A stretch of 64,000 nt of DNA from positions 62,001 through 126,000 of the forward strand of contig JABFGH010000011.1 in NCBI GenBank assembly GCA_013112585.1. Direction: 5' to 3'. Below the pieces are notes generated by a model. The model did not search any database and was not told the origin of the DNA. It worked only from the letters and a program-made list of their open reading frames with translations. This document shows positions 1 through 64,000 of the stretch, one piece after another; positions within the stretch are counted from its first letter, which is position 1; each line of letters starts with the position of its first letter. The translations under genes were made by a program, and so were the position numbers. The stretch comes from Ignavibacteriota bacterium (GTDB taxonomy: Bacteria; Bacteroidota; Ignavibacteria; Ignavibacteriales; Melioribacteraceae).

Positions 1-2
1 CG

Positions 3-2714
3 GTTGTTCAGAAAATTGAAATTGGCGCTGCACCGGTGGTTGATTTAATTTTATCAGGCGATATGACACCGGTTGAATTATATGAGTTAGCCGATAAAAG
101 TCTTAAAGATAGATTCTCTCAAATAAATGGTGTTGCCCGGGTTGATATTATTGGCGGGCAGGAAAGAGAAATTAAAGTTGAACTTGATAACAGAATAGTT
201 TTTCAAAACTCAATTTCACTATTACAGCTTTCCCAAATTTTAGCTGCCGAAAATGTTGATATACCCGGTGGAAATTTTAAACGCTCCTCTCAAGAATATA
301 CAGCAAGACTAAAGGGTAAATATTCATCTATTGAAGAATTAAAAAATTTAGAGATCAATACTCCTGTAGGTAAAAAGAAATTAGGTAAAATTGCAAACAT
401 AACCGATTCAGGTGAAGAGGTAAGAGTAAGGAGTACATTCTTCCGGAATGAAACTAAGGAGAAAGAAAACAACGTTGTAATTCTATCGGTAATTAAAGCT
501 AAAGACGGCAACACAGTTGAGCTTGCCGATGAAATAAGAAACCTTGTACCGGAACTGCAAAAGGAATTACCCGGAAGCGCTGTGTTAGAAATAGTAACCG
601 ATAAATCAGAATTTATTGAAGCTTCGGTAGAAGACACTCTGACAAATATTGGACTCGGAATTATTCTAACCGCTTTGGTTCTGCTCTTCTTTCTGCATGA
701 TCTTCGTTCAACAATTATTGCTGCATTATCAATGCCCTTCTCAATCATCTCAACATTTATGCTGCTCGATATTTCGGGTTATTCATTGAATATTATGACT
801 CTCATGGGGCTTTCAACTTCGGTGGGAATTTTAGTAGCAAACTCCATTGTCGTGCTCGAAAATATTTTCCGGCACAAAGAAATGGGCAGCGGTAAAAAAG
901 AAGCTGCGGGAAAAGGAACTTCGGAAGTAGTTATAGCAGTTATAGCTTCGGCAATGACAAACATTGTAGTATTCCTTCCATTAGCAAATATGAGCAGTTT
1001 AATTGGCGGCGTGTTTAAGGAATTTGCACTTACCGTTACTTACGCAACAGTTTTCTCAATAATTGTTTCGTTCACTTTAACCCCAATGCTTGCATCTATA
1101 ATTTTGCCCGAAGGAGATACAAAAAAACATAAAATCGGCGAGTGGCTTGAGAAGCTATTTAAAAGCTGGGAAAGGGGTTATAAAAAAGCATTAAAGGTAG
1201 TTGTTAAAAATAGATTAACCGGCGGTATTACAGTTGCCGCTGCAGTAGTAATGTTCTTTGCCAGCTTGTTTGTTGCAGCTCAATTAAGTTTTGAATTTTT
1301 ACCGCTTATGGATGAAGGTATAATATCAGTTGAGGTTGAACTTCCGCAAGGTTATAATCTTGAACAAACCGCGGAACTGCTTGAAAAAACCGAAAGAAGA
1401 ATTGTTAGTCATGAAGAAGTTAAAAACACACTAACACAGATCGGCAAAATAAACGATCTTAATCAGGGAACAAACTTGGCTTTAATAAAAATACAGTTAG
1501 TTGATACCGAAGAACGAGAATTATCGACGAACGAAATGGTAACCATTTTTATTAGAGAGCTTTCAAATATACCTAACGCAATGTTTAGGGTATCGGCAGC
1601 CAGCAGCGGTGCGGGCGGCGGCATGTCTCCTGTAGAGTTTTACTTACAGGGAACCGATTTAGTAAAACTGGAAATTTATAAATCTGAATTAGAAACAAAG
1701 CTGAAGACTATTGAAGGCTTAACAAACCTAAACACGAGTTCCCGTGCAGGCAAGCCCGAAATTACCTTACTGCCCGATAGAGTTAAACTGGCAAATGCAG
1801 GCTTAACTGCTTACGATTTAGCAATGACACTTAGAGCGGGAATGGAAGGCTTAACACCGACAAAATTTTCCGATGGCGGTGAAGAATATGAAATTAGAGT
1901 TTCATTAAATGATGAATCTATTGACTCTCCCGAAGAAATTGCTAACATGACAGTAATATCACCTGTTGGCAAGTACACGTTAAACCAGCTTGCCGAAATT
2001 AAATTTACCGATGGATACAGTAGAATACTCCATAGAGATAAAGCAAAAACAATTCAGTTTACAGGAGGAGTTGCCGAGGGTTTTGCGCTTGGCGATATAG
2101 TAAATGAAGTGGAAGAAGAAATTGATTCCATGGAATTTGAAAGCGGCTACTCAATTTCATGGGCAGGCACTGCCGAAATGATGAATGAAGTAATTTTTGA
2201 TATGGGCTTTGCTTTTTCACTCGCCTTAATACTTACTTACATGCTGCTTGCAGCAATTCTGGAAAGCTTTACCCAGCCGCTTATGATTCTTGCTACAATC
2301 CCGATGGCGCTTATCGGAGTGTTTCTGGCTCTTTATTCAACCGGCTTGGCTATTAGTGTTCTTGCCATGCTTGCAATTGTAATGCTTATAGGTATTGTGG
2401 TTAACAACGCAATACTTCTTTTAGATTATACAAATATACTGGTTAAAAGAGGTTACGAGGTAAAAGATGCGCTTATTGAAGCATGCCCTACCAAACTAAA
2501 ACCTGTAATAATGTCAACCATTGCAATTATGCTTGGTATGCTACCTATGGCTTTGGGCATTGGCTCCGCCGGTAAGGAATTTAGGCAGCCGATTGGTGTT
2601 GTTAGTATCGGCGGTCTGCTTATCTCGGGTGTAATTACTTTATTTGTAATACCTGCATTGTATGAATTAACACATAGATCAAAAAAAGCTGCTGAAGGAG
2701 ATAACGATGAATAA
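3..2714 (+). CDS. RND-family efflux permease (HAE1/AcrB-like), 5' end outside the window
   Basis: Inner-membrane subunit of a tripartite efflux pump. The reading frame is open to the left edge, so the first visible GTG (36) is internal and roughly 130 N-terminal residues are missing from the usual ~1030. Visible are the second periplasmic porter half, the TM2-6 block (about 640-1110), a second periplasmic domain (about 1300-2170) and the last TM block up to 2680. The partner outer-membrane protein follows with an 8-bp overlap. Odd point: at the TM4 position where AcrB has the proton-carrying Asp pair, this protein reads Ala-Asn (codons at 837 and 840). At the TM10 Lys position it reads Asn, in VVNNAILLLDY. 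Substrate cannot be told from sequence. Family assignment is secure. Confidence 0.93.
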   Translation, partial: VVQKIEIGAAPVVDLILSGDMTPVELYELADKSLKDRFSQINGVARVDIIGGQEREIKVELDNRIVFQNSISLLQLSQILAAENVDIPGGNFKRSSQEYTARLKGKYSSIEELKNLEINTPVGKKKLGKIANITDSGEEVRVRSTFFRNETKEKENNVVILSVIKAKDGNTVELADEIRNLVPELQKELPGSAVLEIVTDKSEFIEASVEDTLTNIGLGIILTALVLLFFLHDLRSTIIAALSMPFSIISTFMLLDISGYSLNIMTLMGLSTSVGILVANSIVVLENIFRHKEMGSGKKEAAGKGTSEVVIAVIASAMTNIVVFLPLANMSSLIGGVFKEFALTVTYATVFSIIVSFTLTPMLASIILPEGDTKKHKIGEWLEKLFKSWERGYKKALKVVVKNRLTGGITVAAAVVMFFASLFVAAQLSFEFLPLMDEGIISVEVELPQGYNLEQTAELLEKTERRIVSHEEVKNTLTQIGKINDLNQGTNLALIKIQLVDTEERELSTNEMVTIFIRELSNIPNAMFRVSAASSGAGGGMSPVEFYLQGTDLVKLEIYKSELETKLKTIEGLTNLNTSSRAGKPEITLLPDRVKLANAGLTAYDLAMTLRAGMEGLTPTKFSDGGEEYEIRVSLNDESIDSPEEIANMTVISPVGKYTLNQLAEIKFTDGYSRILHRDKAKTIQFTGGVAEGFALGDIVNEVEEEIDSMEFESGYSISWAGTAEMMNEVIFDMGFAFSLALILTYMLLAAILESFTQPLMILATIPMALIGVFLALYSTGLAISVLAMLAIVMLIGIVVNNAILLLDYTNILVKRGYEVKDALIEACPTKLKPVIMSTIAIMLGMLPMALGIGSAGKEFRQPIGVVSIGGLLISGVITLFVIPALYELTHRSKKAAEGDNDE

Positions 2715-4017
2715 ATTAGTGATTACAAGTACGCTGCTGCTTACTTTTTTTATAAACATAAGCGCACAAAAATTAAATATTAATTCATTTATTGAATTAG
2801 TTAAAAAAAATAATAAAGATATTTTAATTGCCGTAAAGGATTTAGAAGCGGCGGAAGCTACTGAAGATGAAGCAAGGTCAAACGCTTTTCCGCAAATTAA
2901 TGCTAAGGCAGATTACAGCAGAAATCTAAAAGATTCGTATTTATATGTAGTTTTTCCTAATCCCCAAACGGGTGTTATTGAAGAGCAGAAATTTAAAATG
3001 ACTTACAAAAATAATTTTAACCTGCAGGCTGCATTATCACAGCAAATTTTTAATGCTACAGTATTTAACGCAATTAAAGCAGCTAAGCAGTATGCTAAAT
3101 TATCGGATTATATTTATGATGCTACAATTGACGGTGTAATAACCGGAAGTAAAAAAGCATTTTATCAAACATTGCTTCTGCGCGAAGTTTGGGAGGTTAG
3201 TAAAGCCGCCGAAGAAAGTGCTGAAGAAAATTATGAGTCAATTAAAAATAAATTTGATCAGGGATTGGTTTCTGAATTTCAACTGCTTCAGGCGGAGGTA
3301 AGATGGAAAAACCTAATGCCCGAAACCACAAAATCTAAACGCAATTATCAATTAGCACTTAACAGCCTAAAAATGCTGGCAGGCATTTCCGTTGAAAAAG
3401 AATTACATATTGAAGGTGATTTTAGTACCTACCCTGCTCAACCAGAAAAATATGATATAGAAACCGTGCTTGCTCAGCGACCCGATTTTAATGCATTGCA
3501 ATGGGAAATGAATTTGCGTGAGACAAATATCAGTGTAGAACAATCGGGGCATTACCCTTTGTTATACGGCAGCTTTGCTTACCAGTACTCTTCTATGTCC
3601 GATCAATTTAAATTGGAACGCGAGAATAATGTGCTGATGGCAGGGTTAACTCTGCAGATACCAATATTTTCAGGCTGGGCGGTAAGCTCGCGCGTTCAAA
3701 AAGCTGAAATTGAATTTGATAAATCAAGATTAAAAATTGAAAAAGCTAAAGATGAAATTCACACTGAAATAAAAAATTTATCCTTAAAATTAACTGAAGC
3801 AAGCAATAGAATAACCGCAGCCGAGCAAACATTGCACACAGCAGAAAAAGCATTCGGTATAGCGGAAGCCAGTGCAAATAACGGTTTAGCAACTCAGCTT
3901 GAACTAAAAGATACAAGAGTTGCGTTCGACCAAGCCCAGCTTAACTTTTATTCTTCCGTTTATGATTACTTAGCTGCTTACTACGATTGGGAATTAGCAA
4001 ACGGAATGGTATGGTAA
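2707..4017 (+). CDS. TolC-like outer-membrane efflux protein
   Basis: Outer-membrane channel that docks with the upstream RND pump. It has a signal peptide (first ~20 residues, ending near ISAQ) and then the two OEP repeats with long, Ala/Glu-rich coiled-coil helices (residues ~40-225 and ~240-430). The 436-aa length is normal. Its ATG overlaps the pump stop by 8 bp and has an AAGGAGA ribosome binding site inside the pump gene, so the two are translationally coupled. The periplasmic adaptor gene is not seen here; in this family it usually precedes the pump, so it probably lies left of the window. Confidence 0.92.
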   Translation: MNKLVITSTLLLTFFINISAQKLNINSFIELVKKNNKDILIAVKDLEAAEATEDEARSNAFPQINAKADYSRNLKDSYLYVVFPNPQTGVIEEQKFKMTYKNNFNLQAALSQQIFNATVFNAIKAAKQYAKLSDYIYDATIDGVITGSKKAFYQTLLLREVWEVSKAAEESAEENYESIKNKFDQGLVSEFQLLQAEVRWKNLMPETTKSKRNYQLALNSLKMLAGISVEKELHIEGDFSTYPAQPEKYDIETVLAQRPDFNALQWEMNLRETNISVEQSGHYPLLYGSFAYQYSSMSDQFKLERENNVLMAGLTLQIPIFSGWAVSSRVQKAEIEFDKSRLKIEKAKDEIHTEIKNLSLKLTEASNRITAAEQTLHTAEKAFGIAEASANNGLATQLELKDTRVAFDQAQLNFYSSVYDYLAAYYDWELANGMVW

Positions 4018-4079
4018 AGTTATATGACGAGTAATTTGTATCAATTAAAATTTTCAGCAATAAAATATTTGGAGTCATT

Positions 4080-4844
4080 ATGAATGCGCACAATATAAGC
4101 AATTACGCTAACGGAAATTTAGAGCTTAAACATATCGATAATATCGCAGTGCTTAACTTTAAAAATAATATCTTTGAGATAATTACCGACCTATCAAAAT
4201 CAGCAGAATTTTTTAAATTGATGAAAGAGGTAAAATATAGTGAAGATACTCATGCATTATTAGTAACAAACGACAATGGAAGTTTGAATGCTGAAGTTTA
4301 TACGGAATTTTTGAATAGTGTAAAACAAGAAAGTTCCCAAAAAGAATTTCAACTTTCAACGGGTATTGCGCGTACAAGGCAAATTGTTAATCTTAATAAT
4401 TTTATACGCAAAGCGGTGGAGTTTGATAAAATGATTTTTATTGGTCTGCAGGGTGAAATTGTAACACCGTTTTTCGGCGCCAGTCTTGCCGCTGATTTCC
4501 GGTACGCTGCCGAGAATACAGTGCTTTCATTATACCACTTAAAAATGGGCGTGCATCCGGCAGGCGCACTTCCCTACTTTTTACCTAAGTACGTTAAGCA
4601 TGCAAAGGTTTATGATATACTATTCAGCGGAAAAAATATAACAGCAGATGAGGCTTTAAAATTAGGTTTAATTAATAAAGTTTTTCCATCTGAAACATTT
4701 GAACAGGATTGTATTAAAAGTATTAAAGAATTGGTTGAAGGAAATGAAAACGTTTTAAGATGTACTAAACGCCTGTTAAAATTTTCAACAAGTGATTTAG
4801 AAAAATATATAGATTTTGAAGAATGTAATTTTATCAGCAGTTAA
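4080..4844 (+). CDS. Crotonase-fold protein (enoyl-CoA hydratase/isomerase family) lacking the usual catalytic glutamates
   Basis: The 254-aa length and the C-terminal half are those of the crotonase superfamily: an oxyanion-hole stretch FFGASLAADFRYAAEN, then MGVHPAGALPYFL in place of the usual GIIPGAGGTQRL, then the ITADEALKLGLINKVFP motif. Members usually act on acyl-CoA thioesters. Aligned by eye to rat enoyl-CoA hydratase, the two catalytic Glu positions (144 and 164) correspond to Ser and His here, so it is unlikely to be an ordinary hydratase. It could be a crotonase with another chemistry (hydrolase, isomerase, cyclase) or a non-catalytic member. It sits 62 bp after tolC and 26 bp before a cyclase gene, with no pathway context. 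Confidence 0.8.
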   Translation: MNAHNISNYANGNLELKHIDNIAVLNFKNNIFEIITDLSKSAEFFKLMKEVKYSEDTHALLVTNDNGSLNAEVYTEFLNSVKQESSQKEFQLSTGIARTRQIVNLNNFIRKAVEFDKMIFIGLQGEIVTPFFGASLAADFRYAAENTVLSLYHLKMGVHPAGALPYFLPKYVKHAKVYDILFSGKNITADEALKLGLINKVFPSETFEQDCIKSIKELVEGNENVLRCTKRLLKFSTSDLEKYIDFEECNFISS

Positions 4845-4870
4845 TATTGTTGACACTTTTAAAAAATTGA

Positions 4871-6007
4871 TTGAGAAAATTCAGCTACATATCAAAATAT
4901 AAACTGCAGGAAGCTTTATATATAGTAGGCTTCTTTGTAATTGTTTTTATTCTTATTCTTTTAATAAGCAATGTAAGTGACTTTCACCTTTTGCGGGGAG
5001 CAATAGGGGTTGTTTTTTTGGGCTTAATAACTGCATGGTACGAAATTGTTCTTGCCCCTAAACTTCAAACAAAAATTACTACATTTTTATTTATGCTGGC
5101 AACATTGCTTTTTTACTACCTGATATTTTCACTAATGCTGCTGCTTTACGCATATATAAATTTAATATTCAAAGCGGGACTTTCGTTTTCGGAAGCAATG
5201 GATTATAATTTATTTGATATATATCCGCAAGGCTGGCGTGAAATGCTTTTTTACTTTTTTGTATTCATTTTAATCCTGCAGCTTACCAGAGAACTGCGAA
5301 TGAAAACCGGGCGGGGATTAACTAAAAACTTTCTTCTGGGTAAACTCCGCAATCCTTTATCTGATAAACGCATATTCATGTTCATGGACCTAACCTCCTC
5401 AACAAGCTATGCCGAAATACTGGGACACAAAAAATACAGTTCGTTTATTAGAGATATTTATATTGAACTGGATGAACATATTATTGCGGCTAAAGGCAGC
5501 TTGTACCAGTATGTGGGTGACGAGGTTGTGGTATCTTGGTCTGTAAAAGACGGATTGAAAAAGAATAATTGCATCAACTTCTTTTTTATGGTACAAAAGA
5601 GAATGAGTGAATTGGAAAATTTCTTTAAGTCAAAATATGAAGTTGTTCCTCAATTTAAGGCGGGGCTTCATATCGGTGAGGTTGCAATTACTGAAGTGGG
5701 CGGAGTACTAAAAAGAGAATTAGCATTCCATGGAGATGTTGTAAATACAACAGCCCGTATTTGTGCCGAGTGTAGAAAATTAAACGAGTCATTTTTAATT
5801 TCAAAAGAATTGAGCGGAATGATTAAGGACCTTGATGAAAATTTCAGTATTCAATCAGTGGGAAAATTTAATCTTAGGGGTAAAATAAATGAGATTGAAC
5901 TATTTAAAGTAATTTGGAAATGTAATGCAGATAACAATAAGAAAATGAAAGAAGATTATTTTAAAGACGACGAAATAATAAAAAGATTAGAAGCGGTAGA
6001 AAAATGA
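4871..6007 (+). CDS. Membrane-anchored class III adenylate/guanylate cyclase
   Basis: Makes cAMP or cGMP. The N-terminal ~145 residues contain about four hydrophobic segments. After a short basic linker, the cyclase domain (residues ~165-350) shows the metal-binding aspartates in FMDLTSS and VGDEVVV and the transition-state Asn/Arg in VVNTTARI, so it looks active. The start is TTG at 4871; no ATG in this frame would keep the first hydrophobic segment. It follows the crotonase gene by 26 bp and may be cotranscribed. A second class III cyclase is present at 22225. Nucleotide specificity cannot be decided by eye. Confidence 0.87.
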   Translation: MRKFSYISKYKLQEALYIVGFFVIVFILILLISNVSDFHLLRGAIGVVFLGLITAWYEIVLAPKLQTKITTFLFMLATLLFYYLIFSLMLLLYAYINLIFKAGLSFSEAMDYNLFDIYPQGWREMLFYFFVFILILQLTRELRMKTGRGLTKNFLLGKLRNPLSDKRIFMFMDLTSSTSYAEILGHKKYSSFIRDIYIELDEHIIAAKGSLYQYVGDEVVVSWSVKDGLKKNNCINFFFMVQKRMSELENFFKSKYEVVPQFKAGLHIGEVAITEVGGVLKRELAFHGDVVNTTARICAECRKLNESFLISKELSGMIKDLDENFSIQSVGKFNLRGKINEIELFKVIWKCNADNNKKMKEDYFKDDEIIKRLEAVEK

Positions 6008-6259
6008 TAATACATTTTAATTTTAAAATTGTTCAAATATTTGTATTTATTAAGAAACTATTTTAATTGATGAATGTTGAATTAGTGATGCTTATTTAAA
6101 ACTTGATGAATACTAATGAAAAAATTAACTTGTTGCAGAATTAAACTTTTTACCCGATTAAGAGTCTAACTTAAACACTTAAACAAAACCGGGAGCAGAT
6201 GATAATTTCTACTGTTTTCTAAAATCACATATTACTCAACTTCTACAGTAGAGGAACAA

Positions 6260-6676
6260 ATGAATTATGACATTCTTGATAAAAGTAATTACCTAAAAGG
6301 ACTTTTATTACTTTGCAGAAAAGATAATTTAGTAGCAAAAGAAGAAAAAGAAATACTAGTGAGCATTGGTAAAGAACTTGGCTTTGAAAAACGGTTTTGC
6401 GAAAACGCCGTTCAAGAAATAATGGAAAATGAATACATCATTGATGTCCCGCCTAAATTTTCAAATAAAGAATTAGCAGAAAAATTTTTAGAAGACGGCG
6501 TTAGATTGGCGATGGCAGATAAATGTCTGCACCTTTTTGAATTGCAGTGGCTTGCTCAAACCGCTGAAATAAATAATGTAGATAATTCTAAAATTGATGA
6601 GCTTTTCAAAAAGTATATGGCTGATAATTATGCTGAACTTTCTTTTGTTGAAGAAACTACAAAAATTTCCGCTTAA
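6260..6676 (+). CDS. Small TerB-like all-helical protein
   Basis: A 138-aa soluble, helical protein without signal peptide. The pattern (LCRKDNLVAKEEKEIL early, then DGVRLAMADKCLHLFELQWL around residue 80) resembles the TerB/DjlA N-terminal fold, in which paired acidic helices often bind metal or mediate interaction. That assignment is by motif impression only. The ATG has an AGAGGA ribosome binding site. It lies 250 bp after the membrane cyclase and is separately transcribed or loosely linked. Function unknown. Confidence 0.65.
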   Translation: MNYDILDKSNYLKGLLLLCRKDNLVAKEEKEILVSIGKELGFEKRFCENAVQEIMENEYIIDVPPKFSNKELAEKFLEDGVRLAMADKCLHLFELQWLAQTAEINNVDNSKIDELFKKYMADNYAELSFVEETTKISA

Positions 6677-7104
6677 TTAAATTTGCACTGTTAATCGTAG
6701 AAACGGTAATCAATAATTAGATGTTATTCTGAATCTTCTTTTTGCTGAAACTTGCAAGCAGTAGGAGTAAACCTCTAACTCGTTTGCCTTAGCGAGCTGA
6801 TTCAAAATAAATAATTGCACCGCCATTCCAGCCAACTGTAAAAACTTAAAACAAGGTACTCGTCCTTCCGAACTCTGATCCAGCCGCAATCAATTTATTA
6901 AAGACACTATAAAAATGGCACTGTGGTAACATTACAGATTGATTCATTTATAAAAATTTTACAAACGAAAATTATTTTTTAATTATATTTGAAATACGCT
7001 AAAGAACTTATGAGAAACCAATTAAATAAATGGACTGTTCACCGATTTGTGCGCTGCCGGAAGATTAATAGTTATGTTGTTATTTAATAAGCGTTGGAGT
7101 TTTT
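6677..7104. other. 428-bp intergenic region without recognisable gene
   Basis: Between the TerB-like gene and the DUF3124 lipoprotein gene. Stop codons are frequent in all frames. One 25-codon frame beginning with ATG at 7010 has no convincing ribosome binding site. I see no tRNA, terminator hairpin or member of the repeat families found elsewhere in the window. The last ~60 bp presumably carry the promoter for the lipoprotein. Confidence 0.6.
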
Positions 7105-7647
7105 ATGAAAAATAATTATTTCATTTTTTTTCTTATCCTTATAATATTCTCCTCGTGCGAAAAAGAAAACAAAACACTTAAAAACGAGAAACATTTACCT
7201 GAGAATATTTTACCCCTTTCTCAAGAGTATAGTTGGGAGCAATCTAACTCTGACAATGATTTTGGTGAAATTTTATTCGTTCCGGTTTACTCAACTATTT
7301 ACCATCAAAGTGATAGAACATTTGATCTAACAGCAACACTAAGTATTCACAATGTGGATATTAATTCTAATATCACGGTGATAAAAACAGACTACTATAA
7401 TACCGATGGTAAATTAATGCAGAGATTTATTAAAGATGAAATTGTATTAACCCCGCTTCAATCAGAGCAATTTATTATAAAACAAACGGATAAAAGCGGA
7501 GGTACGGCTGCTAAATTTATAGTTCAATGGGTATCTGAAGAACAGGTGTTAAAACCGATTGTAGAAGCAGTAATGATCTCTACATCATCCCAGCAGGGAA
7601 TATCATTTAAAACAGAGAGTAGAATTATTAGCAGCATTGGTTATTAA
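7105..7647 (+). CDS. DUF3124 family lipoprotein
   Basis: A 180-aa exported lipoprotein. A hydrophobic N-terminus is followed by the lipobox-like FSSC with Cys at about residue 19. The body matches my memory of DUF3124: FVPVYSTIYH, then FDLTATLSIHNVD, DYYNTDGKL, LTPLQSEQF, and the C-terminal AVMISTSSQQGISF. The family has no established function and is found in diverse Gram-negative bacteria. It stands alone, with ~430 bp upstream and ~200 bp downstream free of genes. Family call confident, role unknown. Confidence 0.85.
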   Translation: MKNNYFIFFLILIIFSSCEKENKTLKNEKHLPENILPLSQEYSWEQSNSDNDFGEILFVPVYSTIYHQSDRTFDLTATLSIHNVDINSNITVIKTDYYNTDGKLMQRFIKDEIVLTPLQSEQFIIKQTDKSGGTAAKFIVQWVSEEQVLKPIVEAVMISTSSQQGISFKTESRIISSIGY

Positions 7648-7672
7648 TTGTAAGATGATATAAGTTTTACTC

Positions 7673-7690
7673 ACCTGCCGCCATGCAGGT
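7673..7690. repeat. Short perfect inverted repeat (ACCTGC/GCAGGT)
   Basis: A 6-bp perfect stem with a 6-base loop lies 26 bp after the DUF3124 gene. It has no T-tract, so it is a poor intrinsic terminator. It resembles the CCTGAC/GTCAGG hairpin at 62145-62160, suggesting a small dispersed palindrome rather than a gene-specific signal. Confidence 0.5.
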
Positions 7691-7854
7691 CTGTGTACAA
7701 TTCTCAGCAGTTAAAATCAAGTAAGCGTAACAGCCGCCGCCTTCCTCCTTGCCTATCATTATTCTTTAAATTAAGTTTAAATAATTAAAATAATTTAATT
7801 ATGGTGTCGGGATATATTTTTTGACGACTTGATTACGGGAACCCTCCGGAGTAT

Positions 7855-10146
7855 ATGATGAAAAGAGCAGTTGTAGTCCTACTTATTTTATTAATTTCAG
7901 CCGCAAACATTTTTGCAGAAACGGGCAGCATAAGGGGAACAGTTTTAAACAGCGTTACAAACTTACCATTAACAGCCGTCAATGTTCTTATTGGCAATTC
8001 ATCCATAGGAACGTCAACAGATGAGCGAGGTGAGTTTACTATTTTAAAAATTAATCCCGGCGAGGTTACTCTTGTTGCTTCGTATGTTGGATTCAAAAAA
8101 ACAAAAATTGCAATTACTGTTGAACAGAATAAAACAACAGCAGTAAAAATATTACTCGAACCGTATGTTATTTCTGTCGGCGAAACAATTGTTACGGGAA
8201 GCAAATACGAAAAGCAGATAAAAGATATTGCGATGCCGCTTGAAGTAATAAAATCAAATGAGATTAAAGCAAAACCTCCGGTTACAATTTCGGATGCACT
8301 GCAGAATTTATCGGGGGTTAGTTTAATCCGTGACGGCATTTGGGGAACTACAGTAAGCATACGCGGTTTGAGCAAACAAAACATTGTTACACTTATTGAC
8401 GGCAACAGAATTGAAACCGGCACCAACATTGCCGCGGGACTATCGATGATTGATGCAATGGATGTTGAGCGAATTGAAGTTATTAAAGGGGCTTCATCTT
8501 CGTTATACGGTTCCGGTGCATTGGGCGGAGTTGTAAATATTATTTCTAAAGACGGAAAGTTTAATGATGAATTGTATTTCGGCGGCTCAATAATTTCAGG
8601 CTACAGTTCGGTAAATAATGGCGGAAGGGGAAGGCTGTCGATAAATGCCGGAAGTGCAAATTGGTTTGCAAAAATTAGCGGAACAAAAAGAAGTGCCGAC
8701 AACACTCAAACGCCCGAAGGTACTTTGGAGAATAGTCAATTTCGCGATAATAATATTTCAGCAGCCGTTGGAGCAATTCCTTTTAGTAATCATGAATTGA
8801 AGTTGACCTATCAGCGATTTTATGCCGAGGATGTTGGAATTCCCGGCGGGGCGCCGTTTCCTAAAACAGCTAAAGCATCTTACCCGGAAGAGAAACGAGA
8901 AATGTTCAACATTGCTTATCGTATCAAAAATTTATTGCCGAGTATGACTAATTTATCATTGAAGTATTTTAATCAAAAAATTGAACGTCGCGTTAAAATT
9001 ATTCCTAATCCAAAAGTAGAATTACGACCGAATGCCGATCATAATACAAACGGCGTTCAGCTTCAAACAGATTGGCTGATTGGCGAAAGCAATTACCTGG
9101 TTGCCGGAATTGATGCTTGGCAGAGAGAACTTGACAGCCGCAGAACACGGGAGATAAAACCGGCTAATCAAATTATTGGCGAAAGACCTGTTCCTATTTC
9201 TGATTATCGCAGTATTGGATTTTTTGTTCAAGATGATTTAAAACTTATTAAAAATGTTTTTAAGATTACAATTGGCGGCAGGGTTGACCAAATAAAAGTT
9301 ACCAACAAAGATGCTTTTAATCCCGAGTATATAATTTCAAATGGTGTACGTAATGATTTACCGCCAAACAGAACGGAACTTTGGAAAGCCGGTGAAGCAG
9401 ATGATATTTCCGCAAGTGCAAATATCGGTTTACTGTTTAGTGCAGCAGAAAATATTGATTTGACATTTAACGCTGCACAATCATTCCGCTCGCCTAATCT
9501 TGAAGAGCGTTACCAATATATCGAACTCGGAGCCGCAACATATTTAGGCGATCCAAATCTTGAACCGGAAAAAGGGACTTTCTTTGATATTGGTGTGCGA
9601 GTGCGTGAAGATAATTTTACAATCAGGGGAAATGTTTTTCTCAATTTTCTTAATGATTTAGTGATAGATCAATTTAAAAGTGAAAATCTTTTTGTGAAAG
9701 AAAATGTAGGTAAAGCCCGGCTGTATGGTTTTGATTTAAATAGTGAAGTGAACTTCTATAAAAATTCTGTAATCTACGCATCCCTTGCCTACGTTAGGGG
9801 CGAGGATACTGAAAAGAAAATTGACCTGCCCGAAATGCCGCCTTTAAATGGACTAATAGCTATCCGCACTCCAATTACACAATATTTTAATGCCGATCTT
9901 TCGGCAAACTTTTCAGCAAAGCAAAATAAAATTGCTGAAGGCGAACAAGCTACTGCAGGCTATGTCAATTTTAATTTTTATTTGAATACAACTTCGCTTA
10001 ACTTTGCTGGCGTAGGCAATAGATTAATGATTGGAGTAGAAAATATCTTTGATAAAGCGTATAGAAATCATCTTTCCACAAATCGCGGTATCATAAAAGT
10101 TGAACCGGGAAGAAATTTTATTTTTCAATGGCAGATGGATTTTTAA
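7855..10146 (+). CDS. TonB-dependent outer-membrane receptor with carboxypeptidase-regulatory-like N-terminal domain
   Basis: High-affinity outer-membrane importer energised by TonB. Order: signal peptide (residues 1-21), a beta-sandwich CarboxypepD_reg-like domain (~25-100, SIRGTVLNSVTNLPLTAVNV), the plug domain (~110-225, with IRGLSKQNIVTLIDGNRIE and IEVIKGASSSLYGSGALGG), and a 22-strand-type barrel to the C-terminal aromatic residue (QWQMDF). Length 763 is normal. Two ATGs are adjacent (7855 and 7858). The substrate is not evident; the next gene encodes a haem-binding-domain protein, so a haem or metal ligand is possible but unproven. Confidence 0.93.
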   Translation: MMKRAVVVLLILLISAANIFAETGSIRGTVLNSVTNLPLTAVNVLIGNSSIGTSTDERGEFTILKINPGEVTLVASYVGFKKTKIAITVEQNKTTAVKILLEPYVISVGETIVTGSKYEKQIKDIAMPLEVIKSNEIKAKPPVTISDALQNLSGVSLIRDGIWGTTVSIRGLSKQNIVTLIDGNRIETGTNIAAGLSMIDAMDVERIEVIKGASSSLYGSGALGGVVNIISKDGKFNDELYFGGSIISGYSSVNNGGRGRLSINAGSANWFAKISGTKRSADNTQTPEGTLENSQFRDNNISAAVGAIPFSNHELKLTYQRFYAEDVGIPGGAPFPKTAKASYPEEKREMFNIAYRIKNLLPSMTNLSLKYFNQKIERRVKIIPNPKVELRPNADHNTNGVQLQTDWLIGESNYLVAGIDAWQRELDSRRTREIKPANQIIGERPVPISDYRSIGFFVQDDLKLIKNVFKITIGGRVDQIKVTNKDAFNPEYIISNGVRNDLPPNRTELWKAGEADDISASANIGLLFSAAENIDLTFNAAQSFRSPNLEERYQYIELGAATYLGDPNLEPEKGTFFDIGVRVREDNFTIRGNVFLNFLNDLVIDQFKSENLFVKENVGKARLYGFDLNSEVNFYKNSVIYASLAYVRGEDTEKKIDLPEMPPLNGLIAIRTPITQYFNADLSANFSAKQNKIAEGEQATAGYVNFNFYLNTTSLNFAGVGNRLMIGVENIFDKAYRNHLSTNRGIIKVEPGRNFIFQWQMDF

Positions 10147-10188
10147 TATTACCTTATATGAAATTGTATTTAACTATCGAGGCAATGT

Positions 10189-10614
10189 ATGATTAAAAAA
10201 ATAATAATTGTTTTAGTTGTTTTATTTTTAATCGCTCAATTTATCGGACCGGAAAAAACGAACCCGCCTGTTACTGCTGACTTAATAGCCGATGAAAATG
10301 TAAAATTAATTTTAAAAACATCATGCTACGACTGCCATTCAAACGAAACGGTTTATCCCTGGTACAGTGATGTAGTTCCTGTTTCATATTTATTGATGAA
10401 TCATATTAACGAAGGGCGGGAACATCTCAATTTTTCCGAGTGGGAAAATTTAGACTCGCTAAAAAAAGAAAAAATGCTTGATGAAATTTGGGAGGAGGTA
10501 GAGGAAAATGAAATGCCTATGTCAAGTTATCTCAAACTTCATCCTGAAGCTGAATTAAGTGCAGTCCAAAAAGAAGTTATGCGGAATTGGGCGGCAGGTA
10601 AAAACAGCAACTAA
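10189..10614 (+). CDS. Membrane-anchored haem-binding domain protein (small c-type cytochrome-like)
   Basis: A 141-aa protein with one N-terminal hydrophobic helix (residues 1-20), then a periplasmic haem-binding domain carrying CYDCHSNET with the CxxCH haem attachment motif at about residue 46-50. It continues with YPWYSDVVPVSYLL and a helical C-terminus containing PMSSYLKLHPEA, where Met could be the distal ligand. This matches the haem-binding domain family common in Bacteroidota. It begins 42 bp after the TonB receptor and is likely cotranscribed. The electron partner is unknown. Confidence 0.85.
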   Translation: MIKKIIIVLVVLFLIAQFIGPEKTNPPVTADLIADENVKLILKTSCYDCHSNETVYPWYSDVVPVSYLLMNHINEGREHLNFSEWENLDSLKKEKMLDEIWEEVEENEMPMSSYLKLHPEAELSAVQKEVMRNWAAGKNSN

Positions 10615-10709
10615 TAGTTGATTGGTTGTTTGAAGTAAATGCCCGGTTTATTAATTTTCATTAAGTTGGATTTCTAAATTGAATAATATTCAATAATTAG
10701 GTGCAGCAG

Positions 10710-11924
10710 ATGAAATTTATTATTTCCCTACGATCAATTGTTTTATCACTTTGTATTTTCCTCCTCTCCCTATCTGCTAATGCTCTCATAGCAAACCCAA
10801 ACAGCAATGTGGAATTTAAACTTGCAAAATTACATTACTCAAATTCAAGAGGCGAAAAAGGAATAACCGTTTTTGACTATAACAGCAAAGGACATTTGGA
10901 TATTGCTGTTTGGCATTTATTGGACGGATCAAGAATTTCAATAAATTATTACGATGTCAATGAAGATGGTAATGTTTCAAAAAATCACCGCGAATTTTCC
11001 GACGGAACCACATCAACAAAAATTTTCAGCTATAACAAAGCAGGCAAATTAACTTACGAAGAGTTTTCGAATAGTGATGAAAAAACCGGCACGGTTAGTT
11101 ATAAATACAACTCACTCGGTGATCCCGAAAAAGCAATTTGCCAGGGATTGAATGGATGGTTCTACGGAACAATAGAATACACCTGCGACGCTAGGGGAAA
11201 TAAAATTAAGGGGGCAATAATACAAAGCGGTAAACGCACCGGTATGATCGAATACACTTATGATGTTTATAATAGTTTAGTAAAAGAGGTTTGGCGGTTC
11301 GGTACTGTGTGGAGTCAGAATTTTAATTATGAATATGAGCCCTATGATTCCGAACAACGGATAAAATACTCCTCGCCGAATATTTTTTTGATCAATAACC
11401 CGGGCAGAGTAAAAAAAGAAAATTACGATTATTCAAACGAGAATGGCGGACCATCAGAATACTTTTATAATAATTTCGGTAAACTTGAGAAAAAAACATT
11501 TGAACGCTCTGATGGCTTGAAGACCGTCACAAGATATCTTTACAGCAATAAGGGCAAACCGGTTAAGGCGTTCCGCAGTTATTCAAATAAATCATCGGCA
11601 GTATTCACTTTTGAATATGACTCACTTGGCAGGTTGAGCGGCAAAACATTTATAAAACCCGACAGCACTGCCGGAAGTGAAATGTATATTTATAGTGAAG
11701 AAGGAAAACTGGCTGAAGTGCAATACAAAAATATGGATATGTGGCTTAGTGGAGTTATAACTTTTGAGCATGACGAAGTCGGAAAAATCATCAAAGGTAA
11801 TTTTGTGGGTGAAAATAATTTTAATGCAGAAATAGATTTCTCCTACAATCTGAAAAATCAATTAACACAAATTTTCTGGCAGCTTACAGACGGAAGAACA
11901 CAGACTTATACTTTTGAGTATTAA
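10710..11924 (+). CDS. Exported YD/RHS-like repeat protein
   Basis: A secreted protein of about 404 aa. After a signal peptide (ending near SANA) it consists of roughly ten irregular ~35-40-residue repeats built around YD-type motifs (FDYNSKGHL, YKYNSLGDP, FEYDSLGRLS, FEHDEVGKI, FSYNLKNQL), which form beta-hairpin tracks in RHS-like proteins. No toxin tip or DUF is visible and it is far shorter than true RHS proteins. I prefer ATG 10710, preceded by AGG at 10 bp, over the in-frame GTG at 10701. A decayed copy of its last ~80 bp lies 200 bp downstream. Function unknown. Confidence 0.75.
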   Translation: MKFIISLRSIVLSLCIFLLSLSANALIANPNSNVEFKLAKLHYSNSRGEKGITVFDYNSKGHLDIAVWHLLDGSRISINYYDVNEDGNVSKNHREFSDGTTSTKIFSYNKAGKLTYEEFSNSDEKTGTVSYKYNSLGDPEKAICQGLNGWFYGTIEYTCDARGNKIKGAIIQSGKRTGMIEYTYDVYNSLVKEVWRFGTVWSQNFNYEYEPYDSEQRIKYSSPNIFLINNPGRVKKENYDYSNENGGPSEYFYNNFGKLEKKTFERSDGLKTVTRYLYSNKGKPVKAFRSYSNKSSAVFTFEYDSLGRLSGKTFIKPDSTAGSEMYIYSEEGKLAEVQYKNMDMWLSGVITFEHDEVGKIIKGNFVGENNFNAEIDFSYNLKNQLTQIFWQLTDGRTQTYTFEY

Positions 11925-12171
11925 AACCTTTGTGAACTTTGTGTGCTTTTTCATAGTGAACTTTGTGGTTTGATGGCTTTTAACCACGAAGAACACAAAG
12001 CAGGCACAAAGGACACAAAGTTAAAAATCAGTCAGCATAATTCATACAATTTGAAAAATCAGTTGGCAAAGATATTTTGGCAGCTTACAGACGGAAGAAC
12101 ATAGACCTATACTTTTAAGTATTAAAATCTTTGTGAACTTCGTGTTTGTTTTCTTGGTGAACTTTGTGGTT
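11844..12171 (+). repeat. Imperfect ~127-bp direct duplication of the YD-protein 3' end plus CACAAAG-rich flank
   Basis: Bases 11844-11970 (end of the YD-repeat gene, its stop codon and a CTTTGTG-rich tail) are repeated at 12044-12171 with about 80 percent identity by eye. In the second copy the codon before the final motif has become a TAG stop and the frame is no longer coding. Between the copies (11971-12020) is a reverse-orientation AACCACGAAGAACACAAAG stretch, so the tails form a large imperfect inverted repeat. Best read as a tandem duplication followed by decay. Confidence 0.75.
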
Positions 12172-12176
12172 AAGGC

Positions 12177-12284
12177 ATTGAAATAGCTTTTAAAGTCGAT
12201 GACATTGAAGCTCCAATTGAGTTTTTAAAATTCAAAAACAACGATAAAGATAATATGCTGAGCTATAAAATGTACAGAGTATAA
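12177..12284 (+). pseudogene. Possible gene remnant resembling a VOC/glyoxalase C-terminal segment
   Basis: A 35-codon stretch, opened directly by a stop codon and lacking any start, encodes IEIAFKVDDIEAPIEFLK and ends SYKMYRV-stop. The first part is reminiscent of the beta-strand/helix motif of vicinal-oxygen-chelate proteins. It lies directly after the decayed duplicate, in a region with no intact gene. It could also be chance; the similarity is from memory only. Confidence 0.3.
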
Positions 12285-12327
12285 CTACTTTTAAACTGAT
12301 TCGTCTTAATAATAAAATCAATTCCGC

Positions 12328-13680
12328 ATGAAAAGATTTTATGTTTTAATATTATTTGTCTCTACGATAATATTTGTTATTTGGGCAGCCTTAGAACTAA
12401 ACAAAAACACCGATGGATATTTGTACGGAAACTCACTTCGCCAAAACAGACTGGTGAATACTATTCGTCTCCATAAATATGGCATCACCGGAGAAAGGAT
12501 AAAAGTCGGAGTTTTGGATGCCGGATTCTATGCGGCACATTCAGTATTTGCTGATACAAAAATATTAGGGGAGTATGATTTTGTTACTAATAAATCAACA
12601 ACATTTAACAAAGATCATATAAAAGGTGTAAAGCACGGTACAAATGTTTTTTCAGTAATTGGAGGCTACCTGGAAAATGATTTGATCGGAATAGCTTATG
12701 GCGCGTCATACTATTTGGCAAAGTCTGATAAATCCTCCGACAGACTTTGGGAAGAAGAAACACTTGCAGTTAGAGCCTCTGAATGGCTTTACGAAAATGA
12801 TGTGGATATAATTACTACCTCGCTAAGTTTTAATAAATGTGATAATGCAGATTATTACTATCCGCATCAGATGGATGGGAAAACTACTCGAATAACACAA
12901 ACAGCGGACAGCATTGTTAACAAAGGAGTTTTGTATTTCTGCTCGGCAGGAAATAAATTTGAATCTGAGTGGCGCATTATAGAACCGCCTGCAGACGGTT
13001 TCAATGTACTTGCCGTTGGGGCAATTGATAAATTCGGCAAGCATTCATTTTTCAGTTCTTGCGGTCCAACGGTTGACGGCAGAATTAAACCTGATATTGC
13101 AGCACCCGGAGAAGGAGTCTGGAGCGCTAAATATGATCCTAAGTTCGAAACCCAATTCGGCTGGGACCACGGCACATCACTTGCTGCACCAATTGCAGCA
13201 GGCGTTGCTGCGCTTGTACTTTCAACGCATCCTAACCTCTCTCAGTTTGAACTAATGGAGGCGATAAAAAACTCATCTTCTAAAGCTGACTCACCCGATA
13301 CACTTTATGGCTATGGTATTCCTGATGCTGAAAAAGCAGTTAGTTATTTTGGGCCGGCTTTTTCAAATACGCCAATTTTTGAGATAGATGGTAATGAACT
13401 TACTATTGAAACTTATGTTTTCAGCAGCAATGGAGTTGATAGATCAAGTGTTGAGGTTTATTTGTTGGAAGGGGAGAGTGAAAAGCAATCAAGTTATAAA
13501 ATGTATGAGATTGACGATGATCATTATGCTTGCGAAATAGAGCTTGAAAATCTTGATGCAGATTTCAGTATCTATTTTACAGCAAAAGATAAAAGGGGCA
13601 AACTTACAAAATATCCGGCAGGAAAAATTGGTGATAATTTTATTTTAAAAATAATAAATGAAAGAGCGGAGCTATTGTAA
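12328..13680 (+). CDS. Exported subtilisin-like serine protease (S8 family)
   Basis: Secreted or membrane-anchored endopeptidase. An N-terminal hydrophobic segment (residues 4-22) precedes the catalytic domain, with the triad visible as Asp64 (VGVLDAGF), His103 (KHGTNVFS) and Ser284 (HGTSLAAP). The oxyanion Asn region CSAGNKF is present. A ~110-residue beta-rich C-terminal extension (residues ~345-450) has no recognised sorting signal. There is no long propeptide, which is unusual for secreted subtilases. It stands alone after a 400-bp repeat region. Triad intact, so activity is expected. Confidence 0.92.
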   Translation: MKRFYVLILFVSTIIFVIWAALELNKNTDGYLYGNSLRQNRLVNTIRLHKYGITGERIKVGVLDAGFYAAHSVFADTKILGEYDFVTNKSTTFNKDHIKGVKHGTNVFSVIGGYLENDLIGIAYGASYYLAKSDKSSDRLWEEETLAVRASEWLYENDVDIITTSLSFNKCDNADYYYPHQMDGKTTRITQTADSIVNKGVLYFCSAGNKFESEWRIIEPPADGFNVLAVGAIDKFGKHSFFSSCGPTVDGRIKPDIAAPGEGVWSAKYDPKFETQFGWDHGTSLAAPIAAGVAALVLSTHPNLSQFELMEAIKNSSSKADSPDTLYGYGIPDAEKAVSYFGPAFSNTPIFEIDGNELTIETYVFSSNGVDRSSVEVYLLEGESEKQSSYKMYEIDDDHYACEIELENLDADFSIYFTAKDKRGKLTKYPAGKIGDNFILKIINERAELL

Positions 13681-13742
13681 TATTTGTAGAATGAAGTTAT
13701 TATTCTTAAAATGATTATGTGATTGTATAAACGGAGGACAAC

Positions 13743-14279
13743 ATGAAGTTATTTTTATCATTAGCATTAATTCTACTAATTGCTTTTTCAATAACCGGAC
13801 AAGAGGAACCCAAGCAGATACTTGAATCCGGAGATGTTGAACATTTTATTGAAACTTTTCCGAAGCTGGAAAAAGATTTTGATGAATACGGCTTACGGTA
13901 TGAAGCAAGAGAAGGGAATGTTACAATACCTGAAGCAGTTAAAGCAAAGGATGATTTTTTAAGCATATTAAAAAAGCACGGCTGGGACGAAAATTTCTTT
14001 CAGAAATTTGGTGCTATCATGCTCGGGTACAGCACTATTGTTTACGGGAAAGAAATGAAAACGGCAGACAGTAAACTAGACAGATCAATTAAAGAGATAG
14101 ATGATAATCCAAATCTTACACCGGAAATGAAAACACAATTGAAAGAGCAGATGAGATTAGTTAAAAGTGCAATGGAGGAGCAGAAAGTTAATCTCAAAAA
14201 AAGCATTCATCAGAATGATTTGGATATAGTTAGACCATATATTGAAGAAATTAAAAATGTAATTGATAAGAAGAATTGA
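13743..14279 (+). CDS. Exported helical protein of unknown function
   Basis: A 178-aa protein with a signal peptide (cleavage near ITGQ, residue ~19). The mature part is almost entirely helical and charged, with a Lys/Glu-rich segment (residues ~105-160) that could form a coiled coil. No family recognised. GGAGGA lies at good spacing before the ATG. The following membrane gene begins 4 bp after its stop, so the two form a small operon, probably acting at the envelope. Confidence 0.75.
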   Translation: MKLFLSLALILLIAFSITGQEEPKQILESGDVEHFIETFPKLEKDFDEYGLRYEAREGNVTIPEAVKAKDDFLSILKKHGWDENFFQKFGAIMLGYSTIVYGKEMKTADSKLDRSIKEIDDNPNLTPEMKTQLKEQMRLVKSAMEEQKVNLKKSIHQNDLDIVRPYIEEIKNVIDKKN

Positions 14280-14283
14280 ACTA

Positions 14284-14679
14284 ATGAAATTCAAACCTAA
14301 AAGAGATTTAACATACGCCATTGTAATTTGGCTTGGACCTGCACTGATTCTTCCATATTTAATTTTTTCATTTTCAATTTATATGCTGATTGTCTTTAGC
14401 ATTTATTTGCTGTTAGCCTTTTGGATATGGAACAGCACAAGTTATAAAATTGAGAACGGCGAGCTTTTAATTAAATGCTGGGTAATGAAAAAGAGAATTA
14501 AAATATCAGAAATAAAAAGTGTTCGAAAAACGAAAAACAACTATTCATCCTATTGTTTATCGGCTGAAAGGTTAGGAATAAAAAGTTTTAACGAAGGAGA
14601 GATCTATATTGCTCCGCTGGAAACAGATATTTTTTTAAGTGAAGTGCAAAAAATAAATTCCAGCATACAAATCACTTAA
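14284..14679 (+). CDS. Small membrane protein with bacterial PH-like domain
   Basis: About 132 aa. Two closely spaced hydrophobic helices (residues ~12-55 from this start) are followed by a short beta-rich domain, SYKIENGELLIKCWVMKKRIKISEIKSVRKTKN, matching the pattern of bacterial PH/YdbT-like domains where a two-helix anchor precedes a PH fold. I choose ATG 14284, four bases after the preceding stop; an upstream in-frame TTG at 14263 would overlap that gene. Ligand or partner unknown. An intrinsic terminator follows at 14716. Confidence 0.7.
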   Translation: MKFKPKRDLTYAIVIWLGPALILPYLIFSFSIYMLIVFSIYLLLAFWIWNSTSYKIENGELLIKCWVMKKRIKISEIKSVRKTKNNYSSYCLSAERLGIKSFNEGEIYIAPLETDIFLSEVQKINSSIQIT

Positions 14680-14715
14680 GTAGTTTTAAGAATTTAATTA
14701 ATAACTTGAGAACAA

Positions 14716-14750
14716 AGCCCGAATTGAAAGATCAACCCGGGCTCATTTTC
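14716..14750 (+). terminator. Probable intrinsic terminator after the PH-like gene
   Basis: Stem AGCCCG (14716-14721) pairs perfectly with CGGGCT (14738-14743), with a 16-base loop and a following ATTTTCTT tract. The long loop makes it weaker than the terminators at 31764 and 50061. It would end the two-gene plus-strand operon before the convergent T9SS cargo gene. Confidence 0.55.
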
Positions 14751-14757
14751 TTATATT

Positions 14758-14796
14758 CTGACTACTGACTACTGACTACTGACTACTGACTACTGT
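14758..14796. repeat. Heptanucleotide tandem repeat (GACTACT)n
   Basis: About five head-to-tail copies of GACTACT, followed by degenerate units (GTATTCTGAATTCTGTCTCCT) up to the stop of the minus-strand T9SS cargo gene. It is intergenic, between two convergent genes, so copy-number slippage would not change a protein. It is a simple microsatellite, not a CRISPR. Confidence 0.9.
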
Positions 14797-14816
14797 ATTC
14801 TGAATTCTGTCTCCTG

Positions 14817-15941
14817 CTACTTCAGCAACGTCATCTTAATTGATTTTGAAAAATTGCCCGCAGAAATTTTTGCGATATACAATCCGCTTACAAGTCCGGC
14901 GGCGTCAAAGTTCGCTCTGTATGTTCCTGCATTCTGCTCTGTATTAACAAGCACGGCAACTTCATTACCCAGAATATCATAAACTTTCAAATCAACAAAA
15001 GATTCTTTTGTAAGAGAATACTCAATAAGAGTACTGGGGTTAAACGGGTTTGGATAATTTTGAGATAGACTAAATTCTGTTGGTGTAATTCCGGAAATTT
15101 CCTCAACATCCGTAACTGAATTATCGCTCCACCCTATTGTACCCATTATTGATCCTGAGTTTGGCGGATTAACCGCATCAGCTAGAACTGAAAAAGATTC
15201 ACCGGTTTTAGTTATAAATGAATATGTGGTTGACATATCAGTTGAAATCGGAAATCCGGAAACATAAGTAGTTGTTGTTTCATCTTCACGCAGTCTTAAT
15301 GCGGGATAGCTTCCGCCATCGGGCAACATCAATGTGCCCCATGCATCTACATTAAAGTTAATTACCGATTTCAAAATGTTGACAAACCCTGTTGGAACAC
15401 CGTTGAAAGAGGATTCACTTTCTGTGGAGTCTGATCTTGACCATGTCTTGGAAAATGTAACCGGAAAATCGTATTCATTGAATGGGGGATAGTGAATAAT
15501 TGCAGTCTCAATTGTGCCTTGTGTGTTTGGCGTTACAAAGTTGTTTTCTGAATAAGAGCCGTATTCCAAACTTGGTGTTCCGGTAGAATAATAACTCCAT
15601 GATTTACTTGTGATTGTTGTTGTATCATCCGACATAAAAGTTCTTGTGTAATATCCAACAACATTTGATGAAGGAAATGCGGCAGCAACAGGAGTTCCGG
15701 CGGGGCTAATGTAATTGATCGACAATGCGAAATCAGGAACGTATCCGGAAAAATCCCAATTGTTATTACCGCCCGGATTACCAATGTTCACCGAAACTGC
15801 ATTGGTATCTGCAAAACTGTTTTCCGATGCACCAATTGAAAACAGCGAATTAAAATCAGCCTGCGTAATTGTTATTTGAGAATATATATGTGAAGCGGAA
15901 AAAATCAGAATAGTAAAAAGAGTTTTAAATATATTTTTCAT
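14817..15941 (-). CDS. Secreted protein with type IX secretion (T9SS type A) sorting domain
   Basis: A 374-aa protein: signal peptide (residues 1-21, ending HIYSQ), a ~260-residue beta-rich body rich in Ser, Thr, Gly and Asn with no recognised enzyme motif, then the ~80-residue C-terminal sorting domain. The latter begins NYPNPFNPSTLIEYSL, continues VYDILGNEVAVLV and GLVSGLYIAKI, and ends SKSIKMTLLK. This domain directs export through the T9SS and surface attachment. The body resembles other Ignavibacteria cargo of unknown role. The gene is isolated, converging on the PH-like gene. Confidence 0.9.
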   Translation of the reverse strand: MKNIFKTLFTILIFSASHIYSQITITQADFNSLFSIGASENSFADTNAVSVNIGNPGGNNNWDFSGYVPDFALSINYISPAGTPVAAAFPSSNVVGYYTRTFMSDDTTTITSKSWSYYSTGTPSLEYGSYSENNFVTPNTQGTIETAIIHYPPFNEYDFPVTFSKTWSRSDSTESESSFNGVPTGFVNILKSVINFNVDAWGTLMLPDGGSYPALRLREDETTTTYVSGFPISTDMSTTYSFITKTGESFSVLADAVNPPNSGSIMGTIGWSDNSVTDVEEISGITPTEFSLSQNYPNPFNPSTLIEYSLTKESFVDLKVYDILGNEVAVLVNTEQNAGTYRANFDAAGLVSGLYIAKISAGNFSKSIKMTLLK

Positions 15942-16044
15942 ATCAACCTCTCCTATTTGTGTTAAGTTAAAATAAGATAAGAGGAATTATTTAAATTTCA
16001 AAATATCCTTTTGAATAAAACAATAGGTTTATCAACCGTATAAT

Positions 16045-17007
16045 TTAGTTGATATTGTAATACCCTCTTGCCCAATCGAGAGTTTTTTTAATCCCCTTTT
16101 CATAACTTGTTGCAGGCAGCTCGCCAAAAGTTTTTTTGTATTGCGAACCATCCAAAATTAATTTGTGTCTTTTCAGATAGAGCATCTCTTTCACTTCTCT
16201 AACTATTGGATTAAACAAACCCATCAGCGTAAAAATAAAATTTGAATTAAGTACCTGCATTTTTGATTCTTTGCCGCCCTGTTCTGAAATTTCTTTTAAG
16301 AATTTTTCGGTTGTGGTTTCGCAGCAGGCGGGAATATTAAATTCTCTACGGTTAGACTTTTCAGATAAACCTCCTTCAACCATTGCTTTTGCCGCATCTT
16401 CAATAAAAATATATTCAACTTCAACATTTTTGCTGCCAATCCATTTTAATGTTTTTCCCGTTAGAGCATTAATAAAAACCTGTTCTGAAAAACCATTAAT
16501 CACATAAGGTCCGTAGAAATCGGGCATACGGATTATTGCAAAATTAAGTCCTTCATCTTTGCCGGCTTTAAATAGCATATTCTCCATATCTAATCTTATT
16601 CTGCCCTTTTTGGTATTCGGAAACTTCGGATGCAATTCATCTACACGGTTATATTGAGCAAACCCGTAGGTATAAACATTGCCGGGAAATACGAGCTTTA
16701 CATTATTTTTAATACATGCATCAATCGAAATCTTTAATAGTGGTCTTACTGTTGCTGCCCATTTGTGGTAATGAGTGTTGATACAATAAAACAGTGCCGT
16801 GCAATTTTGAGAGGCTTTGATTACATCTTCTGCGTTGAATGCATCGCCGGTAATAATTTTTACATTTGCAGAATCCTTAAAATATTTTTCTCCTTTTTCC
16901 TTATCTCTGCAAAGTACGGATACTGTTTTTTCTTTACCTGTTAATTCTGCAACAATGGCTTTTCCAATACCGCCGGTTGCGCCCAATACTAAATAATGCT
17001 CATCCAT
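16045..17007 (-). CDS. NAD(P)-dependent epimerase/dehydratase family protein (atypical or extended SDR)
   Basis: A 320-aa Rossmann-fold protein. The nucleotide-binding loop GATGGIGKAI is at residues 8-17, an NVYTYG motif (residues ~125-130) stands where the catalytic YxxxK region and its neighbours lie, and RMPDFYGPYV is typical of NAD-dependent epimerase/NmrA-like proteins. The canonical YxxxK is not clear, so it may be an atypical or regulatory SDR. Substrate unknown. It lies 58 bp downstream of glgA on the same strand and may be cotranscribed, but need not be a glycogen gene. Confidence 0.8.
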   Translation of the reverse strand: MDEHYLVLGATGGIGKAIVAELTGKEKTVSVLCRDKEKGEKYFKDSANVKIITGDAFNAEDVIKASQNCTALFYCINTHYHKWAATVRPLLKISIDACIKNNVKLVFPGNVYTYGFAQYNRVDELHPKFPNTKKGRIRLDMENMLFKAGKDEGLNFAIIRMPDFYGPYVINGFSEQVFINALTGKTLKWIGSKNVEVEYIFIEDAAKAMVEGGLSEKSNRREFNIPACCETTTEKFLKEISEQGGKESKMQVLNSNFIFTLMGLFNPIVREVKEMLYLKRHKLILDGSQYKKTFGELPATSYEKGIKKTLDWARGYYNIN

Positions 17008-17065
17008 TATAACCCCGTAATTTTCAATAGTTATTTATCAGTTTTATATTCAGCAGAGGAAAAAA

Positions 17066-18541
17066 TTAAGACAATCTTTTTCTTCTCTGTGATGCTTTTT
17101 CGTAAAGACTTAAATAACTCTTTGCCGAAACACTCCATGAATAATCTTTATTCATTCCATTACGAATTATCTTTTGCCAAACAGGTTTGTTATGAAAATC
17201 ATTAACAGCCCTATCTACGGCATGCTGTAATGCATAAGTGGAATACTCTTCAAAAGAAAAACCATTTCCAATATCTAATCCGTAACTATTATACTCATTC
17301 CAGTCTTGAACAGTATCTGCGAGTCCGCCCGTTTTACGAACAACCGGCACTGTACCATATTTAAGTGAATATATCTGGTTCAATCCGCAAGGCTCATATT
17401 TTGAAGGCATTAAAAATATATCAGAAGCAGCTTCAATTAAGTGCGAGAGATCATCATTGTAGCCGATGTAACTCCAAACTTTTAACGGATTGTTGAAAGC
17501 AACGTGACGGAATATTTCTTCGTACTCTTCTTCACCACTGCCTAAAACTACAAGCTGCACATTCATCTGTAAAAGATTGTCAATTATGCCGGCAATTAAA
17601 TCAATTCCCTTTTGCGAGGCAAATCTTGAGATAACTCCAATTAAAGGAACGTTTTCATCAAATGGCATATGAATAGTATTCAGCAAATACTTTTTATTTT
17701 TTAGTTTTCCGCTTAAATCATTTATTGAATAATTAAATGGAAGATGAGAATCGATCTCTGGGTTCCATACCGTATAATCAACTCCGTTCAATATACCGTA
17801 TAGGTCGCTTTTTCTGCTGTTTAAAAACGGATCCATCCCCGAACCATACTCCGCCGTCAGTAATTCTTTTGCATAAGTTTCGCTTACTGTGTTTATCATA
17901 TCTGCAAACATAATACCGGCTTTCATAAAATTTACTCCGCCTTCAAATTCTACCGGTCCGCCGGGATAAAAATAATTTCCATTAATTTCGGCTTTACTTA
18001 ATGTTTCGGTTCCGAACCTGCCCTGGTAAGCAATATTGTGTATTGTATAAATTGTAGAAGTTTGATTGAACATTCTATCCCAACTGTAATTATCTCTTAT
18101 AAACATCGGCATCAGACCGGTTTGCCAATCATTACAGTGTATAATATCAGGTGCCCATGCAAACCTTTGCAGCAGCTCAATTACAGCTTTAGAAAAAAGT
18201 ATAAACCTTTCATCCTCGTCATGATCATTAGTATAAATTTTATGGCGGTGAAAATATTTTGGACAATCAACAAAATAAATCGGGACGTTGGAGTTCGGCA
18301 TTTTGCCCTCAAAAAAATGAACAGCATGTGAATAACCGGCAACCCTAATTTTTATTTCGCCAATGCTGAACATATATTCCAAGTTAAACTTATGTTCATC
18401 AACCGTATAGTATTTGGGCATAAATACTTTAATATCGGCGCCCAATTTGTTTAATTCTTTAGGAAGTGATCCGGCAACATCAGCCAAGCCGCCGGTTTTT
18501 GCATAAGGTACTATTTCACTCGAAGCAAATGCTATTTTCAT
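17066..18541 (-). CDS. glgA: Glycogen synthase (GT5)
   Basis: Transfers glucose from ADP- or UDP-glucose to growing alpha-1,4-glucan in the cytoplasm. At 491 aa it matches bacterial GlgA. The N-terminal KTGGLADV motif (residues 15-22) binds the sugar nucleotide, NDWQTGLMP and HNIAYQGRF are present, and the C-terminal GT-B half carries SRFASQKG, MPSKYEPCGLNQ and RKTGGLADTV. No other glycogen genes are adjacent in the window. An upstream gap of 178 bp separates it from the divergent outer-membrane lipoprotein gene. Confidence 0.95.
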   Translation of the reverse strand: MKIAFASSEIVPYAKTGGLADVAGSLPKELNKLGADIKVFMPKYYTVDEHKFNLEYMFSIGEIKIRVAGYSHAVHFFEGKMPNSNVPIYFVDCPKYFHRHKIYTNDHDEDERFILFSKAVIELLQRFAWAPDIIHCNDWQTGLMPMFIRDNYSWDRMFNQTSTIYTIHNIAYQGRFGTETLSKAEINGNYFYPGGPVEFEGGVNFMKAGIMFADMINTVSETYAKELLTAEYGSGMDPFLNSRKSDLYGILNGVDYTVWNPEIDSHLPFNYSINDLSGKLKNKKYLLNTIHMPFDENVPLIGVISRFASQKGIDLIAGIIDNLLQMNVQLVVLGSGEEEYEEIFRHVAFNNPLKVWSYIGYNDDLSHLIEAASDIFLMPSKYEPCGLNQIYSLKYGTVPVVRKTGGLADTVQDWNEYNSYGLDIGNGFSFEEYSTYALQHAVDRAVNDFHNKPVWQKIIRNGMNKDYSWSVSAKSYLSLYEKASQRRKRLS

Positions 18542-18719
18542 AAAACAATATTTTTTTGATTGTGCACTAGTTCATTCATATCGGAACATTAAAATAATAA
18601 ATATGGGCATCTAAAAAAATTATTGTATGAATTTTGAATTTGGATTAATCATTACGAAAATATTGGATAGAGTTTTAAATCTATTAATATTAGGTTTGAA
18701 TCAATAAAGTGAGGAAGGT

Positions 18720-19682
18720 ATGCTGCAGAAAATGAAAACTGAGGGAATAGTTTTAATATTAATTTGTACCTGTGTGCTAACGCTTACCGGCTGTGTTACA
18801 CAAACCGAATCATTGCTGCAACGGGTAGATGTTGACGGCAGCCCGCTTAGACACCCTATAAAAATTACAGAAAACAGAGAAGCAGGCAATGTTAATATAA
18901 GAGGCAATTTATCCTTCAATAACAAAAACGAGTTAGCTACTCGAAGCGATAAACATACTAGTGTAAACGAGCAGGGAGTATTTGAAGTTATTGAGGTGGT
19001 TGGCGAAAATTATTTTCTTGAACAAGGGGGTGTTAACACTTTTGATTTTAAGGGCGAAAATGTTCATTGGAGAATTCCGGATGTTCAGACTAGAATTGAG
19101 TTTGATATAGCTGCTTCAAATAATTTTGCCATTTTTGCCGGACTTAGTTATTCAAAATTAAAAGAGAAAGTTTTCTGGGGAGAGTCAATCGGTCTTGCGT
19201 TCTGGGGTGAAAAAAAGAATTGGGGCTACAGGTTTGATGTAAATTTGCATTTTTATAAAATGGGGCTCTCAGCCGAGTACGCAGTTATTGAAGCAACTGA
19301 TTTTCCGAAAAGAGTAATTTTTATAACTGAGGATAGAATTGATGATTATAAGGATCTTTCATTCGGTTATACAATGAATACAAATAGAAGAGACTGGCTG
19401 ATAAATGTTTTCTTCAATTATACTTTGGGCTGGCAGACTTTATATGATTTTAGATCAGATGCTATACGAGAAGTTGCATTGACATTTCCCTTTTTAACGC
19501 CAAGAGAAATTCATGATAGATTCGAATTTTTTGAAGCTTATCACTCATTTAGCGTGGGATTATATAAAAATATATTCGACATAGGTAGAATTGTATTTGG
19601 GGCTAGATATACTAACTACACAGATTCCAAAGGCAGTTTGGAAACGCCTGACTTTTTTATTCAATATGAAATTATTTTTTAA
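18720..19682 (+). CDS. Outer-membrane lipoprotein with beta-barrel-like body, unknown function
   Basis: A 320-aa protein. The N-terminus is a lipoprotein signal (CVLTLTGC, Cys at about residue 23). The mature part from residue ~110 is made of alternating amphipathic strands ending in an aromatic residue (QYEIIF), as in small outer-membrane barrels. No family recognised. GAGGAAGG just before the ATG at 18720 supports that start; an in-frame ATG at 18732 is an alternative. It precedes the sensor-kinase operon by 126 bp, and whether it is linked to it is unclear. Confidence 0.7.
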   Translation: MLQKMKTEGIVLILICTCVLTLTGCVTQTESLLQRVDVDGSPLRHPIKITENREAGNVNIRGNLSFNNKNELATRSDKHTSVNEQGVFEVIEVVGENYFLEQGGVNTFDFKGENVHWRIPDVQTRIEFDIAASNNFAIFAGLSYSKLKEKVFWGESIGLAFWGEKKNWGYRFDVNLHFYKMGLSAEYAVIEATDFPKRVIFITEDRIDDYKDLSFGYTMNTNRRDWLINVFFNYTLGWQTLYDFRSDAIREVALTFPFLTPREIHDRFEFFEAYHSFSVGLYKNIFDIGRIVFGARYTNYTDSKGSLETPDFFIQYEIIF

Positions 19683-19808
19683 TTTTAGCTGCGAATGTTT
19701 TAATCTTAAAATTAACAAAGATATACCTTCTAACTATTACTAATAATTCGTACATTTCTAAAGGTTCATTAACAATATCCAGATTAGTTTCAATCCCTAG
19801 GTGGATTT

Positions 19809-22232
19809 ATGGAAACTCAGTTTTCCAACAAAAAATTTATTCTGATTGTTGATGCTGTAATCATTTTATTGTGCATTGCCGGATTCTATCAACTGGTCGT
19901 CAAACCGGGCTTTCCAACCAATATATCTAATGTTAAAGAGATTTACCCCTATGAGATTAGCGCAGATTCTATAGTAAGCATTAATGGAATCAACGTATCC
20001 GATGCTGAAGAGTTAGAAATATTCCTTAATAGAATGAGCATAGAGGATTCGGTTAATATTAAATTCAGTTTCTCTGAGCGAAAATTCCTTTTTCCTTTAA
20101 TTTCCTTTTACTCTGTTCAGGAACTCATAATAATTACTATAGTAGGTTTACTGTTTATCTTTTCCGGAATTTTTGTTCTTTTAAAGTGTTTCAATCAAAC
20201 TTACGCGCATATATTTCATTGGAGTTGTTTTGCCACTGCAGCAATTATGTTTATGAGCTGGGGCTCGCAGGGTCAAATTCCTGAATGGATTGGTTTAATT
20301 ACACATACTGGATATCACGCGGCGTATTCATTTGTGCCGGCATCCATTTTGCATTTTACATTGCTGTTCCCCAAAAAGAAAATAGTTAATAGAAAACATC
20401 TGCTGTTGGTTCTATATTCTATTTCTGCCTTGTTCACCATTTCATTAAGTATAAGATTTATCTTTGTATTTATTGAATATTCCGAAATTACAGCAAAAAA
20501 CTATATTTTACTTTTAGGTCTTGCTCGTTACTATATTGGGATCATAATAATTATTGCAATAGGAATTTTTGTTCACTCCTACACAAGTGCTAAAGAAACA
20601 TCAGAAAAGAAAAAACTCCTTTGGCTTATGCTTGGATTTCTTATGGGTCCATTTGCATATGCAACATTATGGATTCTTCCATATTCAGTTATTAACCGCC
20701 CGCTGATACCAGAAATATTTGTTATTCTATTAATGTCATCCGTCCCGATCACATTCGCAATTTCAATTATTAAATACAACCTTATGGATATACACTTACT
20801 GTTAAAAAGAGGTGTCGTTTATTCCATTGTTATAAGTTCAATTTTAATCATATATATAATTGGTTTAGCCTTTTTTGCATCAGAAGTTATGAGTGCTGAA
20901 TATCCGACCTTCTCAATAATAGGTGTAATAGTAGTTGTAATAATTTTTCAGCCCGTCAAAATGAAAGTTCAAAAGTTTGTTGATAAAAAATTCTTCAGAG
21001 TTCATTATGATTTTCGAATAGCAATTAAATCTTTTTTGAAAGAAATAAACGAGTCAAATTCTATTGAGCAGCTTGCAAGCATTTTAGTCACAAGAACTAA
21101 CGAACTAATACCATTAACGAAAGTTGGATTTTTTATACTTAAAGAACCGGAAAATTATATAAGTCTGATTGCCCATATTAATTTTGATCTACTTGTCGGA
21201 AGATCAGTGAAGTTTCAAAAAGGAAAATTAAAAACAGATTTATCGCTTCCCATAGCTTTGCCGAATATTGTGGAGGCTGGTGTAAAGGTTGAATTAGCAG
21301 ATGTTAATGTTTTTAGGAGATGGGGAATGAGTGTTATTTTTCCTATTAAGTCATCTTCAAAAAAAGTATACGGTTTTTTTGTATTGGGCAACAAAAAAAG
21401 CGAAACCCTTTTTAACGCTGAGGATATTGACCTATTAAATAATGCAGCTGCTAATGCAGCTTCAACCATAGAAAGAATAAAACTTCAGGAGGAAGTTATT
21501 AGAGAACATTTAGAAACAGAAAGACTTGAAGAGCTTAACAAAATGAAGTCTTACTTTGTATCTAGTGTTAGTCATGAATTAAAAACGCCCTTAACTTCAA
21601 TAAAAGTATTTACGGATCTATTAAAAGGCGGAGTGACAGGAGAAGATCAGAAATCAAATGAATATCTGGATATTATTGATGGCGAGAGCGATAGACTGAC
21701 TCGATTGATAAATAATGTACTTAACTATTCAAAAATTGAAAAAGGCATTAAGGAATATAATTTTGAAAAGGTTGAATTAAATGAAGTTATAAATCATGTA
21801 CATACATGCATGCGTTACGTACTTAAAATAAATGGTTTTGATGCAAAGATCTCAATACCAGAAAAGCTACAGTATGTTTATGCCGATAGGGACAGTATAA
21901 TTGAAGCTGTTATTAATCTTATTTCAAATTCTATTAAATACAGTAAAAATGAAAAAGAAATTACAATAGCCTTAAAAGATTGCGAAAACTATAAGTGGAT
22001 AATTGTTGAGGATAGGGGGATAGGTATTTCAAACGAAGTGCAAGCTAAAATATTTGAACCATTTTATCAGGCTGATAATAGAGAAAAACAATATGCTGAT
22101 GGAGCAGGGCTAGGTCTTTCTATAGTAAAAAATATTATGGATGCTCATAAGGGATCTATTGAGGTTGAAAGTGAGTTAGGGAAAGGGAGTAAATTCATTC
22201 TTAAGTTTCCAAGTGAAAAATTTAATGAATAA
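19809..22232 (+). CDS. Membrane sensor histidine kinase with PDZ-like and GAF domains
   Basis: An 807-aa sensor. Residues ~10-30 are a TM helix. Residues ~40-85 look like a PDZ peptide-binding half (DSIVSINGINVSDAEELEIFL). Then come about eight TM helices (~100-365), a GAF-like domain (~400-555), the HisKA dimerisation helix with phospho-acceptor His589 (SHELKTPL), and the HATPase with N box (EAVINLISNSIKYS), G1 (EDRGIGIS) and G2 (GAGLGLSIV). It should phosphorylate one or both regulators that follow with overlapping or close starts. The extracytoplasmic PDZ-like domain next to a multi-TM sensor is uncommon. The signal is unknown. Confidence 0.9.
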   Translation: METQFSNKKFILIVDAVIILLCIAGFYQLVVKPGFPTNISNVKEIYPYEISADSIVSINGINVSDAEELEIFLNRMSIEDSVNIKFSFSERKFLFPLISFYSVQELIIITIVGLLFIFSGIFVLLKCFNQTYAHIFHWSCFATAAIMFMSWGSQGQIPEWIGLITHTGYHAAYSFVPASILHFTLLFPKKKIVNRKHLLLVLYSISALFTISLSIRFIFVFIEYSEITAKNYILLLGLARYYIGIIIIIAIGIFVHSYTSAKETSEKKKLLWLMLGFLMGPFAYATLWILPYSVINRPLIPEIFVILLMSSVPITFAISIIKYNLMDIHLLLKRGVVYSIVISSILIIYIIGLAFFASEVMSAEYPTFSIIGVIVVVIIFQPVKMKVQKFVDKKFFRVHYDFRIAIKSFLKEINESNSIEQLASILVTRTNELIPLTKVGFFILKEPENYISLIAHINFDLLVGRSVKFQKGKLKTDLSLPIALPNIVEAGVKVELADVNVFRRWGMSVIFPIKSSSKKVYGFFVLGNKKSETLFNAEDIDLLNNAAANAASTIERIKLQEEVIREHLETERLEELNKMKSYFVSSVSHELKTPLTSIKVFTDLLKGGVTGEDQKSNEYLDIIDGESDRLTRLINNVLNYSKIEKGIKEYNFEKVELNEVINHVHTCMRYVLKINGFDAKISIPEKLQYVYADRDSIIEAVINLISNSIKYSKNEKEITIALKDCENYKWIIVEDRGIGISNEVQAKIFEPFYQADNREKQYADGAGLGLSIVKNIMDAHKGSIEVESELGKGSKFILKFPSEKFNE

Positions 22233-23133
22233 AATACTAATAATTGAAGATGATCCTGCAATTCAGTTGGGATTGAATAAGCTGCTAAGTGAAGCGGGAT
22301 TTAGTGTAACCTCTGAATCAGATGGAATGAATGGTATGAATACAGCACTGAAAGAAAATCCGGATATTATTTTACTCGATATCGGATTGCCGTCGTTAAA
22401 TGGTCTTGACGTTTGCAGAAAATTAAGAGAGGAAAAATATCGAGGTTCAATTATAATTTTAACCTCCAAAGGAGAACAAGTTGATAAAGTAGTTGGCTTA
22501 GAATTAGGTGCAGATGATTATATTACAAAACCATTTGACTCCCGTGAACTGCTTGCAAGAGTGCGAGCACAATTGAGGCGGAACAATTTAAAAACCAGCG
22601 AAGAGCTAAGTAGAGACCGCAAGCGAAAATTAACTGCAATAATGTTTACGGATATTAAAGGCTATTCAAAAGCAATGCACCAAGATGAATCAGCAGCAAT
22701 AAAAATGTTGGCAAAGCACAATGAAATTCTCAATAAAATAATATTAAGTTTTGGCGGTAATATTATTGAAATAATTGGGGATGCTTTTTTGGCATCCTTC
22801 GATAGTGCTGTTGAATCGGTAAAATGCGGGTTGTCTATTCAAAAAGAAATAGTTGAACACAACAGCAGGGCTGCTAAAAATGAAAGATTTAAAGTGAGGA
22901 TAGGAATTCACTTAGGTGATGTTGTTGAGTTTGAGGGAAAGATAAAGGGCGATACTTTAAATATTGCTGCACGAATTCAGCAAGCTGCAAGACCGGGTGA
23001 TGTGTATTTTTCCGAAGACGTATATTCGGCAGTGCAAAATAAAATTGAAATTAATCCGGAAAGTATTGGGAAGTGTAAGTTTAAGAATATCAAAAAAATA
23101 ATTTCAGTTTACAAAATTGAATGCAATGATTAG
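22225..23133 (+). CDS. Response regulator fused to a class III nucleotidyl cyclase
   Basis: Receiver domain (residues 1-120, phospho-acceptor Asp52 in LLDIGLPS, conserved Lys in TKPFDSRELL) joined to a cyclase domain (~135-300). The cyclase has metal-binding Asp residues in MFTDIKGYS and IIGDAFLAS and the Asn/Arg pair in TLNIAARIQ, so it appears active. Phosphorylation probably tunes cAMP or cGMP output. I prefer the ATG at 22225, overlapping the kinase stop by 8 bp, over the in-frame GTG at 22213. It is the middle gene of a kinase/cyclase/regulator operon, so one sensor may feed both a second messenger and transcription. Confidence 0.9.
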   Translation: MNKILIIEDDPAIQLGLNKLLSEAGFSVTSESDGMNGMNTALKENPDIILLDIGLPSLNGLDVCRKLREEKYRGSIIILTSKGEQVDKVVGLELGADDYITKPFDSRELLARVRAQLRRNNLKTSEELSRDRKRKLTAIMFTDIKGYSKAMHQDESAAIKMLAKHNEILNKIILSFGGNIIEIIGDAFLASFDSAVESVKCGLSIQKEIVEHNSRAAKNERFKVRIGIHLGDVVEFEGKIKGDTLNIAARIQQAARPGDVYFSEDVYSAVQNKIEINPESIGKCKFKNIKKIISVYKIECND

Positions 23134-23144
23134 TAGGTGAATAA

Positions 23145-23822
23145 ATGAAAACTATATTAATAATTGAAGATGACATAGCAACTTTAAAAGGCTTGGAGGA
23201 AACACTGCACCGAGAAAACTATAATGTTATTTGCAGCGAAGATGGGGAGGAAGGTTTTAAAAAAGCTGTGAACGAAAATATTGATCTATTAATTTTAGAT
23301 TTAATTCTTCCCTCGAAAAACGGAATAGATATTTGCAAGGAATTACGCGCTCAAGGAATTAACCTACCAATTTTAATGCTTACTAGCAAAATTGAAGAAT
23401 TCGACAAAGTTTTGGGACTGGAAATTGGAGCGGATGACTATGTTACGAAACCTTTCAGTATTAGAGAATTATTAGCTAGGATAAAGGCTTTATTGAGGAG
23501 AAAAGCCGAGCTTATTAAAGACATTGAAGAATACACTTTTGATAATGTTCATGTTGACTTTAAAAAGATGCTTGTTCAGAAAAATGAAAAAGAGATCCAT
23601 CTTTCAGTTACAGAACTAAATATTTTAAAATATTTTATTCAACATAAGGGTGAGGTTATTTCCAGAGATAAGCTGCTTGATGATATTTGGGGGTACGAAG
23701 TCTTTCCAACGACAAGAACTGTTGATAATTATATCCTATCACTTCGTAAAAATTTAGAAGATGATCCGCACTCACCTAAACATATTATAACGGTTCACAA
23801 AGCCGGGTATAAGTTTATCTGA
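23145..23822 (+). CDS. OmpR/PhoB-family response regulator
   Basis: A 225-aa DNA-binding regulator. The receiver (residues 1-118) has Asp52 (LILDLILPS) and Lys in VTKPFSIREL. The winged-helix effector (~130-225) has the recognition-helix segment SRDKLLDDIWGYEVFPTTRTVDNYILSLRKNLEDD and ends HKAGYKFI. It starts 11 bp after the cyclase gene. Proteins of this family bind direct repeats at 10-11 bp period, so it is the obvious local candidate for the 11-bp arrays at 26675, 29701 and 29768. Its 3' end overlaps the convergent radical SAM gene by about 51 bp. Confidence 0.93.
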   Translation: MKTILIIEDDIATLKGLEETLHRENYNVICSEDGEEGFKKAVNENIDLLILDLILPSKNGIDICKELRAQGINLPILMLTSKIEEFDKVLGLEIGADDYVTKPFSIRELLARIKALLRRKAELIKDIEEYTFDNVHVDFKKMLVQKNEKEIHLSVTELNILKYFIQHKGEVISRDKLLDDIWGYEVFPTTRTVDNYILSLRKNLEDDPHSPKHIITVHKAGYKFI

Positions 23823-25232
23823 TATTAAACTTTGCACTTTACCGGCACCAATATTTTTCTTTTTAACTTTTTTGAATTTATTAAAAACCCGCTTTTTTGC
23901 ATGATGTCTTTGAAATACTGAAAGTTTAAAGTAAATGAATGTTATTACAAATATTTTCAGTATAAATTTTGCAATGTTTTCATTTATCGACTGCTGATTG
24001 ATCAGCTTAATCCATCTTCTAATAATTTTACTTGGCGAATAAAATAATTTATTAACTCGTTTATAAGCAAAGTATATATCATCTTCGGAAAGGTTATTAT
24101 GTTTGAAGACCAAATGGTCACCGTCATAATGTGAAAGATCATGATCATGTATTCTATGCTCATCATTCAACTGGTTGTAGAGTGGTGTGCCGAATATCGG
24201 AACGGTTATAGATGGGAGTATGACAGCCGCACCAATTTCATCAAGTAATTCAGGCAATTCTTCATAGTATTCATTAGTGTCCTCTTCTAGGCCAAACATT
24301 AGTCCTACAAATGTTAAAATTCCTTTGCGGTGAAGCTTATCAAAATATTCTTTGTACTCATTAACTTTATTCTGTTTTTTCTGAACTGCAATTAGGCTTT
24401 TTTCGTTTAACGATTCCATACCGAGAAACGACATTCTGCAATTTGCTTTTGAAAGCAGATCAATAAACTCATCATCTCTTAAACTTTCCATGCTATATTG
24501 AAAACCTATTGCCCAATAATTTAATTTTGCAATTTCTTTAAGAAGTTTTTTGGCATGTGCAAGATCTCCTGAAAAATGATTGTCAAGTATCATTGCCATT
24601 TTCTTTTTATACAATGGTAGTTTTTGGGTTGAAGTCAAATCTCTTATTACATCTTTTACAGGGCGAGTTCTAAAAGGGATAGGCTTAATGTTAAGCTGGC
24701 AATAAGTACAGCTATGTATGCAGCCTCTTGAAGTTTCGGTTACAATCGGCACAGAGAATTTTGATTCAACTAAATCATATCGGGGAGGCGGAATATCTTT
24801 AAGAGAAGGATAATGTTCAGCATGATAAATCTTCTTCAAGTTGCCGCTTATTAAATCTTCAACTATTTTGGGCCATACACCCTGAGCCTCGCCCACTAGG
24901 ATTGAATCAAAATAGGGAAGAACTAACTCCGGAAATGTTGATGCAAATTTTCCGCCTCCTATTACCAGTTTGCCCTTTTCCCGAAATTTTAATGCAGCCT
25001 CAATTGCATGTGGAGCCAAATAATCCATGAAGCTGATTGCAATAAAATCCGCATTAGTATCATAATCGATTGGGCGAACCATTTCATGAAGTACTTCAAT
25101 TTCAACAATTGGTGGTGTCATCCCAGCAAGCAGAATACCCGGTAATGGAGGCGCGGGTGTTAGAGCAAAATAGGGTCTCTCATCGATTAAATTTTGAAAC
25201 AGTACAAGTATTAAAAGCTTAGGCTTTTTCAT
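23772..25232 (-). CDS. B12-binding-domain radical SAM enzyme
   Basis: A 486-aa protein of the BchE/HpnJ-like class. The N-terminal ~150 residues look like a cobalamin-binding Rossmann domain (LVIGGGKFASTFPE, SILVGEAQGVWP). The radical SAM core from ~170 carries the 4Fe-4S ligands in SRGCIHSCTYCQ, and GLMFGLEED is typical of the barrel. A basic, partly hydrophobic C-terminus (~400-486) may touch the membrane. Members methylate or rearrange unactivated carbons, often in lipids and pigments; the substrate is unknown. An AGAAAGGA ribosome binding site precedes the start. It is the last gene of the minus-strand cluster, 52 bp after the oxoamine synthase, and its end overlaps the response-regulator gene. 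Confidence 0.88.
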   Translation of the reverse strand: MKKPKLLILVLFQNLIDERPYFALTPAPPLPGILLAGMTPPIVEIEVLHEMVRPIDYDTNADFIAISFMDYLAPHAIEAALKFREKGKLVIGGGKFASTFPELVLPYFDSILVGEAQGVWPKIVEDLISGNLKKIYHAEHYPSLKDIPPPRYDLVESKFSVPIVTETSRGCIHSCTYCQLNIKPIPFRTRPVKDVIRDLTSTQKLPLYKKKMAMILDNHFSGDLAHAKKLLKEIAKLNYWAIGFQYSMESLRDDEFIDLLSKANCRMSFLGMESLNEKSLIAVQKKQNKVNEYKEYFDKLHRKGILTFVGLMFGLEEDTNEYYEELPELLDEIGAAVILPSITVPIFGTPLYNQLNDEHRIHDHDLSHYDGDHLVFKHNNLSEDDIYFAYKRVNKLFYSPSKIIRRWIKLINQQSINENIAKFILKIFVITFIYFKLSVFQRHHAKKRVFNKFKKVKKKNIGAGKVQSLISDKLIPGFVNRYNMFR

Positions 25233-25284
25233 TTCCTTTCTCGAATAATATTTTCAATTTTCTATTGATTTAAATTATTTTACG

Positions 25285-26574
25285 CTATGCTGCTTCAAGC
25301 CTCCCCGGATCTGAATATTTTTTCCATACTCTTTCAACAACACTTATAAGATTATCAATATCTTGTTTTGTATGTGTTGCCATTAGGCTTATCCTGAATC
25401 TTTGCTCTGAAATTGGAACAGCCGGATATTCAATTGAATTTAGAAAAATACCCTCTTCATCAAATGCATGTGAGGCTTTTCTAATGTTCATGCCGATAGG
25501 TACTTTTAGAGGAATAATACTTGTTTTGGAGTTGATATTTAAACCTATCTGATTCAAAGCCTTTTTTGTATAAGCAATATTATCATTTAGGTTCGTTAAT
25601 AATTCAGGTTGGTTTTTGATCACATCAAGACCTGCTAAAACTGCTGCCGCAATTGCAGGAGGAAGAGAGGCAGAAAACATATAGGATCTTGCAAAAAACC
25701 GCAGGTAACTTATTATTGATTTAGATGAGGTTATAAATCCGCCTGTTACTGAAAATGTTTTGCTGAATGTTCCCATGGTTATATCAATTTTATCTTCCAC
25801 ATTGTAATGTTCTGCGGTACCTCGTCCGGTTTTTCCCATTACTCCCGTACCATGTGCATCATCTAAAATTATGTAAGCGTTATTTGCTCCGGCTATTTTG
25901 ATAATTTTATCCAACGGTGCGGTATCTCCCTCCATTGAATAAACTCCTTCAACACTAATAAATTTATCTGCGTATGATTGAGTGTTTTTAATTAATTCAT
26001 TGAGATCTTTCACATTATTGTGTTCAAACGATTGAGAGTTTGCCCCCGACAGTTTAATGCCGTCATAAAGAGAAGCATGACTATTAGAATCATAAAGTAT
26101 TAAATCATTGCTATTGACCAGCGCTGAGACCAATCCTAAATTTGCACCATAGCCGCTCGAAAAAATCAAGGCATCTTCAGAGCCCTTTAGCTCGGCTAGT
26201 CTTTCCTCCAATTCTCTATGTAAATTTGTATATCCATTTAAAAGTGGAGGACCACCAACACCAACTCCATATTTAGATGCTGCCGATTTTGTTATTTCAA
26301 TAACATATGGATGATTTGCTAATCCTAAATAATTGTTCGATCCAAACATCAGCATTTTTTTTGTCTTTCCTGTGTATCTATCTTTTACGAAAACTTCTCT
26401 ATCACTAGGAGAAAGAATGCATCGCAAATGCTGTAATTCTTTATTCTTTTGAAGGTTGTTAATAAATGATTCAAAGAATTTGGTTCTTTCCTTTAAATTT
26501 TCTTTACGTCCCATTATTAACAATTGGCGAAGATCAAAATTTTCGCAGCCACGGTATTCATTAATCTTTTTCAT
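25285..26574 (-). CDS. Alpha-oxoamine synthase (serine palmitoyltransferase/KBL/BioF-like, PLP-dependent)
   Basis: Condenses an amino acid with an acyl thioester, releasing CO2. A 429-aa fold-type I enzyme with an N-terminal extension of ~60 residues compared with BioF. Visible: MFGSNNYLGLANHP (~76-89), the SGYGANLG motif (140-147), His166 in NSHASLYDG, LDDAHGTG with Asp239 and His241, and the PLP Schiff-base Lys272 in GTFSKTFSVTGG. Motifs cannot separate serine palmitoyltransferase from 2-amino-3-ketobutyrate ligase or BioF, but the absence of biotin or threonine genes and the lipid-type neighbours favour a lipid role. TAGGAG precedes the ATG, and an 11-bp-period array lies 100 bp upstream, so it may have its own promoter. 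Confidence 0.88.
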   Translation of the reverse strand: MKKINEYRGCENFDLRQLLIMGRKENLKERTKFFESFINNLQKNKELQHLRCILSPSDREVFVKDRYTGKTKKMLMFGSNNYLGLANHPYVIEITKSAASKYGVGVGGPPLLNGYTNLHRELEERLAELKGSEDALIFSSGYGANLGLVSALVNSNDLILYDSNSHASLYDGIKLSGANSQSFEHNNVKDLNELIKNTQSYADKFISVEGVYSMEGDTAPLDKIIKIAGANNAYIILDDAHGTGVMGKTGRGTAEHYNVEDKIDITMGTFSKTFSVTGGFITSSKSIISYLRFFARSYMFSASLPPAIAAAVLAGLDVIKNQPELLTNLNDNIAYTKKALNQIGLNINSKTSIIPLKVPIGMNIRKASHAFDEEGIFLNSIEYPAVPISEQRFRISLMATHTKQDIDNLISVVERVWKKYSDPGRLEAA

Positions 26575-26674
26575 TTTCTACTCCTAGGCTTCTTTTATAA
26601 AACATTTTTTTTAATCAATTATATTTAAGCCATGAGCATAATATTGTTTAAGCCGAGCAAAGTTGACACAATTC

Positions 26675-26702
26675 GGTAAATGAAATGTCAAAAACTTGTC
26701 AT
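26675..26702 (-). promoter_or_regulatory. Pho-box-like array upstream of the oxoamine synthase
   Basis: Read on the minus strand, the hexamers ATGACA (26702-26697), TTGACA (26691-26686) and TTTACC (26680-26675) are separated by exactly 5 bases each, giving an 11-bp period. The array ends 100 bp before the oxoamine synthase ATG. The first box overlaps the stop codon of the upstream ThiL-like gene. The form matches the other two arrays at 29701 and 29768. Binding by a PhoP/PhoB-type regulator is inferred. Confidence 0.55.
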
Positions 26703-27739
26703 GCTGGTTTTTTGAATTCTTCATCCAAATTAGTGAGGGCTTTTAGATAGTTTTTAATATCAAGTTTATTTTTAAGAGGAAGGTTTCTAATTTTTTCAGT
26801 ATCAATATTAATTATTTTACTATAGAGCGGCACTTTAATTTTGGGTTCCATAATTACAAAACCCAAAAATTCGGGATTCCAGTTGATGGATTCAGCTTTA
26901 TTTTTGAAAATTAAATCTTGTTCTTTTGATATTGTAAAAATTAGCTCAAACTCACCATGCTGGCCTGCTAAAAGAAACCAAGAAGGGAGGCTCAACTTTT
27001 TCAAAATATTTTTTGCTTTATTATCTAATGCGGACTCCCAATTGCAGTTTAGCTCAAAACCAAAATTATTTAACCTCATTAGTTGGTCAAGAGTCGAAAA
27101 TATTCCATCACTTGTGTCCATACAAGCGGTAGCAAATTTTAGTAGAATTTGGGATTCTTTTAATCTTGCTGTTGGTTTATAATTGTAATTTATTCTTTTT
27201 CCATTTAATATTTTTGTCAGTGCAAAAGTATTTCCTGTTCCAATTTTGCCCGATGAATAAAGCAAGTCACCAACCTTACATCCAATTCTTGAAAGGGGTT
27301 TTTCCTTGATGATACCTAACGCTGCACCAGATAGAACTAGAATTTTACTATAATTTGTATCGCCCCCAAGAACAAAGGTATTACAGATATTACAAGCATC
27401 GCTAATGCCTTGCTGTAATTTAATTAACTCTTTTTGTGAATAACTTTTTGGTATTAATTCAGAAATTACTATTCCCATGGGCGATGCGCCTACTGCCGCT
27501 AAATCACTTAAATTTACCATCACAATCATCCAGCCAATTAAATAAGGATCATCATATATTCCCAACTCAATTTCTTCTGCAATGGTATCTGTTGTTATCG
27601 CTATCTTGTAATCTGTGTTAAAAGGTGCGTCAATAATTTCAGCATCACTTTCGTGTAATTTATTGAATTGAAAAGGTGATCTTTCAAATTGTTTTGTTAA
27701 TTCCGAAATGAAATTATTTTCTTCTATCAAATTAATCAT
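26699..27739 (-). CDS. ThiL-like kinase (AIR synthase/PurM superfamily)
   Basis: About 346 aa, with the layout of thiamine-monophosphate kinase: TTDTIAEEIEL near residue 50, VNLSDLAAVGASPMG (the Mg-binding NxSD motif), GGDTNYS, MDTSDGIFSTL and GQHGEFELIFT, where ThiL has SGEDYELL. The His-Gly instead of Glu-Asp in that last motif and the lipid-gene setting suggest a different phosphoryl acceptor from thiamine-P. I choose ATG 27739: it gives an ATGA overlap with the preceding stop and has AAGGTG at 5-base spacing, unlike the in-frame GTG at 27745. Function beyond ATP-dependent phosphorylation or AIR-synthase-like chemistry is open. Confidence 0.82.
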   Translation of the reverse strand: MINLIEENNFISELTKQFERSPFQFNKLHESDAEIIDAPFNTDYKIAITTDTIAEEIELGIYDDPYLIGWMIVMVNLSDLAAVGASPMGIVISELIPKSYSQKELIKLQQGISDACNICNTFVLGGDTNYSKILVLSGAALGIIKEKPLSRIGCKVGDLLYSSGKIGTGNTFALTKILNGKRINYNYKPTARLKESQILLKFATACMDTSDGIFSTLDQLMRLNNFGFELNCNWESALDNKAKNILKKLSLPSWFLLAGQHGEFELIFTISKEQDLIFKNKAESINWNPEFLGFVIMEPKIKVPLYSKIINIDTEKIRNLPLKNKLDIKNYLKALTNLDEEFKKPA

Positions 27740-28659
27740 TGGCACACCTTTATGTATTTATGATGGACACCAAATTTCACATTGTCGGTTTTTATCACCT
27801 CGCCATCAAACTCAACGTAAAATTTTCGTACTGCATCAATTACAATCTCTTTTGCATCCCATGACGAAACATTTTTTAGCAAATGAAATTTGTGTTTTTG
27901 TAAAGCACGGAAAAGTTTTAGTCGGGTAATAATATTCATATTGGAAGAAAGATAAATACGTAATAGCCCATTGTCGTAAACGGGATTGCCGCCATAACTT
28001 AAATCACCTGAAAAGTGTGGATTTTTCATTATTCCCAAATTTGTGAGCTCAACATGTTTTACCTTTACTCCATCAGAGGATATTTGAACAGATTGATTTT
28101 TATAATGAAGAAGAGTTTTTAATGCAGTATAAATTATCGCCCATTTGGTACTCTTTTTTTTGATATATTTTAAGATGCCGGCAGGGTTATTAAAATTAAA
28201 ATTACCTTTGGCAGTCATTCCAATGCTTGCATTGATAAGAAAATACTTTTTTATGTAATTTTCGTTTTGCCTAAAAGTGAAATATCCAACATCCCGAAAT
28301 TTTGCATTAGAAAAATCAATCTTGATTGGTGGAGAATCTAATTCTTTTTTGACAGGTTTATAAAAATCATTACTCGACCCTATTCCTATTGCGCCAATCT
28401 TTAATTTTTTTATTTCGGCATCACTTACTACTTCCAAAAGCGAGTTTAATAATTGATTTAGTGTGCCATCACCCCCTGCAGCGGTAAAATTAAAATTTCC
28501 CTTATGGATATTTTCACGAAGTATTTTCTTGAGATTACAATTTTTGTCCCTCGAGGATAAATAGTAAATTTTTGTGCATGGAAATTTATCATTATAATAT
28601 TTATTCCATTTTTTTAAAGCCGTTCCTCCACCGGCATCTTTATTTAACAAAATAATCAT
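27736..28659 (-). CDS. Diacylglycerol/sphingosine-kinase-family lipid kinase
   Basis: A 307-aa protein with the NAD/DAGK catalytic fold. The nucleotide-binding GGDGTLNQ is at residues 62-69, IGIGSSNDFYKPV stands for the usual GTxNDFAR motif, and a beta-sandwich C-terminal domain ends with YVEFDGEVI, the family's DGE motif. Members phosphorylate diacylglycerol, sphingosine-type bases or related alcohols at the membrane. Eight bases separate it from the UbiA gene, and its stop overlaps the ThiL-like start (ATGA). With an oxoamine synthase two genes on, a long-chain-base substrate is plausible but unproven. Confidence 0.87.
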   Translation of the reverse strand: MIILLNKDAGGGTALKKWNKYYNDKFPCTKIYYLSSRDKNCNLKKILRENIHKGNFNFTAAGGDGTLNQLLNSLLEVVSDAEIKKLKIGAIGIGSSNDFYKPVKKELDSPPIKIDFSNAKFRDVGYFTFRQNENYIKKYFLINASIGMTAKGNFNFNNPAGILKYIKKKSTKWAIIYTALKTLLHYKNQSVQISSDGVKVKHVELTNLGIMKNPHFSGDLSYGGNPVYDNGLLRIYLSSNMNIITRLKLFRALQKHKFHLLKNVSSWDAKEIVIDAVRKFYVEFDGEVIKTDNVKFGVHHKYIKVCQ

Positions 28660-28666
28660 GGTAGTT

Positions 28667-29644
28667 CTAAATTTGATTTTCGCTGGGGCGAATTTTCATC
28701 GCGCCAACAAATAGTAAATAAAACACAATTAGATATATTGCCCATTCGGGCTTTTGTAAAGAAGAGATAAAAGCAAGCAAAAGGATATATGAATGCAGCA
28801 CATTTGTAATGGGTTTATGTGATTCACTATCTTTAGTAACTTTGTGTAAACGAAGCTGCCCAATTACCGCATGAATAAATGCTGCTAAAAGAAATAGGTA
28901 GGATATAAAAGAGACAGATTGAATGTTTTTTTCAGATATAAGCAGAGACACAGTAAAACCCAAAGCCAACAATGAAAAAACATCACTTACAAACGATGAT
29001 ATTTTTCGACCATAAACGACAACAATAGTTTTATAATGTGTTGCTCTGTCTGCTTCAGTGTCCTTAAAGTATCCGGCAACTACAAAGTTTGCATAGCCGA
29101 AGAAAATAACCAAGAGTGTATAAATAATTTTAGGCTGGTTAAATATTATGGATTGTGATCCGCACAAAAGACAAATAATGAATAACATAGCTACTATCCA
29201 TGAATTATAAAAAGGACCACCCCACCACCGCCTTTTGAAAAATGTATATGTGTACAAACCGATGCCTGAAAATAGACCAAGCAAAAGATTAATTGGATTA
29301 TAAAAACTAAAGATGGATATGCAGAAGAATAGACCCAATATGCTCATTATTAAAAATTGTTTTCTCGTAACAATATTTTGTGTTAATGGGCGGTATGGTG
29401 ATGATATCGAGTCAGTATCTATTTGGAAACAATCAGTAAGCACCTGCCCAAATCCATAGGAAAGAAATGCCGCCAGGAATATTATAAAACTATCTAGGGT
29501 AGGCAGGTTTGTTGTGAATGACATTCCGGCAATTCCGGTTATTCCGGATACAAATAGCAAATATGGACGCATAGTAATGATGAATGCTCGTATGAACATT
29601 ATACTAAAAAAACTATGTGGTTTTGTAATAATAGTTTGATTCAT
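28667..29644 (-). CDS. UbiA-family membrane prenyltransferase
   Basis: A 325-aa polytopic protein with about eight to nine TM helices. UbiA enzymes transfer a polyprenyl group from its diphosphate to an aromatic or lipid acceptor. The first Asp-rich motif is T70-D71-C-F-Q-I-D-T-D78, followed by SPYRPL. Compared with NDxxDxxxD, the Asn is Thr and the middle Asp is Gln. The second motif, KDTEADRATHYKT with D195 and D199, is well kept. The SPYRP element is like that of chlorophyll synthase and digeranylgeranylglyceryl phosphate synthase. First gene of the minus-strand cluster, with an 11-bp-period array 56 bp upstream. Acceptor unknown. Confidence 0.85.
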   Translation of the reverse strand: MNQTIITKPHSFFSIMFIRAFIITMRPYLLFVSGITGIAGMSFTTNLPTLDSFIIFLAAFLSYGFGQVLTDCFQIDTDSISSPYRPLTQNIVTRKQFLIMSILGLFFCISIFSFYNPINLLLGLFSGIGLYTYTFFKRRWWGGPFYNSWIVAMLFIICLLCGSQSIIFNQPKIIYTLLVIFFGYANFVVAGYFKDTEADRATHYKTIVVVYGRKISSFVSDVFSLLALGFTVSLLISEKNIQSVSFISYLFLLAAFIHAVIGQLRLHKVTKDSESHKPITNVLHSYILLLAFISSLQKPEWAIYLIVFYLLFVGAMKIRPSENQI

Positions 29645-29700
29645 TTTTATCTCATCAAAAATACTTTCTGGAAAAACATAGAATAATTATTGGAAGTCTT

Positions 29701-29728
29701 TGTCATAAAATTGTAAGTTTTTTGTAAT
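29701..29728 (-). promoter_or_regulatory. Pho-box-like array upstream of the UbiA operon
   Basis: On the minus strand: ATTACA (29728-29723), CTTACA (29717-29712), ATGACA (29706-29701), each separated by exactly 5 bases (11-bp period). The array ends 56 bp before the UbiA ATG. It matches the TT(A/C/T)ACA direct-repeat design known for Bacillus PhoP boxes and has the same direction relative to the gene. The regulator is inferred, not shown. Confidence 0.6.
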
Positions 29729-29767
29729 AAGTTTTAATATCACATCAAATGGAATTCAGTGAAATTA

Positions 29768-29795
29768 TTTACACCTATTTGACATTTATATGACA
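29768..29795 (+). promoter_or_regulatory. Pho-box-like array upstream of the 5'-nucleotidase
   Basis: Plus strand: TTTACA (29768-29773), TTGACA (29779-29784), ATGACA (29790-29795), again at exact 11-bp period, ending 64 bp before the nucleotidase ATG. Together with the divergent array at 29701 this gives two near mirror-image sites 39 bp apart in one 215-bp divergent promoter region. A secreted nucleotidase is a typical phosphate-starvation gene, which supports the reading. The ATG itself has a near-perfect AAGGAGGT. Confidence 0.65.
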
Positions 29796-29859
29796 TTTAA
29801 TGAATTAGTCAACATTACATTGAAACCGCTTGTTCATAAACAATAACAAGGAGGTCTAA

Positions 29860-31728
29860 ATGAAAATAGTTATTTTTTACTCTGTGTTTATCTTTCTGGC
29901 AATTTTACCAGTTACCAGCCAAGCCCAATTAGATACTCTCACAATTCTGCATATCAGCGATACCCATTCGAACTTAGCGCCGCTTGCACCAAGAACTCTA
30001 GACCTGGCAGGGACACAAGGTGGAATTGCAAGAGCAGCAACAATTGTCGGTCAAACTAAAATGACTGAACCGAATGTTTTATTTTTTCATTCCGGGGATT
30101 TATTTGTAGGCGACTTTTTCTTTAATAAATATTTCGGCGCCGCAGAATTTCAATTGCTTAATGCACTTGGGCTTGATGCCATGGCAATAGGTAATCACGA
30201 GTTTGATTTAATGCCATCAACCCTAACGGGTGCTCTCCAAGCTTCTTTTACACCAAACGATGGCTTTCCTTTGCTTTGCTGCAATGCGGTAATTGAGGAA
30301 GACTCACTTAATGATTTAAAAACCTATATGGAGCCATATTTTATAAAGGAATTGGGCTCAATAAAAATTGGGGCATTTGGTTTGTTAACCCCGGCTACTA
30401 ACTTGCTTTCTCTTCCTGAGCCCGCATTTATTGATACAAATATTTTTCAACATGCGGTGTCTTCTGTGGAAGCATTAACACAAGAGGGCTGTGATGTGAT
30501 AGTCTGCCTCTCTCACCTCGGTTTGGGGCTGGATAGACTTGTAGCCGAAAATATTCCTGGGATCAACTTAATTTTAGGCGGGCATGACCATCATGCTTTT
30601 GACACGCCAATTGAAATTTCAAACCCAGCCGGAATTACGACATACATAATTCATTCCGGCGCCTTTTACAAGAGCATAGGAAAAATTGCTCTGCGGTTGA
30701 ATGGAGGTCAAGTTGAAAATGTTAATTTTAATTTAATTGAACTTGATGAAAGCATACCTGAAGAACCGACAATTGCAGCGCAGGTTAATGGAATGATTGC
30801 AGAGATTGAGGCTGATTATGGTCCTGTTTATTCTCAGCAAATTGGAATTGCAGATTCATTTTTCGAAGAATTTCCCAACAATCTTCTCGTCGATGGACCA
30901 CATGATACACCGGTTGGCAATTTAGTGACAGATGCTTTTAAAAATAAAACTAACACTGACATTGCAATTGAACCGAGCGGATCAACCGCCCAGCCCATTT
31001 ATAAGGGACCAATTGTTGAGGCTGATATTTTTAGAACTGTTGGTTATGGGTATAATAGTGTAAACGGACTCGGATTTAGAATGGTAACTTTCGACCTTAC
31101 AGGAATGCAGATATTAGGCGGATTGGAATTCGGGTTGGCAAATATTGAAGAAGATGACGAGTTTTTTATTCAGGCATCCGGTTTAACTTATGATTACTCT
31201 CCAAACAATGCACCGTATTCCAGATTAAATTATGTATTAATTAATGGCGAACCGATAAATCCCGATTCGATTTATTCAGTAACTACAAATGAATTTGTAC
31301 TTGCCGCCCTAGATAAATTATTGGGAGTAGTACCCCAAAATATTGTTCTTTATGATTCGCTATCCGAACACCAGGTGGTTGCCGAATACGTTCAAAACCA
31401 AGGGATAATTTATCCTGAAACAGGAAGAATTACAGAGGTTGTTGACCAAAACAATATTGTTCCTTATGCTTTTGAACTGCATCAAAATTATCCGAACCCA
31501 TTTAACCCATCTACCAAGATTAGTTTTTCAATTTCTGAGCCCGGACACACAGAGCTAAATATTTACAATATTCTCGGTGAAAATGTGATCACACTTTTAT
31601 CCGAAACCTTAACGACAGGCAAATATGAAATATCCTGGAATGCAACAGGATTTGCTTCAGGAGTTTATTTTTATACTCTAAAATTCAACGATGTGATTCA
31701 TTCTAAAAAAATGATCTTAATGAAATAA
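29860..31728 (+). CDS. Secreted 5'-nucleotidase/2',3'-cyclic phosphodiesterase (UshA-like) with T9SS sorting domain
   Basis: Releases phosphate from nucleotides outside the cell. 622 aa: signal peptide (1-22), calcineurin-like metallophosphatase domain (~25-290) with metal ligands in HISDTHSN (Asp34, His36), HSGDLFVGD, IGNHEFDL and GGHDHHAF, the 5'-nucleotidase C-terminal domain (~330-510, with TPVGNLVTDAF and the substrate-binding aromatic region), and a T9SS type A sorting domain (~540-622: NYPNPFNPSTKISFS, GVYFYTLKF, ending SKKMILMK). The sorting domain means surface delivery rather than periplasmic residence as in E. coli UshA. Preceded by an 11-bp-period array, followed by a strong terminator. 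Confidence 0.94.
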   Translation: MKIVIFYSVFIFLAILPVTSQAQLDTLTILHISDTHSNLAPLAPRTLDLAGTQGGIARAATIVGQTKMTEPNVLFFHSGDLFVGDFFFNKYFGAAEFQLLNALGLDAMAIGNHEFDLMPSTLTGALQASFTPNDGFPLLCCNAVIEEDSLNDLKTYMEPYFIKELGSIKIGAFGLLTPATNLLSLPEPAFIDTNIFQHAVSSVEALTQEGCDVIVCLSHLGLGLDRLVAENIPGINLILGGHDHHAFDTPIEISNPAGITTYIIHSGAFYKSIGKIALRLNGGQVENVNFNLIELDESIPEEPTIAAQVNGMIAEIEADYGPVYSQQIGIADSFFEEFPNNLLVDGPHDTPVGNLVTDAFKNKTNTDIAIEPSGSTAQPIYKGPIVEADIFRTVGYGYNSVNGLGFRMVTFDLTGMQILGGLEFGLANIEEDDEFFIQASGLTYDYSPNNAPYSRLNYVLINGEPINPDSIYSVTTNEFVLAALDKLLGVVPQNIVLYDSLSEHQVVAEYVQNQGIIYPETGRITEVVDQNNIVPYAFELHQNYPNPFNPSTKISFSISEPGHTELNIYNILGENVITLLSETLTTGKYEISWNATGFASGVYFYTLKFNDVIHSKKMILMK

Positions 31729-31763
31729 TAGAGAACTCGAATTTAAAAAATTGATATTATTAG

Positions 31764-31792
31764 AAAAGCCGTTATCTCTTGGCGGCTTTTAT
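31764..31792 (+). terminator. Intrinsic terminator of the 5'-nucleotidase gene
   Basis: Perfect 8-bp stem AAAAGCCG (31764-31771) / CGGCTTTT (31783-31790) with an 11-base loop and T-rich end, 36 bp after the stop codon. Confidence 0.85.
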
Positions 31793-31922
31793 ATTTAAAC
31801 AGTTTGATGGCTATTTGATATTAATTTCAATTGGCACTAAATAGAAATTGCAGATATCTTTATTGAAAGCACACATGATTTTAAATTCAAATCGAAGCTG
31901 AATTTGTGGAATTAAAATAGGA

Positions 31923-32738
31923 TTAAATCAAAAGTGAAGTGATCAACTCTTTATTTTCAGTCTGACCTGATTTCTCATAAGCGTTTAGCAAATTGATCAA
32001 TACTCTACGCACAATTACTTTTGTACCGGTTTTCATATTCACAATTTTAAGTATCGATTCTAAAGACTGATCCTCTGTCGTCTGCTTTAAATCATTTTCA
32101 AAAATTAATCTTCCGCCGTTAAAACAGTCAATTAAAATCAATTCATCCTGCTGAATTATTTTTGCTAAAAAATGACCTGGGAAATTACAGCCTTCGATAC
32201 TGAAACCAAATTTGGCACCGACAATTATCAGCAGCAGAGCTAAAGTAATCGGCAATCCCTTTCGGTTTTCAATTGCGTAAACCATATTGCTGTTTAGGGG
32301 ATTGTAATAATCGTCTTTAGAACCATGTATGTTTTTTTCATGAAATAAAAAATTAGCGAGATCAATTTCATCAACAGTGCTGCCCAAATTTCTAAACTCT
32401 CCAGCTAATTTTTCCAAAAGCTGTTTTTGTTTACCTCCTTTTTCAAAGCCCATCTGAAAGACTGCAATCAGTTCCATAAATTTTTCTAACTGATCAATTT
32501 CATCATCAAAACTTTTCCATTCCTTAAAATTTTCCTTCAGCCAAACCCTTCTGTTTTGTTCCAACAATGGATTAAGAAATTGGTTTTTTTCATCGTTCAG
32601 CAGGGATGAAAATTCTATTAAATCAGTTTCTAAATCGGGACCATAGCTTTGTAGTTCCTTGAGAATGTTATCCCGTACTTCAGGTGATTCATCATCAACT
32701 AGCGCCAATAAATGTTTTAAGTTTTCTTTTGTTTTCAT
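31923..32738 (-). CDS. SirB1-family (transglutaminase-like) protein
   Basis: A 271-aa cytoplasmic protein. After a helical N-terminal half (residues 1-110, possibly HEAT-like: SPEVRDNILKELQSYG), the SirB1/YchA domain shows ANFLFHEKNIHGSKDDYYNPLNSNM, RKGLPITLALLLIIVGAKFG and CNFPGHFLAKI, the family hallmarks. The transglutaminase-type Cys is not obvious: the position before ITLAL is Pro/Leu, and GHFL supplies the His. A biochemical role is not established for the family. Single gene, convergent with the nucleotidase and separated from it by a terminator. Confidence 0.85.
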   Translation of the reverse strand: MKTKENLKHLLALVDDESPEVRDNILKELQSYGPDLETDLIEFSSLLNDEKNQFLNPLLEQNRRVWLKENFKEWKSFDDEIDQLEKFMELIAVFQMGFEKGGKQKQLLEKLAGEFRNLGSTVDEIDLANFLFHEKNIHGSKDDYYNPLNSNMVYAIENRKGLPITLALLLIIVGAKFGFSIEGCNFPGHFLAKIIQQDELILIDCFNGGRLIFENDLKQTTEDQSLESILKIVNMKTGTKVIVRRVLINLLNAYEKSGQTENKELITSLLI

Positions 32739-32878
32739 AACTGATTAAACAAATTTTTTGATAGAATAATTCATTCATTTTAAACAAAAATTAAAATAAC
32801 AAAAAGGATTAAATTGTAAAGTAGATTGCCTTAATGAAATCGCTAAATGAAAATAGTTAATAAAATAAAAGTAAAGTA

Positions 32879-33082
32879 TTATTTAATTGCAGAGGGTCCG
32901 CGCAGCAAACGAATTGGGAACTTAATTATCGCTTCTATCAACTCAAAAACGGATTTTACCGTTATTCCGATTAAACGAAATGGCAATAATAAAAGCCATA
33001 CAAAAGGATAAACAATTAATGCCAGTAAGGCTAACGGCCAGCAGATTATCAAAAGTATTACCCATAAAAGAAATTTTGTCAT
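32879..33082 (-). CDS. Small two-helix membrane protein
   Basis: A 67-aa hydrophobic protein: residues ~4-40 form one or two membrane helices broken by prolines (WPLALLALIVYPFVWLLLLP), followed by an amphipathic basic tail ending LLRGPSAIK. A good AAGGAAA ribosome binding site precedes the ATG on the minus strand, and no competing gene occupies the other strand, so I accept it as real. No family recognised. Confidence 0.65.
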   Translation of the reverse strand: MTKFLLWVILLIICWPLALLALIVYPFVWLLLLPFRLIGITVKSVFELIEAIIKFPIRLLRGPSAIK

Positions 33083-33239
33083 TTTTGATTTCCTTTTTAG
33101 TAGTTAGACGGATTGAGATAATGTTTTGTTTTAATCGATTTACCGATGAACATTTTCAATTTAATAAATCATTTGAATTTATTAGATTGAAATGTCGTTA
33201 TTGATTGCAGATGATTAAATATAAAAATTTGGAGAAGAG

Positions 33240-35018
33240 ATGAAACTAAAAGTTATGCTAATAATTTTATTTGTTTGTGTTACTCAATTATACCCGCAGC
33301 AAAATAATCCTGAAATAACTTTAGAAGAACTAAGTGAACATGTATTTTACTTAGCATCGGAAGAACTGGAGGGGAGAAAACCCGGCACCGAAGGAGGAAT
33401 GAAAGCCGCAAAATATATTAAAGATAATCTTAAGGGCAGCGGACTTTCCCCGCTGTACGAAAATGGATTTCAATATTTTGATGTTCTCGCATCAATTGAA
33501 TATGGGACGAATAATAAATTATCATTTAATAATTTTGAAGGAGAACTTAGCAAAAATTTTGCTCCGCTTGCATTCTCAAAAGACACAAGCATAACAGCCG
33601 CCGCCATATTTGTTGGGTATGGATTTGATTTTGAAGACGACAGTTTATCATGGCATAGTTATGACGGTATTGATGTGACAGACAAATGGGCTGTGGTTTT
33701 TAGAGGTTCGCCTGATGACGAAGGACATAATAGTCCCTACACAATGCACAGCTCGCTGCGGCAAAAAACATTAAAAGCCCGGGACAAAGGCGCCGCCGGA
33801 GTAATTTTTATAAGCGGAAATGAATTTGATGAAACCGATGAACTTATTCCAATCACTCATGAAAAAGCCCCGACACATATTGGTTTACCTGTTGTGCATG
33901 TTAAAAGAAATATTATTGATAAACTTTTAGAAGATTATGAAGTAACGACTGAACTGCTGGAAAAGCAATTACTTGAAACTAATGCACCAAATAGTTTTGA
34001 GTTAGAAGTACCGATCAGCATTTCAACCGATGTAGAAAGACTGCAGGAAAAAACTCAAAATGTGGAATTCATGATTGAAGGAAGCGATCCTATCTTAAAG
34101 GATGAATACATTGTTATAGGTGCACACTACGATCATCTCGGTTACGGCGGCAGCGGCTCGGGCAGCAGAAGACCCGACACTAACGCAGTTCATTATGGTG
34201 CTGATGATAACGCATCAGGAGTCGCCTCTGTTTTAGAAGTTGCAGAAAAACTTTATGCCAATAGATCATCACTTAAGCGGAGTGTTTTGGTTTATTTATT
34301 CGGTGCTGAGGAGATGGGACTGCTTGGTTCAAAATATCTTGTCAACAATCCGAATATTGAATTGAGCAAAATGAAACATATGATTAATCTCGATATGGTT
34401 GGGAGACTTGGCGAGGATAAAGGGCTTACGGTTGGAGGAACCGGCACCGCCCTGGGCATTGAAGATATTTTAAATAGATTAAGTGAAGGGCATAGTTTAA
34501 GCATTAAATCTTCACCCGAAGGTTACGGACCTTCAGATCATGCATCATTCTATTCTAAAGATGTACCGGTGCTATTCTTCTTTACAGGCATTCATGAAGA
34601 TTATCATACCCCCGCCGATGTACCTGAAAAATTAAATTATGATGGAATGAAATCGATCAACGATATGGTTTATGATCTTATTGTTGAACTTGCTAACCTT
34701 GATGAAGCACTGGCTTATCAGGAAGCGGGACCAAAAACCAGAGAGACTTCACGTAGAAGGTTTAAGGTGACTCTTGGAATAATGCCCGATGTTTCCGGCA
34801 GCGGAGTGAAGGGTTTAACCGCTGACGCTGTAATGGAAGGACGACCCGCCGATTTAGCCGGAATGAAAAAGGGCGACGTTATTGTTGCAATGGAAGGAAA
34901 ACCCGTTAACGATATTTATGAGTACATGAGCAGGCTTTCAGAGTTTAAACCGGGACAAAGAATAAGCGTTGATGTAATGAGAGACGGCGAAAAGGTTGTG
35001 CTGATTGTTGATCTTTGA
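33240..35018 (+). CDS. Secreted M28-family zinc aminopeptidase with PA and PDZ domains
   Basis: 592 aa: signal peptide (1-20), an N-terminal lid, a PA-like insertion (~115-250), the M28 catalytic domain (~260-480) with the zinc ligand set in GAHYDHLG, GADDNASG, GAEEMGLLGS, INLDMVGR and GIHEDYHTPAD, and a C-terminal PDZ domain (~500-592: GLTADAVMEGRPADLAGMKKGDVIVAMEGKPV). All expected metal ligands are present. Likely trims peptides in the periplasm or outside. The last two codons and stop lie inside the edge of a dispersed repeat (family 1), which may have reset the 3' end. Confidence 0.93.
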   Translation: MKLKVMLIILFVCVTQLYPQQNNPEITLEELSEHVFYLASEELEGRKPGTEGGMKAAKYIKDNLKGSGLSPLYENGFQYFDVLASIEYGTNNKLSFNNFEGELSKNFAPLAFSKDTSITAAAIFVGYGFDFEDDSLSWHSYDGIDVTDKWAVVFRGSPDDEGHNSPYTMHSSLRQKTLKARDKGAAGVIFISGNEFDETDELIPITHEKAPTHIGLPVVHVKRNIIDKLLEDYEVTTELLEKQLLETNAPNSFELEVPISISTDVERLQEKTQNVEFMIEGSDPILKDEYIVIGAHYDHLGYGGSGSGSRRPDTNAVHYGADDNASGVASVLEVAEKLYANRSSLKRSVLVYLFGAEEMGLLGSKYLVNNPNIELSKMKHMINLDMVGRLGEDKGLTVGGTGTALGIEDILNRLSEGHSLSIKSSPEGYGPSDHASFYSKDVPVLFFFTGIHEDYHTPADVPEKLNYDGMKSINDMVYDLIVELANLDEALAYQEAGPKTRETSRRRFKVTLGIMPDVSGSGVKGLTADAVMEGRPADLAGMKKGDVIVAMEGKPVNDIYEYMSRLSEFKPGQRISVDVMRDGEKVVLIVDL

Positions 35019-35256
35019 TTATTCTACTCGATGGCTTTGTATGACGGCATCTCGATACGCCCCAAACAACGGTGCTACTCGATGACCTTTCGTCTTTCCA
35101 CCTGATAGGTGGCTGAGTAACCCCGTTTTTTGGGGTTGTATCGAAGCAACCGACATCTCGGTACGCCCCAAACAACGGGGCTACTCGATGACCTTTTGTC
35201 TTTCCACCTGATAGGTGGCTGAGTAATCCCGCAGAGCGGGTTGTATCGAAGCAACC
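35012..35256 (+). repeat. Dispersed repeat family 1, locus A (two tandem copies)
   Basis: Two head-to-tail units of 105-107 bp (35045-35151 and 35152-35256) share CATCTCGATACGCCCC, AAACAACGGGGCTACTCGATG, the hairpin CCACCT-GAT-AGGTGG, GGCTGAGTAA, a second variable hairpin (CCCCGTTTTTTGGGG in copy 1, CCCGC-AGA-GCGGG in copy 2) and TGTATCGAAGCAACC. The leader TCTTTGATTATTCTAC at 35012 is shared with locus B. The minus-strand open frame over it (34945-35298) is just repeat sequence. Hairpin content suggests a REP/BIME-like element. Confidence 0.85.
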
Positions 35257-35487
35257 GTCTTTTCGATATGTCCTGTGAACTGATTTATTTCTTGACATAA
35301 TATCCCTTTAAAGTTATCTTAAATCAGAACAACTAGTCTGATTGGATGTTTTATGCTTTAAGAAAACATATTCACATCCCCCCTGCGATCGCTACTTAAT
35401 CTATTTTCTTATAGCATTTTCAAATTTTAGATTTTCACTTTTATTTGATGCTAATTAGAATTCGCAATTAACTATTATCAAACAACT
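35257..35487. other. Intergenic remainder upstream of the propeller-SpoIIE gene
   Basis: After the repeat, these 230 bp are AT-rich with a C-run (ACATCCCCCC near 35375). They presumably contain the promoter for the large sensor gene. No gene, RNA or clear operator was seen. Confidence 0.5.
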
Positions 35488-38400
35488 ATGAAAGTTACAG
35501 AACACATCATTCGAGCAGCAGTTTTACTCCTCCTAAGTTTTTCCTTTTTATCAGCCCAAAAACTCCAAACAGAAACAATTAACACAACCAATGGTCTTTC
35601 TAATAACAAGGTCTTTCATACATTTCAGGATAGTTACGGTTTGTTATGGATAGGAACGGAGTATGGACTTAATTTATATGACGGTTATAATTTTAAGATT
35701 TTTAGAAATAATCCGGATGACCCGGAGAGTATAAATTCAAATGTAATTTGGTGGATAGTTGAAGATTCAGAAAAGAATCTTTGGATCGCTACAGGAGAAG
35801 GGGTCTCGAAATATATTCGTAAAGAAAATAAATTCAAAAATTATGATTTGTTTGGAGACTATTTTAGTTCTGTAACTATATATATTGATTCTAAAAAGAA
35901 TATATGGACTGCCCATGAGACAGAAAATATAAATAAATATAATAAAGAAAATGACTCGTGGGAAAGACCAAAAATTATTCTAGATCCCAATATTACATAT
36001 GGTAATCCATCACAGATTATGAACATAATTGAAGATAAAGATGATAGGTTATGGGTTGCCTCAATTAGATATGGTTTGTTGTGGTATGATGAGAGAGATA
36101 CTGTATTTAGGCAGGCTGAAGTCATTTATGAAGATGGAATAAGTAGGTTTACAAATTTTGATAATAATATAGTTGATTTGTTTTCAGATTCTTTGGGTAT
36201 TCTATGGATTACTTCAAGAAAAGGTATACATAAATATAATCCTGTTTCAAAGAAATTAAAGACCTTAAAAAGGTTCACATTTGGCGAATTTAAGTATGAA
36301 AGTGATTTCGGTAATATTACTAAAAGCCCGAATGGTAACATTTGGATAGCTAATCACACAAACGGTCTATTTAAATTTGATGGTATTTCTGATAATTTTA
36401 AGAGAGTAACAGTAGCGGGACAAATTTATTCTTCTGATGGGATATCTAATATTGTGATGTCAGATGGTTATTGGGATCAATCTGGTATTTATTGGATTGG
36501 GACATTTACAAAAGGTTTAATTAAATATAATCCAAATAAAAAAATATTTAATCACTATGCTCATGACGAGAACAATAAAAACAGTATAAGCCATTCTTAC
36601 ATATATAGCGTATTGGAGTCAAAAGCTCATCCAGGTAAAATTTATGTGGGAACCCGAGGTGGAGGATTAAACATATTTGATACCCAAACAAATAATTTTT
36701 CTACAATTCCGATTGATTTTTATAAGGATTATTATGGCGGATCAGTTCGATCAATTCTAGAAGAGGAAGATGGTTCTCTATGGCTTGGTACTTCGGGTGA
36801 TGGTTTATTGAAAATGAACCCGGAGAGGCAAATAATTAAAAGGTTTATTCCAGATTCATCAGATGTAAATAGTATTTCCGGTGATTGGGTAAGAGTTATT
36901 CGTAAAGATTTATCGGGTAATTTATGGATTGGTACAAACACCGGTGGATTAAATTATTTTGATATAAAGAGAAATTTATTCAAAAATTTTAATAAACCAT
37001 TTATCCGTTATTCACAGAAAATTATAGACTTAATTAAAAAGAAAATTAGCACTGACTCAGATAAAGCTAAAATAATAGAAGTTGGTGATTTTCAAAAATT
37101 ATCGTCCACGTTTGAAGTCAAAAATCAAGGAGATTATTTGGTTCTTTCTGGAGGAGAAGGAACTAGTTTTGATCCCCTAATGTGGGACTATGGTTGGATT
37201 GAGGATAGTAAAAAAAATATAATCTGGGATTCTAAAAAATATGCTTCAACTTATTATCTCGGAGGCGCAAGTAAGAATAGAATTGCTATGGAGGTCCTCT
37301 CACTTGATGCGGGGAAATACTCACTAAAATATGAATCCGATGATAGTCACAGTTTTGGGAATTGGAATGCAGTTCCACCTATTGATGATGAACTCTGGGG
37401 TATAAGAATATTCAAAATTGATGATGTCAACGAACTTAAGACTATTAAAAAGCTGTTAGATGAAAGTGTAAAGGACTTTGGGATTAATGGAAATAATATT
37501 AGAGCTATACATATAAGTCAAAATAATAATGTTTGGGTAGGTACATATCAGAACGGCTTACACAAAATTAACTTGAATCAAAAAAATGTTAAAACTTATT
37601 TATTTGATAATAAAGTTAATTCGGAGGGGAGTAGATTTAACATTAATGATATTCATGAAAATAGTGACGGAAGTTTTTGGCTCGCTACAAACCGCGGACT
37701 TATTGAATTCGATCCAGTTAAAGAAACTTATAAATATTTTAGAGATCAAGATGGTTTACCTACAAATGTTATCCAATCGATTTTACCGGGGGAAAATAAT
37801 GAATTGTGGCTGGGTACGCTAAATGGTCTATCCAATATGAAAATTGGTCTTACCGGAAAAACAACATTTGTAAACTATGGTATTGAAGACGGTTTAGGTG
37901 GTATGGAGTTTTATAGATTAGCAGCATTAAAATCAAAGACGGGTAAATATTACTTTGGCGGTGATCATGGATTGAATGAATTTGATTCAGAAAAATCAAT
38001 TAGTACTCCGCCAAAATTATATTTATCAGATTTTAAAATATCTAATGTTTCTTTTATGGAAATATTTGAGGATTCACTAATTGAGGCCTATTTAATGGAT
38101 TTAGATGAGCTTTTTCTTAATCATGATCAAAATGATTTAAGTTTTGAATTCACGGCACTTCACTTTTCTAATCCTAGAAAAAACAATTATTCACATCAGT
38201 TGGTTGGTTATGAGGATGAGTGGGTATATGATAACAATCGTATTGCTACTTATACTAACTTAGATCCCGGGAAATACACATTTAGATTCAAAGGTTCAAA
38301 TAATGAGGGCATTTGGAATGAAAAAGGTAAATCCATTTCGATTATTATTAGTCCTCCTTTCTGGCAGACTTGGTGGGCTTATCTAGGATATGGTTTTATT

Positions 38401-39285
38401 TTTCTTGCTGCATTTTATGGAGTGGATCGAGTTCAAAAAAGAAAGTTATTGCGTAAAGCAAAAGAGAGAATGAAAATTCAAGATGCAGAACATAGGGCAG
38501 AAACCGCTGAACTACAGGCAAAAGCTACCGAAGCACAATCTAAATTAATCCAAGCTGAAAATGAGAGAAAAACTAAAGAATTAGAAGAAGCGCGAGAATT
38601 ACAATTATCAATGCTCCCAAAAGAACTCCCTAAAATAAATAACTTAGATATTGCAGTATTTATGAAAACAGCAACTGAAGTTGGCGGCGATTATTATGAT
38701 ATCTCACTTAAAGATGATGGGTCAGTCAATATTGCCATCGGTGATGCGACTGGTCATGGAATGAAAGCCGGTACACTTGTTTCAATGATGAAATCGTTAT
38801 TTACAGCAAATTCAGTAGTTCACGAAATGAAGGACTTTTTTACTTCATCCAATACTGCATTAAAAAAAGCGAATATGGAAAGAATGATGATTGGTTTTGC
38901 AATGATTAACATCAATGGAAATAAAGCAATATTAATGAATGCCGGAATGCCCCCAATTTATCTTTTTAAAAGCAAACTTAACGAAGTTGAAGAAATTGAT
39001 TTACATGGCACCCCATTGGGCGCGCTCTTAGGTACAAACTATAATCATCGTGAAATAGTAATTAACAATAACGATATATTTTTATTGATGAGTGATGGAT
39101 TTCCGGAATTGCAAAATAAGAGCAACACTATGTATGGCTACGAAAGAGTTAAAAAAACATTTAAAAGTATTGCAAATAAATCTCCGGAAGAAATTATAAA
39201 ATGTTTGGAGTCAGAGGTTATAAATTGGAAGGAAGATAATGATCTGAATGATGATGTGACATTCGTTGTAATAAAAATAAAATAA
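35488..39285 (+). CDS. Two-component-regulator-type propeller sensor with SpoIIE (PP2C) phosphatase output
   Basis: 1265 aa: signal peptide (1-23), two seven-bladed Reg_prop propellers (repeats of the LWIGTEYGLN / LWLGTSGDGL type, ~35-500 and ~665-835), an inserted ~150-residue beta-rich domain between them (~510-660), a Y_Y_Y domain (~885-950), one TM helix (~965-985), a Gln/Glu/Ala-rich coiled coil (~990-1050) and a SpoIIE phosphatase domain (~1060-1265). The latter has metal ligands in GGDYYDIS, GDATGHGMKAG and LMSDGFPE. It senses an outside ligand and should dephosphorylate an anti-sigma antagonist. The STAS protein encoded 40 bp downstream is the natural substrate. Confidence 0.92.
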   Translation: MKVTEHIIRAAVLLLLSFSFLSAQKLQTETINTTNGLSNNKVFHTFQDSYGLLWIGTEYGLNLYDGYNFKIFRNNPDDPESINSNVIWWIVEDSEKNLWIATGEGVSKYIRKENKFKNYDLFGDYFSSVTIYIDSKKNIWTAHETENINKYNKENDSWERPKIILDPNITYGNPSQIMNIIEDKDDRLWVASIRYGLLWYDERDTVFRQAEVIYEDGISRFTNFDNNIVDLFSDSLGILWITSRKGIHKYNPVSKKLKTLKRFTFGEFKYESDFGNITKSPNGNIWIANHTNGLFKFDGISDNFKRVTVAGQIYSSDGISNIVMSDGYWDQSGIYWIGTFTKGLIKYNPNKKIFNHYAHDENNKNSISHSYIYSVLESKAHPGKIYVGTRGGGLNIFDTQTNNFSTIPIDFYKDYYGGSVRSILEEEDGSLWLGTSGDGLLKMNPERQIIKRFIPDSSDVNSISGDWVRVIRKDLSGNLWIGTNTGGLNYFDIKRNLFKNFNKPFIRYSQKIIDLIKKKISTDSDKAKIIEVGDFQKLSSTFEVKNQGDYLVLSGGEGTSFDPLMWDYGWIEDSKKNIIWDSKKYASTYYLGGASKNRIAMEVLSLDAGKYSLKYESDDSHSFGNWNAVPPIDDELWGIRIFKIDDVNELKTIKKLLDESVKDFGINGNNIRAIHISQNNNVWVGTYQNGLHKINLNQKNVKTYLFDNKVNSEGSRFNINDIHENSDGSFWLATNRGLIEFDPVKETYKYFRDQDGLPTNVIQSILPGENNELWLGTLNGLSNMKIGLTGKTTFVNYGIEDGLGGMEFYRLAALKSKTGKYYFGGDHGLNEFDSEKSISTPPKLYLSDFKISNVSFMEIFEDSLIEAYLMDLDELFLNHDQNDLSFEFTALHFSNPRKNNYSHQLVGYEDEWVYDNNRIATYTNLDPGKYTFRFKGSNNEGIWNEKGKSISIIISPPFWQTWWAYLGYGFIFLAAFYGVDRVQKRKLLRKAKERMKIQDAEHRAETAELQAKATEAQSKLIQAENERKTKELEEARELQLSMLPKELPKINNLDIAVFMKTATEVGGDYYDISLKDDGSVNIAIGDATGHGMKAGTLVSMMKSLFTANSVVHEMKDFFTSSNTALKKANMERMMIGFAMININGNKAILMNAGMPPIYLFKSKLNEVEEIDLHGTPLGALLGTNYNHREIVINNNDIFLLMSDGFPELQNKSNTMYGYERVKKTFKSIANKSPEEIIKCLESEVINWKEDNDLNDDVTFVVIKIK

Positions 39286-39325
39286 TCATTTTGGTTTAGT
39301 ATATGAATCTTTATAGGAGTGAATA

Positions 39326-39658
39326 ATGAAAGTACTAATGACTGAAACCGCAAATGGGGCAGTTCTTAAACTAGAAGGAAAAATGATGTTAGGTTATGAA
39401 GCTAACGATTTTCATGAAGCAGTGCTTACTGCAATAGAGAATAACAAAAAAAATATTGTGGTTGATCTAAGTGATGTTAAATTTATTTCTAGTTGGGGAA
39501 TAGGAATATTAGTTTATGGTTACACAACAGCCACCAACGGAGGGGGCACTTTCAAATTAGCTGCAATGCCCCAAGATATAAAGAATATATTGGTGAAGGT
39601 TAAACTTGATAAAATATTTGAACAATTCGAAACAGTCGAAGAAGCGTTAATGATATGA
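39326..39658 (+). CDS. STAS-domain anti-sigma-factor antagonist
   Basis: A 110-aa SpoIIAA/RsbV-like protein: VVDLSDVKFISSWGIGILV carries the helix-capping phosphorylation loop, with Ser56 aligned to SpoIIAA Ser58. The canonical DSSG is ISSWG here, so the preceding Asp is Ser55. In partner switching, dephosphorylation by a SpoIIE phosphatase lets it sequester an anti-sigma kinase. The upstream gene supplies the phosphatase, but no anti-sigma kinase or sigma factor is in the window. TAGGAG precedes the ATG. Confidence 0.9.
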   Translation: MKVLMTETANGAVLKLEGKMMLGYEANDFHEAVLTAIENNKKNIVVDLSDVKFISSWGIGILVYGYTTATNGGGTFKLAAMPQDIKNILVKVKLDKIFEQFETVEEALMI

Positions 39659-39696
39659 CAATAAGGAAAAGGAGTTTTGATAATTAATCTTTAATT

Positions 39697-39798
39697 ATTC
39701 TACGCTATAGCTTTGTGTGACGGCATCTCGATACGTCCCAAACAACGGGGCTACTCGATGACCTTTCATTTTTCAACTGATAGGCGGCTGAATGTGCC
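39697..39798 (+). repeat. Dispersed repeat family 1, locus B (partial)
   Basis: Shares the leader (ATTATTCTAC, then a GCTTTGT-rich stretch) and the CATCTCGATACGTCCC, AAACAACGGGGCTACTCGATG and CTGATAGGCGGCTGA parts with locus A, but stops before the second hairpin and is joined to a family 2 element. Confidence 0.8.
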
Positions 39799-39811
39799 AA
39801 ATATTTTTGTT

Positions 39812-39881
39812 CAACCACTAACGTGGTTGAGGCGGGATATAGGTCTGCACGGGCTACAAACATTGAACCGCTAATGCGGTT
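39812..39881 (-). repeat. Dispersed repeat family 2 (paired hairpins around CTACAAACA), copy 1
   Basis: Hairpin CAACCAC-TAAC-GTGGTTG (39812-39829), spacer containing GGCTACAAACATT, hairpin AACCGC-TAAT-GCGGTT (39866-39881). The same module lies in the opposite direction at 62278-62345, and a variant at 39943-40010. Its doublet structure is like that of REP elements mobilised by TnpA-REP transposases, none of which is in the window. Confidence 0.8.
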
Positions 39882-39942
39882 TAAAAAATATCTGCAAAAT
39901 GTTTAAAGATAATCGAATTGGAATTTTAGTTTTATATTTTTT

Positions 39943-40010
39943 GACGGCGTAGGCGTCCAATGTTTGTAGCATAGAAAGCAAAACAATACAACCCAACCGC
40001 AGCGCGGTTG
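39943..40010 (+). repeat. Dispersed repeat family 2, copy 2 (degenerate first hairpin)
   Basis: A degenerate first hairpin (GACGGCGTAGGCGTC) precedes AATGTTTGTAGCA and the perfect hairpin CAACCGC-AGC-GCGGTTG (39994-40010). Opposite orientation to copy 1, 62 bp away, so copies 1 and 2 form a large inverted pair. Confidence 0.75.
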
Positions 40011-40053
40011 AATTTTTCTTTGCAATTAATATGCATAGATTAACGAAGTGACG

Positions 40054-40155
40054 GGCATCTCGGTACGCCCCAAACAACGGGGCTACTCGATGACCTTTCT
40101 TCTTTCCACCTGATAGGTGGCTGAGTAATCCCGCAGAGCAGGATGTATCGCAGCC
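40054..40155 (+). repeat. Dispersed repeat family 1, locus C
   Basis: A full unit: GGCATCTCGGTACGCCCC, AAACAACGGGGCTACTCGATG, hairpin CCACCT-GAT-AGGTGG, GGCTGAGTAATCCCGCAGAGC, ending GATGTATCGCAGCC. Closest to copy 2 of locus A, 4.9 kb away and in the same orientation. It lies 22 bp beyond the mfd stop codon. The 519-bp gap 39659-40177 is therefore almost wholly repeats. Confidence 0.85.
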
Positions 40156-40177
40156 CCGGTAAAGGAAGTAGAGAAAA

Positions 40178-43100
40178 TTAAGCAACAACCTCAATCACCT
40201 TCTTACAAAATTCCGTGCAAAACTTAACAGCTGCTTCAGGCGATTGAAAATCATTTTTCATCAGCAGCTTAGCAACATTTTTATCCTGCTTAAATTGAAT
40301 ATCATTCGGATAATACTCAACAACATACTGCATAAGTTTAGAGAATGATTTTGTGTAAAATTCCTCGCGCTCGGGTTTAGGAAGTAAGAATGAGATTTTG
40401 TCGCGTGTAATTACGATTCTCTCAAACAGAGCAATGGAAGCATAAAGCCGCAGAACTGCAATTGACATTAGTCGTTCTATGATTACGGGAACCTTGCCGA
40501 AACGATCTTCCATCTCTTCCTTAATTTCATCAAGCTCTTCAATTTTTATCATTGAGAACATTGCCGAGTAAAAACTAAGTCTATCTGATTGATCCGGCAT
40601 GTAGCTTTGCGGAATATTGATCTCAAAAAATGTATCAACAGTCGGTTCGGACCGTTCCATAACTTTAGGCAAATCTTTGAAGACATCTTTAAACTCTGCG
40701 TGCTTCAATTCATCAACTGCTTCATCGAGCATTTTAACGTATAAATCAAATCCGACTGAATCAATCGCTCCGCTCTGCTCGGTGCCGAGCAAGTTTCCCG
40801 CACCTCTGATTTCCAGATCACGCATTGATAAATTAAATCCTTCACCGAGATCTGTGTATTCTTCAATCGCCTGCAGTCTTCGCACTGCTTTTTTTGTTAC
40901 TGTGTTCATCGAAGGCACAAGCAAATATGCATAAGCTTGTTTATCTGAACGCCCAACCCTACCCCTTAATTGATGAAGTTCCGCAAGTCCAAATCTATCG
41001 GCACGATTTATAATTATAGTATTAACATTTGGAATGTCGAGACCAGATTCAATTATTTTTGTTGAGATCAAAACATGGAATTTTTTATTAAGAAAATCAT
41101 GAATGACTTTTTCAAGCAGCGATGGTTTCATTTGTCCGTGCGCAACGCCGATGTTTATTTCCGGAATGTGTTTCTGAAGATAGTCTGCAATCTTATCAAT
41201 CGATTGAACGCGGTCATGAACAAAATAAATTTGCCCGCCGCGTTTTATTTCTTCCATAATCCATTCGCGGATTTTAACAATATCAAACTTATCAACCTTT
41301 GTATAAATGGGCTGGCGGTTCGGCGGCGGAGTTGCAATTATTGATAGATCACGAGCGCCCAGCAATGAAAGATTTAGTGTGCGCGGGATTGGAGTTGCCG
41401 TTAAGGTCAGCGTATCAACATTCAATTTTATTGCGCGTAATTTTTCCTTTGCCATTACGCCAAAGCGATGCTCCTCATCAATGATCAGCAGTCCCAAATC
41501 CTTAAACTTAATATCTTTTGAAAGCAAGCGGTGCGTACCAATTATAATATCAACAGTACCTGCAGTCATGTGCGCCAATATTTCTGTTTGCTGCGCCTTT
41601 GTTTGGAATCTTGAAATTGCAGCAACCTTAACCGGGAACTGAGAAAGCCGATCTTTAAAAGTATTGTAATGCTGCTCGGCTAAAATTGTTGTTGGAACAA
41701 GAAGAGCAACCTGCTTGCCGTCATTAACAGCTTTAAATGCTGCGCGTACGGCAATTTCAGTTTTCCCAAAACCAACATCACCGCAAACCAGCCTGTCCAT
41801 TGGGTTTTCGGTTTCCATGTCGCTTTTAACATCTTCCGAAACTTTGGATTGATCAGGAGTGTCTTCATAAAAGAATGATGCTTCAAGCTCCTTTTGCCAA
41901 ATTGTATCTTCGCTATATGATATTCCTTTTGTTGCCTTCCGTTTTGCATAAAGAGAAATAAGTTCACGAGCAGCTTCTTTAATTTTAGTTTTAACTTTTT
42001 TCTTGGTCGACTTCCACTCGTTGCTGCCGAGAGTTGAAAGACGCGGTGCTGCATTTTCCTTCGATGCAAATTTTTTAACAAGTCCGAGATAATTTAAATT
42101 TACATAAACCACTCCGCCTTCAGCATAAAGTATTTTTATGCTCTCTTGTTCTACCAATCCAATTTTAATTGTTTCCAAACCAACATACTGACCAATCCCG
42201 AAGGTCTCGTGCACAACAAAATCACCCTTCTTAATGGAGGCAAAATCTTTTACGCGCGACTTGTTATACTTCTGCCTTCTTGAAATTTTTGTCCGGTAGG
42301 GTTTATTAAAAATTTGGTAATCGCTGATGATTAAAAGCTTTTCCTTTTTTGATAGAAAGCCTTCCTTAATTGCAAGTACGGCTGTTTTTATTTTTCCTAT
42401 TTCTAAAAGTTCGCGAAGCTCAGGTTTGAAGTCTGAAAGTAACTCAAACAAACGCTTTGCCTGCATTTCATTCTCGGCGCTTATTATCACATCAAAACTA
42501 GATTTGGCATACTGAGTAAGTACATTGAAGAGCAGTTCAAAATTTGAATTGATTGTCGGTGCCTCATTATATCCAAGCCTAATTACATTTTCGTTACTTT
42601 GTAATTCATCTTCAATTACCCACAAAGCATCTGTTTGAAATAAACTTTCCGGATTAAACTCATCTTCAAATTCCGGTTTTCCGTTTCCGATTTCTTCAAC
42701 AGCGGCGGGTTCATTTTCCGTTTCGTAAAGCTCTTCCTTAAGCTCATTGTCAATATCATCGGGAATTATCTCTGCCGCCGCCGCATGAATTTTCTCCTCT
42801 TTAAGCGAAAGTTTCTGCATCTCAAACTCAGAGGCAAAAACAAGCGGCTTGTTTAAGTAATCAAAAATAGTTGAGGTATATTCAACATCCCCTTCAGAAA
42901 TTGAAGAAGCAAGTGTTGCAGATTGTTCACGCCCCGATGAGCGTTGACTGTCAACATCAAAGTATCTTATTGATTCGAGAAAATCTCCGTCGTATTCAAT
43001 TCTGCAAGGTTGTTTTTCACTATACGACCAAAAGTCAATAATAGAGCCTCGAACGGCAAACTCGCCCGGACTGCCGACAAACTGCTCCCTATTATAATTG

Positions 43101-43555
43101 AGCATCGACATATATTCAATCACTTCATCGTAAGTAATTTCACTGCCGACCTCCAATCTTGTTGTTGTGTTTTCAACATTTTCTTTCGAGGGCAATTTTA
43201 CTTTTAGAATATCGTAAGTTGAAAGAAGAATTACTTTATCGCGGCTGTTTAAATCAGTTAAACTTTCTTGTAATGAATCATTAGTCAGTTTGTCAATTGC
43301 AATTGTGTTATCCGATAATCCGAGTACATCCATTTCAACTTTTGTTTCGTTCACCTCTTTGATGGTTGGCGAAAGCAAAAGAATTTGTGAATTGGATTTG
43401 ATTAATCTATTAAGAAAAAGAGATTTTGTTGAACCATGTAGCGGCGAAACATAAATTTTATTTGAAGGATGTTCCTTTTTCTCTATCTCGTTTATTAAAT
43501 GATTAAATGACTCAAGTGATTCAAATTTATTAAGGACTAAAGATTTCATCAACAA
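40178..43555 (-). CDS. mfd: Transcription-repair coupling factor Mfd
   Basis: Removes stalled RNA polymerase and recruits UvrA. 1125 aa with the UvrB-homology N-terminal module (~20-330), the CarD/RID-like RNA polymerase-interacting domain (~445-500: KGDFVVHETFGIGQYVGLE), and the RecG-like translocase (~590-960: Walker A GDVGFGKTEIA, DEEHRFG box, TATPIPRTL, the IIINRADRFGLAELHQLRGRVGRS motif). The C-terminal D7 regulatory domain (~990-1110) closes it. Slightly shorter than E. coli Mfd, complete. Standalone, divergent from the Lon-like gene. Confidence 0.96.
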   Translation of the reverse strand: MLMKSLVLNKFESLESFNHLINEIEKKEHPSNKIYVSPLHGSTKSLFLNRLIKSNSQILLLSPTIKEVNETKVEMDVLGLSDNTIAIDKLTNDSLQESLTDLNSRDKVILLSTYDILKVKLPSKENVENTTTRLEVGSEITYDEVIEYMSMLNYNREQFVGSPGEFAVRGSIIDFWSYSEKQPCRIEYDGDFLESIRYFDVDSQRSSGREQSATLASSISEGDVEYTSTIFDYLNKPLVFASEFEMQKLSLKEEKIHAAAAEIIPDDIDNELKEELYETENEPAAVEEIGNGKPEFEDEFNPESLFQTDALWVIEDELQSNENVIRLGYNEAPTINSNFELLFNVLTQYAKSSFDVIISAENEMQAKRLFELLSDFKPELRELLEIGKIKTAVLAIKEGFLSKKEKLLIISDYQIFNKPYRTKISRRQKYNKSRVKDFASIKKGDFVVHETFGIGQYVGLETIKIGLVEQESIKILYAEGGVVYVNLNYLGLVKKFASKENAAPRLSTLGSNEWKSTKKKVKTKIKEAARELISLYAKRKATKGISYSEDTIWQKELEASFFYEDTPDQSKVSEDVKSDMETENPMDRLVCGDVGFGKTEIAVRAAFKAVNDGKQVALLVPTTILAEQHYNTFKDRLSQFPVKVAAISRFQTKAQQTEILAHMTAGTVDIIIGTHRLLSKDIKFKDLGLLIIDEEHRFGVMAKEKLRAIKLNVDTLTLTATPIPRTLNLSLLGARDLSIIATPPPNRQPIYTKVDKFDIVKIREWIMEEIKRGGQIYFVHDRVQSIDKIADYLQKHIPEINIGVAHGQMKPSLLEKVIHDFLNKKFHVLISTKIIESGLDIPNVNTIIINRADRFGLAELHQLRGRVGRSDKQAYAYLLVPSMNTVTKKAVRRLQAIEEYTDLGEGFNLSMRDLEIRGAGNLLGTEQSGAIDSVGFDLYVKMLDEAVDELKHAEFKDVFKDLPKVMERSEPTVDTFFEINIPQSYMPDQSDRLSFYSAMFSMIKIEELDEIKEEMEDRFGKVPVIIERLMSIAVLRLYASIALFERIVITRDKISFLLPKPEREEFYTKSFSKLMQYVVEYYPNDIQFKQDKNVAKLLMKNDFQSPEAAVKFCTEFCKKVIEVVA

Positions 43556-43934
43556 TTTTCCACGGTTAAAATTTTAAAATAGATATACCGCACCAATACA
43601 ACAAAGTATGCTGCGAGAAATGAAATTCGAATTATAACAGATTACAAATTTCTAGAAGACTAAAATAAGGAAGATTAAAGATTTAGAGAAGTTAATAATT
43701 TGGCTCATTGTTATCCGATTGTATTCCGGTTGTTATTCTGTAGTAATTCAGTGGGAATTCAATTGTAACCCTCCTTTACATAAATTCTTCGTCGGGTAAG
43801 TTTGTTTCGCTTCATTGGTTTTTCTAAAAGGAGTTATTCATTGAAATTTTATTTAATTAGTTCTCATTTTCAAAAACTTAATAATTATGTTAAATTGAAC
43901 ATTAATTCTCTTAAAAGATTAGGAAATCCAATCA
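43556..43934. other. 379-bp divergent intergenic region between mfd and the Lon-like gene
   Basis: Carries the promoters of both genes. The only coding-like item is a 38-codon frame from TTG 43841 to the stop at 43957, with a good AAAAGGAG site 7 bases upstream, that overlaps the Lon-like start in another frame. It may be a leader peptide or chance. No repeat-family member, terminator or RNA structure recognised. Confidence 0.5.
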
Positions 43935-46412
43935 ATGACAAATCTCCGAGCGCCTAAGCACAAAGAATTAAAACCCGAAGACTTAAAATGGAAATGTAAC
44001 CCGGACGAATTAGGATTTGAATCAACAAGTAATGTAAAACCTATTGATGGTATTGTTGGACAAGAACGTGCAGTAAAGGCTTTAAAATTAGGGGTCGATT
44101 TAAGAAGCCCCGGCTATAATATTTTTCTAACCGGTTTATCCGGTACCGGAAAGGCGACAACAGTAAAAAAAATGCTTCAAGAACTGAGTCCCGATAGCCA
44201 GGCATTAAACGATTATGCTTATGTAAATAATTTTAATGATTCTGATAAACCAATGCTGTTAGTTTTTTCTGCGGGTAAAGCTAAAACATTTAAAAATGAT
44301 TTAGCTTCTTCAATTAAATTTTTGCAGGAAAATATCCCGCAAGTTTTAGAAAATGAAAATTTTGTTTTGCAGAAAAAGCAGCTTATATCTCATTATAATG
44401 ATCAGCAGCAGAATATAAAAAATACATTCGAAGAAAAATTGCGTAAAGATAACTTTACCTTAGGGCAGGTAAAAGTTGGTGAAGTACCCAGACCTGAAAT
44501 TTTTGCACTAATTGAAGATAAGCCTGTTTTTATCGGTCAATTAGATGAACTTGTTCTTGCAAAAAAAATTACTAAACAGAAAGCTAAACAGATTACGAAA
44601 AAATACACTGATTTCCAGGATGAACTTCAGTCAGTATTTAAGCAGAGCATGCAGTTGAGTCAAGAGTTTCAGGAAAAAATAATCAGTTTAGAAATTAATT
44701 CAGTAAAGGATATCATCGAGGCTACACTTACCGAATTAAAATCAAAGTATCAGTCCAAAAAGGTTACCGGATATTTAGATCAAGTTGCTCAAAGCATTTT
44801 AGATAATTTGGATATTTTTAAAGGACAAAGACCAAGTACCGAGGAATCCGGCGAAGGTTATATTATTGACTACATGAAAGATTATGAGGTTAATATTATT
44901 TTAGATAATTCCAATAAAAAAGAAAGTCCGGTTGTAATTGAAACAACTCCAAATTACAGTAATCTTTTTGGAATGATTGAAAAATACAGTGATGGAAGAG
45001 GCGGATGGCTTGCCGATTTTACCAGAATTAAATCCGGTTCGCTGCTTAAAGCAAACGGCGGTTACTTAGTAATCAACGCAGCAGATGCATTCAATGAACC
45101 CGGTGTGTGGAAAACGCTTAAGCGTGTTTTGATGTACGGAAAATTAGAAATTCAGGATATGGCTAATGTTTATCATTTTTCTCCTTCAATACTAAAGCCC
45201 GAAGCAATAAATGTTGATACAAAGATATTGTTAATCGGCAGCAATTATATTTATTCGGTGCTTTCAGGCTATGAAGAAGACTTTAAAAAAATATTTAAAG
45301 TTAAAGCTGAATTTGATTATGAGATGAAGCGAACTGATAAAAGTATTGTTGAGTATTCAAAAATAATTAAAAAATTAATAGACGCTGAATCACTTTTAGA
45401 ATTTAGTTCGGGCGCAATTGCAGCAATTATTGAATACGGCTCCAGGTATGCCGGAGAAAAAAACAAGCTGACAGCACGCTTTTCATACATTGCTGATTTA
45501 GTTAGGGAATCATGTTTTTGGGCTAGAGATGTAGGTGAAGAGCTTGTAACTGAATATTCAGTTCACCATGCGTACAATGCAGCACGGGAAAGGCACGGTC
45601 TTTATGAATCGAAAGTTAATGAAATGATCAAAGAAGGTTCAATGCTTATTGATACTGATGGTGCCCGAGTTGGTCAAATTAATGGTCTGGCAGTTTATGG
45701 AAACGGGCATTACTCATTCGGTAAGCCGACAAGAATTACAGCCACTGTATCTTTAGGAACCGGTAATATTATTAACGTTGAACGGGAAGCAGGCTTAAGC
45801 GGCAGCTCTCATAACAAAGGTGTGTTAGTAATTACAGGTTATTTTAGAGAAAATTTCGGAAGAAAGATTCCGCTATCATTCCAGGCAAGTTTAGTGTTTG
45901 AACAAGGTTACGGAAAGATAGATGGTGACAGTGCTTCAATAACAGAAGTTTGCGCATTGCTTTCATGCATATCAAATATACCGATTAAACAATCGCTGGC
46001 TATTACGGGCTCTGTTAATCAAAAGGGAGATATTCAGCCGATAGGCGGAGTAAACGAAAAAGTTGAAGGCTTTTACGAAATTTGTAAAGCCCGCGGATTA
46101 ACTAAAAAACAGGGTGTGATTATTCCGAAGCAGAATGTAAAAGACTTAATGCTTAAAGATGAAATTGTTGAGGCAGTTAAAAATAAAGAGTTCCATATTT
46201 ATTCTGTTTCAAAAGTTGAAGAGGCTGTTGAAATTTTAACAGGGGTGCGTGCAGGAAAATTACTAACAACCGGATGGCATCAAACTAATACAGTATTTGG
46301 AGCTGTTGAAAAAACATTAAGGGAAATGAGAGCAAAAATGAAACCGGTGATGAACAAAACTCCCTCGGCACCGCCTAAAAAGAAATCAGTAAAAACTAAA
46401 AAGAAGAAATAA
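43935..46412 (+). CDS. ATP-dependent Lon-family protease (AAA_32/LonB-like type)
   Basis: An 825-aa AAA+ protease of the Lon-related class with an AAA_32 domain rather than the LonA substrate-binding domain. Walker A FLTGLSGTGKAT is at about residues 60-71, a long helical insertion follows (~120-330), and GGWLADFTRIKSGSLLKANGGYLVINAADA contains the Walker B region. The C-terminal Lon protease domain (~570-780) has the catalytic Ser in KIDGDSASITE and Lys in GVNEKVEG. A Lys-rich tail ends the protein. Degrades misfolded or regulatory proteins in the cytoplasm. Four bases separate it from pyk. Confidence 0.92.
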   Translation: MTNLRAPKHKELKPEDLKWKCNPDELGFESTSNVKPIDGIVGQERAVKALKLGVDLRSPGYNIFLTGLSGTGKATTVKKMLQELSPDSQALNDYAYVNNFNDSDKPMLLVFSAGKAKTFKNDLASSIKFLQENIPQVLENENFVLQKKQLISHYNDQQQNIKNTFEEKLRKDNFTLGQVKVGEVPRPEIFALIEDKPVFIGQLDELVLAKKITKQKAKQITKKYTDFQDELQSVFKQSMQLSQEFQEKIISLEINSVKDIIEATLTELKSKYQSKKVTGYLDQVAQSILDNLDIFKGQRPSTEESGEGYIIDYMKDYEVNIILDNSNKKESPVVIETTPNYSNLFGMIEKYSDGRGGWLADFTRIKSGSLLKANGGYLVINAADAFNEPGVWKTLKRVLMYGKLEIQDMANVYHFSPSILKPEAINVDTKILLIGSNYIYSVLSGYEEDFKKIFKVKAEFDYEMKRTDKSIVEYSKIIKKLIDAESLLEFSSGAIAAIIEYGSRYAGEKNKLTARFSYIADLVRESCFWARDVGEELVTEYSVHHAYNAARERHGLYESKVNEMIKEGSMLIDTDGARVGQINGLAVYGNGHYSFGKPTRITATVSLGTGNIINVEREAGLSGSSHNKGVLVITGYFRENFGRKIPLSFQASLVFEQGYGKIDGDSASITEVCALLSCISNIPIKQSLAITGSVNQKGDIQPIGGVNEKVEGFYEICKARGLTKKQGVIIPKQNVKDLMLKDEIVEAVKNKEFHIYSVSKVEEAVEILTGVRAGKLLTTGWHQTNTVFGAVEKTLREMRAKMKPVMNKTPSAPPKKKSVKTKKKK

Positions 46413-46416
46413 TTTT

Positions 46417-47847
46417 ATGCCGCTAAAAAACTTTGCTAATACAAAAATACTTGCAACCATTGGTCCCGCAACCGATAGCGTTGAAACAATTTCAGCATTA
46501 ATTGATGCAGGAATTGACGGGGTAAGACTTAATATGTCTCATGGTTCATTGGAGAATTTTGAAGAATTATTTACAACAATTCATAATGTTTGCGTCAAAC
46601 GTTCAACACCGCTTGCAGTGCTGGCTGATTTACAAGGACCAAAAATTAGAGTGGGAGATTTAGAAGAAAAGGAAATCTACCTAAGCCAAAATGATAAAGT
46701 TGAAATAACAACAGAAGATATACTCGGGACTCGTGAAAAAATTTCTTGCAATTATAAAAACCTACCGCACGATGCCGATATTGACGACAAAATTTTAATT
46801 GATGACGGCTTAATTAAACTGAAGGTTGTTGAGATTAAGGATAAATCTGTTGTTTGCAAAATTATTGAAGGCGGAGTATTAAAGCCGCGTAAAGGAATGA
46901 ACATGCCGGGCATGAAATTGCGCATGTCATCGATAACGGAAAAAGATAAAACCGACTTAAAGTTTTTGCTCAAACACCGTGTAGATTTTATAGCTTTATC
47001 TTTTGTTCGGGAGGCTAAGGATATTTATGAATTGAAAGAACTGCTGAAAAAAGAAAATGTAACGAAACAAGTAATTGCAAAAATTGAAAAGCCGGAGGCT
47101 GTAAAAAATTTTGATGAAATACTAAAAGCCGCCGATGGTATTATGGTGGCGCGCGGTGATCTTGGTGTTGAAATGGATCCGCAGGATGTACCGATTATTC
47201 AAAAAGAGATTATCCGTAAATGCAGAGCCGTGGGTAAACTTGTAATTACGGCAACGCAAATGATGGAATCGATGATCAAGAATCCGATACCAACTCGTGC
47301 CGAGGCATCCGATGTAGCAAATGCAGTGTGGGACGGCACCGATGTAGTAATGCTTAGCGCCGAAACATCAATAGGCAAGTTCCCGGTAGAATCTGTTAAA
47401 GTTATGAATGATATTCTGCAGAAGAGTGAAAGTCAGCATAATTATTTCAGCAAGCATGATTTTGATATTCCCGATGACTTGGAAAGTAATTTATTTGATA
47501 GTACCGGTATGGCAATTACTGAAATTACAAAACGTGTTAATACTGATTATGTAATTATTTTTACACACAAAGGAAGAAAAGCTAAAGCTGTAATAAAATA
47601 CCGCCCGCCATGCCCTGTAATTGTTTTTTCCGATAGTTTTGAAACACTTAATATTCTAAACTTGCATCATGGTACATACCCTTTATTTAAAGAGGGTTTT
47701 GATCTGGAAGAAACCGTTATTGAAAAATCTCTTGCATTGTTAAAACGTAAAAAAATCATAAGGAAAAATGATGTATTGCTTTTTGCATCCGGTGCGCCTT
47801 ATACAGATTTAGACAGGAAAAATTGGAATAGGTTTGTAGTTGTTTAG
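46417..47847 (+). CDS. pyk: Pyruvate kinase
   Basis: Converts phosphoenolpyruvate and ADP to pyruvate and ATP. 476 aa, with RLNMSHGSLE (active-site Arg/Asn/Ser), DLQGPKIRVG, the catalytic Lys region in AKIEKPEAVKNFDEI, the MVARGDLGVEM metal-binding loop and ATQMMESMIKNPIPTRAE (the pyk signature). The C-terminal allosteric domain is complete. It begins 4 bp after the Lon-like gene and is very likely cotranscribed with it, an unusual pairing with no evident functional meaning. Confidence 0.97.
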   Translation: MPLKNFANTKILATIGPATDSVETISALIDAGIDGVRLNMSHGSLENFEELFTTIHNVCVKRSTPLAVLADLQGPKIRVGDLEEKEIYLSQNDKVEITTEDILGTREKISCNYKNLPHDADIDDKILIDDGLIKLKVVEIKDKSVVCKIIEGGVLKPRKGMNMPGMKLRMSSITEKDKTDLKFLLKHRVDFIALSFVREAKDIYELKELLKKENVTKQVIAKIEKPEAVKNFDEILKAADGIMVARGDLGVEMDPQDVPIIQKEIIRKCRAVGKLVITATQMMESMIKNPIPTRAEASDVANAVWDGTDVVMLSAETSIGKFPVESVKVMNDILQKSESQHNYFSKHDFDIPDDLESNLFDSTGMAITEITKRVNTDYVIIFTHKGRKAKAVIKYRPPCPVIVFSDSFETLNILNLHHGTYPLFKEGFDLEETVIEKSLALLKRKKIIRKNDVLLFASGAPYTDLDRKNWNRFVVV

Positions 47848-47910
47848 TGATTGAAATTTTCATATCATTTTTAGCAAATAGATCACTGAAAAAAGTAAAA
47901 AAATAAAATT

Positions 47911-48930
47911 ATGAATGAATTTAAATTAGCAAAATGGTGGAAAGAAACAGACAATGACAAACTGCTCTGTACCCTTTGTCCGCGTTACTGCACTATTGGT
48001 GAAGGGCAAAAAGGATTTTGCTACATAAGAGAAAATATTGACGGCAAACTTTATTCAACCGGATACGGAAGACCAACGGGATTTGCTATTGATCCTATTG
48101 AGAAAAAACCGCTAAGTCATTTTTATCCCGGGACAGAAATTTTAAGCTTTGGAACAGCGGGCTGTAATTTAGGTTGTAAATTTTGTCAGAACTGGAGTAT
48201 GAGCAAAGCAAAACTTGATGATGTAAATGCACTGAAAGCCTCGCCTGAAGACGTTGTTGATATTGCTGAAAAGTATGGAGTTAAATCGATTGCATACACT
48301 TACAATGATCCCACAATATTTGGTGAGTATGTTATTGATATTTCTAAAATTGCGAGAGAGGAAGGAATTAAGTCAGTAATGGTAACAGCAGGCTATATTG
48401 ATAAAGAAGCCCGTAAAGATGTGTTCAAATATATTGATGCTGCTAATATTGATCTTAAAGCATTCTCAGAAACATTTTATCATAAAATAACTTTTTCGCA
48501 CCTTGCAGATGTTTTAGATACTTTGGTTTGGTTAAAAAATGAAACTGATGTTTGGTTTGAAATTACTACACTTTTAATTCCCGGTGAAAATGATTCGGAT
48601 GAAGAAATCACAAAAATGTGTGATTGGATAGTAAAAAATTTAGGAGATGATGTTCCGATTCACTTTACTGCTTTTCACCCGGATTTTAAGATGAGAGATA
48701 AAAGCCGCACACCCGGCAGCACATTAATTCGTGCAAAAAACATTGCACAAAAAGCAGGTATAAAATTTTGCTATGTAGGCAATGTTAATGATGTTAAAAA
48801 TCAAACAACTTACTGCCCAAACTGCGGTAAAGCTTTAATAGAAAGGGATTGGCATTCTGTGCAGAGCAACAAGCTAATCGGTAACTACTGCTTTAGTTGC
48901 GGTACAAAAATTTCCGGGGTGTTTAATTAA
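47911..48930 (+). CDS. amrS: AmrS-type radical SAM enzyme (AmmeMemoRadiSam system)
   Basis: A 339-aa protein related to pyruvate-formate-lyase activases. An N-terminal Cys cluster (CTLCPRYCTIGEGQKGFC) is followed by the CX3CX2C cluster motif in GCNLGCKFCQNW, SAM-binding TYNDPTIFGEYV and NIDLKAFSE. The C-terminal zinc-ribbon-like CPNCGKALI and CFSCGTKI is the version seen in many AmrS proteins. In other genomes it is linked with Memo (amrB) and AMMECR1 (amrA) genes, but neither is adjacent here. The modified target is not known with certainty. 63 bp after pyk, 25 bp before a histidine kinase. Confidence 0.88.
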   Translation: MNEFKLAKWWKETDNDKLLCTLCPRYCTIGEGQKGFCYIRENIDGKLYSTGYGRPTGFAIDPIEKKPLSHFYPGTEILSFGTAGCNLGCKFCQNWSMSKAKLDDVNALKASPEDVVDIAEKYGVKSIAYTYNDPTIFGEYVIDISKIAREEGIKSVMVTAGYIDKEARKDVFKYIDAANIDLKAFSETFYHKITFSHLADVLDTLVWLKNETDVWFEITTLLIPGENDSDEEITKMCDWIVKNLGDDVPIHFTAFHPDFKMRDKSRTPGSTLIRAKNIAQKAGIKFCYVGNVNDVKNQTTYCPNCGKALIERDWHSVQSNKLIGNYCFSCGTKISGVFN

Positions 48931-48955
48931 CTGCTAATTTTATTATGAGTTAAAT

Positions 48956-50083
48956 ATGGAAGATATTTTTAAGTCGGCAATTGAAAATTTACCGGTCCCG
49001 GCATTGTTCTTAAATGAAAAGGGTATAATAAAATTTGCCAACATAACCGCCAAGGAAATCTTTAATTCCGATAAATTAGAAGAAAAAAATATTCGGGATA
49101 TTATTCCTTTTCCCGAAACCAAGAAGATTGATGAAATAATTTCGTGTGATCAAAAATTCAACATTATAATTCCTATTGGCGAAATACTTTTTGACTTTGT
49201 AATTAAAGGAAACAATAAATTTAATTTAGCGCAGATGTACGGTTTTGATGTTACTGATTTGAAACGAAAAGAGCGGGCATTAAACTTAGCAATATCTCAA
49301 GCCGATGAAGTTAAGCAAATGGAAAAAGATTTTCTGGCAAAAGTTTCTCACGAGGTACGCTCGCCCCTTTTGGTTATTGAGGGATTTACTGAATTACTGA
49401 TTGGTGAGATTGATAATAATTTGCGTGATGAATTTGAACCCTTTTTTTATGCAATAAATAATAGTGGGAAAAGATTGATCCGCGCATTTGATTTAGTGCT
49501 GCATAACTATCAACTGCACACGCGTATTTATCATCCAATTTTTGAAAAAGTAAATTTACGTGAAGCTGTTCAAAACACTCATAAAGCATTTTACTCATTT
49601 GCAACAGAGAAAAAAATAAAATTTACAACTCATTTTAATTTAACTGAAGATCCAATTATTGAAACGGATCAAAATTCAGTTGAACAGATTTTAGCGATAT
49701 TAATTAATAATGCTTTCAGTTTTACACTTCAGGGCAAAATAAGTCTGCAGGTTTACGATACAGGAGATAAAATAGCCGTTGATGTTATGGATAGCGGAAC
49801 CGGAATACCCGATGATTTGTTCGGTATTTTAAATAGATACTTTTCAGGCGAATACAAAGGCAGCCTTAGCAGCTATGAGATTACCGGCTTAGGGCTGGAA
49901 ACAGTAAAAATGTTTTGTGATTTAATTGAAGCTGAGATGACAGTTAAAACAGTTTATGGCGAAGGTTCGGTTTTTACATTTAAAGTTAAAAAGATGAATA
50001 AAAAAATTACTGAAAAGAAAGAGAATCAAGCATCGAATATTTATTATTTACCTTCAACAAAAAAGCCCGGCAATGTAATTTAA
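48956..50083 (+). CDS. Soluble PAS-domain histidine kinase
   Basis: A 375-aa cytoplasmic sensor: a PAS-like domain (residues 1-105, ENLPVPALFLNEKGIIKFAN), the HisKA helix with His132 (AKVSHEVRSPL), and a HATPase domain (~220-350) with SVEQILAILINNAFSFT, DVMDSGTGIPDD and EITGLGLETVKMF. No TM segment, so it senses a cytosolic signal. No response regulator is adjacent, so the partner is elsewhere. The gene ends inside the left arm of a strong terminator at 50061. Confidence 0.9.
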   Translation: MEDIFKSAIENLPVPALFLNEKGIIKFANITAKEIFNSDKLEEKNIRDIIPFPETKKIDEIISCDQKFNIIIPIGEILFDFVIKGNNKFNLAQMYGFDVTDLKRKERALNLAISQADEVKQMEKDFLAKVSHEVRSPLLVIEGFTELLIGEIDNNLRDEFEPFFYAINNSGKRLIRAFDLVLHNYQLHTRIYHPIFEKVNLREAVQNTHKAFYSFATEKKIKFTTHFNLTEDPIIETDQNSVEQILAILINNAFSFTLQGKISLQVYDTGDKIAVDVMDSGTGIPDDLFGILNRYFSGEYKGSLSSYEITGLGLETVKMFCDLIEAEMTVKTVYGEGSVFTFKVKKMNKKITEKKENQASNIYYLPSTKKPGNVI

Positions 50084-50094
50084 CCGGGCTTTTT
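50061..50094. terminator. Bidirectional intrinsic terminator between the PAS kinase and ahcY
   Basis: A perfect 10-bp stem AAAAGCCCGG (50061-50070) / CCGGGCTTTT (50084-50093) with a 13-base loop and T/A tracts on both sides, overlapping the 3' end of the plus-strand kinase gene (stop at 50083). It sits 24 bp beyond the ahcY stop, so it can serve both convergent genes. Confidence 0.9.
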
Positions 50095-50117
50095 AAAAAT
50101 AGAATTAAACTGAACTA

Positions 50118-51437
50118 TTAATATCTGTAATAATCCGGCTTAAATGGACCATTAACTGTAACGCCAATATATTCAGCTTGTTCTTCAGTTAGCTTATCCA
50201 ATTCAACACCAATTTTTTCAAGATGAAGCTCCGCAACTTTTTCATCTAAATGTTTCGGCAGCATATAAACTTTGTTTTCGTATTTGTCAGGATTATTCCA
50301 AAGTTCAATCTGTGCTAAGGTTTGGTTTGTAAATGAATTTGACATAACAAAAGAAGGATGACCCGTTGCACAGCCTAAGTTGACTAATCTTCCTTCAGCT
50401 AAAACAATTATTTCCTTTCCATCAACAGTATACATATCAACTTGAGGTTTAATAACATCTTTTGTATCGCCGTAATTTTTATTCAGCCATGCCATATCAA
50501 TTTCATTATCGAAGTGACCGATATTGCAGACTACGGTTTTATCTTTCATCAATTTGAAAGCTTCGCCTGTTACAATATCTTTGTTGCCTGTTGCTGTCAC
50601 AACAATATCAGCTTCCGGAACAGCGTCTAAAAATCTTTTAACTTCAAATCCTTCCATAGCAGCCTGCAGAGCACAAATAGGATCAATCTCACTAATCAAA
50701 ACTCTAACACCAGCATTACGAAGTGATTCTGCCGAACCTTTACCAACATCGCCATAGCCTGCAACAACCGCTACTTTTCCAGCCATCATTAAATCTGTTG
50801 CTCTTCTTAATGCATCAACCAATGATTCACGGCAGCCGTATTTATTATCAAATTTAGATTTTGTTACTGAGTCGTTTACATTAATTGCGGGTACGGGCAG
50901 TGTTCCTTTTTCCACTCTCTCGTATAAACGATGAACACCGGTTGTTGTTTCTTCGGATAGACCCTTTATGTTTTTAACGAGTTCAGGATATCTATCTAAC
51001 ACCATGTTTGTTAAATCGCCGCCGTCATCAAGAATTAATGTAAGAGGCTTTCTTTCTTCGCCGAAAAATAATGTCTGCTCAATACACCAGTCAAACTCTT
51101 CCTCGGTCATACCTTTCCATGCATAAACAGAAATACCTGCATCGGCAATTGCCGCAGCAGCATGATCTTGAGTAGAAAAAATATTACATGATGACCAGGT
51201 AACTTCTGCGCCAAGTTCAATTAGCGTTTCAATAAGAACCGCTGTTTGAATTGTCATGTGCAGGCAGCCGGCAATTCGAGCACCCTTTAGTGGTTTTGAT
51301 TCTCCGTACTCTTTTCTTAAGGACATTAATCCCGGCATTTCGGCTTCGGCAAGCGTAATTTCTTTTCTTCCCCAAGCTGCTAAGGAAATATCCTTTACTT
51401 TATATTTTATATACTCTTTTGTTGCTACTTCACTCAT
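50118..51437 (-). CDS. ahcY: S-adenosylhomocysteine hydrolase
   Basis: Splits S-adenosylhomocysteine to adenosine and homocysteine, relieving product inhibition of methyltransferases. 439 aa with the NAD-binding [20 protein letters not shown], the substrate motifs [17 protein letters not shown] and [18 protein letters not shown], and the C-terminal [11 protein letters not shown]. Its ATG overlaps the metK stop by 4 bases, so the pair forms a SAM-cycle operon. Confidence 0.97.
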
Positions 51438-52588
51438 TTTTTATCCTTTGTTTTATTATACTTTACAAACTTATCAACTAAATCTAATTTTTCCCATGTG
51501 AATTCTTTTCTACCAAAATGACCATAAGAAGATGTTGCCTGATAAATTGGTGATTTTAAGTTTAATCTTTTGATAATCCCTTTCGGTGTTAAGTCAACTT
51601 CTTTATTTATCATATCTGCAATTTCAGAATCGCTTATTCTTCCGGTGCCATTGGTATCAACAAAAATAGAAACCGGTTCTGCTACACCAATTGCGTACGA
51701 AACTTGAACCAAACATTCTTTTGCTAGTTTGGCTGCAACTACATTTTTAGCAATATGTCTTACAGCATAAGTTGCGCTCCTATCAACCTTGGATGGGTCT
51801 TTTCCTGAAAAAGCTCCGCCTCCGTGAGGCGCCCATCCTCCGTAGGTATCAACAATAATTTTTCTGCCTGTTACTCCGGTATCACCATGAGGTCCGCCAA
51901 TTTCAAATTTACCGGTTGGGTTAACAAAGTACTTTGTTTTTTTATCGATGTACTTTGCGGGAATAACTTTTTTAATAACATTTTCAACTACATCTTTTTT
52001 AATCTTACTTTGTTTAACGCCGCCATCGTGCTGTGTTGAAATTACAACTGCATCAACCCTTATTGGTTTATGATTATCATCATATTCAATAGTTACCTGA
52101 GATTTTGAATCGGGTCTGAGGTATGGCATCAGTTTATTGTTTCGCTTCCTAATATCAGAAAGTTTTTTTACTAATTTATGAGCAAATACAATAGGCATAG
52201 GCATAAGCTCCGGTGTTTGATCGCAGGCATAACCGAACATAATTCCCTGGTCGCCGGCACCTCCGGTATCAACGCCCATTGCAATATCGGGTGACTGAGA
52301 ATGGATTGAATTTAATACTCCGCACGATTCCGAATCAAATTTGTATTCAGCTTTTGTATAACCTATTTTTTTAATTGTGTCTCTCACAACTGTTTCAACA
52401 TCAATATAAGCTTTAGTAGTAACCTCGCCGCCAACAATTACAAGCCCTGTTGTTACAAAAGTTTCGCAAGCAACTCTTGAATTTGGATCTTCTTTTAACA
52501 TTGCATCTAGAATACCATCTGATATAGCATCACATACTTTATCGGGGTGTCCTTCAGAAACTGATTCGGAAGTGAATAAGTAACCCAT
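51434..52588 (-). CDS. metK: S-adenosylmethionine synthase
   Basis: Makes SAM from methionine and ATP. 384 aa with [20 protein letters not shown] at the N-terminus, [12 protein letters not shown] (the signature), the [16 protein letters not shown] loop that closes the active site, and [14 protein letters not shown] at the end. First gene of the metK-ahcY operon. No SAM-riboswitch-like structure is evident in the 148 bp upstream. Confidence 0.97.
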
Positions 52589-52736
52589 TAATACCTCATT
52601 TTATAGAATAATTTGTAAATTTGAATTATATTTTTTAGCTAAACAATAAATTTAATTAATTCATTCCCTATTATCAAATAAAGTTGTGATCAAAAAAAAT
52701 GGCTAATATGTTGAATTAAAATGGTTTAGGTGTATT

Positions 52737-53678
52737 ATGAAATTAAATAACCGGGTTACTGAATTACTTAGGATAAAATATCCAATAATTCAAGCCGGAA
52801 TGGTTTGGGTTTCGGGATGGCGGCTCGCTTCGGCTGTTTCTAATTGCGGCGGTTTGGGGCTTATCGGCTCAGGTTCCATGAAACCTGATTTGCTTAGAGA
52901 ACATATTCAAAAGTGTAAGGGTGCAACCGATAAATCATTCGGAGTTAATATTCCTTTACTGCGAGCTGATGTAGAAGACTTAATAGATGTGGTGATTGAT
53001 GAAAAAATAAAAATAATATTTTCATCAGCTGGCAGCCCGGCAAAATATATTGAAAAATTTAAAGCTCATAATTGTACTGTTGTACACGTTGTATCGAGCA
53101 TTAAACATGGTTTAAAAGCTCAAAGTGTAGGCTGCGATGCAGTAGTAGGCGAGGGTGTTGAAGCCGGCGGTCATAACGGTGCCGATGAAATAACAACCTT
53201 CGCTTTAATTCCGCAGCTTGCCGATGCATTGAATATACCGGTTATTGCTGCGGGCGGAATTGCAGACGGCAGAGGGGTATTGGCAGCATTGGTTCTCGGT
53301 GCCGAAGGGGTACAGATAGGAACGCGCTTTGCGGTTACTAATGAATCTTCAGCCAGCGAAAATTATAAAAAAGCTGTTTGTGAATCGGGTGATAATGGTA
53401 CCACACTTGTTCTGAAAAAAATTGGTATGGCAAGAATGCTAAAAAATGAATTCAGCAAAAAAGCTATTGAACTTGAAAATTCCTGTGGAAGCATTGAGGA
53501 GCTAAGTAAATTACTTGGTTCAAAAAGAGAGAGGCTTGGAATTTTTGAAGGCGACAATATTGAAGGAATGATGGAAGCCGGGCAGGGATCGGGACTTATC
53601 GAAAACGTAATTTCTGTTAAAGAACTTTTTGATGAATTGATTTCTGATTTCGAAAAAAGAAAAAGGGAGATGATGTAG
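52737..53678 (+). CDS. FabK/nitronate monooxygenase-family flavoprotein
   Basis: A 313-aa FMN TIM-barrel enzyme. The N-terminus YPIIQAGMVWVSGWRLASAVSNCGGLGLIGSGS and the phosphate-binding stretch GGIADGRGVLAALVLGAEGVQIGTRF are typical. GEGVEAGGHNGADEITTFALIPQ contains the His shared by FabK enoyl-ACP reductases and nitronate monooxygenases. In this lineage it may serve as the enoyl-ACP reductase FabK of fatty acid synthesis, but the two activities cannot be separated by eye. Monocistronic, divergent from metK. Confidence 0.88.
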   Translation: MKLNNRVTELLRIKYPIIQAGMVWVSGWRLASAVSNCGGLGLIGSGSMKPDLLREHIQKCKGATDKSFGVNIPLLRADVEDLIDVVIDEKIKIIFSSAGSPAKYIEKFKAHNCTVVHVVSSIKHGLKAQSVGCDAVVGEGVEAGGHNGADEITTFALIPQLADALNIPVIAAGGIADGRGVLAALVLGAEGVQIGTRFAVTNESSASENYKKAVCESGDNGTTLVLKKIGMARMLKNEFSKKAIELENSCGSIEELSKLLGSKRERLGIFEGDNIEGMMEAGQGSGLIENVISVKELFDELISDFEKRKREMM

Positions 53679-53786
53679 AATATTCACAATTGGCAAAACC
53701 GAATATTATCAGAACTTTATTTTATAAATGCAATTTATGAGTAAATTTAACTATATTTTAGTTAAACAATTTGGTTTAAAGGGAAT

Positions 53787-54506
53787 ATGTCACTATCGCA
53801 AATTAAAGAACAGCTTCTTTATTACAATTACCGATTTAGTTTTCCGAGCGGTAAGCAAAAGATATTTAACATCTATTTAGACCCGGTATCACTTGATGTT
53901 TTACGTGTACAAAGTGCAGCAAAACCGGAGTGGGCAAAACTGAATAAATTTATGTGTCCTAACTGTCCCCTTGAAGCTGCCAGTCATCGTTACTGCCCGC
54001 TTGCCCTCAACCTGGTTGATATTGTCGATTTTTTCAAAAACATAAACTCTTATGATAAAGTTGAAATTACTGTTGAAACTAAAGATAGATCATTCAAAAA
54101 GAAAACAGATGTTCAAGGCGGACTAAGTTCTATTATGGGAATTTTAATGGCGGGCAGCGGCTGCCCTATTTTGGGTAAATTAAAATCGATGGTAAGGTTC
54201 CATCTTCCCTTTGCTACAATTGATGAAACAGAAGTAAGGACAATTTCAATTTATCTGTTGGCACAGTATGTTCAATATAAAAAAGGACTGGAGCCTGATT
54301 GGACGCTGAAAAAATTAAAAAAAATATATGCCGATATTGAAGTTGTAAATAGAAATGTTGCAGACAAGCTATCGGAATTGGAAAAGCATGATGCGAATGT
54401 AAACTCGGTTGTTATACTAAATAACTTTGCAGCTGCCGTTCATATTTATTTAGATGATATGAATATTACTAAAGTTGAATCGTTTATTAAAGAGTTTATT
54501 GGGTAA
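53787..54506 (+). CDS. Conserved-looking hypothetical protein with a Cys-rich motif
   Basis: A 239-aa soluble protein. A likely metal site is CPNCPLEAASHRYCPLA (residues ~51-67: CxxC, a His, then Cys), and a second Cys in GSGCPILG stands near residue 131. The rest is helical. No signal peptide, no TM helix, and I do not recognise the family. The CxxCx(8)HxxC spacing could hold zinc or an Fe-S cluster. Start chosen by ATG at 53787, preceded by AAAGGGA. Isolated. Confidence 0.7.
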   Translation: MSLSQIKEQLLYYNYRFSFPSGKQKIFNIYLDPVSLDVLRVQSAAKPEWAKLNKFMCPNCPLEAASHRYCPLALNLVDIVDFFKNINSYDKVEITVETKDRSFKKKTDVQGGLSSIMGILMAGSGCPILGKLKSMVRFHLPFATIDETEVRTISIYLLAQYVQYKKGLEPDWTLKKLKKIYADIEVVNRNVADKLSELEKHDANVNSVVILNNFAAAVHIYLDDMNITKVESFIKEFIG

Positions 54507-54590
54507 TGCAATTTCAATATGTGGATGTTCATTGGACTTAAACTTTTCAAAGTGATCAAAAATTTCTATTAAAATTTCATAATTTTTCAT

Positions 54591-55760
54591 TTAATCAATT
54601 TCTTTCTCATTCATGAATACTTTCTGTGTTCTCCTCAATTCCTCAACCAAAACTTTTTCATCGGGCAGTTTTAATTTATACTCCGCAGCTAATACTTTAT
54701 TCGCCAGTCCTTCAAGTGCATACTTTGCAACAGTACTATCTTTTTGTGCACAAAGTATTAAACCAACCGGAGGGTTTTCATCTTTGTTTGTCCAGTTCTC
54801 TTTTGCATAATTTAAGTACATGTGCATTTGTCCGGCATCGGCGTGAGTAAATTTTCCTACTTTCAAATCAATTACAACAAGGCATTTTAACTTTCATTGA
54901 AAAAAGAGGAGATCAATTCTATACCATTCTGTTCCAATTCGCAGCCTTTTTTGTCTTCCAATAAAAGCAAAATCACTTCCCAACTCAAGCAAGAAATTTT
55001 CTAAATGTTTGATTAATGCTTCTTCCAAATCATTTTCTGAATATTCATCTTTTAAACCCAAAAACTCTAAGATATAAGGATCTTTAATTCCTTCTTCCGG
55101 AGTAATCAAATCAGTCTTAATTGCCTTTTCACCTTTTTTTAACATTGCTGCTTTATTTTTTGAAAGCAGCGATCTTTCATAAAACTGCGAGGTTATTTGC
55201 CGGTTTAACTGACGCACCGACCAGCCGTTTCTTAATGTTTCTTTTTCATAAAATACTCTTGCTTCAGCATCTTTAACGGTAATTAAACTAACATATTGCG
55301 ACCATGATAGAGGAAAGTTTTTGGAAAGAACTTCAAAAACTGTTTTTGCATTTTGCTTTGCTACACTAACTTTTGCTGAAGATTTAACAGAGAGTGTCTG
55401 TATAATCTCTGATGTTTCCGGAGATTTACCAGACGGGGTCTGGCTAATCTTTTCCAAAGGATAAAACTCATAAAATTGTTTCATTAACTGCAAATTTTGG
55501 CTGGAGAAGCCTTTGCCATATTTTTTCTGTAAATCAGCAGATAAATTTACAAGAAGTTTATCACCGTAATAATCGGATCTTTCCATTCCGCGATATTCAA
55601 ACTCCACAATTCGTTTGCCGATTAGCCAGTATGAAGTTGTAAGAATTGCATTTACGGAAGCGGCAGAAAATTTACGGGCACTATCCAGCATAACCGTTAT
55701 CTCAGAAAAAAGGTTATGATAATTTTTCTTAATAATTGTTTTATTTTTTTCTTTAACCAT
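54591..55760 (-). pseudogene. DUF1016 (YhcG-type PD-(D/E)XK nuclease) gene broken by one in-frame stop
   Basis: Reading through, 389 codons encode a complete DUF1016 protein: N-terminal domain (SARKFSAASVNAILTTSYWLIG, GMERSDYYGDKLL), the variable Ser/Pro/Gln linker (QTPSGKSPETSEI), and the C-terminal nuclease domain (ENFLLELGSDFAFIGRQKRL, EWYRIDLLFF). A TGA at 54894-54896 then interrupts before LVVIDLKVGKFTHADAGQM, so the catalytic Asp-x-Lys strand is lost from the 288-aa product. The frame continues uninterrupted for 100 more codons after the stop. One base change (plus-strand A54896 to G) would restore CGA/Arg. Family members are nuclease-like and accessory. A recent nonsense mutation or sequencing error fits best. 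Confidence 0.88.
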
Positions 55761-56130
55761 ACTTAAATAATTCTCTTACTTCAGTAATCTCTTTATCTAT
55801 TTTAATTTTTGCAAGCCGTTAACATTGCCCCGTCTGGCTTATCTAATAACTTGCCGGCATAGTTAGTTCAAATAAAGGAGAATAAAACTTTTTTGGTTCA
55901 CTTCTCTTTTTCACAAAATTATAAAACTCTCTTCGTTTTTAATTAAATAAAAATAGATAAAGCACTTTAGATAACAAAATTACAGTTTAGTGTTCCTTCT
56001 AATTTTTCTCGTTTTGCCGCCATTAGATTATTAGTATTAGTTTTACCCCCCTCAGTTTTTATAATAGAATTTTATCAAAATTTCTAATTATTTTGACAAT
56101 GACATTTTAATTATTTATGCGGGTTTCATT
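55761..56130. other. 370-bp intergenic region without recognisable gene
   Basis: Lies between the broken DUF1016 gene and the DUF1207-like gene, which diverge from it. AT-rich, with many stops. A short GC-richer patch (CCCCGTCTGGCTTATC near 55828) resembles, in words only, a stretch of the DUF1016 linker. No terminator, RNA or known repeat found. Confidence 0.5.
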
Positions 56131-56931
56131 TTGAAATATAAAATTCCTTTTTTGCTGTTCCTTTTTTTTACATCTACAATTTTAGCTCAAGATTTTGGAT
56201 TAAAATTTTTTCCCGAGAAAAAAGTATTTGAAAGACATTATGCCGACGCTATTTCTCATCAGGTTTCACTTTCAAAACATTTTGAAAGCACGGAATGGTT
56301 TGCAAATATTGGTGTAAATATTCCGGTGTTTGATATAAGCTTATTTAAGTATGAAGTTCAGGCTTCCGCATCAACAACAATCTTTAATACAATAATAAAA
56401 ACACCCGGGCACATTCAAGTTTATACTGTTGATTACCTGGTTGATTTCTATTTTGATACGAAGATAACAGAAGACCTTGCCGCACGTTTCATCTTTGGAC
56501 ATTTGAGCGCGCACTTTTCTGATGACGGAATTGTTGAATTGGGAAACAGCCCGATAAGTTATGTGCGGGATTATATTGGTTTATCAGGACAGTATAAAAT
56601 TAATCAGCTTAATGGAAAAATATATTTTACAGGGTTTTATAATTTTCATAACGAACCGCCGCGAGATAAACACTCAACTTTTCAAGTGGGTTTCGATGCC
56701 GGACATTATTTTCTTAAATCGTTAAAAGGATATTTTGCTTTTGACCTAAAAGTGAAATCGGAAGTTAATAACGGAACAACTCAAAGTTTTCAAGCCGGAG
56801 TAATTTTTCCCTCAGACCAAAGGTTTAAGTTTAGATTTGCTTATACTCATCGCCGCGGATTTGAGGAGCGGGGACAGTTGTATAATCAAAAGGATATTAA
56901 AAATTCACTCGGCATTTATATAGATTTTTAA
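56131..56931 (+). CDS. Outer-membrane-type protein resembling DUF1207
   Basis: A 266-aa exported protein: signal peptide (1-19, ending ILAQ), then amphipathic strands with ARFIFGHLSAHFSDDG around residue 115 (DUF1207 proteins have an HxSSHxGD-like motif here), ending in an aromatic (IYIDF), consistent with a small beta-barrel. The start is TTG at 56131; the upstream ATG at 56118 is out of frame and soon stops. The DUF2279 gene begins 2 bp after its stop, and both probably work together at the outer membrane. Family call is tentative. Confidence 0.7.
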   Translation: MKYKIPFLLFLFFTSTILAQDFGLKFFPEKKVFERHYADAISHQVSLSKHFESTEWFANIGVNIPVFDISLFKYEVQASASTTIFNTIIKTPGHIQVYTVDYLVDFYFDTKITEDLAARFIFGHLSAHFSDDGIVELGNSPISYVRDYIGLSGQYKINQLNGKIYFTGFYNFHNEPPRDKHSTFQVGFDAGHYFLKSLKGYFAFDLKVKSEVNNGTTQSFQAGVIFPSDQRFKFRFAYTHRRGFEERGQLYNQKDIKNSLGIYIDF

Positions 56932-56933
56932 TT

Positions 56934-57794
56934 ATGAAAAGAAACGTAATTATACTGCTGCTGCTTTTTACTTTCTGCGCAAGTTCCCAAAATATTTTTG
57001 CGCAGGAATGTAGCGTGGAACCCAACACTACTTTTTTCAATAAAAAAAACATGTCGCTTGTCGGGTTATCAAGTATTTATGCAGTCAGTATAGTTCACTC
57101 TTACTATATGTGGTGGCATAATAATTCACGGCAGTTTCATTTTTATAATAAGTGGGGCTGGTTCGATGAACCTTATGCTCTGGGTTTAGACCGTGTGGGT
57201 CATTTTTATACATCCTACTTTTTTTATCACACTCAAAAAAACTTACTTGAATGGGGCGGGCATTCTAAAGAATTTTCCCGCTGGTTTTCTGCCGGACTCG
57301 CGGCAGGGTTTGCGGTAATTATTGAAGTCGGGGATGGATTTTCTACATACGGCTTCGATCATAAAGATTTAATATTTAATTTAAGCGGGGTGGGTTACGG
57401 ATTGCTGCAGGATTATTTTCCTATTTTGCAGAATTTCAGATTTAAGTGGAGTTATGTTCCGCCCGGCGGTTATAAATTTCCCCCAAAGTTTACCGAGCAT
57501 TACGACGGACACATCTACTGGTTAACTATAGATATTCATAATCTGTTCAAAGATTCTTTTGGAAAGTATTTTCCTAAATTTGTTCAGCCGGCAATTGGTT
57601 TTAGTTTGGCAGATGAGGGCAGCCGAAGAGAGTTTGTAATTGGTCTGGATTGGAATTTTAATTTTCTGTTTGAAAACACCAATGAAGATTGGAATTTTCT
57701 TGGAAAAACGCTTGATTTGTACCACTTTCCAGCGCCCGGCATAAAGTATTCCCCATCACGCAAGCCGGAATACCGATTACTTTTGATGAATTAA
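56934..57794 (+). CDS. DUF2279-family envelope protein
   Basis: A 286-aa protein with signal peptide (1-23, ending IFAQ). The core (~45-160) has the DUF2279 pattern, FDEPYALGLDRVGHFYTSYFFY, then three short hydrophobic segments (WFSAGLAAGFAVIIEVGDGF, DLIFNLSGVGYGLLQDYFP) that may lie in a membrane. A C-terminal ~100-residue stretch is strand-rich. The role is unknown. It begins 2 bp after the DUF1207-like gene, making a coupled pair, and ends ~100 bp before dxr. Confidence 0.78.
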   Translation: MKRNVIILLLLFTFCASSQNIFAQECSVEPNTTFFNKKNMSLVGLSSIYAVSIVHSYYMWWHNNSRQFHFYNKWGWFDEPYALGLDRVGHFYTSYFFYHTQKNLLEWGGHSKEFSRWFSAGLAAGFAVIIEVGDGFSTYGFDHKDLIFNLSGVGYGLLQDYFPILQNFRFKWSYVPPGGYKFPPKFTEHYDGHIYWLTIDIHNLFKDSFGKYFPKFVQPAIGFSLADEGSRREFVIGLDWNFNFLFENTNEDWNFLGKTLDLYHFPAPGIKYSPSRKPEYRLLLMN

Positions 57795-57891
57795 TTTCTT
57801 ATACTTAAAATCTTTTTTGTGAATTTTGGTAATGATAAAATTGATTTTTATTGCAATATTGTTTTATAACAGATTATAATTTTTAGGTTAA

Positions 57892-59046
57892 ATGAAGCGC
57901 ATTTTAATATTAGGCTCAACCGGCTCAATTGGTATCAACACCTTGGAGGTAATTAAAAAATTTCCAGATAAGTTTAATATCGAATCTCTTACCGTAAATT
58001 CCAATATCGACCTGCTTGAAAAACAAATTTATGATTTCAATCCCGCCAAAGTTGTAGTTAAAAATGTAAGTAAGGCAAAGGAATTAAAGGAGAGAGTTGG
58101 AAATAAATGTGAGGTTTTATCAGGCGAAGAGGGTTTAATAGAAATTACAAAAGATGGAAATTATGAAGTGCTTATTTCCGCTCTTGTAGGATTTGCCGGT
58201 TTATTCCCCACAATTGAAGCAGTAAAATTGGGTAAGCGAATTGCGCTTGCAAACAAAGAAACACTTGTAGTTGCCGGAGAAATTATTACGGATTTGGTGC
58301 AGAAGCATAATGCCGAAATTATTCCCGTCGATTCCGAACACAGTGCAATTTTTCAGTGCCTTGTGGGTGAAAAAGTAAGCGAAATTAGAAAACTGATCTT
58401 AACAGCTTCGGGCGGACCCTTCTTCAAATTGGATGAAAAAGAATTTAAGGGAGTTACAATTACCCAGGCATTAAATCACCCCAATTGGGATATGGGCGAT
58501 AAAGTTACTATTGATTCCGCTACAATGATGAACAAAGGGCTGGAGGTAATTGAAGCACACTGGCTTTTTAATTTACCGCGCAAAAAAATTGACGTTGTCG
58601 TTCATCCGCAGTCTATCATTCACTCAATGGTGGAATTTATTGATGCATCAATAAAGGCGCAGTTAAGTACGCCGGATATGAAACTTCCAATTCAGTATGC
58701 GCTTTCATATCCTGAAAGATTAGAAAGCGAATTTGTTGAAACAAACTTTCCGCAACTGGAGAAGCTAACTTTTTATGAGCCCGATTTAACGAAATTTAAG
58801 TGCTTAAAATTAGCCTACGATGTTTTGGAACTTGGCGGTACAAATCCGTGTATATTGAATGCGGCTAACGAAATTGCCGTTGATGGTTTTTTGAAAGAGA
58901 AAATTAAGTTTAACCAAATTCCCGATGTTATTAGTGAATCGCTTGAGAACATTCGGAATCATACTACATTGGAGTTGGGCTCAATTTTTGAATGTGATGA
59001 GAGCACTCGGAAGTTTGCTCAATCTTTTATTAATAAGGAGTATTAA
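57892..59046 (+). CDS. dxr: 1-deoxy-D-xylulose 5-phosphate reductoisomerase
   Basis: Second step of the MEP isoprenoid pathway: converts DXP to MEP with NADPH. 384 aa, with GSTGSIGINTLEVI (NADPH loop) at residues 7-20, LANKETLVVAGE, PVDSEHSAIFQCL (metal-binding Asp and Glu), TASGGPF, HPNWDMGDKVTIDSATMMNKGLEVIEAHWLF and IHSMVEFIDAS. Complete. rseP starts 5 bp after, a pairing common in bacteria. Supplies precursors for polyprenyl substrates such as those of the UbiA enzyme at 28667. Confidence 0.97.
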   Translation: MKRILILGSTGSIGINTLEVIKKFPDKFNIESLTVNSNIDLLEKQIYDFNPAKVVVKNVSKAKELKERVGNKCEVLSGEEGLIEITKDGNYEVLISALVGFAGLFPTIEAVKLGKRIALANKETLVVAGEIITDLVQKHNAEIIPVDSEHSAIFQCLVGEKVSEIRKLILTASGGPFFKLDEKEFKGVTITQALNHPNWDMGDKVTIDSATMMNKGLEVIEAHWLFNLPRKKIDVVVHPQSIIHSMVEFIDASIKAQLSTPDMKLPIQYALSYPERLESEFVETNFPQLEKLTFYEPDLTKFKCLKLAYDVLELGGTNPCILNAANEIAVDGFLKEKIKFNQIPDVISESLENIRNHTTLELGSIFECDESTRKFAQSFINKEY

Positions 59047-59051
59047 GTTTA

Positions 59052-60407
59052 ATGGATTATATTTTTTATTTCGGCGTAACAATTTTAATATTGGTTTTTG
59101 TTCATGAGTTTGGACATTTCGCCGCAGCAAAATTATGCAAAATGCGTGTTGATGTTTTTGCAATCGGGTTTGGAAAAAGATTATTTGGATGGAATAAAAA
59201 AACCGGTTTTTCAACCGGCAACTTACCTAAAGATTATGACGGCGAGGGAGATACAGATTATCGAATTTGCTTATTGCCGTTAGGAGGCTATGTTAAAATA
59301 GCGGGAATGGTAGATGAAAGTTTTGATACAAAGTTTAAAGACATGCCCCCAAAACCCGATGAATTTAGAGCTAAGCCAACCTATCAAAAATTGTTTGTAA
59401 TTACCGCCGGAGTTATGATGAACTTAACTTTGGCAATTGCAATTTTTGCAGGCATAAATTTTTTCAAAGGCAAGCAAGTTGCTAAAACAACAACGGTAGG
59501 CTACTTAACGGAAAATTCCGCGGCTGCTGAAGCAGGTTTTGCTTCGGAAGATAAAATTGTTTCTGTAAACGGAAATGAAGTTAGTAATTGGGACGATGTT
59601 GTAAATCAGCTTCTTTTTGAAAATTTTGGCGATGAGATTAAGGTTGATGTTATCCGCAATGGCGAAAAAGCAGTTTTAACAATTCCTCATAATACAGTCA
59701 TTGATAATTCAGAAGAAGGGTTTTTCCTTCCTTTTGCTGAATGGAAACCTTCGGTTAGCGGAGTATTTGAAAACTCACCGGCAGAAGATGCGGGGTTCAA
59801 GAGTAACGATATTTTTCTTTCATTAAATAACATGCCTGTAAAAAGAAGTGCTGAAGTAATTGAGATTATTTCCTCAAACAGAGATACTGAAATTCCTGTT
59901 ACTGTGTTGAGGGGAGCAGATACAGTAACAATAGCAGTAACCCCCGGGGCTGATGGGAAAATTGGGATAGGTATTCAAGAAGCTTATACCGGACCGATTG
60001 AATATAAAAATTATGGAGTGTTTGCGGCAATTGGACAAAGCTTTAACAACATCGAGTACATTACAACTTTAACTTTTACAATGTTCAAAAAAGTAATTGT
60101 CGGTGATGCTGAATTAGGCAAAACATTCGGCGGTCCGGTTAAAATTGCTGATATGGCGGTGCAGTCTGCAGAAAGAGGGGTTGAGTTTTTCTTAAACTTT
60201 TTAGCAATGCTTAGCTTAAGTTTGGCAATAATTAATATTATGCCTTTCCCGGTTTTGGATGGCGGACATTTTATAATAATTTTAATTGAAGGAATAATGA
60301 AGCGAGAGCTTCCGATTAAGATTAAAATAGCAATTCAAAATACAGGGTTTGTTTTGCTCTTAATGCTGATGGTGTTTATTATTTACAACGATATTATAAA
60401 TCTCTAA
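59052..60407 (+). CDS. rseP: Site-2 metalloprotease RseP (M50)
   Basis: Intramembrane zinc protease that clears signal-peptide remnants and activates envelope stress responses. 451 aa: TM1 holds HEFGH at residues 18-22, two PDZ domains lie in the periplasmic loop (~160-230 and ~235-310; the first with AAEAGFASEDKIVSVNGNEVSNWDDV), and the C-terminal PFPVLDGGHF carries the third zinc ligand Asp, followed by a last TM helix. Cotranscribed with dxr. Confidence 0.95.
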   Translation: MDYIFYFGVTILILVFVHEFGHFAAAKLCKMRVDVFAIGFGKRLFGWNKKTGFSTGNLPKDYDGEGDTDYRICLLPLGGYVKIAGMVDESFDTKFKDMPPKPDEFRAKPTYQKLFVITAGVMMNLTLAIAIFAGINFFKGKQVAKTTTVGYLTENSAAAEAGFASEDKIVSVNGNEVSNWDDVVNQLLFENFGDEIKVDVIRNGEKAVLTIPHNTVIDNSEEGFFLPFAEWKPSVSGVFENSPAEDAGFKSNDIFLSLNNMPVKRSAEVIEIISSNRDTEIPVTVLRGADTVTIAVTPGADGKIGIGIQEAYTGPIEYKNYGVFAAIGQSFNNIEYITTLTFTMFKKVIVGDAELGKTFGGPVKIADMAVQSAERGVEFFLNFLAMLSLSLAIINIMPFPVLDGGHFIIILIEGIMKRELPIKIKIAIQNTGFVLLLMLMVFIIYNDIINL

Positions 60408-60410
60408 AGA

Positions 60411-60536
60411 TTTTCACGCAAAGTCCGCAATGAAAAAAAACGCAGAGACCGCAAAGGAAATATTTCCTAGTGTCTTTGTGATTTCGTGGCAAAATCGGTA
60501 ATGCCACAAAGGCTCGAAGACACAGAGAACTAATCA
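60411..60536. repeat. Dispersed CACAAAG/CGCAGAG-rich repeat with internal palindrome
   Basis: An intergenic run of CGCAAAG, CGCAGAG, CGCAAAGG, GTGTCTTTGTG, CCACAAAGG and CACAGAG words on both strands around a palindromic GGAAATATTTCC. It is of the same type as the CTTTGTG/CACAAAG tract at 11931-12171. Such sequences recur between genes in many genomes of this lineage. It lies between convergent rseP and the esterase gene. Confidence 0.65.
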
Positions 60537-60539
60537 AGG

Positions 60540-61184
60540 TTAAATTACATCCTTTAGTTTTTTCGGAACTATTTTATGTCCGCCCTCATAAAGAATAAAC
60601 TCATGTTCAATTTCGTGGTCATTAAATTTTTTCTTTTCGTTTTCAATTTGTTTTGAAGTAATGAACGGATCCTTATCCCCAATTAGTAGTTTCAATCGGA
60701 TCGAATTGAATTTTTCAGCATTAATTTTTAAGTCAATGTCATTTGGAATACTCCCGCCCCATAAAACTATCTCATCAATTTTTGAATTGCCATTAATAAA
60801 CCACCGGCAAACAGCTGCTGCTCCTTGAGAAAATCCAAATGCAGTTTTTATCATTTTTTTATCTGAGTGAATTTCAATTTCCTCGTTATAAACTTTATCA
60901 AGGAATTTCACATAATCATTTATCTCATTAAGACGATCTTCTTTTGTCATCCAAGATGCACCTACATTTCCGAAGAATCCTTTTGTATAAAACCTGTGTA
61001 AACCTTCAGGGGCAATTATTAGAATTTTCTCTTTATCTATCGAGTCAAAATTTTTCAAAAAAGTTTCAGCCAGCTCACCGTAGCCGTGACAAGCGATTAT
61101 TATTTTTTCCGTCTGTTGAGTAAAGTTTCCATTCAGAAAATATCTTGCAGTCTTGGTCGTCTCTATATTTTTTTTAATCATCAC
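60540..61184 (-). CDS. Alpha/beta hydrolase (carboxylesterase/phospholipase type)
   Basis: A 214-aa cytoplasmic serine hydrolase. The oxyanion-hole motif HGYGEL is near residue 33, the nucleophile elbow GFSQGAAAV near 118-126, the acid in IGDKDPFI and the His in EGGHKIVP, so the triad appears complete. It resembles bacterial carboxylesterase/phospholipase (LysoPLA-like) proteins. Substrate unknown. It begins 2 bp after the MOSC gene on the same strand. Confidence 0.86.
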   Translation of the reverse strand: MMIKKNIETTKTARYFLNGNFTQQTEKIIIACHGYGELAETFLKNFDSIDKEKILIIAPEGLHRFYTKGFFGNVGASWMTKEDRLNEINDYVKFLDKVYNEEIEIHSDKKMIKTAFGFSQGAAAVCRWFINGNSKIDEIVLWGGSIPNDIDLKINAEKFNSIRLKLLIGDKDPFITSKQIENEKKKFNDHEIEHEFILYEGGHKIVPKKLKDVI

Positions 61185-61186
61185 AG

Positions 61187-61996
61187 TTATTTTTTATGGG
61201 AAATTATTTTTATTTCATCACCAACACTAATTTTTCCGGTTCCTTCGTGAATTAAATTTTCACCGAATAAAATTTTACTTCCCGAACGCCGGTAAGTTGA
61301 AAGGGTTGCGAGCGGTTCTTTGTTTTTAGTCGCAGCCTTCTGATCGATCGTTGTAATAACACAGCGTGCGCAGGGCTTAACTGCAAAAAATGTCATTTCA
61401 CCAATTCGTATTTCACCCCAATTATCTTCATCGAATGGGGTGCCGCCGGTAAAAACAATGTTGGGTCTAAAGTTTGTAATTGGAACCGGATTAGTTAGAC
61501 GTCGATTCAAATCATCAAGAGCAGATTGACCTATAATTAAAAATGGAAACCCATCTGCAAAACTTACAATTTCATTATCTCTTGCTTGTTCCTTGCTCAC
61601 TTCTCTTTTTGTTTTATTAGGCATATAAACAAGCTTGCATTCTATTCCAATAAAATCACTGAACCATTTATTGATATTGGCGTTAACAACATTTGCTTCT
61701 ACGGTATCATTCCAAATTTTAACTTGCAGTTTTTCGTCAGTGTAATTTTTAATTGGTATCTCAATTTTGCTCGTCGGATTATTTTTATCTGATACTTCTA
61801 AGATGCCGTCAAGAATATTAGTCTTTAATAAAGTCATTCGTGGAAAATCGCGCTGTGTAAAAAAGCAATTATTCTCATCAACTAAAAGCAAGCGGCGATC
61901 GTGCTTTAATCCGCGGTCTGTCACCTCCGCAGTTTTCAGGCTGATTCCGCCAAGAGATTTAATTGGGTGAATATATAATTCGGATACTTTTAGCAT
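61187..61996 (-). CDS. MOSC-domain protein (YcbX-like)
   Basis: A 269-aa protein. The N-terminal beta-barrel MOSC_N domain (IHPIKSLGGISLKTAEVTDRGLKHDR, residues 11-36) is followed by the MOSC domain (~120-265) with FRPNIVF and the conserved Cys in KPCARCVITTID. Related proteins hand sulfur to or bind the molybdenum cofactor and reduce N-hydroxylated compounds (YcbX, mARC). The ferredoxin-like tail of YcbX is absent. Upstream of, and 2 bp from, the esterase gene: a two-gene operon. Confidence 0.9.
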   Translation of the reverse strand: MLKVSELYIHPIKSLGGISLKTAEVTDRGLKHDRRLLLVDENNCFFTQRDFPRMTLLKTNILDGILEVSDKNNPTSKIEIPIKNYTDEKLQVKIWNDTVEANVVNANINKWFSDFIGIECKLVYMPNKTKREVSKEQARDNEIVSFADGFPFLIIGQSALDDLNRRLTNPVPITNFRPNIVFTGGTPFDEDNWGEIRIGEMTFFAVKPCARCVITTIDQKAATKNKEPLATLSTYRRSGSKILFGENLIHEGTGKISVGDEIKIISHKK

Positions 61997-62373
61997 AAAT
62001 ACATTTCAGATATTTGGATATATGATGATGTGAAGATAAATGGATAATTGGAAATAATCATTAATTGATTTTTCATTGTGGAATTTTTTTAATTCAATAG
62101 CTCAGTGGTTGGATTGTTTCTTATTTATCAATTTTCTACAAACACCTGACTGCCGTCAGGGAAGTTTGAAAGGCTAACGCCATCTAACCGGCTGCAGCAG
62201 GAAAGGTTAAAGTATAACACGCTTGATTTTTTATTAATTCATTAATTAGTACAAGGCGTATGAGGTTGAAATGTCACAACCGCGTTAGCGGTTAAATGTT
62301 TGTAGTGGAAAAATTAATGAACAAAATCCAACCACAGAGTGGTTGAACTTATCACTTAACTTTTACTTTATCT
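61997..62373. other. 377-bp repeat-bearing intergenic region
   Basis: Holds a short hairpin CCTGAC-TGCC-GTCAGG (62145-62160), a GC-richer patch (62165-62210) and a full family 2 paired-hairpin element (62278-62345). No gene recognised. The promoters of the MOSC operon (left) and the GSCFA gene (right) must lie at the edges. Confidence 0.7.
62278..62345 (+). repeat. Dispersed repeat family 2, copy 3
   Basis: Hairpin AACCGC-GTTA-GCGGTT (62278-62293), AAATGTTTGTAG, a 23-base spacer, then hairpin CAACCAC-AGA-GTGGTTG (62329-62345). Both stems are perfect. Reverse orientation to copy 1 at 39812. Confidence 0.82.
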
Positions 62374-62397
62374 ATGAAGAATCTTTATATTTACATC

Positions 62398-63384
62398 ATG
62401 AAATTCCGAACAGAAATAAATCCTCCCAAAAGTAATTTGCAGATTGAACATAAAGATTCAGTAATTACTTTCGGTTCATGTTTTGCGGAAAACATCTCAG
62501 AATATTTTCAATTCTACCGGTTTGATGTAAAGAAGAATCCCTTTGGTGTGCTCTACAATCCTGTTTCAATTCTTAATGCAATAAACTCTTTAGAGGAACC
62601 AAAAGTATTTTCAGAAGAAGACTTAGTTTTTCATCAAGATGAATGGCACAGCTTTTATCATCACAGCGATTTTTCAAATCATGTTAAGGATGAATGTTTA
62701 AATAGCATAAACGAAAGAGTTGTTTCAGCGGCTGAATATATTCGCAAAGCAAAAGTTATAATTATTACTTTCGGTACTGCATTTGTGTTTAAGCATTTGG
62801 AAAAAGGATTTATTGTTTCCAACTGTCATAAAATCCCTAAAGACCAATTTAGTCGATTTAGATTATCTGTTGATGAAGCGGTAGAAAATATCGAATCAAT
62901 TGTAGATGCAATTAGTAGAATAAACAACGAAGCTAAAATAGTTTTTACTGTTAGCCCCGTTAGGCATTGGAGAGACGGCGCCGTTGAGAACCAGCTTAGC
63001 AAGGCTACATTACTGCTGGCGGTAAACAATGTGGTTAACACAAAATCTAATTGCTTCTATTTTCCTTCTTACGAAATTGTAATGGATGATTTAAGAGACT
63101 ACCGCTACTACGAATCAGATTTGCTTCATCCAAATAAATTAGCGACAGACTATATTTGGGGAAAATTTTCCGCTACTCATTTTACAGAAAAATGTTTATC
63201 CGCAATGAATGAAATTAAAGTTATTGCTGAAGCAAGACTGCACCGCCCAAGAAATATTGAATCCAATGCCCATCAAAAATTTTTGAAAAAGCAATTAAAG
63301 ATTATCGATCAATTAGAATTAAAATATGGGCATTTAAACTTGGAAGGGGATAAAAAATATTTTAGGGGGCAGTTAACTTTATAA
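62398..63384 (+). CDS. GSCFA-domain protein
   Basis: About 328 aa. The name-giving ITFGSCFAENISEYFQ is at residues ~22-37, then KNPFGVLYNPVSI, ITFGTAFVF, VFTVSPVRHWRDG and the C-terminal LLHPNKLATDYIWGKF with Asp and His. This is the SGNH-hydrolase-like pattern: the Ser of GSC as nucleophile and the D..HP near the end. Probably an esterase or acyltransferase; in Bacteroidota these are standalone proteins of unknown substrate. I choose ATG 62398 (MKFRTEI), as in relatives, over ATG 62374. Its end overlaps the convergent methyltransferase-like gene by 6 bp. Confidence 0.87.
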   Translation: MKFRTEINPPKSNLQIEHKDSVITFGSCFAENISEYFQFYRFDVKKNPFGVLYNPVSILNAINSLEEPKVFSEEDLVFHQDEWHSFYHHSDFSNHVKDECLNSINERVVSAAEYIRKAKVIIITFGTAFVFKHLEKGFIVSNCHKIPKDQFSRFRLSVDEAVENIESIVDAISRINNEAKIVFTVSPVRHWRDGAVENQLSKATLLLAVNNVVNTKSNCFYFPSYEIVMDDLRDYRYYESDLLHPNKLATDYIWGKFSATHFTEKCLSAMNEIKVIAEARLHRPRNIESNAHQKFLKKQLKIIDQLELKYGHLNLEGDKKYFRGQLTL

Positions 63385-64000
63385 TTCCCAAACGGAACAT
63401 TCAATCCAGCTGTCATTTGATTTTGCAAAATATTTATTTTCACCGAGCCTATCTTTTTCAATACTCTTTAAGTTTTTCAACTCAACCAGCTTACCTTCAT
63501 TAGAGGTAACAAACTCCGTAATAATCTCATTAGTATAATAATTAATTTCTGCAAGTCCGGTACTTTCCTGAATTGCCGAATAAATAGAGGTTGGAATGTT
63601 TTTTATCTCTTCTGAAATTTCTTCTGCCGGAAGCAAATATTCAACAATTAAGTGATTGTTGTGTTTGGCGGATTTAAAGCTTGCGATAATATTTTTTATA
63701 TCTTCCTTATCAAGAAAGTATGCAGCCCCTTCAAGAATTATAATGCAGGGCATGTTATTGTAGTATTCATTTAGGCAGGAGTTAAGAAGCATCAGCATAG
63801 ACTTTGATGAAATATCAGCGGTAATGCATTTTATTTTTTCAGAGTATTCCGGTAACAGCCTGTCGTACAATTCTTTCTTCTCATCCATTCCAACCAAATC
63901 AATTTCTAAGATTTTATTTATTTTTTTTACATGCTGATTTAGTAAACTTAAGGAGAGCGGAGATTTACCGGCGGCTAAAATTATTATCAAATGTTCTTCG
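63379..64000 (-). CDS. SAM-dependent methyltransferase-like protein (LCM-like), 5' end outside the window
   Basis: The frame is open to the right edge, so the N-terminus is missing and the TTG at 63990 is internal. The visible ~207 residues have a Rossmann pattern: ILAAGKSPLSLSLL (SAM-binding loop), EIDLVGMDEKKELYDRLLP, CITADIS, then IIILEGAAYFLDKEDI, which resembles the EGVxMYL segment of leucine carboxyl methyltransferase-like enzymes. Substrate unknown. Ends by overlapping the GSCFA gene. Confidence 0.7.
   Translation of the reverse strand, partial: EEHLIIILAAGKSPLSLSLLNQHVKKINKILEIDLVGMDEKKELYDRLLPEYSEKIKCITADISSKSMLMLLNSCLNEYYNNMPCIIILEGAAYFLDKEDIKNIIASFKSAKHNNHLIVEYLLPAEEISEEIKNIPTSIYSAIQESTGLAEINYYTNEIITEFVTSNEGKLVELKNLKSIEKDRLGENKYFAKSNDSWIECSVWEL

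Follow-up and report, generated by a model that had tools for sequence, protein, structure and literature searches.

Repeat Arrays Upstream of a Lipid-Type Operon and a Nucleotidase Gene

Three arrays of short direct repeats stand in front of a lipid-like operon and a gene for a secreted nucleotidase in the stretch of Ignavibacteriota DNA analysed here (64,000 nucleotides; the window), raising the question of which regulator they serve and which signal it conveys. The arrays and the genes next to them are as follows.

26664–26701, minus strand: array 1, four units at 11-bp pitch (TGACA 26697–26701, TGACA 26686–26690, TTACC 26675–26679, TGTCA 26664–26668)
29701–29727, minus strand: array 2, three units (TTACA, TTACA, TGACA), before the UbiA-like gene
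29769–29795, plus strand: array 3, three units (TTACA, TGACA, TGACA), before the nucleotidase gene
28667–29644, minus strand: UbiA-family prenyltransferase, first gene of the lipid-like operon
27736–28659, minus strand: DAGK/YegS-type lipid kinase
26699–27745, minus strand: AIR-synthase-related, ThiL-like kinase
25285–26574, minus strand: BioF/serine-palmitoyltransferase-like PLP acyltransferase
23772–25232, minus strand: radical SAM protein (best NCBIfam matches to HpnJ- and B12-binding-type radical SAM models, far below cut-off)
29860–31728, plus strand: secreted 5′-nucleotidase-type protein with a type IX secretion sorting domain

The 11-bp period, the positions, and the distances to the ORF starts reported in an earlier note on this DNA were all verified in the sequence (array 2 to 29644 on the minus strand, 56 bp; array 3 to 29860 on the plus strand, 64 bp; array 1 to 26574 on the minus strand, 100 bp). 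Its unit type, T(T/G)ACA, fits eight of the nine units, the exception being the third unit of array 1 (TTTACC). Array 1 is located before the BioF-like gene and shares bases with the stop codon of the ThiL-like gene upstream; it also has a degenerate fourth unit (TGTCA, 26664–26668) beyond those noted earlier. At ≤2 mismatches, the window contains five matches to the pattern, as compared to a mean of 1.45 in shuffled sequence; five matches were reached in 4 of 100 shuffles. A general repeat search of the sequence with the chosen settings missed the short array units.

Recurrence of the Arrays at the Same Genes in Relatives

Across the 4.94-Mb genome, 11 matches were found at ≤1 mismatch, as compared to three for the reversed pattern; these represent the three window arrays, four matches from two 11-bp minisatellites, and four matches inside ORFs. 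The window arrays are the only such arrays at gene starts in this genome at this threshold, contrary to the expectation that a genome scan would yield hits before pst and phoU. Nine relatives carrying the operon presented 24 exact matches (in six of the nine genomes) and none for the reversed pattern; 18 further genomes presented 51 exact matches (in 14 of the 18), 17 of which are minisatellite-like repeats of one genome, and again none for the reversed pattern. The same genes have arrays in front of them in relatives ranging from Ignavibacteriales to Calditrichota and Aminicenantes, and the proposed link between the lipid-like operon and the nucleotidase is borne out, as both associations recur in relatives of several phyla. 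The Gemmatimonadota, Eisenbacteria, and WOR-3 genomes were free of arrays.

Placement was counted at 46 array-bearing loci, which were selected for having arrays (L171–L188 were taken in on the basis of pattern matches), using the composite site at ≤3 mismatches on the sense strand. Sites were found upstream of 19/31 UbiA, 5/5 SDR, 18/25 BioF, and 9/13 nucleotidase genes, as compared to 1/28 DAGK, 0/26 ThiL, 1/17 radical SAM, 0/14 histidine kinase, 0/19 response regulator, and 20/272 other genes; antisense sites numbered three, one, zero, and two for UbiA, SDR, BioF, and nucleotidase genes, respectively. Other sites in relatives lie upstream of genes for putative outer-membrane barrels and a subtilase and of a FabA-type gene, and in one relative upstream of the gene for an endonuclease/phosphatase-family protein (Exo_endo_phos-Omp85). 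Three matches (G129:C18, G110:C49, and G009:C27) fall in or against ORFs and could be chance occurrences.

The operon arrays are real and not a product of chance. An origin as chance or minisatellite sequence, to which we assign a negligible probability, could appeal to the array-like 11-bp minisatellites of this genome and the 17 such matches in one relative; yet the two minisatellites examined (L003 and L008) lie away from gene starts, and such an origin is contradicted by the placement of the operon arrays at gene starts, their presence at homologous promoters in several phyla, their fixed spacing to the −7 element (see below), and the absence of reversed-pattern matches in all 27 relatives.

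Geometry of the Array Promoters

Among 64 distinct array promoters, TA begins exactly 20 nt past the last unit in 48, mostly as a −7 element of the form TANNTT(T/G); at any other offset TA was found in at most 10 of the 64, and in 2000 shuffles in at most 19. In all three window arrays the last unit is followed at 20 nt by a TA, in the case of array 1 if the fourth unit is counted, giving the following putative elements.

26638–26643, minus strand: putative −7 element TATTAT of the BioF promoter, 20 nt past array 1, with one mismatch to TANNTT
29675–29680, minus strand: putative −7 element TATGTT of the UbiA promoter, 20 nt past array 2
29816–29821, plus strand: putative −7 element TACATT of the nucleotidase promoter, 20 nt past array 3

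Array 1 shows three mismatches to the composite pattern, no better than background, and is identified by its position rather than by its score. The element downstream of the arrays resembles the −7 box of Bacteroidota σA promoters, given as TAnnTTTG in PMC9723704; unlike in those promoters, the last array unit fills the region upstream of the −7 element. A scan with the σ70 consensus gave 13 matches, not above the 18.7 in shuffled sequence.

PhoB is described as binding head to tail on 11-nt repeats with a strict spacing between box and promoter (PMC4415409 and PMC10294691), and the Pho box is defined by direct repeats at 11-bp pitch (PMC4415409). The arrays are like the boxes of E. coli PhoB and B. 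subtilis PhoP in their head-to-tail half-sites, their pitch, and an OmpR/PhoB-family candidate regulator, and like the Pho regulon in their strict core-promoter spacing and in having a nucleotidase as a target. As read from the sequence, an array at a fixed distance from the −7 element is the architecture of a PhoB-type activator.

A Linked PhoB/OmpR-Family Regulator and Histidine Kinase

Three genes on the plus strand of the window encode a candidate signalling system.

19809–22232, plus strand: histidine kinase with an N-terminal helix, a small alpha/beta region, about nine long helices (probably membrane), a weak GAF-like match, and HisKA–HATPase
22213–23133, plus strand: receiver domain plus adenylate/guanylate cyclase domain, between the kinase and regulator genes
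23145–23822, plus strand: PhoB/OmpR-family response regulator, proposed to bind the arrays; recognition-helix region FPTTRTVDNYILSLRK

The regulator contains the Receiver and Trans_reg_C domains of the OmpR/PhoB family. Its best NCBIfam model is PhoB (TIGR02154; 211.9 bits, below the equivalog cut-off of 296.2), a cut-off that is not discriminating here because the PhoB candidates of pst-bearing relatives also fall below it (best, 233.1). The nearest solved relatives are regX3, MtrA, and KdpE. The system is like OmpR/PhoB-family two-component systems in its receiver plus winged-helix architecture and its tandem sites; it differs from them in that no curated equivalog cut-off was reached among the matches listed, in its multi-helix sensor kinase, and in a regulon built around a cryptic lipid-type operon.

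Over 72 non-duplicate loci (site at ≤1 mismatch), 16 carried both the regulator and a site, two the regulator without a site, 12 a site without a linked regulator, and 42 neither (Fisher p = 7e-7, a value that overstates independence because the loci are related by descent). Both regulator loci without such a site (L091 and L135) have one at two to three mismatches with the correct spacing. In the subset of genomes searched, three array-bearing ones (G083, G095, and G121) proved to have an unlinked regulator of the same type; in G083 it adjoins an array as well as a nucleotidase gene, whereas in G121 it adjoins an array. The regulators of this type placed in a tree form one clade (99/97 support), and most share the helix region RTVDN(Y/F)IL. 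Arrays at the operons of Aminicenantes contain TAACA units (all three units in L135, mixed in L112 and L127), and the L112 regulator has a different helix, so half-site sequence varies within the clade. The linkage makes the protein at 23145–23822 the likely regulator of the arrays, and the recurrence at the same genes in relatives of several phyla agrees with the earlier view that they resemble operators bound by a PhoB/OmpR-family regulator. A similar helix (HPTTRTVDNFILKLRQ) occurs in a second regulator of this genome, C37:582, which could share sites.

Autoregulation was considered and rejected: sense-strand sites precede none of the 19 regulator genes and none of the 14 kinase genes (antisense, 2/14 for the kinase), and no array was found before the regulator's own operon. 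At one locus (L042), an array lies near the kinase gene and is oriented away from it.

PhoR has a short membrane anchor and a PAS domain. The kinase at 19809–22232 is not PhoR-like in topology, with its long helices following a small alpha/beta region and only weak GAF matches, below cut-off. A fold search with the kinase ranked kinase catalytic domains best and was uninformative on the sensor region.

Comparison with pst Promoters and Weighing of Alternative Signals

The earlier note had taken the arrays for the organism's Pho boxes, bound by its phosphate regulator, with an operon that replaces phospholipids in phosphate starvation. We consider this unlikely. None of the 20 pst loci from relatives, some of which end short of the operon leader, carries the array at ≤1 mismatch, and seven carry a TTAACA-type array instead, while the lipid and nucleotidase arrays of the same relatives are of the TTGACA/TTTACA type; the second letter of the TNACA units is G or T in 123 of 135 units on the operon side and A or C in all 21 at pst. 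The closest approach is a two-mismatch TKACA array 15 bp before pstB at L220, which lacks the composite spacing at ≤4 mismatches. The shared geometry does favour a Pho box, as the 11-bp pitch recurs in the pst arrays and the 20-nt spacing in five of seven; against this, a separate PhoB with the helix DRT(V/I)DVHIRK was identified in six of the seven relatives with TTAACA-type pst arrays. The array-linked clade is separate from PhoB in the tree (99/97), which includes two of the six PhoB candidates; helix regions were read for five candidates, four of them outside the tree. The array system differs from the Pho system in half-site, recognition helix, and kinase, the last contrasting with PhoR in its long multi-helix region. 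Phosphate control by the linked regulator would fit its best model being PhoB, the 5′-nucleotidase among the targets, and the endonuclease/phosphatase-family protein of one relative; PstB was not found in this genome, and the regulator could have assumed this role. In the same genome, no array at ≤2 mismatches was found in 3.2-kb stretches around the two PhoU-bearing genes, TTAACA arrays were not above background, and no regulator carried the PhoB helix of the pst-bearing relatives. The best TIGR02154 score here (213 bits) belongs to C33:9416, which groups weakly with the PhoB candidates (89/80 support) and adjoins a kinase that matches the WalK, PnpS, and PhoR models at scores below cut-off, and whose helix (EHTVNSHINRLRSK) differs from theirs; it may be PhoB, and the genome is not claimed to be PhoB-free. 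Phosphate as the signal for the arrays has a low probability.

A less doubtful, still tentative alternative is a second regulator with a Pho-like signal, acting in parallel to classical PhoB–PhoR and sensing the state of nucleotides, phosphate esters, or membrane phospholipids. The targets would join lipid-type synthesis to an extracellular nucleotidase and the Exo_endo_phos-Omp85 protein, and the two kinds of array occur together with two regulators in six genomes; the ligand is purely conjectural, and the sites before outer-membrane barrels, the subtilase, and the FabA-type gene do not suggest phosphorus.

With good confidence, we take the arrays to be operators from which the PhoB-family regulator at 23145–23822 activates transcription. 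The linked histidine kinase, with its multi-helix sensor region, would switch on the regulator, whose copies would occupy three or four TTGACA/TTTACA-type half-sites of 11 bp in head-to-tail order; the last half-site would lie near the usual position of a −33/−35 element, a fixed 20 nt ahead of the −7 element, and the bound regulator would recruit RNA polymerase to turn on three promoters (UbiA–DAGK–ThiL, BioF–radical SAM, and the secreted nucleotidase). The arrays, their fixed spacing, their recurrence at the same genes across phyla, the regulator linkage, and the difference from the pst arrays can be read in the DNA itself; from these we infer binding of the regulator and activation as its direction. 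The signal would be envelope or membrane state, not phosphate. More broadly, and as a possibility we put forward with reserve, several FCB-group and neighbouring phyla may have a second Pho-like system, in which a PhoB paralogue with diverged half-sites and a membrane-sensor kinase would direct synthesis of an undescribed lipid together with a surface nucleotidase and nuclease/phosphatase in response to membrane or lipid state.

An uncharacterised lipid-type operon hereby gains a candidate regulator, exact putative promoters, and a testable regulon in the array-bearing lineages. Two PhoB paralogues in one genome, apparently with a common promoter geometry and differing mainly at one half-site base and in the recognition helix, would offer an uncomplicated case in which to study the division of targets between regulators of this kind.

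Gene Content and Possible Product of the Operon

Literature searches returned no paper on the regulon or the operon among the matches listed, which does not prove absence. The BioF-like protein scores below the curated cut-offs of serine palmitoyltransferase/BioF models (382.8 vs 640 and 375.4 vs 426.45 bits). The FCB group has archaeal-type ether-lipid genes whose DGGGP synthase belongs to the UbiA family, according to passages of PMC7852524 that do not deal with the present operon. The UbiA-like protein is similar in that its NCBIfam matches include geranylgeranylglycerol-phosphate geranylgeranyltransferase, at a score far below cut-off (60.9 vs 353 bits). To our knowledge, the DAGK, ThiL-like, BioF-like, and radical SAM proteins are not partners in the archaeal ether-lipid pathway. 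In a speculative pathway, the BioF-like enzyme would form an amino-ketone (sphingoid-like) acceptor, two successive phosphorylations of an isoprenoid or long-chain alcohol by the DAGK and ThiL-like kinases would yield a diphosphate, and the UbiA enzyme would couple this to the acceptor. Records that contain the operon itself carry labels ranging from Ignavibacteriota to Gemmatimonadota, Eisenbacteria, and WOR-3.

Repeat Arrays and Promoter Geometry

The lipid-type operon and the divergent nucleotidase gene are best read, from their sequence, as served by a PhoB-type activator system. The three repeat arrays at 11-bp pitch claimed by the earlier note were all found as described, each read toward its gene:

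26664..26701 (-), array 1, before the BioF-like gene: TGACA-TGACA-TTACC, then an in-phase fourth unit, TGTCA
29701..29727 (-), array 2, before the UbiA-like gene: TTACA-TTACA-TGACA
29769..29795 (+), array 3, before the nucleotidase gene: TTACA-TGACA-TGACA

The minus-strand operon encodes, in order, a UbiA-family prenyltransferase, a DAGK-type lipid kinase, a ThiL-like kinase, a BioF/serine-palmitoyltransferase-like enzyme, and a radical SAM (rSAM) protein; none of these five proteins reached an NCBIfam cut-off among the matches listed, and the lipid pathway proposed from the enzyme families is speculative. The divergent gene encodes a 5′-nucleotidase-type protein bearing a type IX sorting domain, and a plus-strand two-component operon, convergent with the lipid-type operon, encodes a histidine kinase, a receiver-cyclase protein, and a PhoB-family response regulator.

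Of 64 distinct array promoters, 36 contain three units and 27 contain four; an extension rule counted five in the remaining one. TA starts exactly 20 nt past the last unit in 48 of the 64; any other offset reached at most 10, and 2000 shuffles never gave more than 19. The sequence at this offset reads TANNTT(T/G), resembling the Bacteroidota −7 box, TAnnTTTG in an excerpt of PMC9723704. This spacing holds for all three window arrays, the element of array 1 being TATTAT. Excerpts of PMC4415409, PMC10294691, PMC9723704, and PMC7852524 were consulted for promoter, PhoB, and lipid comparisons; no published description of this regulon was found among the literature matches listed.

In the whole 4.94-Mb own genome, the three-unit pattern (≤1 mismatch) gave 11 matches versus 3 for the reversed pattern; because these represent the three window arrays, four matches in two 11-bp minisatellites, and four within ORFs, the promoter element is restricted to the window locus in this genome at this threshold. 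The composite pattern (array plus spaced −7 element, ≤3 mismatches) gave 29 matches versus 25 reversed, with arrays 2 and 3 as the only zero-mismatch matches and four places elsewhere at two mismatches; array 1 matches via units 2–4 with three mismatches, by itself background level. No additional regulon member in this genome stands out by the composite pattern at ≤3 mismatches.

The two own-genome minisatellites (G000:C38:8242-8279, L003, and C19:30452-30489, L008) are tandem repeats of the TTACAACCGAA / TAACAATTGAA type, with the period of the operators and similar sequence; these two, which were inspected, lie away from gene starts. Further minisatellite-like matches are at C13:1092, C18:2106, and C18:2866, and the relative G125 carries an 11-bp tandem minisatellite, TGACAGACATG, with 17 matches and operator-like period and sequence.

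Conservation and Linkage to the Candidate Regulator

The UbiA protein was present in 10 of 116 searched genomes, including the own genome. All nine relatives share the UbiA-DAGK-ThiL-BioF order and carry arrays (≤1 mismatch) before UbiA (or an SDR gene preceding UbiA) and/or BioF; rSAM is adjacent in seven, and a nearby response regulator is 55–67% identical to that of the window in six. A UbiA-alignment scan of genome contigs yielded 70 loci, some on the same contigs as these nine relatives, labelled Ignavibacteriales, Bacteroidetes, Calditrichia, Gemmatimonadota, Cloacimonadota, Eisenbacteria, WOR-3, Aminicenantes, and others. Array-bearing loci (Ignavibacteriales, Calditrichia, Kapaibacterium, and Aminicenantes) include some at 55–62% GC. 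In the 25 array-free loci that include a UbiA upstream region, no array was found there even at ≤3 mismatches with spacing; among these are the Gemmatimonadota, Eisenbacteria, and WOR-3 loci, from which the linked regulator is absent.

A more distant BioF-type protein (36–41% identical) lies immediately ahead of UbiA, without an array, in L101-L104, L106, L107, L113, L128, L133, L136, and L138 (Eisenbacteria, WOR-3/Stahlbacteria, Cloacimonadota, and some other MAGs); SDR and rSAM genes frequently lie downstream.

Among 72 non-duplicate loci, 16 had both linked regulator and array, 2 the regulator only, 12 the array only, and 42 neither (Fisher p = 7e-7; the counts are not independent because the loci are related by descent). 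Both regulator-only loci have a correctly spaced site at 2–3 mismatches; L087 and L093, counted as neither, have such sites at 1–2 mismatches, and L093 contains a truncated piece of the regulator. Unlinked regulators occur in G083 (adjoining an array and nucleotidase gene), G121 (adjoining an array), and G095. The regulators included in the tree form one clade (support 99/97; 15 rows, duplicates included), and most have the recognition-helix region RTVDN(Y/F)IL; L112 deviates, and the L127 and L135 regulators were missed by the helix text pattern.

Candidate Regulon in Relatives

Loci outside the operon were selected for carrying the array pattern. Their sites lie ahead of 5′-nucleotidases (L171, L173, L174, L186), a small secreted protein gene followed by a nucleotidase (L183), a protein combining an endonuclease/phosphatase-family domain with an Omp85 barrel (L178), a subtilase (L177), a FabA-type gene (L181), a putative outer-membrane barrel (L182), and a weaker barrel match below cut-off (L185); several other targets had no Pfam match. 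Among eight loci fetched via UbiA alone, six have a composite site (≤3 mismatches) at the nucleotidase (window, L038, L080, L084, L090, and L098; absent from L078 and L085).

Fusions of an endonuclease/exonuclease/phosphatase-family domain to an Omp85-type barrel (L038:15311-17446 and L178:2428-4557) adjoin the operon or its two-component genes and are possibly surface-displayed phosphodiesterases.

Relation to the Pho Box

The earlier note had described the arrays as resembling Pho boxes and expected hits before pst and similar genes. That expectation was not borne out: none of 20 fetched pst loci, some ending before the leader, had a TKACA (TTGACA/TTTACA) array at ≤1 mismatch. Of the 28 genomes that carry the operon, 18 have a PstB match at E 1e-80 or better, and 17 of these exceed the curated cut-off; none exceeded it in the own genome (99.97% complete). 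TTAACA-type direct-repeat arrays at 11-bp pitch (≤2 mismatches) precede a pst-group gene, as read by eye, in 7 of the 20 loci (L218, L224, L225, L226, L228, L229, and L231), five with TA exactly 20 nt past the last unit, and are probably the Pho boxes of these lineages. In the same seven genomes, TKACA arrays are present as well, at the lipid operon or the adjoining nucleotidase (L038, L039, L042, L044, L082, L084, and L099). Six encode a separate PhoB with helix DRT(V/I)DVHIRK; none was identified in the seventh, G095.

On the operon side, 123 of 135 unit counts have G or T as the second letter of TNACA; at pst, all 21 have A or C. Overlapping windows are included in these counts, as are five operon-side loci chosen because they carry TKACA. 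TAACA units (L042, L086, L112, L127, and L135) account for the 12 exceptions and fill all three positions in L135 (Aminicenantes). The operon element is Pho-box-like in its apparent working, yet distinct from the box at pst in these lineages.

In the own genome, the TTAACA-type array (≤1 mismatch) gave 4 matches versus 5 reversed. One regulator of this genome, C33:9416, clusters with the PhoB candidates at weak support (89/80), so a PhoB may be present, although the helix differs. At C4:203188 (L265), the own genome, which has no PstB exceeding the cut-off, encodes a 373-aa membrane protein, Na/Pi cotransporter-like by eye, and, after it, a PhoU-domain protein.

Two-Component Genes

19809..22232 (+), histidine kinase
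22213-23133, receiver plus adenylate/guanylate cyclase domain protein
23145..23822 (+), PhoB-family response regulator

Relatives of the receiver-cyclase protein, which lies between kinase and DNA-binding regulator, occupy the same neighbourhood in L040, L046, L074, and L120; L038, L039, and L042 lack it. In the predicted kinase model (nine sequences; mean pLDDT 77, pTM 0.47), a single N-terminal helix and a small alpha/beta region come before about nine long helices; these are followed by a mixed domain that GAF models match weakly and by the catalytic part, which was the best-matched portion in a fold search. The long helices may be membrane-spanning, and the two-component system may sense membrane or envelope state.
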